Shown one piece after another: positions 1-39,619 of a stretch of 39,619 nucleotides of DNA. A program made the translations under genes and the position numbers. Below the pieces are notes generated by a model, which did not search any database, had not been told where the DNA came from, and was given only the letters and a program-made list of their open reading frames with translations. Every line of letters starts with the position of its first letter. Position 1 is the first letter of the stretch. The stretch is from Bacteroidota bacterium (GTDB taxonomy: Bacteria > Bacteroidota > Bacteroidia > Bacteroidales > Prolixibacteraceae). Where the stretch lies: the NCBI GenBank assembly GCA_023251435.1, contig JAHEYU010000058.1:1-39619 (forward strand), given 5' to 3'.

Positions 1-1
1 G

Positions 2-502
2 AATGGGGTGAGTGCAGGCGTGAAACAGAAAGATAAAAGCAACAAGTATTCACGTTATCGCCTGATGTGGAATGATGTCATCTATCAGCCCGGAGAGATT
101 AAAGTAGTAGCCTACGACGAAAACAACAAAGCTGTGGCAGAGCAAATTATACGAACTTCCGGAGAACCGTATTCCGTAAAGTTGACCGCCGACCGCACAA
201 CAATTAAATCCGACGGCAAAGATTTGTCGTTTGTTACCGTTGAAGTGCTGGATAAAGACGGAAATCTTTGTCCCCGGGCCGACCAGTTGCTTTTTTTTAA
301 AGTAAATGGGGCCGGAACTTTAAAGGCTGTATGTAACGGAAATCCGATCGATCAAACTTCGTTTGCATCTAATTACATGCCTGTTTTCAACGGTAAAATG
401 GTAGCCATCATCGAATCGACCGAAGAATCCGGAGAAATTAGTATGATTGTTTCCGGAGGAAAGCTGAATGGAAAAGAGCTAAAAATTATCGCAGAAAAAT
501 AA
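2..502 (+). CDS. Glycoside hydrolase family 2 (beta-galactosidase-type), C-terminal fragment
   Basis: The reading frame is open from base 2 at the window edge, so this is the 3' end of a longer gene; the GTG at base 8 is probably not its start. The visible ~166 residues resemble the C-terminal beta-sandwich domains of Bacteroidota GH2 enzymes: a DUF4982-like strand pair (WNDVIYQPGEIKVVAY), then an Ig/invasin-like module of the Glyco_hydro2_C5 type beginning near SVKLTADRTTIKSDGKD. Such enzymes are usually periplasmic exo-glycosidases (beta-galactosidase or beta-glucuronidase). The catalytic domain lies outside the window, so substrate cannot be read. It lies upstream of exported FAD oxidoreductases, suggesting a glycan-use locus. 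The GH2 call is fairly firm; the specificity is unknown. Confidence 0.75.
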   Translation, partial: NGVSAGVKQKDKSNKYSRYRLMWNDVIYQPGEIKVVAYDENNKAVAEQIIRTSGEPYSVKLTADRTTIKSDGKDLSFVTVEVLDKDGNLCPRADQLLFFKVNGAGTLKAVCNGNPIDQTSFASNYMPVFNGKMVAIIESTEESGEISMIVSGGKLNGKELKIIAEK

Positions 503-560
503 GTAATCTGAATTTTTAATTTGAAGTTAAAGTATTGATTTGCAAAAACATACAAGACTG

Positions 561-599
561 TCTATTTTGGACTATCTAAAACAGATAATCTAAAATAGA
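561..599. promoter_or_regulatory. Imperfect 17-bp inverted repeat upstream of the ATPase promoter
   Basis: Arms 561-577 and 583-599 are inverted copies with 15 of 17 positions matching, around a 5-nt loop (AAAAC). No T-run follows it on the plus strand, so a simple terminator is unlikely. It lies about 20 bp upstream of a perfect TAnnTTTG box for the next gene. It could be an operator, or the 3' end structure of the GH2 transcript. Seen directly; function inferred. Confidence 0.5.
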
Positions 600-618
600 T
601 AGTGAGTGCAGGTTTGCT

Positions 619-626
619 TATATTTG
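619..626 (+). promoter_or_regulatory. Bacteroidota -7 box (TATATTTG)
   Basis: A perfect TAnnTTTG element ends 15 bp before the ATG at 642. No clear TTTG -33 box is seen at the usual ~19-bp spacing, where the upstream inverted repeat sits instead. The predicted leader is only about 10 nt. Confidence 0.45.
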
Positions 627-641
627 CAGAAAAAGACAGAA

Positions 642-1778
642 ATGAAAACGAGAAACAATCCATTTTTACTTAAAGGTTATGTATCGAAAGAATTCTTTTG
701 TGATCGGCAAAAAGAAGTAGACCAATTGTTTGCAAATGTCAGAAATGGGATAGACACCACTTTGATCTCTCCGCGAAGAATGGGGAAAACAGGACTCATT
801 TATCGATTTTTTGATTTCCTTCGTGAAAATGGTGATATAAAGTCAATCTATGTTGACATATTTTCGTCGCGGAATTTGAGCGAATTCAATAAACTACTGG
901 CCGAGGCAATTTTGTTGGAATTTCCTGAAAAAACACCTCTTGGGAAACAGTTTTTTGAGTTTATTAAGGGGTTCAGACCTCTGATAGGTTATGATCCGTT
1001 GACAGGACAACCGCAAATACAGATCAATTATCAATCGGACCATGAAAAGGAATTTACTTTGCAAAGTTTGTTTAGCTTTTTAGAAAACAGGGGAGAACAG
1101 ATTGTTATTGCGATTGATGAATTTCAACAAATTTCAGATTATCCGGAAAAGAACATTGAAGCAATTCTGCGTACCTATACCCAAAATTTAAAAAATATCC
1201 GTTTCATTTTTTGCGGAAGTCGAAAAGCAATGATGATCAATTTGTTTTCAAATGTGAAACGTCCATTTTTTGCAAGCACACAATATTTATCACTTGACCG
1301 AATTGAGAAATACAAATATTCTTCCTTCATCCGGAATAAATTTTCAGAATCGGGTATCGGCATCACCAACGAAGCGCTGGAAATGGTGTTGACCTGGAGC
1401 CATCTGCACACTTTCTATACCCAAAGTTTATGCAACATCTTGTATTATATCGCTGATAATGAAATTACAATAGATAACGTGAAAATGGCATGTTCGGAAC
1501 TATTAAAAAGGAATGAACCTGTTTTCTATCAATACAGGCAACTATTAACCAGCGCACAGTGGAATTTCCTTATTGCAGTTGCAAAAGAAGGAGAGGTAAA
1601 ACAACTCACCGCTCAGAAATTTATTTCGAAATACGACATTGGAACGCCTGCAAATGCGCGACGAATAAGTAGGTCGCTACTTGATAAGGAATTGTTGCTG
1701 GAACTTCAAAACAAAAAAGAAACATCTTATCGGATTTACGATGTCTTTTTATCGAGGTGGCTCGAAAATGAATATTGA
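642..1778 (+). CDS. AAA-type ATPase (ATPase_2-like) with C-terminal winged-helix-like tail
   Basis: A 378-residue P-loop ATPase. The Walker A motif is SPRRMGKT (residues 43-50), the Walker B is IVIAIDEFQQI (D159/E160), and a sensor-like strand FIFCGSRK follows near residue 190. The last ~100 residues look like the winged-helix tail usual in this ATPase_2/archaeal-ATPase-like family, which is common and scattered in Bacteroidota and of unknown role. I chose the ATG at 642 because MKTRNNPFLLKGYV fits the family N-terminus and a -7 box lies just upstream; an in-frame GTG at 606 is less likely. A sampled 60-base line (1081-1140) is 32% GC, well below the flanking oxidoreductase genes, so it may be a mobile accessory gene. 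Cytosolic; no partner recognised. Confidence 0.8.
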   Translation: MKTRNNPFLLKGYVSKEFFCDRQKEVDQLFANVRNGIDTTLISPRRMGKTGLIYRFFDFLRENGDIKSIYVDIFSSRNLSEFNKLLAEAILLEFPEKTPLGKQFFEFIKGFRPLIGYDPLTGQPQIQINYQSDHEKEFTLQSLFSFLENRGEQIVIAIDEFQQISDYPEKNIEAILRTYTQNLKNIRFIFCGSRKAMMINLFSNVKRPFFASTQYLSLDRIEKYKYSSFIRNKFSESGIGITNEALEMVLTWSHLHTFYTQSLCNILYYIADNEITIDNVKMACSELLKRNEPVFYQYRQLLTSAQWNFLIAVAKEGEVKQLTAQKFISKYDIGTPANARRISRSLLDKELLLELQNKKETSYRIYDVFLSRWLENEY

Positions 1779-1809
1779 AATAGTTAAAAATAATCTAAAA
1801 CAACCAAAT

Positions 1810-3678
1810 ATGAATAAACTACTTCTTTTTTTACTGATGACCATCTTTTATCTCAGTGGTTTTGCACAGAAAAATACAGTGCTCGTCGAAGCCGAAAGTT
1901 TTGCAAAAAAAGGCGGTTGGGTAATCGATCAGCAGTTCATGGACCAGATGGGCTCGCCGTTCATGATGGCCCACGGAATGGGTATTCCGGTAAAAGATGC
2001 CAGTACAACCATTCAGTTTCCTGAAGTTGGCAATTACCGCATGTTCGTCCGCACCCGCAACTGGGCAGCTCGTTGGACCGATCAGGACGCTCCTGGCAAA
2101 TTTCAGGTTTTAATCAACGGAAAAGCTGCCGCTGCCGTTTTCGGAACGGAATCGATGGATTGGAGCTGGCAGGATGGCGGAGTGATCGACATCAGCAAAA
2201 CCAACTCCACCCTTACGCTGAAAGATTTAACCGGTTTTAATGGCCGGTGCGATGCGATTATATTTTCTTCCGACCTCAATTTTACTCCGCCTTCCGGGGT
2301 TCAGCAACTGGCCGAACTTCGCGGGAAGCTAAATCCGGCAACCGTACAGGTAAACGAAGCCGGGCAATTCGACCTAGTTGTAATTGGCGGTGGAATGGCC
2401 GGAACATGTGCCGCCATTTCGGCTGCCCGTTTAGGCATGAAAGTGGCGCTGGTACAGGATCGTCCGGTGTTGGGCGGAAACAACAGTTCCGAAGTACGCG
2501 TTCATTTGGGTGGCCGCATCAACCTCGAACCGTATCCGAATCTGGGTAATCTGGTCAATGAAATTGGCCCGTCGAAAGAAGGGAATGCCCGTCCGTACGA
2601 AAACTACGAAGACGATAAAAAGATGGAAGCCGTCCGCAAAGAAAAAAACATTTCGCTGTTCCTGAATTGCCATGCCAATAAGGTGAACATGAATGACGGA
2701 AAAATTGAAAGCGTTCAGGCTACCAATACCCAAACCGGACAGAAACTGCTCTTTACAGCGCCTCTTTTTGCTGATTGCACCGGCGATGCCACCATTGGCG
2801 TGTTGGCAGGAGCCAAATACATGACTGGTCGCGAAAATTCGAAAGAGTTTGGCGAATCAACCGCTCCGGAAGAAGCCGACAACCTGACGATGGGCTCGTC
2901 GGTTCAGTGGTTTGCCGAAGACAAATCAGCCACCGTTCCTTTTCCGGATATCAAATGGGGAATTGAATGGAATGAGGACAAAGCCGAACATTTGATTCGC
3001 GGCGACTGGAACTGGGAAACCGGCATGGGAATCGATCAGGTGAATGAGTTTGAACGTATCCGCGATTACGGTTTGCTGGTGGTTTATTCCAACTGGTCGT
3101 TCCTGAAAAATCGTTCGATCGACAAAGGCAAATTTGAAAAGCGCCAGTTAAAATGGGTGGCCTACATTGCCGGGAAACGCGAATCGAAGCGTTTGGTGGG
3201 CGATTTCATTCTTCGTGAGTCAGACCTGGTCGATCACAAAGTTTATCCCGACGGAACAGCCCCAACTTCGTGGACGATCGATTTGCATTATCCTGATCCT
3301 GAAAATAGCAAACAGTTCCCTGGCAAAGAGTTTAAATCAATTGCCGTGCACAAACCAATTCTACCGTACCCGATTCCATACCGTTGTCTGTATTCAGTGA
3401 ATGTGCCCAATCTTTTGATGGCCGGACGCAACATCAGCGTTTCGCACGTGGCGCTGGGAACCGTTCGCGTGATGCGTACCACAGGTATGATGGGCGAAGT
3501 GATTGGCATGGCCGCTTCGGTTTGCAAACAGCACAACACCGATCCGCGAGGCGTTTACACCAACCATCTGGAAGACCTGATTCAACTCATGCAAAAAGGC
3601 ACCGGCAATCCGGAATTGCCCAAAATCCAGAATTACAACATGGGCGGAACTTTACTGGGGAAACAACCGCAACATTAA
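1810..3678 (+). CDS. Secreted FAD-dependent oxidoreductase with N-terminal carbohydrate-binding-like domain
   Basis: The start at 1810 gives a clean signal peptide (MNKLLLFLLMTIFYLSGFAQ); upstream in-frame starts overlap the ATPase gene. The 622-residue product has a CBM6/35-like beta-sandwich at about residues 25-155 (EAESF opening, jelly-roll-like pattern), then a FAD_oxidored (PF12831-type) module: DLVVIGGGMAG around 188-198, and LGGNNSSEV near 221. The C-terminal part has GRNISVSHVALGTVR, typical of this family. Such proteins recur in Bacteroidota and Planctomycetes glycan-use regions; their reaction is not established, but oxidation or dehydration of a sugar or related alcohol is plausible. 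Two more proteins of this family follow. Family call is secure; substrate unknown. Confidence 0.88.
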   Translation: MNKLLLFLLMTIFYLSGFAQKNTVLVEAESFAKKGGWVIDQQFMDQMGSPFMMAHGMGIPVKDASTTIQFPEVGNYRMFVRTRNWAARWTDQDAPGKFQVLINGKAAAAVFGTESMDWSWQDGGVIDISKTNSTLTLKDLTGFNGRCDAIIFSSDLNFTPPSGVQQLAELRGKLNPATVQVNEAGQFDLVVIGGGMAGTCAAISAARLGMKVALVQDRPVLGGNNSSEVRVHLGGRINLEPYPNLGNLVNEIGPSKEGNARPYENYEDDKKMEAVRKEKNISLFLNCHANKVNMNDGKIESVQATNTQTGQKLLFTAPLFADCTGDATIGVLAGAKYMTGRENSKEFGESTAPEEADNLTMGSSVQWFAEDKSATVPFPDIKWGIEWNEDKAEHLIRGDWNWETGMGIDQVNEFERIRDYGLLVVYSNWSFLKNRSIDKGKFEKRQLKWVAYIAGKRESKRLVGDFILRESDLVDHKVYPDGTAPTSWTIDLHYPDPENSKQFPGKEFKSIAVHKPILPYPIPYRCLYSVNVPNLLMAGRNISVSHVALGTVRVMRTTGMMGEVIGMAASVCKQHNTDPRGVYTNHLEDLIQLMQKGTGNPELPKIQNYNMGGTLLGKQPQH

Positions 3679-3700
3679 AATTTTTCAAAATAGAATAATC

Positions 3701-3730
3701 AAAGGGCAGCTGAGAAATCGGCTGCCCTTT
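3701..3730 (+). terminator. Hairpin terminator after the first FAD oxidoreductase
   Basis: Perfect 10-bp arms AAAGGGCAGC (3701-3710) and GCTGCCCTTT (3721-3730) flank a 10-nt loop, 23 bp after the stop codon. The T-tract is short and partly inside the stem, so its efficiency is uncertain. Confidence 0.65.
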
Positions 3731-3742
3731 CTCGGTAAAATA

Positions 3743-3774
3743 TTGAATTTTGGTTGCGAGAAATCTTATATTTC
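3743..3774 (+). promoter_or_regulatory. Candidate Bacteroidota promoter for the FAD lipoprotein gene
   Basis: TTG at 3743-3745 and TATATTTC at 3767-3774 (7 of 8 to TAnnTTTG) are 21 bp apart, downstream of the hairpin and about 48 bp before the ATG at 3822. This suggests separate transcription from the preceding gene. Confidence 0.4.
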
Positions 3775-3821
3775 GATTTTATTCAATAATAAATTTCGAA
3801 ACAAACTAAACTTAAAATACA

Positions 3822-5504
3822 ATGAAGAATAGATCTTTTTTATCGATCCGCTTTTTCAATGCAATTGTCAGCATGACATTGTTCCTGTTAATCTTCGGTT
3901 GCGACAGTAAAAAGAGTAATCCCAACGAGTATTCAGCCGATCTGATTATTTATGGCGGAACTTCGGCTGCTGTAACTGCTGCTGTGGAGGCCGTTCAATC
4001 GGGCAAAACGGTGCTGGTGGTTTCTCCCGACACCCATTTAGGCGGACTTTCTTCCGGCGGATTGGGTTTTACCGATACCGGTGATAAATCGACTATCGGC
4101 GGGCTGTCGCGCGAGTTTTACCACCGTGTTTGGCAGCATTACAACGATTCGGCTGCATGGAAATGGCAAAAACATTCGGAATATGGCAATAAAGGTCAGG
4201 GAACTGTGGCCATGGACGGAGAAAACCGAACCATGTGGATTTTTGAACCGCATGTGGCCGAACAGGTTTTCGAAGACTTTATTGCCGAAAATAAAATCAC
4301 CGTTCTACGCGACGAATGGCTCGACCGGACTTCAGCCGGAGTAACGAAAGAAGACTCAAAAATCATTTCTTTTAAAACGCTTTCAGGAAAAGTATTCGCA
4401 GGAAAAATGTTTATCGACGCCACTTACGAAGGCGACCTTATGGCTGCTGCCGGTATTTCGTACAATGTGGGGCGCGAAGCTTGCTCGGTTTATGTCGAAA
4501 CCTGGAACGGCGTTCAAGCCGGCGCCAAACATCATGGCCATTATTTCAAATATCCGATTGACCCGTATAAAACACCTGGGAAGCCTGAAAGTGGCTTGCT
4601 TTATGGTATTTCGCCTGAACCCATTGCACCCAACTGCACTGGCGATAATAAAATTCAGGCATACTGCTTCCGGCTTTGCATGAGCAATCATCCGGACAAT
4701 CGTGTGCCTTTCGCTAAACCAGAAAACTACAATCCGACGAATTATGAATTGCTTGTCCGTGTTTTTGATGCCGGTTGGCGCGAATGGTTTGGCAAGTTTG
4801 ATATGATCCCGAACCGGAAAACCGATACCAATAACCACGGCCCATTCAGCAGCGATTTTATTGGCATGAACTACGACTACCCCGAAGCAACCTACGAACG
4901 CCGCAAAGAAATCATCAAAGCGCACGAAGATTACCAGAAAGGCTTGCTGTATTTTGTGGCGAACGATCCGCGTGTGCCGAAGGAAATTCAGGAAGAAATG
5001 CAGGCATGGGGATTGGCCAAGGACGAATTTCCGGATAACGGGAACTGGTCGCGCCAGTTGTATATTCGCGAAGCACGACGTTTGCTGGGTGTGTATGTAA
5101 CTACCGAAAATGATGTGCTGGCCAAGAGCGAGGTGCCCAGTTCGGTTGGAATGGGATCTTATGCCATGGATTCGCACAATATTCAACGCTATGTAACTGC
5201 TGAAGGTTTTGTACAAAACGAAGGTGATGTGGGTGTTCATCCGCATTCGCCCTATTCCATTTCTTATGGCTCAATCATACCGAAGCGTGAAGAATGCCAA
5301 AACCTGCTGGTGCCGGTTTGTGTATCGTCGAGCCACATTGCTTATGGTTCTATCCGCATGGAGCCAGTGTTTATGATTCTGGGACAGTCGGCCGCTATTG
5401 CTGCCTGCAAAGCCATCGACACTAATCATGCCGTGCAGGATATTCCGTACGAAGCTCTAAAAGAAAAACTGCTGGAACGAAATCAGATACTTAAACTGCA
5501 CTAA
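3822..5504 (+). CDS. FAD-dependent oxidoreductase, lipoprotein
   Basis: A 560-residue protein with a lipoprotein signal: hydrophobic segment to residue 26, then C27 in LIFGCDSKK. A FAD_oxidored-type Rossmann start follows at 39-57 (ADLIIYGGTSAAVTAAVEA), then HLGGLSSGGLGFTDTGD, a strong marker of PF12831 proteins. The last Gly of the usual GxGxxG-like motif is Ala here (GGTSAA), a mild deviation. The C-terminus keeps the SSSHIAYGSIRMEPVFM segment typical of the family, followed by GQSAAIAA. Anchored in the inner or outer membrane facing the periplasm or surface. It lacks the CBM-like domain of its upstream paralogue. The family call is confident; substrate and electron acceptor are unknown. 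Confidence 0.87.
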   Translation: MKNRSFLSIRFFNAIVSMTLFLLIFGCDSKKSNPNEYSADLIIYGGTSAAVTAAVEAVQSGKTVLVVSPDTHLGGLSSGGLGFTDTGDKSTIGGLSREFYHRVWQHYNDSAAWKWQKHSEYGNKGQGTVAMDGENRTMWIFEPHVAEQVFEDFIAENKITVLRDEWLDRTSAGVTKEDSKIISFKTLSGKVFAGKMFIDATYEGDLMAAAGISYNVGREACSVYVETWNGVQAGAKHHGHYFKYPIDPYKTPGKPESGLLYGISPEPIAPNCTGDNKIQAYCFRLCMSNHPDNRVPFAKPENYNPTNYELLVRVFDAGWREWFGKFDMIPNRKTDTNNHGPFSSDFIGMNYDYPEATYERRKEIIKAHEDYQKGLLYFVANDPRVPKEIQEEMQAWGLAKDEFPDNGNWSRQLYIREARRLLGVYVTTENDVLAKSEVPSSVGMGSYAMDSHNIQRYVTAEGFVQNEGDVGVHPHSPYSISYGSIIPKREECQNLLVPVCVSSSHIAYGSIRMEPVFMILGQSAAIAACKAIDTNHAVQDIPYEALKEKLLERNQILKLH

Positions 5505-5532
5505 AAACCGGCATATTATTTCCTGATTTTTC

Positions 5533-5540
5533 TAACTTTG
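5533..5540 (+). promoter_or_regulatory. Bacteroidota -7 box (TAACTTTG) close to a start codon
   Basis: A perfect TAnnTTTG box ends 4 nt before the ATG at 5545. If used, transcription would begin at or very near the start codon, giving a leaderless mRNA. No good -33 box is visible. Confidence 0.4.
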
Positions 5541-5544
5541 AAGT

Positions 5545-6069
5545 ATGGGATCATTAAAAGATACAACTCTTGATTTCGTTATTGACAAACTTACGAATTC
5601 AATTGAAAACACTTCTACGGGAGAAGTTTTTGATACTTCAGTTGTGTTATTGACCGTCAAAGATTTGCGACTAATTTTTAAATCAGACTGGCTTTTCGAT
5701 TGGCATAAAGAGTTAAGAGACGAAACCAAAATGGTGTATAAACTCACAACTGTAAATAATCCTAAGATTATTCAGGGACTTTTGAGTATTGAAGACAAAC
5801 AGGATCACATTTTTATGCACCTTCTTGAAAGTTCTAAATTCAATAAGGGAAAGAATAAAGTTTATCTCGGAGTTCCGGGAAACCTGGTTGCTTTTGCCTG
5901 TAAAGTTTCTGTAGAAAAAGGTTATCAAGGATTCCTTGCCTTTGATGCAAAAACCAGTTTAATCAAACATTATCAGGAAACACTTCAGGCCACTCATTTC
6001 AGGGGACTTCGGATGTTTATTGAAACCAACGCAGCGTTGGTACTCATAAGAAAATATTTTAAATCATAA
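5545..6069 (+). CDS. GNAT-like small protein, possible toxin of a toxin-antitoxin-like pair
   Basis: A 174-residue cytosolic protein with no signal peptide. The central and C-terminal part (VYLGVPGNLVAFACKVS, then GFLAFDAKTSLIKHYQETL, then MFIETNAALVLIRKYF) has the alternating strand-helix pattern of GNAT-fold acetyltransferase-like proteins; the GFLAFDAKT..HY core resembles small GNAT-like proteins in accessory gene pairs. A second small gene starts 4 nt after its stop, consistent with a two-gene operon. The sampled line 5641-5700 is 35% GC against 48% in the gene before it (4981-5040), suggesting a separate origin. The toxin idea rests on size, pairing and context only; it could be an ordinary acetyltransferase-like protein. 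Confidence 0.6.
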   Translation: MGSLKDTTLDFVIDKLTNSIENTSTGEVFDTSVVLLTVKDLRLIFKSDWLFDWHKELRDETKMVYKLTTVNNPKIIQGLLSIEDKQDHIFMHLLESSKFNKGKNKVYLGVPGNLVAFACKVSVEKGYQGFLAFDAKTSLIKHYQETLQATHFRGLRMFIETNAALVLIRKYFKS

Positions 6070-6073
6070 CATC

Positions 6074-6238
6074 ATGGGACTCATTAAAGAACCGAAAAAT
6101 GTTGACTTTACTGTCAAATCTGAACCTTGGACTGAAGAAGAACTGAAGGATTTCAGAAAGTTGATGAGCGAACTAAAAGCAAAGAAAACGAAGATAAAAG
6201 TACGCTCATCATCTGTAAAAAAAAGAATTGATGCCTAG
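6074..6238 (+). CDS. 54-residue small protein partnered with the GNAT-like gene
   Basis: A short ORF (MGLIKEPKNVDFTVKSEPW...) begins 4 nt after the preceding stop and ends TAG at 6238. It is highly charged: an N-terminal VDF strand-like segment, an acidic/basic helix (WTEEELKDFRKLMSELKAKK) and a Lys/Arg-rich tail (KVRSSSVKKRIDA). From memory, similar 'MGLIKEP..VDF' mini-proteins occur in Bacteroidota next to small toxin-like genes; this needs a search. Its length, basic tail and tight coupling fit an antitoxin-like or adaptor role, but no DNA-binding fold can be assigned by eye. Confidence 0.6.
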   Translation: MGLIKEPKNVDFTVKSEPWTEEELKDFRKLMSELKAKKTKIKVRSSSVKKRIDA

Positions 6239-6252
6239 CATAATACTTTAAT

Positions 6253-6260
6253 TAGCTTTA
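6253..6260 (+). promoter_or_regulatory. Weak candidate -7 box (TAGCTTTA)
   Basis: Matches TAnnTTTG at 7 of 8 positions, with TTG at 6228-6230 about 22 bp upstream and 31 bp before the ATG at 6292. It could separate the large oxidoreductase from the small gene pair. Low certainty. Confidence 0.25.
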
Positions 6261-6291
6261 CTTCCTAAACCTGAAAACCAAACTAAACTGA

Positions 6292-9200
6292 ATGAAACGT
6301 CGTGATTTTCTCCGGACAACTGCTGCCGGAACTGCATTTGTGGCTACCTCCGGATGGTGGGCTGTCAACAAAGCCAATGCTGCCAGTCATCAACACATCA
6401 AATACTGTTTTCAATCGGAACGTGAGATTCCGGTGGCCTACAAAGTCGATGTGGTGGTAATTGGCGGTTCGACTGCCGGAGTTGCTGCCGCTGTAACTGC
6501 TTCTAAAAAAGGGGCATCCGTTTTTCTGGCAGCGCAGGAACCTTATCTGGGCGAGGACCTTTGCGGAACTTACCGTTTTTTCAATGGTCCGACCATTTCG
6601 GAGCTGGGGCAAAAACTGTTCGGAAATGGTCAGCCAACACCCATGCTCATCAAACGCACGCTCGATCAGGAATTAATCAGTAACAAAATAGGCTTTCTGT
6701 ATTCGACTTATGTGACCGATTTGGTTTACGACGAGAATAAAAAGATTGCCGGGGTCGTGATTTCCAACCGATCTGGTCGTCAGGTGGTATTGGCTAAAAC
6801 CGTGATTGATGCTACGCCTCGCGCAATGAGTGCCCGAATGTCAGCAGCTAAATTCGCCGACTATCCTTCAGGAAAACATGAATTTGGTTACGTAGTGGTA
6901 GGCAACGATTCCAAAACGGCTTCCGGATTAAGACTGGTTGACGATACGCAGAAAATTCAGATTAAAGATAAAACCTACCCCGTTTACGAATACCGCGTGG
7001 CGGTTGACATGCCCGATGCTTCTATGGCTTCGTTTGCCCGTGCCGAGCAGATTGCCCGCGACCTGACCTGGGATCCCAACCAGGTGGAATGTTCCGATTT
7101 GCTGTTCCAAGTTCCGCCTGATTCGCTGGTGGGGCAAAAAAGTGTTGCCGACGAATCGGTGGATGTGGAGCTGATTAGTCTAAAAGCTTTTCAGCCTAAG
7201 AAGGTGGAACGCTTGTTTGTATTGAGCGGATGTGCTGATATTTCGCGCAAAGCGGCAGAGCAACTGTTGCAGCCGGGCGCGATGATTCGCATTGGTGAAC
7301 GCATTGGCGAGGAAGCCGCGATGCAAATGGTGGGTATTCGCGATGCCGCCAAACTGACGGTTCAGGGGAAATTGCTTCAGGAATCTAAAGTGGGAGATGT
7401 GGGCGAATTGCTTGCAGGTTTACGCCCTACACTAAACATTGGCGTGGTAAAAGCTGAATCGACACACTTGCCGGTGCTCGGAACCTGGGATGTAGTGGTG
7501 ATGGGCGGCGGAACTGCCGGTGCTCCGGCCGGATTGGGAGCTGCACGCAATGGCGCCAAAACACTGGTGATTGAGTACCTGCACGGCATGGGCGGTATTG
7601 GAACATTGGGGATGATCGGGCGCTATTATCATGGTTACCGGCATGGCTTCACCAACGAAGTGGATGCAGGCGTAAAAGCATTGGGTGGGGAAAACCCACG
7701 CCAGAAAAAGCGTCTGGATGAATGGGTGTTCGACTGGAAAACCGAATGGTTTCGCTCCGAAATACGTAAAGCAGGTGGCGAAATCTGGTTTGGCGTAATT
7801 GGAATTGGTGCCTACGTGGAAAATAAACAAGTGAAAGGAGTGGTCATTTCAACGCCATACGGACGTGGTGTGGTGCTGGCGAATACAATCATCGATTCCA
7901 CCGGAAGCGCCGACATTGCCATTGCTGCCGGAGCCGGATATTCCTATACCGACGGCACTAATGTGGCTGTTCAGGGAGCAGGAATGCCACCGAAAAATCC
8001 AAATGATTTTTACAACAATACCGACTGGACGTTTACCGACGACTCGGATATGATCGACGTTTGGGCTACGTTTATTGTAGGGAAAGAAAAATTTAAAGAT
8101 CAGTTTGATCTGGGAAAATTACCTCAAACGCGCGAACGCCGCCGTATGAATGGCGATTTTACGGTTTCGGTGCTCGATGTGTATAACGGACGAACGTACC
8201 CCGATACCATCTCCATTCACGAGAGTTCGTTCGATACGCACGGGTTTACAGTCGATCCGTTTTTTGCGCTGAAACCTCCGGCGCACAGCGGGGTGGATGT
8301 GGTTGCCAATGTGCCTTTCCGCGCTTTGCTGCCTAAGGGATTGGAAGGAATTGTAGTGACCGGATTGGGCGCTTCGGCGCACCGCGATGCGATGCCAGTA
8401 ATCCGTATGCAGCCTTGCTTACAAAATCAGGGCTATGCCGTTGGAATCGGCGCCGCTATGGCTGCGGCCAACAATCAACGCATCCGCTACATCGATATTA
8501 AAAAGCTTCAGAAGAAACTGATACAAATCCAAAGTCTTGAACCACGGGTTTTGACTGATCAGGATAATTATCCGCCGAAATTTGAGGATGTGCAGAAAGC
8601 TGCCAAAACGCTGACACACGAACTGGATGGACTGGAAATCGTGATGTGGGACACTGAAAAAGGCATTCCGGTATTAACAGATCAGCTCCATCTGGCAGGA
8701 AATCAGGAGGAAAAACTGGTGTACGCCCGAATTCTCGGAATGCTCGATAACAATTCCGGATGGGAAGTTCTGCAAAAAGCTGTTGATGGATTTGAGCGTT
8801 GGGACAAAGGCTGGAACTACACCGGAATGGGTCAGTTTGGCATGAGCATGAGCTATCTGGATAGTCTGGTAATCGCTTTGGGCAAATCGCGCAAACCAGA
8901 AGTGTTGCCTTCAATCATTCGTCTGGCAAAATTACTCACTCCGGAAAGCGAATTCTCGCATTTCCGCTCTATTGCTGTGGCTTTCGAAACCTTGGCCAAT
9001 GAACTTCCGGCCAAAGTGTTGTTCGAATTGCTGCAAATGAAAGGTGTAACCGGTCATGCTATGACGAACATTCAGAAAGCCATTCAGGATACACCGGCCA
9101 GTGGAACGGATACCAGTACCCGAAACAATGCGTTACGCGAAATTATTTTAGGTCGGGCACTCTTCCGCTGTGGCGATTACAACGGATTGGGTAACCAGAT

Positions 9201-9303
9201 TTTGAACGATTATGCCAAAGATTTACGCGGGCACTTTTATCGCCACGCCACTGGTGTACTGAAAATGGGTGCTTCGCCAAAAGAAAAGAAACTTGAATTA
9301 TAA
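6292..9303 (+). CDS. Tat-exported tandem FAD-dependent oxidoreductase (two FAD modules)
   Basis: A 1003-residue protein starting with a Tat-type signal (MKRRDFLRTTAAG, RR at 3-4, hydrophobic region to ~30). It carries two FAD_oxidored modules: the first with VDVVVIGGSTAG around residues 52-63, the second with WDVVVMGGGTAG near 398-409. The second keeps HGMGGIGTLGMIGRYYHG, and LLPKGLEGIVVTGLGASAHRD further on, as in PF12831 proteins. The last ~200 residues are mostly helical and may be HEAT-like, giving an uncertain accessory domain. Tat export implies folding with the flavin in the cytoplasm. At about twice the length of single-module relatives it looks like a genuine fusion: the frame is continuous and both modules retain their nucleotide-binding motifs. 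Substrate unknown. Confidence 0.87.
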   Translation: MKRRDFLRTTAAGTAFVATSGWWAVNKANAASHQHIKYCFQSEREIPVAYKVDVVVIGGSTAGVAAAVTASKKGASVFLAAQEPYLGEDLCGTYRFFNGPTISELGQKLFGNGQPTPMLIKRTLDQELISNKIGFLYSTYVTDLVYDENKKIAGVVISNRSGRQVVLAKTVIDATPRAMSARMSAAKFADYPSGKHEFGYVVVGNDSKTASGLRLVDDTQKIQIKDKTYPVYEYRVAVDMPDASMASFARAEQIARDLTWDPNQVECSDLLFQVPPDSLVGQKSVADESVDVELISLKAFQPKKVERLFVLSGCADISRKAAEQLLQPGAMIRIGERIGEEAAMQMVGIRDAAKLTVQGKLLQESKVGDVGELLAGLRPTLNIGVVKAESTHLPVLGTWDVVVMGGGTAGAPAGLGAARNGAKTLVIEYLHGMGGIGTLGMIGRYYHGYRHGFTNEVDAGVKALGGENPRQKKRLDEWVFDWKTEWFRSEIRKAGGEIWFGVIGIGAYVENKQVKGVVISTPYGRGVVLANTIIDSTGSADIAIAAGAGYSYTDGTNVAVQGAGMPPKNPNDFYNNTDWTFTDDSDMIDVWATFIVGKEKFKDQFDLGKLPQTRERRRMNGDFTVSVLDVYNGRTYPDTISIHESSFDTHGFTVDPFFALKPPAHSGVDVVANVPFRALLPKGLEGIVVTGLGASAHRDAMPVIRMQPCLQNQGYAVGIGAAMAAANNQRIRYIDIKKLQKKLIQIQSLEPRVLTDQDNYPPKFEDVQKAAKTLTHELDGLEIVMWDTEKGIPVLTDQLHLAGNQEEKLVYARILGMLDNNSGWEVLQKAVDGFERWDKGWNYTGMGQFGMSMSYLDSLVIALGKSRKPEVLPSIIRLAKLLTPESEFSHFRSIAVAFETLANELPAKVLFELLQMKGVTGHAMTNIQKAIQDTPASGTDTSTRNNALREIILGRALFRCGDYNGLGNQILNDYAKDLRGHFYRHATGVLKMGASPKEKKLEL

Positions 9304-9417
9304 CTAATTTAAATACCTAAAAATCAATCGCATCGAATATTGTAGTTTGGAAGAATACAAATTTGACCGATAGCATCAAACAAATTTGTATTTTTACATC
9401 AAATAAATGCAACAATT

Positions 9418-10629
9418 ATGATACTCGAAAGTGTAATAGCCCGTGTAATAGAGCAACAAAAGAATCGTTTCTCCCTGATAGATACTGGATTGAATCGTGA
9501 ACTTGTACCTGCTACAAAAAGCTTGTCCTCACATGCATTGATTATTTCAGGTATTAGGCGTTGCGGGAAAAGCACGCTTTTAATGCAGATGATGAAAGTG
9601 ATGGATACAGAGACTTTACTGTTTCTAAATTTTGAATCTCCCCAACTTTATGAATTTGCACTTTCAGATTTTCTCCGGTTAGACAATATAATAGCAACAA
9701 AAGGCGTAAGTGTATTGTTTTTCGATGAGTTGCAATTGGTCGAAGGATGGGAAATGTATGTTCGTCAAAAACTGGACGAAGGGTTCAAAGTAATTGTCAC
9801 CGGCTCAAATGCTTCATTGTTAAGTAAAGAATTAGGAACCAGACTTACCGGAAGGCATATATCTCAAGAGCTTTTCCCGTTTTCGTATAGTGAATTTCTT
9901 ACCTTCAGAGGCTTAACTCCTTCATCAGAAAGTTTAAAAACATACATGCAAACAGGCGGTTTCCCTGAATTTTTAAAAACCGGCGATGTTGAACAATTGG
10001 CTTCCCTTTTTGAAGATGTGCTCATAAGGGATATTGTGACACGTTACGGAATTAAGGATATCAAGAGCTTGCATCGGTTGGCAACCTATCTTATTTCCAA
10101 TATTGGTAATCGTATAACTGCCACCAAACTCAAGCAACCACTTTCGATAGGCGCTACCAGTACCATTCTGAGTTGGTTTTCTCATTTGGAACTTTCGTAT
10201 TTGGTAAGTTTTCTGCCCATGTTCAGCCATTCCACAAAGGCTCAACTAATAAATCCCCGAAAAGTTTATGCGATTGATTTGGGATTGGTAACAGTTATTT
10301 CAAGTACAATGACAGAAGATTTGGGACGTAAACTTGAAAATCTGGTATTTTTACATCTAAGAAAAAAATACATGGAGCTTTACTATTTTGACGAGAAAGG
10401 CGAATGTGATTTCGTTGCCATGAAAAACGGTAGTGTTGTTGAATTGGTGCAGGTTTGTTATGAGCTTAGTCCTGATAATCTAAAAAGAGAATTGAACGGA
10501 TTACTTAAGGCTATGCGTTTTTTTAATCTGAAGAAAGCTGTTTTGGTAACTTTCTCCAACAGCGATTTAATAAAAGAAGATACTTATGAAATAGAGGTTA
10601 TTCCTGCTTATAAATATCTGTTAGTCTAG
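9418..10629 (+). CDS. ATP-binding protein, AAA_14 + DUF4143 type
   Basis: A 403-residue P-loop ATPase of the widespread AAA_14/DUF4143 family. Walker A is GIRRCGKS (45-52); Walker B is VLFFDELQLV (D103/E104); the family-typical VTGSNASLLSKELGTRLTGR follows, then FPFSYSEFLTF. The C-terminal DUF4143-like part has VFLHLRKKYMELYYFDEKGECDFV, which resembles a nuclease-like core (E..D patterns), then VQVCYEL. The function of this family is unknown; it is accessory and variable in Bacteroidota genomes. Sampled GC (9541-9600) is 40%, below the 52% of line 7081-7140 in the gene before. A weak promoter may lie at 9362-9396 (TTTG, then TATTTTTA). cstA begins 25 bp downstream and could be cotranscribed. 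Confidence 0.85.
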   Translation: MILESVIARVIEQQKNRFSLIDTGLNRELVPATKSLSSHALIISGIRRCGKSTLLMQMMKVMDTETLLFLNFESPQLYEFALSDFLRLDNIIATKGVSVLFFDELQLVEGWEMYVRQKLDEGFKVIVTGSNASLLSKELGTRLTGRHISQELFPFSYSEFLTFRGLTPSSESLKTYMQTGGFPEFLKTGDVEQLASLFEDVLIRDIVTRYGIKDIKSLHRLATYLISNIGNRITATKLKQPLSIGATSTILSWFSHLELSYLVSFLPMFSHSTKAQLINPRKVYAIDLGLVTVISSTMTEDLGRKLENLVFLHLRKKYMELYYFDEKGECDFVAMKNGSVVELVQVCYELSPDNLKRELNGLLKAMRFFNLKKAVLVTFSNSDLIKEDTYEIEVIPAYKYLLV

Positions 10630-10654
10630 AATTTTTACATCCAATATACCAAAT

Positions 10655-12067
10655 ATGATTACCTTTTTTATTTCAATTGCACTGCTGATTCTGGGATACA
10701 TTTTTTACAGCAAGGTGGCCGAACGCATTTTTGGAGCTGACGAAAACCGCGAAACTCCTGCCATGACAATGAAAGACGGTGTGGATTACATGCCGATGCC
10801 CAAATGGCGGACATTCCTCATCCAGTTTCTGAATATCGCCGGACTCGGACCCATTTTTGGAGCTGTAGCCGGAGCGATGTGGGGGCCAGTCGCCTTTTTG
10901 TGGATTGTCCTCGGATCTATTTTTGCAGGAGCGGTGCACGACTATTTCTCCGGAATGCTTTCCGTGAAACACAAAGGATTGAGTATTCCTGAAATCGTTG
11001 GAATTTACCTCGGAGTTGGCACCAAACAGTTTATGCGCGGTTTTACAGTCGTTTTAATGGTCATTGTAGGCGCAGTTTTCATTATGGGACCGGCTAAAAT
11101 ATTAGCAAGTCTTACTCCTGAAAGTTTAAATATGACTTTCTGGGTTTGGGTAGTTTTCATTTACTACGTGTTGGCCACCATGCTACCCATCGATAAAATT
11201 ATTGGCAAAATCTATCCTGTTTTTGGTTTTGCATTGCTGTTTATGGCAGTTGGCTTAACCACAGCATTGTTTGTAAAAGGGTATCATATTCCTGAACTGA
11301 CTATAGACAATCTGACAAACCATCATACTGAACCCGATAAATTTCCTATTTTTCCGATGATGTTTATAACCATCGCCTGTGGTGCTATTTCAGGATTCCA
11401 TGCCACACAATCGCCGCTGATGGCCCGCTGTATTACGAATGAAAAGCAGGGCAGGGGAGTGTTCTACGGTGCCATGATTACCGAAGGAATTGTTGCGCTT
11501 ATTTGGGCTGCCATTGGAATGGCGTTTTATGGTGGAGTTGGACCACTCAACGAAGTAATGGTTGCCAACAAAGGAAACGCTGCTTTTGTGGTGAATGAAA
11601 TTTCAAATTCGCTGCTCGGTAAACTGGGCGGAGCACTGGCATTGCTCGGTGTTGTTGCGGCACCAATTACTTCGGGTGATACAGCTTTCCGTAGTGCGCG
11701 TTTAATTGTGGCCGATTTCCTGAATTTCAAACAAAGTCCGATAAAAAATCGATTGATCATCAGCATTCCGTTGTTTGCTGTAGGATTTGGCCTGACTTTA
11801 GTTGATTTCGCGGTGATTTGGCGGTATTTTGCATGGTCGAACCAAACGCTGGCAATGATCGTCCTTTGGGCAATCACAGTTTATCTGGCACGCGAAAAGA
11901 AATTCTATTGGATTACATTGATTCCGGCGCTGTTTATGACCACCGTTATAACCAGTTACCTGCTTTTTGCTCCTGAAGGATTTGGCTTATCATACACTGT
12001 TTCTGTTTCAGCCGGATTAATTACAGCACTTTGTTTTGCCGTATTATTTTTTGTAAAAACGAAATAG
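10655..12067 (+). CDS. cstA: Carbon starvation protein A family transporter (short form)
   Basis: A 470-residue, strongly hydrophobic protein with many membrane spans. Marks of the CstA family include LNIAGLGPIFGAVAGAMWGP and AGAVHDYFSGMLSVKHKGLS near the N-terminus, SGFHATQSPLMARC mid-protein and TSGDTAFRSARLIVAD later. E. coli CstA is about 700 residues, so this is the short form common in Bacteroidota, lacking the long C-terminal region. The family imports peptides or pyruvate; the substrate here cannot be told. It follows the DUF4143 ATPase by 25 bp. I see no terminator after the stop; repeat copy A begins ~90 bp downstream. Confidence 0.9.
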   Translation: MITFFISIALLILGYIFYSKVAERIFGADENRETPAMTMKDGVDYMPMPKWRTFLIQFLNIAGLGPIFGAVAGAMWGPVAFLWIVLGSIFAGAVHDYFSGMLSVKHKGLSIPEIVGIYLGVGTKQFMRGFTVVLMVIVGAVFIMGPAKILASLTPESLNMTFWVWVVFIYYVLATMLPIDKIIGKIYPVFGFALLFMAVGLTTALFVKGYHIPELTIDNLTNHHTEPDKFPIFPMMFITIACGAISGFHATQSPLMARCITNEKQGRGVFYGAMITEGIVALIWAAIGMAFYGGVGPLNEVMVANKGNAAFVVNEISNSLLGKLGGALALLGVVAAPITSGDTAFRSARLIVADFLNFKQSPIKNRLIISIPLFAVGFGLTLVDFAVIWRYFAWSNQTLAMIVLWAITVYLAREKKFYWITLIPALFMTTVITSYLLFAPEGFGLSYTVSVSAGLITALCFAVLFFVKTK

Positions 12068-12157
12068 GAATCTTAATAAATTCCCAACAAACAAATCGTG
12101 TATTACTATTTAAGTTAGGTTTCCCACGGATTTGTTATATACTTGTAACGCCAATTT

Positions 12158-12285
12158 ATACCAATTGTATTTATATTTTAGTCCAAAGACAAAATATAAA
12201 TTACAATGGTTAATGCCGATGCTACATGAATATAGTACAATAAGACGAAGTCGCAATTGGACTATTATGAATGTGCAATCGGTAT
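12158..12285. repeat. Structured repeat, copy A (upstream of GH42 gene)
   Basis: A 128-bp element bounded by ATACCAATTG (12158-12167) and CAATCGGTAT (12276-12285), which are inverted at 9 of 10 positions. Inner blocks AGTCCAAAGAC (12180-12190) and TTGGACT (12257-12263) lie exactly 22 bp from each end and are also inverted. The 29-bp ends match at 21 positions. The left half forms a long stem (12161-12179 with 12191-12209, one bulge) with AGTCCAAAGAC as its 11-nt loop. AATGCCGATG (12212-12221) can pair with the right terminus. Copy B shares the plan. It ends 27 bp before the GH42 start codon. Confidence 0.75.
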
Positions 12286-12312
12286 TATTAAACAAATCTA
12301 ATTTAACGAGTT

Positions 12313-14415
12313 ATGTACAAATCCGTATTTTCAATTAAAAAGCAGCTCATTCTGGGTTTAACCGGAATAGTTTTGAGCTTTAATTCTTTTGCTATTAATC
12401 CTGAAAAGTTTTTTCCGGCGAAAGAACTAAACACGGTTGGGGTTTACTATTATCCCGAACACTGGGATTCTACCCAATGGGAGCGCGACTTTAAGAACAT
12501 GGCAAAAATGGGTTTCGAATTTACCCACTTTGCCGAATTTGCGTGGGCACAGCTTGAACCTGCGGAAGGCAAATACGATTTCAAATGGTTAGATAGATCA
12601 TTGCAACTGGCCGCGAAGTACAACCTGAAGGTGATTTTGTGTACTTCAACCGCTACTCCGCCGGTTTGGCTGGTTCGCAAGCATCCTGAAGTGCTGGCAA
12701 CAGACGAAGGCGGTTCGCAGATGGATCACGGCAGCAGACAGCACGCCACTTTTTCGAGCAATTATTATCGCCAGTATTCGATGAAAATGATCGAAGAACT
12801 TGCAAAACGATACGGAAAAGATAAACGTGTAATTGGCTGGCAGCTTGACAATGAACCACGCCGTTTTCTGGATTACGGAAAAGATGCACCACAGCGTTTC
12901 CGCGATTGGTTGAAACAAAAATACACCACCATCGATGCCGTTAATAAAGTATGGGGAACTAACTTCTGGAGTGGAACTTATACCGATTTTCAGGAAATAA
13001 ATATACCGCTTCACAAGCAATGGGGGATGAATTTGCACCAAAGGCTCGACCATTATCGTTTTTCTGACGAAGAAACGGCTTCGTTTCTCGACGAACAAGC
13101 CCGCGTACTCCGGAAATATACATCAGCCGACCAGTACATTACATCTAATTATATCCCGATGTACGACGTTGGTTACATTGGTATGAGCAAAGAACTTGAT
13201 TTTGAAACTTATACCCGGTATTTGGTTTACGGTGGAGATCGTGGTATCGGTCCAAAAGGTTACCGTGTTGGCGAATATTCGCGCATAGCAATGGCCAACG
13301 ATTTTTTCCGTCCGCTGAAAGGTATTTATGGTATTATGGAACTTCAGCCCGGTCAGGTAAATTGGGGAAGCATTAATCCTCAGCCGCTTCCGGGAGCAAT
13401 GCGACTTTGGTTGTGGCATGTGTTTGCCGGAGGTAGCAAACTTACCTGTACTTATCGTTACCGTGCGCCACTTTACGGTTACGAAGCTTATCACTACGGA
13501 ATTGTGGGTACCGATGGATTGACTCCAACTCCTGGAGGGTTGGAATTCAGCCAGTTTATTCAGGATATAAACAAATTGCGTAAGAATTACGATGCGAAAG
13601 CACAACTTCCAAAATCTTACCTTCAGCGCAAAACCGGAATACTATTTAATTCTGATAATGTACAGGCAATTAACCTGAATAAACAAACCACCGAATGGAA
13701 TACTGAAGGCCATTTCCTTAAATATTACAAAGCCTTGAAATCGTTTGGCGCTCCGGTCGATTTTGTGCGCGATACTACCAATTTTGCAAATTATCCGGTT
13801 TTGGTGGTTCCGGCTTACCAGATGATTGATCAGCAAATGATTGATAAACTAACCCGTTATGCTGAAAATGGCGGAAACCTGGTGATGACGACCCGCACCG
13901 GACTTCAGGACAGGAACGGACATTTATGGGAAGCTAAATTTGCGCAGCCCATCTGGAAGCTGATTGGCGCCGAGCTTGAATCGTATGATTTGCTAATGCC
14001 ACATTCTCCTGATAAAATTCGTTTCAACAATCAGGATTACACCTGGACCAGTTGGGGCGATTTACTGAAACCGAACACAGGAACTGAAACCTGGGCAACT
14101 TTCGAAGGTGATTTTTATGCCGGAACATCAGCAGTAATTTCGCGCAAACTGGGCAAAGGAACTGTAACTTACATAGGAGTTGATTCCCGCTCGGGTGATC
14201 TGGAAAAACAGGTTTTGACTAAACTGTACTCACAGCAAGGCATTCAGGTTGAGAATTATCCCGAAGGAGTGATGGTTGATTACCGCGATGGGTTTGGTAT
14301 TGCGGTGAATTATTCCGATAAGGTGTACGAAATGAACTTGCCCGCCAATGCCGAAATAATGGTTGGAACCAAAGCGATGAAAACCGCTGATGTGCTGGTT
14401 TGGAAAGTTAAATAA
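12313..14415 (+). CDS. Secreted GH42 beta-galactosidase
   Basis: A 700-residue enzyme with a signal peptide (residues 1-27, ending FNSFA). The GH42 fold starts with TVGVYYYPEHW (41-51) and FTHFAEFAWAQLEP. The acid/base is E181 in GWQLDNEPRR; the nucleophile candidate is E343 in IMELQPGQVNWG. A trimerisation-like domain follows from about residue 430, and a short C-terminal beta domain ends the protein. GH42 enzymes cleave terminal beta-galactosides, often from galactan or galacto-oligosaccharides; here in the periplasm or outside the cell. No SusC/SusD or regulator is adjacent. Copies of one structured repeat sit 27 bp before the start and from the last base of the stop codon, so the gene is exactly bracketed. 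A weak TATACTTG box lies at 12138-12145. Confidence 0.92.
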   Translation: MYKSVFSIKKQLILGLTGIVLSFNSFAINPEKFFPAKELNTVGVYYYPEHWDSTQWERDFKNMAKMGFEFTHFAEFAWAQLEPAEGKYDFKWLDRSLQLAAKYNLKVILCTSTATPPVWLVRKHPEVLATDEGGSQMDHGSRQHATFSSNYYRQYSMKMIEELAKRYGKDKRVIGWQLDNEPRRFLDYGKDAPQRFRDWLKQKYTTIDAVNKVWGTNFWSGTYTDFQEINIPLHKQWGMNLHQRLDHYRFSDEETASFLDEQARVLRKYTSADQYITSNYIPMYDVGYIGMSKELDFETYTRYLVYGGDRGIGPKGYRVGEYSRIAMANDFFRPLKGIYGIMELQPGQVNWGSINPQPLPGAMRLWLWHVFAGGSKLTCTYRYRAPLYGYEAYHYGIVGTDGLTPTPGGLEFSQFIQDINKLRKNYDAKAQLPKSYLQRKTGILFNSDNVQAINLNKQTTEWNTEGHFLKYYKALKSFGAPVDFVRDTTNFANYPVLVVPAYQMIDQQMIDKLTRYAENGGNLVMTTRTGLQDRNGHLWEAKFAQPIWKLIGAELESYDLLMPHSPDKIRFNNQDYTWTSWGDLLKPNTGTETWATFEGDFYAGTSAVISRKLGKGTVTYIGVDSRSGDLEKQVLTKLYSQQGIQVENYPEGVMVDYRDGFGIAVNYSDKVYEMNLPANAEIMVGTKAMKTADVLVWKVK

Positions 14416-14532
14416 TACCAAATGCAATTCCAAACCAGTCCAAAGACCCATCTGGTATAATGCCGATGAATAGAAATGTTAAGGCCAATCGAGTTTGCGA
14501 AGATTGGACTGTTATATTTCTTCAATCGGTAT
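14415..14532. repeat. Structured repeat, copy B (downstream of GH42 gene)
   Basis: A 118-bp element in the same orientation as copy A: ATACCAAATG (14415-14424), AGTCCAAAGAC (14437-14447), AATGCCGATG (14459-14468), TTGGACT (14504-14510) and CAATCGGTAT (14523-14532). The inner blocks are again exactly 22 bp from each end. The 29-bp ends match as inverted repeats at 19 positions. An 8-bp stem with one G-U pair (14460-14467 with 14525-14532) and CCAATC/GATTGG are possible. It fills nearly all the space between the convergent GH42 and gate-protein genes. Confidence 0.75.
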
Positions 14533-14544
14533 AATACCAAATGC
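14531..14544. repeat. 14-bp direct repeat next to copy B
   Basis: ATAATACCAAATGC occurs at 14412-14425, spanning the GH42 stop and the left end of copy B, and again at 14531-14544, directly overlapping the right end of copy B. The second copy looks like the left tip of another element unit, cut off by the end of the convergent gene. Confidence 0.6.
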
Positions 14545-14547
14545 GGT

Positions 14548-15489
14548 TCAGGTTCTTTTCAGTCTGACCCAAAGTTCAAATCTTCTTGCCCACACAAAAA
14601 CAATGGCAAGCAGTATTCGCGGCCAGATAAGTATAGCCATTGGGTAACCAATAGCCACAAACAAAAGTGGATCTTCCAGTTGCGAATGCGAAATGGCAAT
14701 GTGGTGGTTCAGCAAATCAGCGTCTTCTTTGCTAAGTTTGCCTTCTTCTGACTCACTTATCATGATGGCGCCACCATACGAAAGCCCTAAAGTATTGGCA
14801 ATCATCCACAAAAATCCGGTATTGGCAGGCAGTCCCATAAGTCGTAACAAAGGAATAAAAGGCTTCAGAATCCATTTTATCAAACCGAATTCATTCAGTA
14901 TTCGCTGCAGTATCAAAAGTACATTAACCAGAATGATAATTTTTATAGTCGTGATAGTCATATCAGTCAACCAGTTGATCATTGCAGGTTGAAATGCTTT
15001 TGTTTCCCTGATAAAGCTTTCGTCAGTAATGATCATTTCTCCCGGAAGCAATAAATTAAGACCCCAGGCAGCTATAAAGCTAGCTGACAGGCGTGTTACA
15101 ACCATTCGCCAGGGTGTCGATCCTGTTCGTTTCTGGATGGCTGTTTCCACAATCAAGGCATGTGAGATAAGGCACATTACCGCCAGAATAGTTCCTTCGC
15201 GCTGCCCGGTTCCGAGTGTGGTCATCACCGCAATTACCGAATAAATGTTGGTGAAAAAACTGGTGATCAGTACAATGGAGGCTTGTCCGGATAATCCGAT
15301 CAATTTAAACAAAGGAGCTACCCAACCGGCAATCACATTCAGGATACCAAAAAAATCGAGCAAAAAAACAGCGAACGAAACCGGAATGGTCAGTTTCAGC
15401 AACCATACCGCTGTTTTTGTTCCTTGCGGAAGCGAAGTTTTAACGCAATTTATTAAGCGGGTTTTTATTCCGGAGTTTTCGTTATTCAT
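14548..15489 (-). CDS. Nucleoside-recognition/gate domain membrane protein
   Basis: A 313-residue inner-membrane protein with several hydrophobic spans. Segments such as KLTIPVSFAVFLLDFFGILN, VITSFFTNIYSVIAVMTTLG-like strings and LSYGGAIMISESEEGKLSKEDADLLNHH match the Gate (PF07670, nucleoside-recognition) family, related to SpmA/SpmB and FeoB-type permease halves. Its transported compound, if any, is unknown. The gene lies downstream of the rnf operon but is separated from it by a terminator (15501-15527), so it is probably its own unit or fed by read-through. It converges on GH42 with only repeat copy B between them. Confidence 0.75.
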   Translation of the reverse strand: MNNENSGIKTRLINCVKTSLPQGTKTAVWLLKLTIPVSFAVFLLDFFGILNVIAGWVAPLFKLIGLSGQASIVLITSFFTNIYSVIAVMTTLGTGQREGTILAVMCLISHALIVETAIQKRTGSTPWRMVVTRLSASFIAAWGLNLLLPGEMIITDESFIRETKAFQPAMINWLTDMTITTIKIIILVNVLLILQRILNEFGLIKWILKPFIPLLRLMGLPANTGFLWMIANTLGLSYGGAIMISESEEGKLSKEDADLLNHHIAISHSQLEDPLLFVAIGYPMAILIWPRILLAIVFVWARRFELWVRLKRT

Positions 15490-15500
15490 TTTCTAAAAGT

Positions 15501-15527
15501 AAAAAAGCAGCTCATTTTAAGCTGCTT
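15501..15527 (-). terminator. Rho-independent terminator of the rnf operon
   Basis: On the minus strand, AAGCAGCT and AGCTGCTT form an 8-bp stem (15505-15512 with 15520-15527), followed by a six-T tract (15501-15506). It lies ~120 bp past the rnfA stop and just before the gate-protein gene. Confidence 0.75.
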
Positions 15528-15646
15528 GTATTTTTAAGGATTTCTACGGACAACCATCAATATCCAATGTTCAAGTGGATTGCTAAATGATCACTAATGA
15601 CGTGAAACAAATGACAATAAATGACCTGTTTCGAGATGATCATTCC

Positions 15647-16219
15647 CTATACCAGCCCGGCAAAACCCATAAATGCCAGTGCCAAAATACCTGCGGTAAC
15701 CAGTGCAATCGGGATTCCTTTCATTCCTTTCGGAACGTCGGCCAATGCTAGTTGTTCGCGGATTCCGGAGAAAATAACCAGTGCCAGTGCAAATCCTAAA
15801 GCGGTGGCAACAGTGAAAACAACTGATTCCATCAGATTTAAATCCTTTTTAATCACAAGAATAGCTACACCAAGTACTGCGCAGTTGGTAGTAATAAGTG
15901 GAAGGTAAATACCCAGTGCCTGATATAGTGGCGGACTTACTTTTTTCAGAATAATTTCAAGCATCTGAACCAGTGCAGCAATAATCAGGATAAAACTGAT
16001 GGTTTGCAAGAAAGCCAGATTGAGCGGAAAAAGCACATAAACCTGCACCAGATAGGTTACAATGGTGGCCAGTGTCATCACAAAAAGTACAGAAGCCCCC
16101 ATCCCAATGGCAGTTTCAGTTTTGGTACTTACCCCCAAAAAAGGACAAATTCCAAGAAACTGCGCCAACACGATGTTGTTTACGAAAATGGCCGATATGA
16201 TGATAATAATATATTCCAT
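15647..16219 (-). CDS. rnfA: Rnf complex subunit RnfA
   Basis: A 190-residue integral membrane subunit of the ion-translocating ferredoxin:NAD+ oxidoreductase. It has about six hydrophobic spans and the family-typical NNIVLAQFLGICPFLGVS near the N-terminus (residues ~14-31), and ALGIYLPLITTNCAVLGVAI in the middle. RnfA and RnfE are homologous and form the inverted-repeat membrane core that holds an iron-sulfur centre. It is the last gene of rnfBCDGEA, 11 bp after rnfE. Length is normal for the family. High confidence. Confidence 0.95.
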   Translation of the reverse strand: MEYIIIIISAIFVNNIVLAQFLGICPFLGVSTKTETAIGMGASVLFVMTLATIVTYLVQVYVLFPLNLAFLQTISFILIIAALVQMLEIILKKVSPPLYQALGIYLPLITTNCAVLGVAILVIKKDLNLMESVVFTVATALGFALALVIFSGIREQLALADVPKGMKGIPIALVTAGILALAFMGFAGLV

Positions 16220-16230
16220 GATCAGAATGA

Positions 16231-16821
16231 TTAAGAAGATTTATTCATTTTTTTCAGAATTGCAATTAAAAAACCCAAGGTAATGAAGGCTCCCGGTGCT
16301 AGAATGAATACCAAAATTCCATCAGCACTTTCAGCAATAAATTTATACCCAAAGATAGAACCTGCACCCAGTATTTCACGGATACTACCAATTACGACCA
16401 GCGCCATTGTGAATCCGAGACCCATTCCAAGTCCGTCGATAAAGGACGAAAATATATTATTCTTCGCAGCAAATGCTTCGGCACGACCAAGTACAATGCA
16501 GTTTACCACGATCAGCGGAATAAAAATCCCCAACTGATTTGAAAGGGCCGGAGTATAGGCCTGCATCAACAAATCGACTACGGTTACGAAACTGGCAATT
16601 ACAACCACAAAGGCAGGAATTCGGACTTTATCGGGTACAAAATCCTTCACCACAGAAATGAAAATGTTTGACATGAATAGTACAAAAGTGGTTGCAAGTC
16701 CCATTCCCAGGCCATTGATGGCAGAAGAAGTGACTGCAAGGGTTGGACAGGTTCCTAATAGCAATACTAAAATCGGATTTTCCTTGAAAAACCCTTTGGT
16801 GAAATTATTTACCTGATTCAT
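16231..16821 (-). CDS. rnfE: Rnf complex subunit RnfE
   Basis: A 196-residue membrane subunit homologous to RnfA. It has the motif ENPILVLLLGTCPTLAVTSS (residues ~15-34) and LGIFIPLIVVNCIVLGRAEA, with six predicted spans. Its start codon overlaps the rnfG stop in an ATGA (16818-16821), indicating translational coupling. Part of the Na+/H+ pump linking reduced ferredoxin to NAD+. Length is normal. Confidence 0.95.
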   Translation of the reverse strand: MNQVNNFTKGFFKENPILVLLLGTCPTLAVTSSAINGLGMGLATTFVLFMSNIFISVVKDFVPDKVRIPAFVVVIASFVTVVDLLMQAYTPALSNQLGIFIPLIVVNCIVLGRAEAFAAKNNIFSSFIDGLGMGLGFTMALVVIGSIREILGAGSIFGYKFIAESADGILVFILAPGAFITLGFLIAILKKMNKSS

Positions 16822-17396
16822 TGTTTTTCTCCTTTTTTATGGGTTGCATAAGCACGGTTTACTGCATCGCAAAATGCACGGCTGCTGATGGTTGCAGCTG
16901 TGATAGCATCAACCTGTCCACCATCTTTTTTAACCTGAATCTTTTCGCCCGGTAAGTCAGAAAGTTTTACTCCTTTAAACTGATCCTTGAATGAAGGTAA
17001 CGCCATTTTTGTTCCAAGACCGGGTGTTTCCTTGTGTTCCAGTACTTCAATATTGCTGATAGCTCCATCAGGCATAAAACCTACCATGAGCGTAAAACGT
17101 CCGCTAAAACCTTCGTCGGTATATGTTTGAACTGCAACTCCCGAACTTTCGGTGCCTTTCAGCAAACGGTGAATCCTAATGCTGTCTTTTCCGTTATCAG
17201 GCATTAAAACAGTATCTAAAATGGATTCGAATTCAGGAATTACCATCTTTATTGCGTTGTTAATTTTTGCTTTCTGGGAAGCTGCAATGGGTTCTTTTGT
17301 AACCGAATAAACAGCCGACAGGGCCAACCCTGCCACTGCTGTGATGACGAAAAGTGCAATCGTCATATTTTTGAATGTTGATTCTTTCTTTGCCAT
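16818..17396 (-). CDS. rnfG: Rnf complex subunit RnfG (covalent FMN)
   Basis: A 192-residue protein with one N-terminal membrane anchor (residues ~10-30) and a periplasmic FMN-binding domain. The FMN-linking motif is seen as T166-A-A-T169 in DAITAATISS, where T169 is the expected covalent FMN-threonine (usual motif S/T-G-A-T). HKETPGLGTKM is also typical of the family. Two bases separate it from rnfD, and it overlaps rnfE by 4 nt. High confidence. Confidence 0.95.
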   Translation of the reverse strand: MAKKESTFKNMTIALFVITAVAGLALSAVYSVTKEPIAASQKAKINNAIKMVIPEFESILDTVLMPDNGKDSIRIHRLLKGTESSGVAVQTYTDEGFSGRFTLMVGFMPDGAISNIEVLEHKETPGLGTKMALPSFKDQFKGVKLSDLPGEKIQVKKDGGQVDAITAATISSRAFCDAVNRAYATHKKGEKQ

Positions 17397-17398
17397 AA

Positions 17399-18400
17399 CT
17401 ATCCTTTTGTGGATTGAATATTTACTTCTCCGAAACGTTTTGGTTTAACATACCGGTTGAGCAGCGGAACCATCGCGTTCATGATAAGGATGGCAAACGA
17501 AATACCTTCGGGATATGCTCCCCACAACCTGATAAGGATGGTCAGTATTCCGATTCCTGCACCAAAAATGATTTGAGCTTTAGGGTTCATAGGCGAGGTG
17601 ACCATATCGGTAGCCATGAAAAATGCTCCCAGAATTAATCCGCCGGTGATGAGGTGAAAAATCGGGTCGGCGAATTTTGCAGGATCTATCAGCCAGAATA
17701 TTCCGGAGAAAATAGCTGCTGAAAGCATTACCGAAACTGGAATGTGCCAGGTAATTATTTTACGCACCAACATAAATAATCCGCCAATTATTAACGCTAA
17801 CGCAGATATTTCGCCAAGCGATCCGGCCATATTTCCTATTAATAAATCCATATTGGTAGGCAGGTTCTTGAAAATTTCAATAACGGGCTGGCCATTTTTT
17901 ACTCCTTCTTTCAGTATTGCAAGTGGAGTAGCGGTGGTAACAGCGTCAACGCCAAAAGAGCCGGCTACAGGCCATGAGGTCATTTGTACAGGAAACGAAA
18001 TGAGCATAAAAACGCGTCCCACCAAGGCCGGATTGAAAGGGTTGTTACCCAATCCGCCAAAAGGCATTTTTGCGATTCCGATCGAAACCAATGCTCCAAC
18101 AATCAGCATCCACGATGGAACAGATGCCGGAACATTAAATGCGAGCAAAACACCTGTCAGTGCGGCCGATCCGTCGGCAATTTGCGGCTTCACTTTCAGG
18201 ATGAATTTCTGAATCAGCAGTTCGAATACCACACAGGCAGCCACCGCAATAAGCGTGACCCGTACCGAATCGAGGCCAAACATCACAACCGACCAGATAA
18301 ACGCAGGTACCAGTGCCAATATAACACCGTACATTATTTTATTCACCGAATCGCCCGAATGAACATGCGGCGAAGGAGATATCGTAAATAGTTTACTCAT
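17399..18400 (-). CDS. rnfD: Rnf complex subunit RnfD (covalent FMN)
   Basis: A 333-residue multi-span membrane subunit. It starts SPSPHVHSGDSVNKIMYGV, a conserved RnfD/NqrB opening, and contains GGLGNNPFNPALVGR (residues ~115-129). The FMN-threonine motif is T155-T-A-T158 in DAVTTATPLA. In Rnf this subunit carries covalent FMN and forms part of the ion path. It follows rnfC after 42 bp that contain a small (TTTTAAA)n tandem repeat. Length is normal for Bacteroidota. Confidence 0.95.
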   Translation of the reverse strand: MSKLFTISPSPHVHSGDSVNKIMYGVILALVPAFIWSVVMFGLDSVRVTLIAVAACVVFELLIQKFILKVKPQIADGSAALTGVLLAFNVPASVPSWMLIVGALVSIGIAKMPFGGLGNNPFNPALVGRVFMLISFPVQMTSWPVAGSFGVDAVTTATPLAILKEGVKNGQPVIEIFKNLPTNMDLLIGNMAGSLGEISALALIIGGLFMLVRKIITWHIPVSVMLSAAIFSGIFWLIDPAKFADPIFHLITGGLILGAFFMATDMVTSPMNPKAQIIFGAGIGILTILIRLWGAYPEGISFAILIMNAMVPLLNRYVKPKRFGEVNIQSTKG

Positions 18401-18404
18401 CAGG

Positions 18405-18430
18405 AATTTTAAATTTTAAATTTTAAATTT
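18405..18430. repeat. Short tandem repeat (TTTTAAA) between rnfC and rnfD
   Basis: The 42-bp gap holds about three and a half units of a 7-bp AT-only repeat. It is self-complementary and could form an AT hairpin. It lies immediately upstream of the rnfD start. Confidence 0.6.
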
Positions 18431-18442
18431 CGAATTAAATTC

Positions 18443-19774
18443 TTATGGTTTTCTGCTTCTCATCAAGGCTCCAACTTTGCCTTTTCCAAGCCGGATGTAA
18501 TCGAGCAGCGGACGATTGGCCGGACAAGTATAGCTGCACGAACCACACTCAATACAATCCATTATCTTTTCGTTTTCGGCACTTTCCCATATTTGTTTTT
18601 CCGAAAGCGTCATCAGCAGATAGGGTTCCAATCCCATCGGGCATACCGAAACGCAACGTGAACAACGGATACAAGGCATTGTTTCTCCGCGTTTCGATTC
18701 TTTTTCGGGCATCATTAATATTCCTGAAGTGCCTTTGGTTACAGGTATTTCGGTATTGGCAAACGCTTTTCCCATCATAGGGCCGCCGTTGATAATTTTT
18801 CCGCAATTCTCCGGAAGTCCGCCCGCAGCTTCAATCAATTCACTGATAGTGGTTCCGATACGTACTTTATAATTGGATGGATTTTTAACCGATTTGCCGG
18901 TAACAGTGACCACCCGTTCGAACAAAGGTTTGTTTTTCTGAACAGCTTCGTAAACGGCGAAAGTGGTTGCGATATTGGTAACCACTGCTCCAACCGAAAT
19001 TGGCAGCGCGCCCGATGGAACCTCGCGGCCTGTAACAGCTTTAATCAACTGTTTTTCTCCACCTTGCGGATATTTTACTCTAAGCGGAACGACCGAAATG
19101 TTGGTATGTCTGTATGCCAGTTTAATCATTTCTGAAATGGCATCCGGCTTATTGTTTTCAATACCAATGGCTGCTCTGTTTACATTCATCGCCTTCATCA
19201 GTAGTCGAATACCAATAATTAATTCTTCGCCATGCTCAAGCATCAGGCGGTGGTCGGAAGTAAGATAAGGCTCACATTCCACCCCGTTAATAAGTAAAAC
19301 TTCCGCTTTCATCCCTTTTGGAGGTATCAGTTTTACGTGTGTTGGGAATGTTGCTCCGCCCAAACCGACGATACCTGCCTCCTGAATCTTTGCCAGAATC
19401 GCTGCCGAATCCAGGGTGATCGCAGATTTTATTTCGTTGTTCCGATCTATTTGTTCGTCCCAAAGGTCGTCTTCAACATCAATGTAAACACCCATTTTCT
19501 GGTATCCTGAAGTATCGGGACCAGTTTCCACTTTTTTTACTGTTCCTGAAACCGAAGAATGGATATTGGCAGACACGAATCCCGAAGTTTTCGCGATGAG
19601 TTGTCCGACCAGCAATTTGTCGCCTTTTTTTACAACAACTTCGGCAGGTGCGCCAATATGCTGGCCAACTGGAATAAAGACAGTTTTTGGAAGGGCAAGC
19701 ACTTCAATTGCTTTGGAGGCCGAAAGTTTATTTTCAGCCGGATGAACTCCTCCTATTTTGAATGATTTTAACAC
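18443..19774 (-). CDS. rnfC: Rnf complex subunit RnfC (NADH-binding, 2x[4Fe-4S])
   Basis: A 443-residue peripheral subunit that passes electrons to NAD+. Features in order: a barrel-sandwich/lipoyl-like N-terminal domain (VFIPVGQHIGAPAEVVVKKG), an NAD(H)/FMN-binding core with GLGGATFPTHVKL, then an SLBB-like part, then two four-Cys clusters at residues 368-379 (CIRCSRCVSVCP) and 407-418 (CIECGSCSYTCP). The start is GTG at 19774, chosen because a perfect AGGAGG lies six bases upstream. It follows rnfB by 17 bp. High confidence. Confidence 0.95.
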   Translation of the reverse strand: MLKSFKIGGVHPAENKLSASKAIEVLALPKTVFIPVGQHIGAPAEVVVKKGDKLLVGQLIAKTSGFVSANIHSSVSGTVKKVETGPDTSGYQKMGVYIDVEDDLWDEQIDRNNEIKSAITLDSAAILAKIQEAGIVGLGGATFPTHVKLIPPKGMKAEVLLINGVECEPYLTSDHRLMLEHGEELIIGIRLLMKAMNVNRAAIGIENNKPDAISEMIKLAYRHTNISVVPLRVKYPQGGEKQLIKAVTGREVPSGALPISVGAVVTNIATTFAVYEAVQKNKPLFERVVTVTGKSVKNPSNYKVRIGTTISELIEAAGGLPENCGKIINGGPMMGKAFANTEIPVTKGTSGILMMPEKESKRGETMPCIRCSRCVSVCPMGLEPYLLMTLSEKQIWESAENEKIMDCIECGSCSYTCPANRPLLDYIRLGKGKVGALMRSRKP

Positions 19775-19786
19775 AGTTTTCCTCCT
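19775..19786 (-). promoter_or_regulatory. Perfect Shine-Dalgarno before the GTG start of rnfC
   Basis: AGGAGG on the minus strand (19781-19786) is spaced six bases from the GTG at 19774. This is unusual in a genome where most starts lack such a site, and it fixes the rnfC start. Confidence 0.7.
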
Positions 19787-19791
19787 AATAT

Positions 19792-20703
19792 TTAAATTGC
19801 AGAAGATTTGGGTTCAGCAGAAACCGGAACCTCTATTGGTTTTTCGGGCGCCGAAACTGGTTGTTCAGTTAAAACAACCTTTCGTGGCGGAAAATTCAGT
19901 TCAATAATTGCATTGGTCGGGCAAACCGGAGCACATTTCCGGCAAAGTTTACATTTATCAGCATCAATAAAAGCAAGGTTGTTGGCAATTGTAATGGCAT
20001 CGTATTTACATTCTTTTTCACATTTGCTACAACCAATACAGGCAACTGCGCACGATTTGCGTGCAACTCCACCTTTGTCCTGATTGCGGCAGGCCACGTA
20101 TATTTTCCGGTCTTTAGGTCCTTTTTTGCGTAATTCAATTAGCGTTTTTGGGCAGGCTTTTACGCAGGCACCACAGGCAACACATTTTTCGTCGTCCACT
20201 TCTGGCAATCCGGTAACCTGATTCATGTAAATGGCATCGAAATCGCAAGCCACCACACAGTCGCCGCAACCCAAACAGCCATACTGGCAACCGGTATCGC
20301 CGCTGTAAAGCGAAGCAGCAATTGCGCACGAAACAGGTCCGTCAAAGAAATTTGTTTTAGGACGGTGTTCGCAGGTACCGTTGCACCTCACCACTGCAAC
20401 ACGCGGATCTTTTTTCTCCGCTTCGATACCAAGAATATTGGCAACACCGCTCATGCAGTCGTTTCCACCAACCGGACAAAATAAATCAGTCAGTTCTCCC
20501 TTGTTTACACAGGCCTCGGCAAAAGCACGGCAGCCTGCAAATCCACATCCTCCACAATTGGCGCCGGGTAATGCAGTTTCAACCTGATCTATTCTTGGAT
20601 CTTCATACACCTTGAATTTTTGAGCAACAAAATACAGAACAATTGCCGACAAAACTCCAATAATACTAAGGGTTAAAACAGTATATAAAATAATTGTAGT
20701 CAT
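19792..20703 (-). CDS. rnfB: Rnf complex subunit RnfB (polyferredoxin)
   Basis: A 303-residue subunit that receives electrons from ferredoxin. An N-terminal membrane anchor (about residues 5-27) is followed by the RnfB/Fe-S domain with C50, C53, C58 and C76 (CGGCGFAGC..CPVGG). Further cysteine groups follow: CQYGCLGCGDCVVAC, CVACGACVKACP, CAVACIGCSKCEKEC and CKLCRKCAPVCP, indicating several more [4Fe-4S] clusters than in the short proteobacterial RnfB. The last ~25 residues are Pro/Glu-rich. It sits 9 bp after rseC, at the head of the rnf genes. High confidence. Confidence 0.95.
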   Translation of the reverse strand: MTTIILYTVLTLSIIGVLSAIVLYFVAQKFKVYEDPRIDQVETALPGANCGGCGFAGCRAFAEACVNKGELTDLFCPVGGNDCMSGVANILGIEAEKKDPRVAVVRCNGTCEHRPKTNFFDGPVSCAIAASLYSGDTGCQYGCLGCGDCVVACDFDAIYMNQVTGLPEVDDEKCVACGACVKACPKTLIELRKKGPKDRKIYVACRNQDKGGVARKSCAVACIGCSKCEKECKYDAITIANNLAFIDADKCKLCRKCAPVCPTNAIIELNFPPRKVVLTEQPVSAPEKPIEVPVSAEPKSSAI

Positions 20704-20712
20704 ACAGTTGTA

Positions 20713-21129
20713 TTAATTAATTGCAGCGATTTCGAATTCGAAAGAACTTTTTATTTTATTCCTGAAAAAATAAAGGACGGCATAGTAAGGAATCAGGATT
20801 GCCAAAGACAGCAACCCGGACAAGCCTTCGTTGTTGGAAATTGAGACGCTTATAATAAGTGTTGTGAAAACCAGCATGAATGGTAAAATGTAACCGTAAA
20901 AGGCAGCTTTGAATCCCTGGGAAGTACGGCCAACAATGTTAACCTGTTGTCCCGGATGATAATTTCCGGAGAAATGGTAGATTTCAATTTCCTTTTCTTT
21001 CATATCTGATGCAAGACAAGCTCCTTTTGCATGGCACGAAGAACAGGCAGAAGCATTGATAATTACAACCGTTATTTTATTTTCTGAAACTTCCTGAATA
21101 ACTCCCGCGTGTAACACCTTTTCATCCAT
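20713..21129 (-). CDS. rseC: RseC/MucC-type positive regulator/assembly protein
   Basis: A ~138-residue protein of the RseC/MucC family. The N-terminal soluble part has ACSSCHAKGAC (a four-Cys-like cluster CxxC..C), then two C-terminal hydrophobic spans (YGYILPFMLVFTTLIISVSI, LSLAILIPYYAVLYFF). I chose the ATG at 21129 (MDEKVLHAGVI), which fits the family opening; an in-frame ATG at 21159 would add ten residues. It leads the rnf operon in many Bacteroidota, and RseC/Rnf together are known in E. coli (as Rsx) to reduce SoxR. Here it more likely helps Rnf assembly or maturation (inference). No clear promoter box is seen upstream. Confidence 0.88.
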   Translation of the reverse strand: MDEKVLHAGVIQEVSENKITVVIINASACSSCHAKGACLASDMKEKEIEIYHFSGNYHPGQQVNIVGRTSQGFKAAFYGYILPFMLVFTTLIISVSISNNEGLSGLLSLAILIPYYAVLYFFRNKIKSSFEFEIAAIN

Positions 21130-21489
21130 CTGTTTAATCTCAGGGTTTAAAAAAAACATGTAAATCTAAAGATGTTTGGATAATTTAAAGAAAGGGACAT
21201 TTCATTTTTAAAACCGAGTCTGTTATTTGTATTTATTCTAAATAAGGCCTGAAATTTTCATTTTTCATCTTGCTGTAAAACAGGTGGTTGTTGGCTTGTA
21301 TGATAATTGTCATTGTTTCGTCAGTTTTCTGTGGTTTAGCATTTTACTGAAATTATAGAACCTAAATCTCGAAAATTGGAAAAGCTTTAAACAATAAATC
21401 ATTAAAAATACCAGTAATGGTTCAAGAGTTACATTCGCTGATAAGTTGATATTCTCCTTGATGGATAACCGATTATCCGGAACAAAAAA
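21130..21489. other. Intergenic stretch between rseC and the C1 peptidase gene
   Basis: About 360 bp, AT-rich. It should contain the rnf operon promoter for the minus strand, but no TAnnTTTG/TTTG pair stands out. A 64-codon minus ORF at 21310-21504 runs into the terminator and has no coding look. I see no RNA gene or repeat here. Confidence 0.5.
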
Positions 21490-21516
21490 AATCCCCGTTT
21501 TCACGAGGATTTTTTT
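21490..21516 (-). terminator. Terminator of the C1 peptidase gene (symmetric)
   Basis: AATCCCCG (21490-21497) and CGAGGATT (21504-21511) form an 8-bp stem with one wobble pair around a 6-nt loop. On the minus strand it is followed by eight Ts (plus-strand A-run 21484-21491); on the plus strand six Ts follow. It lies 5-30 bp past the peptidase stop. Confidence 0.85.
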
Positions 21517-21520
21517 GAAT

Positions 21521-22774
21521 CTATTTGAATTTCTTCAGGAGGTCTTTTACCGCATCTTTGTGAACCGTAAATCCCATCATTTTTAGTTTGATGTAATCTT
21601 CGTGAAAGAAATAATATCCGAAATTTGGACTGGATGCATCAACGTTTCTCGATCCGGAGCTTGAATCTTTGATCAGGAACCAATCTTTGCCCAAACCTTT
21701 GTAATTTTCGAGGTAGCCAATAAGCTGCATTCCATGGTCGTCGGTTGTTGTTTCGTTCGAAAAGCGGAACTGGCGGGCATCTTCGTTGATGTAAGCCGAA
21801 GGAATATCGTAATCAGGAATAATTGCGCAATTCGTTTCGCGGCTAAAACCTGTTTCAGAAACGTCGCCGCCAATACTCATTGTGTAGCCGCTCTTAATGG
21901 CTTTTTTTAGTGCCTCCATGAAATCGTTGAGCGGAACATTGTAGTAATCTTTGTTGTGCCACCAGTTGTCAGGAACTTTGTATTCAACTTGCTGCCAGTA
22001 TGGTTCCTGCTTGTAGGATAGGATTTCAACAAAATCGTTTGGTTCAATTTTCAGGTAATCTTTCAGATATGTTTGCGGGGTATATGTTTTTCCCTCGACC
22101 ACAAACTGGGTGGGCGGAACACCAATGTAATGGTTCATTATCGATTTAATGGTTTCCAATCCGGTTTCAATATTCCATGCATTCGATATTTTAAGCGAAT
22201 TGAGGAAAGCTGTCATTTCCTCAACCATTTTGGCGTGGCTGTGATATTTTCGGCCATCAATTAATCCGCTGTAAGCTTCTTCCGGAACTGTGCCATACGT
22301 TTTTACGATCCGTGCCAGTGCATTTCCTTCCGATCCTTCCGAAAATTCGGAATCACCCCTCTTTTCAATAAACCTGCGGGCTTTTTCGACGTATTCCCAA
22401 TAAGCCGAATAGATTTCAGAAATTTCAACTTTTCTACCATGTTGCCGAAGTACTTCCGATTCGTAAAAAGAAGTGGTTGAAAAACTCCAGCAAGTTCCGG
22501 CATTACCCTGCGATTCGGTAGGATTTGTCCATACGGTTTTGTACAGAGACTGATTGTTTGGTAAATCCATGCCTGATTGATCCATCACAAACCTTACGAA
22601 TGGCGCTTTTTCTGTCAGCTTTTCCTCAACAGCAGTTACATCTTTCAGTATCGATTCGTAGTAAAATCCTTTGCCCTTTTCTTCAGTAATAATTTTGCCT
22701 TTGCTTACATTTTGGGCCTGACTGCCTATTACCAGCATCGCAAAAAGACCAGTGGTCACGATTATTTTGTTCAT
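21521..22774 (-). CDS. C1-family (papain/bleomycin-hydrolase-like) aminopeptidase, exported
   Basis: A 417-residue protein with a signal peptide (residues 1-21). The papain-type active-site region is seen: oxyanion Q89 and catalytic C95 in ESQGNAGTCWSFS, and H347 in TTDDHGMQLIGY. At the position of the usual catalytic Asn there is Asp370 (FLIKDSSSGSR in place of the N-S-W type motif). The size and layout match the Bacteroidota aminopeptidase C-like (PepC/BLMH) group, which trims peptides; here in the periplasm. Monocistronic, with its own terminator. A weak -7-like box lies at 22803-22810 on the minus strand. Family confident; exact specificity unknown. Confidence 0.88.
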   Translation of the reverse strand: MNKIIVTTGLFAMLVIGSQAQNVSKGKIITEEKGKGFYYESILKDVTAVEEKLTEKAPFVRFVMDQSGMDLPNNQSLYKTVWTNPTESQGNAGTCWSFSTTSFYESEVLRQHGRKVEISEIYSAYWEYVEKARRFIEKRGDSEFSEGSEGNALARIVKTYGTVPEEAYSGLIDGRKYHSHAKMVEEMTAFLNSLKISNAWNIETGLETIKSIMNHYIGVPPTQFVVEGKTYTPQTYLKDYLKIEPNDFVEILSYKQEPYWQQVEYKVPDNWWHNKDYYNVPLNDFMEALKKAIKSGYTMSIGGDVSETGFSRETNCAIIPDYDIPSAYINEDARQFRFSNETTTDDHGMQLIGYLENYKGLGKDWFLIKDSSSGSRNVDASSPNFGYYFFHEDYIKLKMMGFTVHKDAVKDLLKKFK

Positions 22775-22920
22775 ATTTATTTATTGGTTTATATTGAAGT
22801 GCGAAATATAGGTCAATCATTTCACCAACTTCCTGAAGAATATCAGTATTCTTTGTTGGATTGCCGACTTTGTAATTCACATTTTCTCATCTTCTCCCTA
22901 TCTCCCCGTGCTTTCTGTCC

Positions 22921-25020
22921 TCAACTAATCGAGCTCCAGTTGAATTCTGTGTTTTTCATTTTGAGCAATTGATAAACCAGAATTTGATTTTCGGGTTTTT
23001 GGAGTTTTGGGTCGTCGTCGAGAATATCAGATGCCTGATTGCGGGCATGTTGCAGTATTTCGCCATCGCGGCCGAGATTGGCAATTTTCAGGGTAAAACC
23101 AATGCCGCTTTGCTGGGTTCCTTCCATATCGCCAGGGCCGCGCAGTTTCAGGTCCACTTCGGCAATTTCAAATCCGTCGGTGGTGCGCACCATTGTTTCG
23201 AGGCGTTTGCGGCTTTCGTTGCTGATTTTGTACGACGACATCAGCAAACAATACGACTGTTCGGCGCCACGGCCAACTCTGCCGCGCAACTGATGCAGCT
23301 GAGAAAGTCCAAATCTTTCGGCACTTTCAATAATCATTACCGAGGCATTCGGAACATCCACCCCAACTTCAATAACCGTAGTAGCTACCATAATCTGGGT
23401 TTTCCCTTCTTTAAACAGATTCATTTCTGCATCTTTCTCCGCTGGTTTCATCTTGCCGTGAACCATGCTGATTGAATACCTTGGAAATACCTGTTTCATC
23501 AAATCGTATCCGTTTTCCACATTACGCAGATCGAGTTTTTCCGATTCTTTGATGAGTGGATATACCACATAAACCTGTCGGCCGGTTTTCACCTGTTCTC
23601 GTATAAAATCGTACACCTGTTTCCGTCTGTTTTCGTAATAATGCAGTGTTTGTATTGGCTTCCGGCCGGGTGGCAATTCGTCAATCACCGACACATCCAA
23701 ATCGCCATAAACGGTCATTGCCAGTGTTCGCGGGATAGGAGTGGCGGTCATTACCAAAATATGAGGTGGCGTAAATTCATTCTTTTTCCAGAGTTTGGCT
23801 CGCTGGGCAACACCAAAACGGTGCTGTTCGTCAATAATTACCAGTCCGAGTTTCTGAAGTACAACCTTGTCTTCGATGAGCGCGTGGGTTCCTACCAGTA
23901 ATTGTAGGCTGCCATTTTCCAACTGCTCATGAATAATCCTTCGTTTGGCAATTTTGGTCGATCCCGTTAACAAAGCAATCGAAATTCCCAGCCCGTCGGT
24001 CATTTTTCTGATCGAATTATAATGTTGAATGGCCAGTATTTCGGTTGGCGCCATCAGGCAAACCTGGAAGCCATTGTCGAAAGCAATCAGGGCAGTCATG
24101 AGTGCTACCAGTGTTTTTCCGCTGCCAACATCGCCTTGCAACAGTCGGTTCATTTGTTTCCCGGAACCCATGTCTTTCCTGATTTCACGAATAACTTTCT
24201 TTTGGGCATTGGTTAGTTCAAATGGCAGATAGTTACTGAAAAACGTATTCAGATTATAGCCAACCTGCGAAAATACAAAACCTTTAAAAGAGTCTTCTCG
24301 CTTGTGCTTCAGGCTTAATATCTTCAGCTGAATGTAAAACAGTTCTTCAAATTTCAGGCGGAACAGTGCATTTTTCAGCAGGTTCGGATTTTCAGGAAAA
24401 TGAACCTGCCGCAACGAAACGGACAAAGGCATTAATTTTAAACGGGAAATCAACGAAGAAGGGAGTGTTTCGAATATTTTTCCTTCGATAAGTGCTGAAA
24501 GGTTAAATTGAAATTTATTCAAGGCTTTGCTTGTCATAAATTTCTTCTTCATGTTCTCGGTGGTGTTGTAGAAAGCCTGAAATACGCCGGTAGTAATGGG
24601 CTTATTTTCGGCAGGTTCCAACTCCGGATGCACCATGTTTATTTTTCCGTTGAAAATAGTGGGTTTTCCGAAGAGGATGTATTGCACATTGGGGCGAATA
24701 TTTTCTTTTACCCATTTTACTCCTTGAAACCACAATAATTCCATTGTGCCCGAATCGTCGCGGAAATGGGCAATCAGTCGCTGTCTGGCCCCTTCGCCGG
24801 TTGTTTCGAACCGGATGATTACTCCCTTAAGCTGAATATATGGCATGTTGTTTGTGACTTCCGAAATCTTGTAAAATTTCGTCCGGTCGATGTATTTGTA
24901 GGGGAAATAATAAAGGAGGTCGTTGAAGGTATAGATCTCCAATTCCTTTTTAAGCAGATCAGCACGCTGCGGCCCGACACCGGGTAGAAATTTAATGTCC
25001 TGTTCGAGATATTCTGACAT
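22921..25020 (-). CDS. recG: ATP-dependent DNA helicase RecG
   Basis: A 699-residue helicase that reverses stalled forks and processes recombination intermediates. An N-terminal wedge/OB domain opens with KFLPGVGPQRADLLKKEL (residues ~10-27); Walker A is GDVGSGKT near residue 295-303; the DEAH-type box is IIDEQHRFG near 396; motif VI is HQLRGRVGRG. I took the ATG at 25020, since MSEYLEQDIKFLPGVGP fits other RecG N-termini; a longer frame from 25125 would run through the promoter. A TATATTTG box ends only 4 nt upstream of this ATG. High confidence. Confidence 0.95.
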   Translation of the reverse strand: MSEYLEQDIKFLPGVGPQRADLLKKELEIYTFNDLLYYFPYKYIDRTKFYKISEVTNNMPYIQLKGVIIRFETTGEGARQRLIAHFRDDSGTMELLWFQGVKWVKENIRPNVQYILFGKPTIFNGKINMVHPELEPAENKPITTGVFQAFYNTTENMKKKFMTSKALNKFQFNLSALIEGKIFETLPSSLISRLKLMPLSVSLRQVHFPENPNLLKNALFRLKFEELFYIQLKILSLKHKREDSFKGFVFSQVGYNLNTFFSNYLPFELTNAQKKVIREIRKDMGSGKQMNRLLQGDVGSGKTLVALMTALIAFDNGFQVCLMAPTEILAIQHYNSIRKMTDGLGISIALLTGSTKIAKRRIIHEQLENGSLQLLVGTHALIEDKVVLQKLGLVIIDEQHRFGVAQRAKLWKKNEFTPPHILVMTATPIPRTLAMTVYGDLDVSVIDELPPGRKPIQTLHYYENRRKQVYDFIREQVKTGRQVYVVYPLIKESEKLDLRNVENGYDLMKQVFPRYSISMVHGKMKPAEKDAEMNLFKEGKTQIMVATTVIEVGVDVPNASVMIIESAERFGLSQLHQLRGRVGRGAEQSYCLLMSSYKISNESRKRLETMVRTTDGFEIAEVDLKLRGPGDMEGTQQSGIGFTLKIANLGRDGEILQHARNQASDILDDDPKLQKPENQILVYQLLKMKNTEFNWSSIS

Positions 25021-25024
25021 TAGG

Positions 25025-25054
25025 CAAATATAAAGATTATATATTTGTAACAAA
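25025..25054 (-). promoter_or_regulatory. recG promoter (TTTG -18 bp- TATATTTG)
   Basis: On the minus strand TTTG (25051-25054) and TATATTTG (25025-25032) are separated by 18 bp, an excellent Bacteroidota promoter. The start codon at 25020 lies 4 nt past the -7 box, so the recG mRNA may be leaderless. Confidence 0.65.
25040..25047 (+). promoter_or_regulatory. -7 box (TATATTTG) of the divergent ABC gene
   Basis: A perfect TAnnTTTG on the plus strand, lying inside the spacer of the recG promoter. The predicted leader to the ATG at 25100 is about 47 nt. The -33 region is poor. Confidence 0.5.
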
Positions 25055-25099
25055 CTGAACGACCAATCAACTAATTGATGCAAAACAATACCAAATAAG

Positions 25100-25798
25100 A
25101 TGGAAACTGTTATCAAGCTTGACAAAATTGTAAAGAATTATAAGGTAGGAACGCAGATTGTGAGAGCTTTACGCTCAGTGTCGCTTACCATAAATAAGGG
25201 TGAATATGTGGCAATCATGGGTGCTTCCGGCTCCGGAAAATCAACTCTGATGAATGTCATTGGTTGTTTGGATACTCCAACCAGCGGCACCTACATTCTT
25301 AGTAATTCGGATGTGAGTCACTTATCGGACGACGAACTGGCCGAAATCCGAAACAAGGAAATCGGATTCGTTTTTCAGACTTTTAATCTTTTACCCCGAA
25401 ATACTGCCCTCGAAAACGTAATGCTTCCTTTGGTTTACGCCGGAATAAAGAAACAGGATAGAATAATGAAAGCCGAGAAAATTCTGGCTGAAGTGGGACT
25501 TTCTGACCGTGTTGAACACAAGCCGAATGAACTTTCGGGAGGACAACGGCAACGTGTGGCTGTTGCACGTGCGCTAGTCAATAATCCATCCATTTTGCTG
25601 GCTGATGAGCCAACCGGTAACCTTGATTCAAAAATTTCTGAAGAAATAATGCAACTTTTTGCAGAAATTCACCGCAAAGGCAACACGTTAATTGTAGTTA
25701 CTCATGAGGAAAGTATTGCTCTTCATGCTCACCGTATCATTCGACTTAAAGATGGTGAAATCGAATCAGACCGTGTCAACGAAAATCCTGTTTATTAA
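25100..25798 (+). CDS. ABC transporter ATP-binding protein (LolD/MacB type)
   Basis: A 232-residue ABC ATPase. Walker A is GASGSGKST (41-49), the Q-loop is [12 protein letters not shown] (90-101), the signature is [15 protein letters not shown] (145-159) and Walker B is [12 protein letters not shown] (166-177), with an H-loop in VVTHEES. The [20 protein letters not shown] stretch places it in the LolD/MacB/FtsE-like group serving mechanotransmission permeases for lipoproteins or efflux. No permease gene is adjacent, so its partner must lie elsewhere. Two bases separate its stop from the adenosyltransferase gene, so they are cotranscribed. Confidence 0.9.
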
Positions 25799-25800
25799 CT

Positions 25801-26358
25801 ATGAAGATTTACACCCGCACAGGCGATGACGGAACAACCGGCTTGATTGGCGGTTCACGTGTTAAAAAGTATAACATCAGGTTGGAAGCTTATGGAACTG
25901 TTGATGAACTAAATTCATACATTGGAGTGGTTCGGTCGCTGCAATTTGATGAACGTGCAGATTCGGTGCTTGAACGGATTCAGCATAAACTTTTTGTGAT
26001 TGGTGCCAATCTTGCCAGTGAAGACTCACTTCAGCCTATTAAGCAGCAACTTCCGTGCGGAAAAGCCGATATCGAATTACTTGAAAAAGAAATGGACGAT
26101 ATGATCGCTGTTCTTCCGCCACTGAATAACTTTATTTTGCCGGGAGGTTGTCAGGCCTCATCTTTTTGCCATATTGCCCGTACTGTTTGCCGAAGGGCAG
26201 AACGACGCATTGTTGAACTTGCAGAAAAGGCTGAAGTGGATAGCAATTTAATTAAGTACATTAACCGCCTGTCTGACTACCTTTTTGTTCTTTCAAGAAA
26301 GATATCGATGGACCAGAAAGCCGCGGAAATACTGTGGTCTCAAGACAAAAATGAATAA
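25801..26358 (+). CDS. Corrinoid (cob(I)alamin) adenosyltransferase, PduO type
   Basis: A 185-residue protein of the PduO/MMAB family that transfers adenosyl from ATP to cob(I)alamin. The N-terminal ATP-binding motif is YTRTGDDGTTGLIGGSRVKK (4-23), followed by YGTVDELNSYIGVVRS; the C-terminal helices contain RTVCRRAERRIVEL and INRLSDYLFVLSR, all typical. It has a normal length. In Bacteroidota this enzyme supports B12-dependent enzymes such as methylmalonyl-CoA mutase or ribonucleotide reductase. It starts 2 bp after the ABC ATPase gene. No B12 riboswitch is seen upstream. Confidence 0.92.
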   Translation: MKIYTRTGDDGTTGLIGGSRVKKYNIRLEAYGTVDELNSYIGVVRSLQFDERADSVLERIQHKLFVIGANLASEDSLQPIKQQLPCGKADIELLEKEMDDMIAVLPPLNNFILPGGCQASSFCHIARTVCRRAERRIVELAEKAEVDSNLIKYINRLSDYLFVLSRKISMDQKAAEILWSQDKNE

Positions 26359-26370
26359 TAAATTTAATTG

Positions 26371-26400
26371 TTTGCAGAATCCGTTTTTTTCTTATATTCG
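26371..26400 (+). promoter_or_regulatory. Promoter of the DUF2795-type gene (TTTG -18 bp- TATATTCG)
   Basis: TTTG at 26371-26374 and TATATTCG at 26393-26400 (7 of 8) are 18 bp apart; the ATG at 26445 follows after ~45 bp. This makes the small gene a separate unit from the adenosyltransferase. Confidence 0.55.
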
Positions 26401-26444
26401 CAAGAGTTTTAAAAAAAGTAAAAACCACCTAATTTCAAAAAGAT

Positions 26445-26666
26445 ATGTACTGGACACTTGAATTAGCCTCTAAATTAGAGGATGCACCCTGGCCAGCCAG
26501 CAAAGATGAGTTGATCGATTTTGCAATCCGTAGCGGTGCTCCACTCGAAGTAATTGAAAATCTTCAGGAGATTGAAGACGAAGGTGAGATTTATGAAAGC
26601 ATTGAAGATATCTGGCCTGATTATCCAAGCAAAGATGATTTCTTTTTTAACGAAGACGAATACTAA
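26445..26666 (+). CDS. Small acidic DUF2795-type protein
   Basis: A 73-residue, very acidic cytosolic protein: MYWTLELASKLEDAPWPASK, then DELIDFAIRSGAPLEVIENL, then an Asp/Glu-rich tail with DIWPDYPSKDDFFFNEDEY. The opening and the PLEVIENLQ helix match the DUF2795 group, widespread and single-copy in Bacteroidota; its function is unknown. It has its own promoter and a strong terminator shared with the convergent DPP-IV gene. Confidence 0.85.
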   Translation: MYWTLELASKLEDAPWPASKDELIDFAIRSGAPLEVIENLQEIEDEGEIYESIEDIWPDYPSKDDFFFNEDEY

Positions 26667-26683
26667 TCATCATCAAAAGAGAC

Positions 26684-26715
26684 AAAAAAAGCAAGGTTTA
26701 CGCCTTGCTTTTTTT
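26684..26715. terminator. Bidirectional terminator
   Basis: A 13-bp stem, seven As + GCAAGG (26684-26696) with CCTTGC + seven Ts (26703-26715), around a TTTACG loop. It serves the plus-strand small gene and the convergent minus-strand peptidase. Confidence 0.9.
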
Positions 26716-26742
26716 GTTACTGATTAACAGATGGGCAGGTTT

Positions 26743-28944
26743 CTATTTATTTTCCTGTAGTTTTTCTTTCAGAAAATTGGTCATTTTTGTGTAAAGGTGT
26801 ATACTGGTATTTCCGCCTCTGATACCATGATTGCGATTCGTATATACCGCGAGGTCGAACTGTACTCCGGCCTGAACCATTCGTTCTGTAAATTCCATCG
26901 CATTCTGAAAGTGTACATTGTCGTCGGCGGAGCCATGTATTAACAGGTAATTTCCTTTTATTTTTCCGGCGTGTGATAGGGGAGAGTTGTCGTCATATCC
27001 ATCAGGATTTTCTTTTGGAGTACGCATATAACGCTCTGTATAAACACTATCGTAAAAACGCCAGTTGGTAACCGGTGCTACCGAAATTCCCGCTTTGAAA
27101 ACATCTGCTCCTTTTTCCATGCAAAGTGCTGCCATAAATCCACCATAGCTCCATCCCCAGATAGCAATGTTATTTTTATCGACATAAGGCAGAGTTCCCA
27201 AGTATCGGGCAGCTTCAACCTGGTCGTCTGATTCAAATTTCCCAAGTTGCTGGTAGGTTAGCTTTCTGAATTCTTCGCCACGGGCACCGGTTCCGCGCGG
27301 ATCGACACAAGCAATTAAAAAACCTTCCTGAGCCATGTAATTGTGCCATCCTGTTTCCCATTCGTCGAGAACTTCCTGCGAATTTGGGCCGCTGTATTGG
27401 GTCATCAAAACCGGATATTTTTTCGAGGCATCGAAATTAGCAGGTTTGAGCATCCAGCCATTCAGTTCAACCCCTTCAGAAGTTTTAAAGCTGAAAAATT
27501 CTTTTTTGCCGATGCCGTATTCTGTTAGTAGTTTTTTCAGCTCACTGTTGTCTTCCAGCGTTCGCAGTAACTTTCCGGCCTGATCGTGCAATGTTACCAG
27601 ATTGGGAGTTTCTGCATTGTTGAAGTAATTGATAAAATGCTTGAATCCGGTACTAAAAACTGCAAGGTTTGTTCCTGAATGTGTTGATAATTTTCCTGAT
27701 TTTTTACCATCGAGACTTACAAAATATACTTCGCGGCGCAATGGAGATTCTTTGGCTGCCTGATAATAGAATACTTTTTTTTCCGGATCGAACCCGTAAA
27801 ATTCAGTTACATCGAATGTTCCGGTAGTGAGTTGTTTAACTTCAAAACCCTGACGGTCGTAAAGATAAAGATGCGAGTAGCCGTCTCGCTCACTGTTCAT
27901 TACAATGTATTTATTGTCGGGCATAAAAATGAAATCATCATAAAAATCTTCAGAAATATACCGTTTATTTTTTTCAGTAAAAAAAGCACGGGTATCGCCG
28001 GTAAACGGATTCGCCAAAACAATATCAAGTTTATTTTGCAAACGGTTCACTTTCATAATGGCCAGGTCCGAAGCATCTGCAGTCCACTTAATTCTTGGGA
28101 TGTATTGTTCTGTGTCGTTGCCAACTTCGGCAGTAACGCTGGTTTTCGATTGTAGATCGTAAATATGAACACTTACAACCGAGTTCTTTTCTCCTGCCTT
28201 TGGATATTTAAAACTGTAATTTCCAGGATATAATTGATATTCTTTTAATTCCGGATTTTGTCCCTGATACATTGGGATGTCGAACATCGGAACTTCAGTC
28301 TCGTTGAATTTGATATATGCCAGAAATTTGCTGTCGGGCGACCACTCGAATGCCTTGTTAAAACTAAATTCTTCTTCATATACCCAGTCGGGTGAGCCGT
28401 TAATTATTTCATTTTTTTTACCATCGCGGGTTACCTGACTTTCAGTTCCAAATTTGAGACTTTTAACGAACAGATTGTTGTTCCGGGCGAAGGCAACTCT
28501 TTCGCCATCGGGAGAGAATGTTGCCAGTTGTTGTGCTCCGTTTGCCGACAATGGCGACATTTCTTTTGTCAACAGGTTCCATATAAAATACTCGGCCGAA
28601 AAAGAATGCCTGTAAATGGATTGCTTTTTTGTTGTGAATAGAATTTTGGTTTCGTCGCTGCTAAAAGTATAATCGCTGAATTCGGTAAATCCCGGATTTT
28701 CAATTTTCGATAAATCAAACATTACTGCCACTTGTTCGCCAGTTTTGTAGCTGTGTTTAACTATTTTATTGCTTTCTTCAAGAGTGGTGTAATTCAATCC
28801 GTCGTTCATGGAGCGAAGTCCGGATATTGTTTTTTGTGTAAAAATTCGATTGCTGACAACGTCTTTAAGTTCAATACTCTTTTGTGAAATAGCAGGAAAA
28901 GAGATACTTACAAGAAATATAAATAATATTTGTCTGATGTTCAT
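26743..28944 (-). CDS. Dipeptidyl peptidase IV (S9 family), exported
   Basis: A 733-residue serine peptidase that removes X-Pro/Ala dipeptides. A signal peptide (residues ~1-20) is followed by a beta-propeller with the DPP-IV double-Glu motif (VYEEEFSFNKAF, substrate N-terminus anchor) and a C-terminal alpha/beta-hydrolase domain. The catalytic triad is S599 (WGWSYGG), D674 (GSADDNVHF) and H706 (NRNHGI). All motifs are intact and the length is typical. Periplasmic, probably feeding peptides to import. Monocistronic. High confidence. Confidence 0.95.
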   Translation of the reverse strand: MNIRQILFIFLVSISFPAISQKSIELKDVVSNRIFTQKTISGLRSMNDGLNYTTLEESNKIVKHSYKTGEQVAVMFDLSKIENPGFTEFSDYTFSSDETKILFTTKKQSIYRHSFSAEYFIWNLLTKEMSPLSANGAQQLATFSPDGERVAFARNNNLFVKSLKFGTESQVTRDGKKNEIINGSPDWVYEEEFSFNKAFEWSPDSKFLAYIKFNETEVPMFDIPMYQGQNPELKEYQLYPGNYSFKYPKAGEKNSVVSVHIYDLQSKTSVTAEVGNDTEQYIPRIKWTADASDLAIMKVNRLQNKLDIVLANPFTGDTRAFFTEKNKRYISEDFYDDFIFMPDNKYIVMNSERDGYSHLYLYDRQGFEVKQLTTGTFDVTEFYGFDPEKKVFYYQAAKESPLRREVYFVSLDGKKSGKLSTHSGTNLAVFSTGFKHFINYFNNAETPNLVTLHDQAGKLLRTLEDNSELKKLLTEYGIGKKEFFSFKTSEGVELNGWMLKPANFDASKKYPVLMTQYSGPNSQEVLDEWETGWHNYMAQEGFLIACVDPRGTGARGEEFRKLTYQQLGKFESDDQVEAARYLGTLPYVDKNNIAIWGWSYGGFMAALCMEKGADVFKAGISVAPVTNWRFYDSVYTERYMRTPKENPDGYDDNSPLSHAGKIKGNYLLIHGSADDNVHFQNAMEFTERMVQAGVQFDLAVYTNRNHGIRGGNTSIHLYTKMTNFLKEKLQENK

Positions 28945-29039
28945 ACTGTCTTTTATTAGTGCGTTTTAATGAGTTTCAAAACTTCGAAAAATATTCGATA
29001 TAAAAAAGCCGTTGTATCATATAAGCTATCTAAATCATG

Positions 29040-29067
29040 TTGTTTAAACTTGAAAATAATATCTTTG
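29040..29067 (+). promoter_or_regulatory. Promoter of the DUF6588 gene (TTG -17 bp- TATCTTTG)
   Basis: TTG at 29040-29042 and a perfect TAnnTTTG at 29060-29067, spaced 17 bp. The ATG at 29120 is ~52 bp downstream. Confidence 0.55.
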
Positions 29068-29119
29068 TTATGTACTTGAGAATTGCAGAACTTAGAAATT
29101 TAAACAAAAAACGGCTGAT

Positions 29120-30148
29120 ATGAAAAAATGGATTTTGCTCGCATGTATGAGTTTATTTAGTCTGATGACATTTTCGCAAACGGATGTTGTTCAATTTTTA
29201 AAGGGAGGCCAGAAAGATGCTAATACATTATTTAAAGCCTACCTTGAACCCTATGCTTTTGCTTTGGGCGATGGCTTAAACAATGGCTGGTACAATTCAG
29301 CGAAAACACATAAATTGTTTGGCTTTGATTTAACAATTAGTGTAAGCGCTATTCAAATTCCGGAGGAATCTAAAACATTCGACATAAGTAAACTCGGATT
29401 GGTAAATATGGAAGTCAAAAACGGTGTGAATATTGCACCGACAGTGGCAGGAGACGCTGCCTCCAGACCTCTGCTAAGTGTCAAAAATAGCCCGCTTGAA
29501 TTTTCAAGCCCTAATGGAACCGGGATGGATATGGTACCTGTACCAATGGCTCAGATTGGTTTTGGATTGCTTCCGCATACCGATGTAATAGGTCGCTATG
29601 TGCCTGAAATGAAGTATGATAACAGTGGCGATGAAATGAAAATAGGGTTTTGGGGTGCGGGGGTAAAGCATAATTTTATGGAATGGATACCTATTCTTAA
29701 AGAACTTCCTTTCGACGCTTCATTATTTGGAAGTTATTCTGAAGTTACAGCCCAAAGTGAATTGAATTCGCTTGCAAATTCAGCAATCGAGTTTGCCGAC
29801 GATGGCAATCAGCTATTGAGGGTAAATACAAAAACAACCAAATTTGGACTCGTAGTTTCGAAGAAAATAAGCATCCTTACAGTGTTTGGAGGAATAGGGC
29901 AAAGTGCCAGTAAATCGAATGTTGATTTGATTGGTAAGTATGTCATAGTTACCAATGTAAATGTCGCCGGACAGAATTTTCAAAGTAGAGAGACACTTGA
30001 GGACCCGGTGGCTATTCCTTTTGAGACTTCAAATATTAGTCTGGATGCAGGTGTGAGGCTGAAATTAGCATTCCTAAGCATATTTGGTTCTGTTAATAAA
30101 TCGCAATATACTTCATACAATGTTGGAGTGAGTCTGGGGTTGAGATAA
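29120..30148 (+). CDS. DUF6588-family outer-membrane-like protein
   Basis: A 342-residue secreted protein. A signal peptide (residues 1-19, ending TFSQ) is followed by FKAYLEPYAFALGDGLNNGWYNSAK and HKLFGFDLTISVSAI, which I recognise as the opening of the DUF6588 family. The rest is rich in alternating hydrophobic strands and ends in a strand (YNVGVSLGLR), consistent with an outer-membrane beta-barrel. Function unknown; found mainly in Bacteroidota. It is a single gene between its own promoter and a strong terminator. Confidence 0.78.
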   Translation: MKKWILLACMSLFSLMTFSQTDVVQFLKGGQKDANTLFKAYLEPYAFALGDGLNNGWYNSAKTHKLFGFDLTISVSAIQIPEESKTFDISKLGLVNMEVKNGVNIAPTVAGDAASRPLLSVKNSPLEFSSPNGTGMDMVPVPMAQIGFGLLPHTDVIGRYVPEMKYDNSGDEMKIGFWGAGVKHNFMEWIPILKELPFDASLFGSYSEVTAQSELNSLANSAIEFADDGNQLLRVNTKTTKFGLVVSKKISILTVFGGIGQSASKSNVDLIGKYVIVTNVNVAGQNFQSRETLEDPVAIPFETSNISLDAGVRLKLAFLSIFGSVNKSQYTSYNVGVSLGLR

Positions 30149-30170
30149 CTTCCGACTATGTATTTTCTGT

Positions 30171-30220
30171 ACCGGCAATTGTATGTTAAATTTCAAAACA
30201 TGCAATTGCCGGTTTTTTTT
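30171..30220 (+). terminator. Strong terminator after the DUF6588 gene
   Basis: A 17-bp stem, 30171-30187 with 30197-30213 (ACCGGCAATTG... / ...CAATTGCCGGT, one wobble), is followed by eight Ts. It ends about 110 bp before thrS. Confidence 0.9.
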
Positions 30221-30271
30221 ACACCAAATTTAACCGGAGTACTCAATATTTACTTCGAAAAACAAACTGCC

Positions 30272-30305
30272 TTTGTTTAATATCAGGTATTAATATTTAT
30301 CTTTG
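30272..30305 (+). promoter_or_regulatory. Promoter of the thrS-infC-rpmI-rplT operon
   Basis: TTTG (30272-30275) and a perfect TAnnTTTG, TATCTTTG (30298-30305), are 22 bp apart; the thrS ATG is at 30334, giving a leader of roughly 25 nt. No T-box or long leader is present. Confidence 0.55.
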
Positions 30306-30333
30306 CACCCTGTTTTTTATACGATAAAACCCA

Positions 30334-32283
30334 ATGATTAAAATTACTTTACCCGATAATAGTGTCAGGGAATTCGAAAGCGGAGTTACAGGTTTCGATA
30401 TAGCCATGGCAATTAGCAGTCGCCTGGCAAAAGATGTTTTGTCTATTTCAGTAAACGGAGAGGTGTGGGATCTTAGCCGCCCAATTAACAATGATGCGAA
30501 TATTAAGTTGTTTTTATGGGACGATCGCGAAGGACAGGAAACATTCTGGCATTCGTCGGCACATTTAATGGCCGAAGCAATCGAATCAATATATCCGGGA
30601 ACCCAATTTGGTATTGGTCCAACAGTTGACAATGGATTTTATTACGATATTGATCTTCCGCAAGGCCAGCAGCTAAGCGAAAAAGACCTGGAAAAAATCG
30701 AAAAGAAAATAATTGAACTCGCCAGGGAAAAACATGATATCGTAAGAACTGAAATTTCGAAAGAAAACGCGCTCAAAATGTTTGCAGAAAAGGGCGATGT
30801 TTTAAAAGAAGAATTGATAAACGAACTGGAAGACGGAACAATTACCGTTTACAATCAGGGCGGATTTACTGATTTGTGTCGTGGTCCGCATTTACCAAAT
30901 ACCAGCTTTATAAAAGCAGTAAAACTAACTTCAATTGCCGGTGCTTATTGGCGCGGCAACGAAAAAAATAAAATGCTTACCCGCGTTTACGGAATTACAT
31001 TTCCGAAACAAAAAATGCTGGAAGAATATCTTGTGCTGATTGAAGAAGCAAAAAAACGTGATCACCGCAAAATTGGCAAGGAAATGGAATTGTTCACATT
31101 CTCGCAGAATGTAGGACAGGGATTGCCAATGTGGTTACCTAAAGGGGCAATGCTTCGTCAGCAATTAGAGGACTTTCTGAAACGTGTACAGAAAAAATTT
31201 GGTTACGAACAGGTTATTACCCCGCACATAGGTGATATTAACCTTTATAAAACTTCCGGACATTTCCAGAAATACGGAGCTGATTCTTTCCAGACTATTA
31301 AAACTCCGGCAGAAGGAGAGGAGTACATGCTAAAACCAATGAACTGTCCTCACCATTGCGAGTTATACAAATTCAAACCTCGCTCTTACAAAGATTTGCC
31401 CATTCGCATGGCCGAGTTTGGTACAGTATATCGGTACGAGCAAAGTGGCGAATTGCACGGATTAACCCGTGTTCGTGGATTTACACAGGATGATGCACAT
31501 CTTTTCTGCCGTCCTGATCAGATTAAAGAAGAATTCAAGAAAGTTATCGATATTATTTTCATCATCTTCAAAGCTTTGGATTTTGAAAATTATTCGGCAC
31601 AAATTTCATTGCGTGATCCAAATAAGCCCGAAAAATATATTGGTTCCACCGAAAACTGGGACAAAGCTGAACAAGCCATTATTGAAGCTTCGGCCGAGAA
31701 GGGTTTGAAAACAGTGACAGTTTTGGGAGAGGCCGCTTTTTATGGCCCGAAACTCGATTTCATGATCAAAGATGCTTTGGGACGCAGCTGGCAGTTGGGT
31801 ACCATTCAGGTTGACTACAATCTTCCGGAGCGATTCGAACTGGAGTACATCGGAGCCGACGATAAACGTCATCGCCCGGTGATGATCCATCGTGCGCCTT
31901 TCGGATCGATGGAACGGTTTGTGGCTGTTTTAATTGAACACACTGCCGGAAAATTCCCTCTTTGGCTAACTCCCGATCAGGTAGTGGTGTTACCAATCAG
32001 TGAAAAGTACAATGAATATTCGAAAAGTGTTTCGGAATTTCTAAATAATTGCGATATTCGCACGATCATTGACGACCGTAATGAGAAAATTGGTCGTAAA
32101 ATCAGGGATAACGAGTTGAAACGTATCCCTTATTTATTGATAGTTGGCGAGCAAGAAGCTGAAAGTCAAATGGTTTCGGTAAGAAAACAAGGCGATGGCG
32201 ATAAAGGATCGATGACTCTTCAGGAGTTTGCCGATTTTATAAAAGCTGAAGTAAAAGATCAATTATCATCGTTATACAATTAA
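30334..32283 (+). CDS. thrS: Threonyl-tRNA synthetase
   Basis: A 649-residue class II synthetase. Domains in order: TGS (residues ~1-62), the editing domain with [11 protein letters not shown] (HxxxH) and the downstream C/H residues of [10 protein letters not shown], the catalytic core with [11 protein letters not shown] (motif with Zn-binding Cys and His) and [25 protein letters not shown]-type motif 2, and the anticodon-binding domain at the C-terminus. The ATG at 30334 gives the expected [10 protein letters not shown] opening. First gene of the classic thrS-infC-rpmI-rplT cluster. High confidence. Confidence 0.97.
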
Positions 32284-32302
32284 AAAATTATAAACTAAAA
32301 AT

Positions 32303-32308
32303 AGGAGG
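32303..32308 (+). promoter_or_regulatory. Perfect Shine-Dalgarno before infC
   Basis: AGGAGG lies two bases before TTG (32311) and eight before ATA (32317). The second spacing is the better one, which bears on which non-canonical codon starts infC. An in-frame stop (TAG at 32302) rules out anything further upstream. Confidence 0.6.
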
Positions 32309-32310
32309 AT

Positions 32311-32871
32311 TTGGCCATAGCTGTAAAAAGACCATACAATGGTGGAAGAGCAGAACTTGCTCCTCAGCACCGGATAAATGAGAAAATTCGTACCCAGCAG
32401 GTTAGGGTAGTTGGCGACAATATTGAGAATCCGGGTGTTTTTACACTTTCGGAAGCTCTGAAAATGGCCGATGCTCTTGAACTTGACCTTGTAGAAATCT
32501 CGCCAAACGCTGACCCACCCGTTTGTAAAATTACTGATTACCAGAAGTTTCTATATCAGCAGAAAAAGAAACAGAAGGAAATTAAAGCCAAAACGGTTCA
32601 GGTTGTAGTGAAAGAAATCAGGTTCGGTCCAAATACGGATGATCACGATTTTCAGTTTAAACTACGTCATGCAGAAAAATTTTTGCAGGAGGGCGCAAAA
32701 GTAAAAGCGTATGTGTTTTTTAAAGGCAGATCAATCTTATTTAAAGAACAAGGCGAAATTTTATTGCTAAGATTTGCACAGGAATTGGAAGAAGTTGGCA
32801 AAGTTGAACAACTTCCCCAGCTCGAAGGAAAAAGAATGACCATGTTTATTTCACCTAAAAAGAAGAAATAA
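32311..32871 (+). CDS. infC: Translation initiation factor IF-3
   Basis: A ~186-residue IF-3: N-terminal domain [18 protein letters not shown], linker helix [16 protein letters not shown], and C-terminal domain with [19 protein letters not shown] and [16 protein letters not shown]. No ATG is available near the start; the frame opens at TAG 32302, and the possible starts are TTG at 32311 or ATA at 32317, behind a perfect AGGAGG. A rare start is classic for infC (AUU in E. coli, used for autoregulation), so this is likely a real feature. Follows thrS by 27 bp. High confidence in identity. Confidence 0.95.
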
Positions 32872-32900
32872 ATTTCTTACATAAATTAATTATTAGGAAG

Positions 32901-33095
32901 ATGCCAAAGATGAAAACCATCTCCGGAGCAAAAAAAAGGTTTAGATTAACCGGCACCGGAAAAATTAAAAGAAAACATGCGTTCAAAAGTCACATTTTGA
33001 CCAAAAAGTCAACTAAGCAGAAACGTAATCTGACTTACTGGACAACAGTTGCAAAATCTGACTTGTCGAATGTTAAAGCTATGTTGACCATATAG
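32901..33095 (+). CDS. rpmI: Ribosomal protein L35 (bL35)
   Basis: A 64-residue basic protein with the bL35 pattern: [20 protein letters not shown], then [24 protein letters not shown]. Normal length. It lies 29 bp after infC, followed by a 104-bp gap before rplT that could hold the L20-responsive control structure known from other bacteria; I cannot confirm a fold by eye. Confidence 0.97.
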
Positions 33096-33199
33096 TATTG
33101 TTTTCTTTTTCAGAGTAAGAGTAATTAAGTTATCAATCGAATGAATTAGCTTCAAGATCCCGGTAATTTGGGACGCTAACCATTCTAAAATCAGTTATT

Positions 33200-33544
33200 A
33201 TGCCAAGATCAGTAAATGCAGTAGCATCACGGGCTCACAGAAAAAAAATCCTGAAGCTTACCAAAGGTAACTTCGGTGCCCGCAAAAATGTATGGACAGT
33301 TGCAAAAAATACCTGGGAAAAGGGTTTGCAATATGCCTACAGAGACAGAAAAGTAAATAAGAGAAATTTTCGCGCTTTATGGATTCAGCGTATCAACGCT
33401 GCTGTTCGTGCCGATGGACTCTCTTATTCTAAATTCATCGGTTTGCTCAAAAAAGCAAACATCGAGATTAATCGTAAAGTTTTGGCTGATTTAGCAATGA
33501 ATCACCCGGTAGCTTTTCAGGCAATTGTTGATAAGGTGAAATAA
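33200..33544 (+). CDS. rplT: Ribosomal protein L20 (bL20)
   Basis: A 114-residue basic protein: [56 protein letters not shown], then [19 protein letters not shown], all typical of L20, which starts 50S assembly and can repress this operon. Last gene of the operon, with a terminator 36 bp after the stop. High confidence. Confidence 0.97.
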
Positions 33545-33579
33545 CAATTTCCGGTTATATAGGTGATATAAACATACGA

Positions 33580-33605
33580 AACCTCGCTGCAAAGCGGGGT
33601 TTTTT
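33580..33605 (+). terminator. Terminator of the thrS-rplT operon
   Basis: AACCTCGCT (33580-33588) and AGCGGGGTT (33593-33601), one wobble, form a 9-bp stem with a GCAA tetraloop followed by Ts to 33605. Very strong. Confidence 0.92.
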
Positions 33606-33660
33606 GTTTTATATTATCCAAAATAATACAAATATGTGTTTCATTGAAAGCTTGGTTTAT

Positions 33661-33668
33661 TATCTTTA
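33661..33668 (+). promoter_or_regulatory. Weak candidate -7 box (TATCTTTA) before the GH36-like gene
   Basis: Seven of eight positions match TAnnTTTG. A TTTC at 33638-33641 lies 19 bp upstream. The leader to 33782 would be over 100 nt. Confidence 0.3.
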
Positions 33669-33781
33669 CCCATCTAAAGATGTTTTTCTGTATGAAATAA
33701 GCATGATAATGGAATCACCAATTTTAATGGCAATAAGTTTCATGCGAATTCCATGTGACAATTAAAACAAACAATTAACAC

Positions 33782-35641
33782 ATGAAGTTTAATTTGTGTA
33801 GGGGATTGAAGTTATTCGGTTTGATGCTATTGATACTGCTTTTTTTAGGGCAGAATTTTGCACGCGGTTTAGAACCCGATAATTACTATGTTTTTAATAA
33901 GAGCAAAATAAAAATTGAAGGAAGTCTGACTCCTTTTGAAGCAACTTTTGAAATTAAAGATTTAGGGCTTCAAAAATATATACTGAATATTTATCTGCAT
34001 TCGACCTACGCTGCTGCCCCCCCCACTTTTAATTTGTCGGTAAAATTTCCAAAGGATAAGATCAATCAAATCTGGAATTCAAAAACATGGTCGAATAAGT
34101 CTTTCTTTTCGATGCCATCATACGACAGGGCTGCCGCAAGCTTTTCAATTATTTCAGGATTAACTATTAACGACCACAACCAGATTACTCTCACTTGTAA
34201 GGACGCTTATCAGGCAAAATTTGTTAGCACAAATATCAGGGAAGAAAATGATTCGATTGTTTTTAATCTCGGGTTCTTCGAAGACAATCCGCCACTTTCA
34301 AGCCTTCAGGATTATCAGGCCGAAGTACTTGTAGATTTCAGGAATATACATTTTTCAAAAGCCATTTTTGATGCTTCTTCATGGTTTTTAGCAGAGGAAT
34401 TCAGCAAAGGCAAAGCGAGTGTTGATACCACCAATGTTCCGGTTTTTTCAACCTGGTATCCGATGCACCGCAATATCCCACTCGAAAATATTACAAAGGA
34501 ACTCGATTCGCTAAAAACGTTCAATTTTAAATCGGTTTTGGTTGATGATGGCTGGCAGACTCTGGTCAATATGAAAATCGATACTTCATATTCGTATGAA
34601 GAAGAAAGTTACAAAACGATGAATACTTTTAAGCAAAAGTGTATCGAAATGGGTTTGCCTTTGTATTTATGGTATTCAATGCCTTTTATTGGTGGCAATC
34701 CGGTTATCCTGAAAAAATATGCAGGAAAATATATTCGTTACCGTGCTCCACGGCAAATGTATGTGCTCGATCCACGCTATCCTGAAGTGAGGAAACACCT
34801 GATCAGTACTTATGCCAATTTCCTTGCGGAATGGAAATTCGACGGATATTGGTTTGATTTTCTGAAAGGATTTTATCCCAAAGAAGGAGCACTTATCGAA
34901 GAAGATAAAGGACGGGATTTCGTTTCGATTGCTTTGGCTGTTGATACGCTTTATTCCGAAATGGAAGCAAGACTTAGGGCTATTAATCCGGATATCTTTT
35001 TAGGCCAGAAATTTCCGATTGTTGGACCAAACCTGATTAGTTACCAGAATTTTTTGACTGGTTTTGTGGGGGTCGAAAACTCGAAGGTGGTTCGCGAAAA
35101 GATGGTAAATAATCGCTTACTCTACGGAAAATATACTCCTTTTATGGAAGTCGTTGCGTTTAATCCGAGAGAAAAACCGGAAGATGTAGCCCGCAAAATA
35201 CAATCGGTATTGTTCGGTAATCCTTATTTGTCGTTTTATATTTCCACTTTGCCTGAAGAATCGAAACAAACCATTCGTTTTTGGCTGAAATACTGGAAAG
35301 AGAACTATAAAGTGATTTTTGAAGGTTCATTTCAACCCATGCAGGTTTCACAATTTTATCCGGTCGTTAAAGTTGAAGATGAAATGAAAATCATCTACAT
35401 GGTTTACGAGGATTATACCTTGAATCTACCGCTTACTTTGAATTCGCCTATTGATATAATCAATTCGAAAAGCTCTGAATCAATACGTTTGCTATCAGGT
35501 AAAGCCGGTGTAGAGTATAACTTCGAAATGTTTAATTGTAAGGGAGTTTCAGTAGAAAAAGGTATTTTGAAAACCAAGAATAAAAATAACATCGATTTAT
35601 TGGTTCCATCCGGTGGTTTTGTCCGGATTTCAAAATTTTAG
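33782..35641 (+). CDS. Clan GH-D glycoside hydrolase (GH36/alpha-galactosidase-like), exported
   Basis: A 619-residue protein with a signal peptide (residues ~1-28, FGLMLLILLFLGQNFARG). An N-terminal beta-sandwich (to about residue 215) precedes a (beta/alpha)8 barrel with FSTWYPMHRNIP, VLVDDGWQT (D255/D256, W258) and FDGYWFDFLKG, where D359 is the likely nucleophile by analogy to the K-x-D motif of GH-D. A C-terminal beta domain starts near residue 520. The usual GH36 acid/base signature is not obvious, so the substrate (alpha-galactoside or other) is uncertain. The stop codon overlaps that of the convergent FRG gene. Confidence 0.72.
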   Translation: MKFNLCRGLKLFGLMLLILLFLGQNFARGLEPDNYYVFNKSKIKIEGSLTPFEATFEIKDLGLQKYILNIYLHSTYAAAPPTFNLSVKFPKDKINQIWNSKTWSNKSFFSMPSYDRAAASFSIISGLTINDHNQITLTCKDAYQAKFVSTNIREENDSIVFNLGFFEDNPPLSSLQDYQAEVLVDFRNIHFSKAIFDASSWFLAEEFSKGKASVDTTNVPVFSTWYPMHRNIPLENITKELDSLKTFNFKSVLVDDGWQTLVNMKIDTSYSYEEESYKTMNTFKQKCIEMGLPLYLWYSMPFIGGNPVILKKYAGKYIRYRAPRQMYVLDPRYPEVRKHLISTYANFLAEWKFDGYWFDFLKGFYPKEGALIEEDKGRDFVSIALAVDTLYSEMEARLRAINPDIFLGQKFPIVGPNLISYQNFLTGFVGVENSKVVREKMVNNRLLYGKYTPFMEVVAFNPREKPEDVARKIQSVLFGNPYLSFYISTLPEESKQTIRFWLKYWKENYKVIFEGSFQPMQVSQFYPVVKVEDEMKIIYMVYEDYTLNLPLTLNSPIDIINSKSSESIRLLSGKAGVEYNFEMFNCKGVSVEKGILKTKNKNNIDLLVPSGGFVRISKF

Positions 35642-36444
35642 TCAACTGGTTTGTAATGACGTTTCAGCCATTTGGCCAGTCCGTCGAGTCCCGGAAAAAG
35701 TACCCTCTCTGTAATGTTTGCCTGATCAAGTTTATCTCTAATTTCCAGTTTTAATTCTTTCGGAATAATGATTCTACGATACAACTCCGGATGTTGAATC
35801 AACCATTCATCCAGAATTGCCGTCGGATTGTTCATCACCGAAAATAAAGCAAATTGGTTGACAATGCGTTCGTCAAGCGATGGTGGTTCGAAAAATAGCA
35901 CCTGATTTTCAGTAAACAACCGGTCGAAATCGCCCAGTGAAACAATATTTTCGAGCATCTCGACTGTAAATGCATTGCATTTTTCTTCTTCAAGTCCGTT
36001 GCTTAATGGTGTGGGCACGAGTTGGTTTACTTTAACGAAGTCAACTTTCCAAATTACGCCGTCGGTATCATATTTTTCGGTGTTGGCGGTGGCAAAATGC
36101 ATCGCGATAAAAGGCGAATAAGTCCAGTCTATCAATCTGGTGGGCAACCCGTGATGTTGGGCAAGTACCAGCGCACGCCAGAAAGTACTTGTTAGCTGCA
36201 GATCGCGGGTGATCGAATATTTGCGAAAATTGCGAAGTAAATGGTATTCTAACTCCGGCTTTTCACCGCAATTCCGGAGAAAACTGTTTTTCAGTTCGTA
36301 ATTCATGTCAGATAAGCCCCTGAAAGCATAATCGGAGCGGTATCTTCCCATCTGGGGTTTCCACGAATCGTGGTAAACTTCCTCACAAAGCTGTTCCCAA
36401 CATTTGACGACAATGTCGTTTTGCCGAATTAAATTTGTAGTCAT
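35638..36444 (-). CDS. FRG-domain protein
   Basis: A 268-residue cytosolic protein. The FRG motif is seen in YAFRGLSDMNYEL (residues ~39-51), followed by the family-typical HHGLPTRLIDWTYSPFIAMHFA, with an Asp-Trp pair in the core. FRG proteins have unknown function, are patchy in distribution and are often next to accessory or defence genes. Its stop overlaps that of the convergent glycosidase by 2 nt. It follows the Gfo/Idh/MocA gene on the same strand after 12 bp and is probably cotranscribed with it, an odd pairing with no obvious link. Confidence 0.85.
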   Translation of the reverse strand: MTTNLIRQNDIVVKCWEQLCEEVYHDSWKPQMGRYRSDYAFRGLSDMNYELKNSFLRNCGEKPELEYHLLRNFRKYSITRDLQLTSTFWRALVLAQHHGLPTRLIDWTYSPFIAMHFATANTEKYDTDGVIWKVDFVKVNQLVPTPLSNGLEEEKCNAFTVEMLENIVSLGDFDRLFTENQVLFFEPPSLDERIVNQFALFSVMNNPTAILDEWLIQHPELYRRIIIPKELKLEIRDKLDQANITERVLFPGLDGLAKWLKRHYKPVD

Positions 36445-36456
36445 AGCCGTAGATCT

Positions 36457-37446
36457 TTAATCGTGCCCCGGAAATACAATTCCGGCATCTTTTCTCACCC
36501 AATCCATAATTCCCATCATATCTGCCGAAAACGACAGTGGCATCAAATCACTTTCTGTTTTTCCGGCATCCAGACATTCCATCACATGTGCAGCCTCGTA
36601 TTCGTAACCAAATCCCTCACCTTTGTCAAAGTTAATAGTCTTTTCATCTTCCCAGTTTTTCCAGTACGTAATAGAAGTTGGTGTATTGAAACGACGGTTG
36701 AGCCTCAGATAGCCGTTTTCGAACCAGTATTCGGTTTGTGTGGGCGAATGTGAGGCGAAACTGGAAACCAGCGAGGCCATCTCACCTCCGGGATAACTAA
36801 ATGCCATCTGTATGGTTTCTTCGGCTCCGGTTGGGCAGAATGAGGCCATTGTCTTGATTTCAGACGGTTTCCCCAATGCCGTAAGCGACATGAAAATCGG
36901 ATAAATCCCGATGTCGAGCAGCGAACCGCCTCCAAGTTCCACATTATAAAGTCTTTTCTCCGGATTGTATTCTGCATTAAATGCGAAATCGGAGCGAACC
37001 ATTTTCAGGACTCCTAATTCTCCTGATCGGATTATTTCCATTGCCTTCAGGAAACTGGGCTGAAACCTGGTCCAGAAAGCTTCCATCAGGAAAGTATTGT
37101 TAATGCGGGCAGTTTCAATCATTAAACTGACCTCTTTGGAATTAATTGCAAATGCTTTTTCGCACAAAACTGCTTTTTTGTGGTTCAGGCATAGAAGAGT
37201 GTGTTCGCAATGGTGGGAGTGGGGAGAGGCAATGTAAACCACATCTACATTCGGATCATTTACCATTTCTTCGTAGCTGCCATAAGCCTTGTCGAATCCT
37301 AATTCAGTAGCAAAAGTTTGTGCATTTTCCAGCGATCTAGAAGCAGCTGCATAAAGTCGTGCATTGGGAAGTAGTTTAAGGTCGCCAACAAATTTTCGGG
37401 CAATTCTTCCGCATCCCAGAATAGCCCAGTTGTATGTTTTGCTCAT
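36457..37446 (-). CDS. Gfo/Idh/MocA-family oxidoreductase (cytosolic)
   Basis: A 329-residue NAD(P)-dependent sugar/diol dehydrogenase-like protein. The Rossmann motif is WAILGCGRIARKF (7-19), then DVVYIASPHSHHCEHTLLCL and the catalytic-domain signature VLCEKAF, where the Lys of EKxx is conserved; the C-terminal domain has ELGGGSLLDIGIYP. It resembles the group annotated as dihydrodiol dehydrogenase or glucose-fructose oxidoreductase-like. No signal peptide. It precedes the FRG gene on the minus strand and is divergent from the Tat-exported relative. Substrate unknown. Confidence 0.88.
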   Translation of the reverse strand: MSKTYNWAILGCGRIARKFVGDLKLLPNARLYAAASRSLENAQTFATELGFDKAYGSYEEMVNDPNVDVVYIASPHSHHCEHTLLCLNHKKAVLCEKAFAINSKEVSLMIETARINNTFLMEAFWTRFQPSFLKAMEIIRSGELGVLKMVRSDFAFNAEYNPEKRLYNVELGGGSLLDIGIYPIFMSLTALGKPSEIKTMASFCPTGAEETIQMAFSYPGGEMASLVSSFASHSPTQTEYWFENGYLRLNRRFNTPTSITYWKNWEDEKTINFDKGEGFGYEYEAAHVMECLDAGKTESDLMPLSFSADMMGIMDWVRKDAGIVFPGHD

Positions 37447-37571
37447 GATTGATTTTTTGAGTAGTTGTTCTGCAAAATAAGTATCTTTTCCTGATTTCGT
37501 TTCAATTTTAATTCGATTATATTTGGTACGCTTTACTTAACTCCATTTATAAACTAATTAAATCTGATTTT

Positions 37572-38867
37572 ATGAATTCAAAAATGAACCGGCGGAAATT
37601 TATTGGAAATTCGGCTGTTGCTGCTGCAGCTATAACAATTATTCCTCGTCATGTTTTAGGCGGAAATGGATTTGTCGCCGCCAACGACCATATTAATGTC
37701 GGATACATCGGTGTTGGAAAACAAGTTTATACCTTGCTGAACGGAATCGGGAAATGCAAAGAAACCGTTGCTGTTGCTGCTTGCGATGTAGATCAGAAAA
37801 AACTTGAAAAATTTAAGAATACTGCTGAAGGTAATAACAAGGCTAAAAATTTGACAGAGAGTGTAGATGCCTATAAATATTACCGTGAATTGTTGGAACG
37901 GAAAGACATTGATGCTGTGGTTATAGCTACTCCCGACCACTGGCATGCACAGATTGCCGTTGATGCAGCCAAAGCAGGGAAAGATATTTATTGCGAAAAA
38001 CCAATGGCGCTAACCATTGCCGAAGGTCGCGCTATGGTGAATGCTACACGTAAATACGACCGTGTTTTTCAAACCGGAAACATGCAGCGTTCCTGGCGCG
38101 ATTTCCGCCACGCAGTAGAATTGGTTCGGAATGGTTATATTGGTCAGATTACCGAAATTAATGTGAATGTGGGCGAACCCGTTAAACAGTGCAGTTTGCC
38201 TGTGATGGAGGCCCCTGCAGAACTCGATTGGAATGAATGGGTTGGCCCTTCGATGTATCGTGGGTGGCATCCTGATCTGGCCCCGGTTTTTGGAGACGAA
38301 AAATGGGCATGGTGGCGCGGTTACCGCGATTTTGGTGGCGGACTTATTACCGACTGGGGAGCACATATGTTTGATATTGCTCAATGGGGTTTGGATATGG
38401 ATCATTCTGGGCCGGTTCAATTTCTACCGCCATCGGTGCCTGCGAAAACAGGCTTGTCGATGAAATACGAAAATGGAGTAGTGGTTACTCATAAAAACTG
38501 GGGTGAAGGTAACGCTGTACAGTTTATTGGAACTGAGGGCCGTATTGAAGTTAGCCGCGAATTTCTTCGCACTTTCCCCAATACAGATTTGGCAAAAGCC
38601 GAATTGAAACCGAGTGATAAAAGGGTTTATGTAAGCAACAATCATTATCAGGATTGGGTGGATGCCATGAAGAAACGCACCCGCCCGATTTCAGATGTGG
38701 AAACAGGCCATCGCACCGCATCTGTTTGTAATCTTGTAAATATTGCCTACGAATTGCAACGACCATTACAGTGGAATCCTGAAAAGGAAGAATTCATTAA
38801 TGATGATTTTGCCAACCTGATGCGTACCAGAGCTTACCGCGGAAAATGGGATTTTAACAATTATTAA
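37572..38867 (+). CDS. Tat-exported Gfo/Idh/MocA-family oxidoreductase
   Basis: A 431-residue protein with a Tat signal: NRRKFIGNSAVAAAAITIIP (residues 6-25, RR at 7-8). The dinucleotide-binding motif is INVGYIGVGKQ, then DIDAVVIATPDHWHAQIAVD and DIYCEKPM with the catalytic Lys-Pro, then FQTGNMQRSWRDFRHAVELV. WRGYRDFGGGLITDWGAHMFD is the family's C-terminal domain signature. Tat export with pre-bound NAD(P) is typical of the periplasmic branch in glycan degradation (glucose-fructose oxidoreductase- or GH109-like). The specific GH109 motif was not verified. A strong hairpin follows the stop. Start 37572 or 37584 are both possible. Confidence 0.88.
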   Translation: MNSKMNRRKFIGNSAVAAAAITIIPRHVLGGNGFVAANDHINVGYIGVGKQVYTLLNGIGKCKETVAVAACDVDQKKLEKFKNTAEGNNKAKNLTESVDAYKYYRELLERKDIDAVVIATPDHWHAQIAVDAAKAGKDIYCEKPMALTIAEGRAMVNATRKYDRVFQTGNMQRSWRDFRHAVELVRNGYIGQITEINVNVGEPVKQCSLPVMEAPAELDWNEWVGPSMYRGWHPDLAPVFGDEKWAWWRGYRDFGGGLITDWGAHMFDIAQWGLDMDHSGPVQFLPPSVPAKTGLSMKYENGVVVTHKNWGEGNAVQFIGTEGRIEVSREFLRTFPNTDLAKAELKPSDKRVYVSNNHYQDWVDAMKKRTRPISDVETGHRTASVCNLVNIAYELQRPLQWNPEKEEFINDDFANLMRTRAYRGKWDFNNY

Positions 38868-38882
38868 TTTAATGCTAATATG

Positions 38883-38915
38883 CCACTGGCAGGTTTAAAT
38901 TCCTGCCAGTGGTTT
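38883..38915 (+). terminator. Terminator after the Tat-exported oxidoreductase
   Basis: A perfect 11-bp stem: CCACTGGCAGG (38883-38893) with CCTGCCAGTGG (38902-38912), 8-nt loop, followed by TTTAAT. It isolates the rSAM/lipoprotein pair. Confidence 0.8.
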
Positions 38916-38979
38916 AATATCGTATTCAACGCAACTAATCTGATTCAGCTCACATCTTTATAGATAAAAACCTTATCCT

Positions 38980-39465
38980 ATGAAAGTCATCCGTTTTAAA
39001 TTCCTGAAATCATACAATTCAATCATCACGCTTTTGCTTTCATTGCTCGGATTTGCATCATCCTGTGATATTCTGGGCGGTAAGGCAATGTATGGAACCC
39101 CTTCAGCAGATTTTATTGTCAAGGGAAAAATTGAGTCGGTTGGCGAAAGGAGACCAATTGCGGGTATCAAAATAGAAATGAGTCAGGAAATAGACACTGA
39201 AAAAGGGAAAATGCCTGTGGATTTAGACCATTCTGTTTCAGCAGAAACTACGGGAACATATACTGTAACCAATAAAGGTGCATTCCCGATGGATCAAACA
39301 TATAAAATAAAATTTACTGATGTTGATGGGGCATTGAATGGCGAATTCGAGTCACTTGATACCACCATTGTTTTTCAAAATCCGAAATTTACCGGTGGTG
39401 ATAAAAGCTGGTATAGTGGCCATACTGAAAAGGATTTGAATGTTAAACTGAAGAATAAAAAATGA
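38980..39465 (+). CDS. Putative lipoprotein of the rSAM/lipoprotein system
   Basis: A 161-residue protein with a hydrophobic segment ending at FASSCD, giving a lipobox-like Cys about residue 29. Directly after comes YGTPSADFIVKGKIES, the YGxPxAD opening I recognise from the small lipoproteins paired with radical-SAM enzymes in Bacteroidota. The rest is a beta-rich carboxypeptidase-regulatory-like fold (RRPIAGIKIEMSQE, TTGTYTVTNKG). Its stop overlaps the start of the radical-SAM gene (ATGA, 39462-39465), a hallmark of the pair. The role of the modification, if any, is unknown. Confidence 0.82.
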   Translation: MKVIRFKFLKSYNSIITLLLSLLGFASSCDILGGKAMYGTPSADFIVKGKIESVGERRPIAGIKIEMSQEIDTEKGKMPVDLDHSVSAETTGTYTVTNKGAFPMDQTYKIKFTDVDGALNGEFESLDTTIVFQNPKFTGGDKSWYSGHTEKDLNVKLKNKK

Positions 39466-39619
39466 CCGTTTCAAAGATTCCTTTTCGTAAGAAAATTGCG
39501 CTCGATTTGTTTCGAAAATTTAAAGAGAATGAAAGTAAGATTCATTCTCTTTCTTATCTGTTCTGGGAATGCACTCTCCGTTGTAACCTAAACTGCCAAC
39601 ATTGCGGAAGCGATTGCAA
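39462..39619 (+). CDS. Radical SAM enzyme of the rSAM/lipoprotein system (5' fragment)
   Basis: The ATG at 39462 overlaps the lipoprotein stop. The 52 visible residues, cut by the window edge, include YLFWECTLRCNLNCQHCGSDC, whose CNLNCQHC is the CxxxCxxC [4Fe-4S]/SAM motif. The flanking WECTLRC is typical of the SPASM/maturase-like radical-SAM enzymes. With the preceding YGxPxAD lipoprotein this matches the described rSAM/lipoprotein pairs. The rest of the gene lies outside. Confidence 0.85.
   Translation, partial: MTVSKIPFRKKIALDLFRKFKENESKIHSLSYLFWECTLRCNLNCQHCGSDC

Follow-up and report, generated by a model that had tools for sequence, protein, structure and literature searches.

The GH42 locus and its two repeats

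The window analysed here is a stretch of 39,619 nucleotides from a genome of the Prolixibacteraceae (Bacteroidota), in which a gene for a GH42 beta-galactosidase, standing in the order CstA-GH42-Gate, is bracketed by two copies, A and B, of a short repeat. The features of the locus are as follows.

12138..12145, + strand: TATACTTG, conserved promoter-like box of GH42, kept upstream of GH42 in relatives (promoter role putative)
12156..12158, + strand: left target duplication of copy A, TTA (flank comparison)
12159..12284, + strand: core of copy A, subfamily A, 126 bp, TACC...GGTA (sequence, BLAST, covariance model, flanks)
12159..12210, + strand: hairpin 1 of copy A, with AGTCCAA in the loop (predicted fold)
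12211..12213, + strand: TAA spacer joining hairpins 1 and 2 of copy A (sequence, predicted fold)
12214..12284, + strand: hairpin 2 of copy A, TGCCGATG...CAATCGGTA (predicted fold)
12285..12287, + strand: right target duplication of copy A, TTA (flank comparison)
12313..14415, + strand: GH42 beta-galactosidase gene, 700 aa (Pfam PF02449, PF08532, PF08533; same locus in relatives)
14413..14415, + strand: left target duplication of copy B, TAA, which is the GH42 stop codon (flank comparison)
14416..14531, + strand: core of copy B, subfamily B, 116 bp, TACC...GGTA (sequence, BLAST, covariance model, flanks)
14416..14457, + strand: hairpin 1 of copy B, weak (predicted fold)
14458..14460, + strand: TAA spacer joining hairpins 1 and 2 of copy B (sequence, predicted fold)
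14461..14531, + strand: hairpin 2 of copy B (predicted fold)
14532..14534, + strand: right target duplication of copy B, TAA (flank comparison)
14535..14544, + strand: TACCAAATGC, apparent left-end relic of a second element in tandem (sequence; left-end match at 14532-14546 with 2 mismatches)

The core boundaries of both copies were set from the flanking target duplications. The initial annotation had placed two repeats here in the same orientation, with shared blocks in the same order, and this was confirmed, as was the position of the inner AGTCCAA and TTGGACT blocks, 22 bp from each ATACCA/GGTAT end in both copies. The span it gave for copy B begins at 14415, the last base both of the GH42 stop and of the left duplication. 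Pfam scans, which covered 18 of the 40 listed ORFs, agreed with its statement that no transposase lies in the window. Its description of each copy as an imperfect inverted repeat was right as regards the ends; the + strand, however, is predicted to fold into two side-by-side hairpins and not into one long hairpin. Rfam gave no match in the window at the gathering score. Copy A is of one subfamily (A) and copy B of another (B), and their target triplets differ as well (TTA and TAA), so that the two are independent insertions.

Removal of the copy A core together with one TTA gave a leader that aligned with those of eight relatives, out of 20 other GH42 places, and in all eight the site was unoccupied, with a single TTA; G009 and G014 retained TATACTTGTAACGCCAATTTATTAAAC ungapped, while the other six differed by a few bases or small gaps. 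Judged from these alignments, copy A went into a TTA early in the GH42 leader, its target duplication lying 10 bp downstream of the conserved TATACTTG, which resembles the Bacteroidota -7 box. Copy A probably adds 129 bp to the leader, presuming that the insert is transcribed.

Copy B lies where the GH42 and Gate genes converge, filling the gap between them, and appears to have split the GH42 stop codon TAA, yet with a stop retained, and it is for this reason that the bracketing of the gene looks so precise. In G015, 125 bp separate the GH42 stop from GTTCAGG, a stretch in which two hairpins were discerned by eye and of which the part holding the second gave a folding z of -2.75. The window is without a 125-bp stretch of this type, and has copy B, the TAA and the 10-bp relic TACCAAATGC in its place. 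The right flank of copy B differs from G015, leaving no clean unoccupied site, and the likely history is that two elements stood in tandem and a deletion came afterwards.

A stop codon was duplicated exactly by 8 of 81 copies (93 distinct copies, 12 of them too near a locus edge). For a test against expectation, 66 of the 93 copies were kept (dropped were the 12 at edges, nine not at TWA sites, five within ORFs and one without a neighbour), and the expectation was drawn from TWA sites in the same intergenic stretches, genes being defined as mechanical ORFs of at least 80 aa. Six of the 66 had inserted in stop codons at TWA sites where 5.33 were expected (P=0.43), and because of this agreement stop-codon insertion is to be regarded as ordinary for the element, just as its TWA preference predicts.

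The cassette proposal itself, i.e., that GH42 was moved by the repeats or captured between them in the manner of a composite transposon or of integron attC sites, had in its favour that two copies in the same orientation tightly bracket one gene, and the initial annotation had named the comparison that would decide it, that of the same locus in relatives. At E<=1e-100, there were 21 places with GH42 homologues, spread over 18 of the 23 genus genomes, and a profile search of these loci (flanks of up to 1.5 kb on each side, several shortened by contig ends, and the G014 and G007 matches partial) found elements only at the window's own, with none at the 20 others. The order CstA-GH42-Gate was present in G015, at 92-93% identity, with GH42 in place and neither repeat beside it, and CstA and GH42 were adjacent in G011, G004 and G014 without copy A. 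The remaining GH42 loci had no CstA or Gate match in the flanks fetched, so GH42 also occurs in other surroundings within the genus, though again without these repeats. Together with the differing subfamilies and triplets of the two copies, and the restoration of the relatives' leader once copy A and one TTA are taken out, these loci leave the cassette proposal next to no credit, and by its own test it fails. On this comparative evidence GH42 is a resident gene and not cargo. An integron attC cassette was likewise set aside, since GH42 is in place without the repeats and no integrase was found among the 18 window proteins scanned.

Dispersal of the family and its target duplications

The initial annotation had suggested that the repeats be sought in the source genome by BLAST and with a covariance model. 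In that genome (G000; 5.73 Mb, 148 contigs), BLAST with copy A gave 17 matches, eight of them full-length or nearly so, including the window's own; copy B gave 43, and a covariance model built from 25 copies gave 54 at E<=0.01, some of which are the two parts of a single copy split by a nested insert, so that the repeats are multicopy and not a product of chance. Across 41 genomes, BLAST with copy B was positive in 13, its own included, all of one genus, and an exact search with the central pattern in a collection of named genomes returned 51 stretches, all from Bacteroidota records, with three genomes titled Prolixibacteraceae. Order-wide, the covariance model matched 13 of 198 genomes and 13 of 151 genera, the window's own included, a genome count that is likely too low, the filters used there being stricter. 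It gave 18 matches in G077 (the number scored) and 16 in G143, and at least 16 apiece in three genomes, each from a different genus. Copies were examined from nine of the 12 other positive genomes (G046, G175 and G220 were left out): TACC...GGTA elements were seen in eight, seven of which had at least one equal target triplet, and two places in G169, without left end and without duplication, may be unrelated. Neither copy B nor the central pattern was matched in collections of phage, plasmid and viral sequences, from which the records nearest the window's genome may be excluded.

The element is short, dispersed and without a reading frame common to the family. A small peptide was considered, as the consensus of A and of B has a 24-codon frame running from ATGCCGATG to the TAA duplication (MPMLHEYSTIRRSRNWTIMNVQSV, MPMNRNVKANRVCEDWTVIFLQSV); it is shifted or stopped in subfamilies C and D, and because of this the shared blocks are regarded as non-coding.

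Evidence for insertion came from the flanks. Of 136 full-length copies, 107 had equal 3-bp flanks (10,000 shuffles averaged 58.5 and never exceeded 76) and the other 29 unequal ones, and the equal triplets were TTA in 69 copies, TAA in 36, and TGA and AAG in one each; at least six insertions common to two species, with the same flanks by eye, are counted twice in these totals. Three sets make up the total. The first, of 60 full-length copies (43 from the window's own genome, three of them with a nested insert, and 17 from other genus genomes), was taken from 84 places after fragments and locus-edge copies had been dropped; it had 47 equal triplets (shuffled mean 21.7, maximum 33 of 10,000), and in other registers 4 bp were equal in none of the 60 and 5 bp in one. 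The second, of 34 copies (30 from named genomes and four from genus genomes), had 27 (shuffled maximum 25); it was drawn from 41 of the 51 central-pattern stretches, the other ten being contigs already in the genus genomes, and from six fetched stretches, with partial and edge places dropped. In the third, order-wide set, 33 of the 42 triplets were equal, where shuffling gave 20.7 on average and 31 at most (54 places were fetched and 12 dropped for want of an end or flank); the margin in this set is thin because TTA dominates. The duplication is thus of fixed length, 3 bp, and of TNA form. In addition, elements lying inside copies of their own family, again with a target duplication, were found in C13, PHDU39 and PHDU14.

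Insertions of this sort, with target duplication, into an internal TTA or TAA of a same-family copy were noted at L149:7200-7382, L169:5601-5783 and L020:1465-1697. In G077, near-identical copies stand at contig ends (L236, L237, L242, L243 and L244), which points to a recent burst by which the assembly was interrupted.

Paired hairpins and their covariation

The subfamilies share TACC (TACG in G077), a junction close to TAATGCCGATG, TTGGACT and ATCGGTA, as well as AGTCCAA or ATCCAA starting 22 bp in from the preceding A, with variants occurring. Both ends carry a bipartite motif, ATACC with AGTCCAA from 22 bp in, so that the element has terminal inverted repeats (TACC...GGTA, and AGTCCAA...TTGGACT at 22 bp). 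Within subfamilies, mismatches amounted to 2.5% at motif positions against 5.9% elsewhere, a comparison that is no more than supportive, being biased by the gathering of subfamily D with a one-motif pattern. Long-range pairing of the two ends as a single hairpin was considered and rejected, since their sequence is conserved but does not covary.

The predicted fold is instead hairpin 1, a spacer TAA (or GAA, AAA) and hairpin 2, with + strand hairpin lengths of 52 and 71 nt in A and of 42 and 71 nt in B, where the ends of hairpin 1 are predicted to be open when it is folded alone and closed within the whole copy. Whole-copy folding of the + strand gave z of -7.4 for copy A and -4.2 for copy B. 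Among the representatives folded (two were skipped by the pattern of the folding script), hairpin 2 reached -16.8 kcal/mol or lower in 19 of 19. Hairpin 1 was strong, at -10.5 to -19.5 kcal/mol, in the long-form subfamilies A, G077, G143, G199 and G036, and in the short-form subfamilies (B, C, D, G168, G180, G198 and G225) it was weak, at -0.3 to -5.0 kcal/mol.

In an alignment of 25 sequences (23 picked from 65, plus two A copies), 92.4% of the cells paired, against 28-45% in slid controls, and the covariation score was 0.149 versus 0.089 when shuffled. Order-wide, hairpin 2 was 91.9% paired with a score of 0.173 versus 0.082, in 13 of 19 sequences (left out were two near another D copy and four whose hairpin 2 is short or long), and the long-form hairpin 1, in the 8 long-form sequences of the 19, showed two-sided changes at 9 of its 19 pairs, and on none of the five measures did a shuffle score as high. 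None of 500 shuffles attained the covariation score in any of the three alignments, and slid controls stayed below it. The number of pairs changed on both sides was equalled by 16 of 500 shuffles for the 25 sequences and by 73 for the order-wide hairpin 2, and that of further pair types by 26 and 353, respectively; as the shuffles ignore relatedness, independent changes are fewer than the cells. In G077, the end base C4 has become G and its hairpin-1 partner has changed along with it, the right end still being GGTA, so that hairpin 1 retained its pairing at the expense of end-to-end symmetry.

Such folds bring up a structured RNA selected by the host (a terminator, attenuator or mRNA stabiliser) and spread by gene conversion in place of transposition. 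Favourable to it are the stability of the folds, the covariation between subfamilies, the standing of copy B where G015 has other hairpins, and a preponderance of G-T over A-C cells in the mixed alignment (69 vs 5); however, 47 of the 69 G-T cells came from two columns, with the structure folded on that same strand, and within subfamilies, at Watson-Crick consensus pairs, the G-T excess (40 vs 28 columns, p=0.18) was not significant, and for these two reasons no RNA function is claimed. There was also no Rfam match, and a terminator scan found no terminator-like site at copy A or B. The orientation to neighbouring genes was mixed (among 81 copies, 21 convergent, 13 divergent, 30 codirectional and 17 other), and the target duplications and unoccupied site need an insertion step, all of which makes the host-selected RNA an improbable explanation. 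Within subfamilies, many changes were unpaired and there was no significant strand-specific rescue; these unpaired changes in resident copies, together with the mixed orientation, fit a pairing that is selected in the lineages that move and not in each resident copy.

The mobile element and comparable systems

The family is best read as a structured MITE moved by a putative DDE transposase. With a probability that we put at roughly 0.88, the repeats beside GH42 are two insertions of such a non-autonomous, transposase-dependent element, present in several Bacteroidales genera, and MITE-like mobility, which the initial annotation had proposed, is well supported by the many copies, the inverted-repeat-like ends, the 3-bp target duplication and the unoccupied site. 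A DDE transposase acting in trans would recognise the bipartite ends and cut the target TWA with a 3-bp stagger, leaving the duplication; copy A went into the GH42 leader just downstream of the conserved promoter-like box, and copy B would have gone into the TAA stop codon, the stop being kept and the hairpins of the G015 type gone from that place.

Searches for the partner were negative: DDE_Tnp_1 (PF01609) gave two matches in the window's own genome, without matching ends, and 30 places in five carrier genomes, none with element-like ends, and DDE_Tnp_4 (PF13359) gave no match in the own genome. Exact end motifs 0.5-4 kb apart in the fetched loci delimited no long element, only separate copies paired in C13 (one place in two overlapping loci). 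In L198 and L199, a pair TTA-TACC...GGTA-TTA around DDE_Tnp_1 was dismissed as chance, its ends sharing 14 of 30 bases and being without AGTCCAA. Two carrier loci (L205:3-1234 and L206:869-2127) have DDE_Tnp_1 between inverted ends (GTACATGAC... and ATTTWACTAARTACATGA) with TTA or TAA on both sides, and are candidates for ordinary IS elements with the same target triplet and other ends.

The other half of the initial proposal, a REPIN-like element, was not supported. REP/REPIN units, moved by the RAYT (a Y1 tyrosine transposase), are like the present repeat in being short, palindromic, mostly intergenic and multicopy, with two hairpins per unit. Y1 transposition, however, is not known to make a 3-bp target duplication, and cores of 116-136 bp with bipartite conserved ends also speak against REPINs. 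PMC3733652 names a GTAG/CGTC tag for REPs, and this tetranucleotide tag is not a conserved block in the element alignment. Movement by a RAYT was therefore judged very unlikely.

A variant of the preferred reading, possible but rather doubtful, is that the hairpins are themselves the mobile substrate, with a transposase that reads folded or cruciform DNA and yet makes a 3-bp TWA duplication. The folded substrate would then consist of two palindromes side by side, with a TACC/TGCC-type end and a TAA as the bounds of each; at the internal end TGCC is usual in place of TACC, which may keep hairpin 2 from separate excision. Hairpin recognition is known from single-strand transposases, and such an element, if real, would join it with staggered double-strand insertion.

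Among known systems, RUP, NEMIS and ERIC target TA. The review PMC10969869 portrays bacterial MITEs as short and non-coding, as a rule intergenic, and imperfectly palindromic with direct repeats, their transcripts being such as would fold. The element resembles Correia/NEMIS, RUP, ERIC, Nezha and BrickBuilt of P. gingivalis in these respects, but differs from them in its 3-bp TWA duplication, its covarying hairpins joined by TAA, its sequence and the lack of a partner IS among those found. ERIC, the 127-bp enterobacterial repeat, is of almost equal length and is also an intergenic imperfect palindrome, but its sequence, target and phylum are other. A TNA duplication marks the IS1031 group of the IS5 family, and TWA is that of PIF. 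For PIF, a 3-bp target duplication is recorded in PMC2213677. The likeness to IS5/IS1031 and to PIF-Harbinger (with its Tourist MITEs) is one of target only, no DDE_Tnp_1 or DDE_Tnp_4 with TACC ends having been found in the genomes searched.

No earlier description of the repeat was met in the literature searched (titles and abstract openings, with subscription journals mostly outside). The MITE as a kind is known; what is new is the combination of covarying hairpins joined by TAA, bipartite ends, TWA duplication and order-wide spread without a known partner. The element can alter leaders, stop codons and gene ends, and the clear TWA target rule makes its insertions easy to recognise. Its covarying hairpins raise the testable question of why paired arms are kept in a transposase-dependent MITE, and the locus carries a warning that neat bracketing of a gene by repeats need not mean a cassette, stop codons being natural targets of an element that prefers TAA.

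Several odd copies were also observed. In L002-L007, L023, L025, L035, L038 and L045, short palindromes (TCCCGATTAATCGGGA, TCCCGATTATTTATCGGGA) replace a few hairpin bases, like nested palindromic elements, and seem to have moved with the element, because target duplications are retained in the copies that carry them. At L098 (C28:114055-114098), L094 (C48:18785-18828) and L103 (C103:3521-3571), hairpin 1 occurs as a fragment (TACCA...TGGTA) with no hairpin 2, which may represent either decay or an independent half-element. In L039 (G000:C58:6850-6966), hairpin 2 has its tip in inverted orientation when compared with the remaining B copies listed, as would be expected if a hairpin or cruciform had been cut and rejoined. 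Finally, another repeat, some 300-340 bp long and bounded by CTACCGTGTACCCACA...TGTGGGTACACGGTAG, was seen by eye at one site inside several B-type elements of G000 (C25:13600-14090, C25:21400-21910, C30:2865-3339, C13:11267-11721 and C39:26612 onward; loci L048, L046, L047 and L051), apparently in the opposite orientation in C39, and at that site other copies have a short palindrome, CCTGCCCGCAGCAGGCGGG, that by eye looks like its emptied tip.
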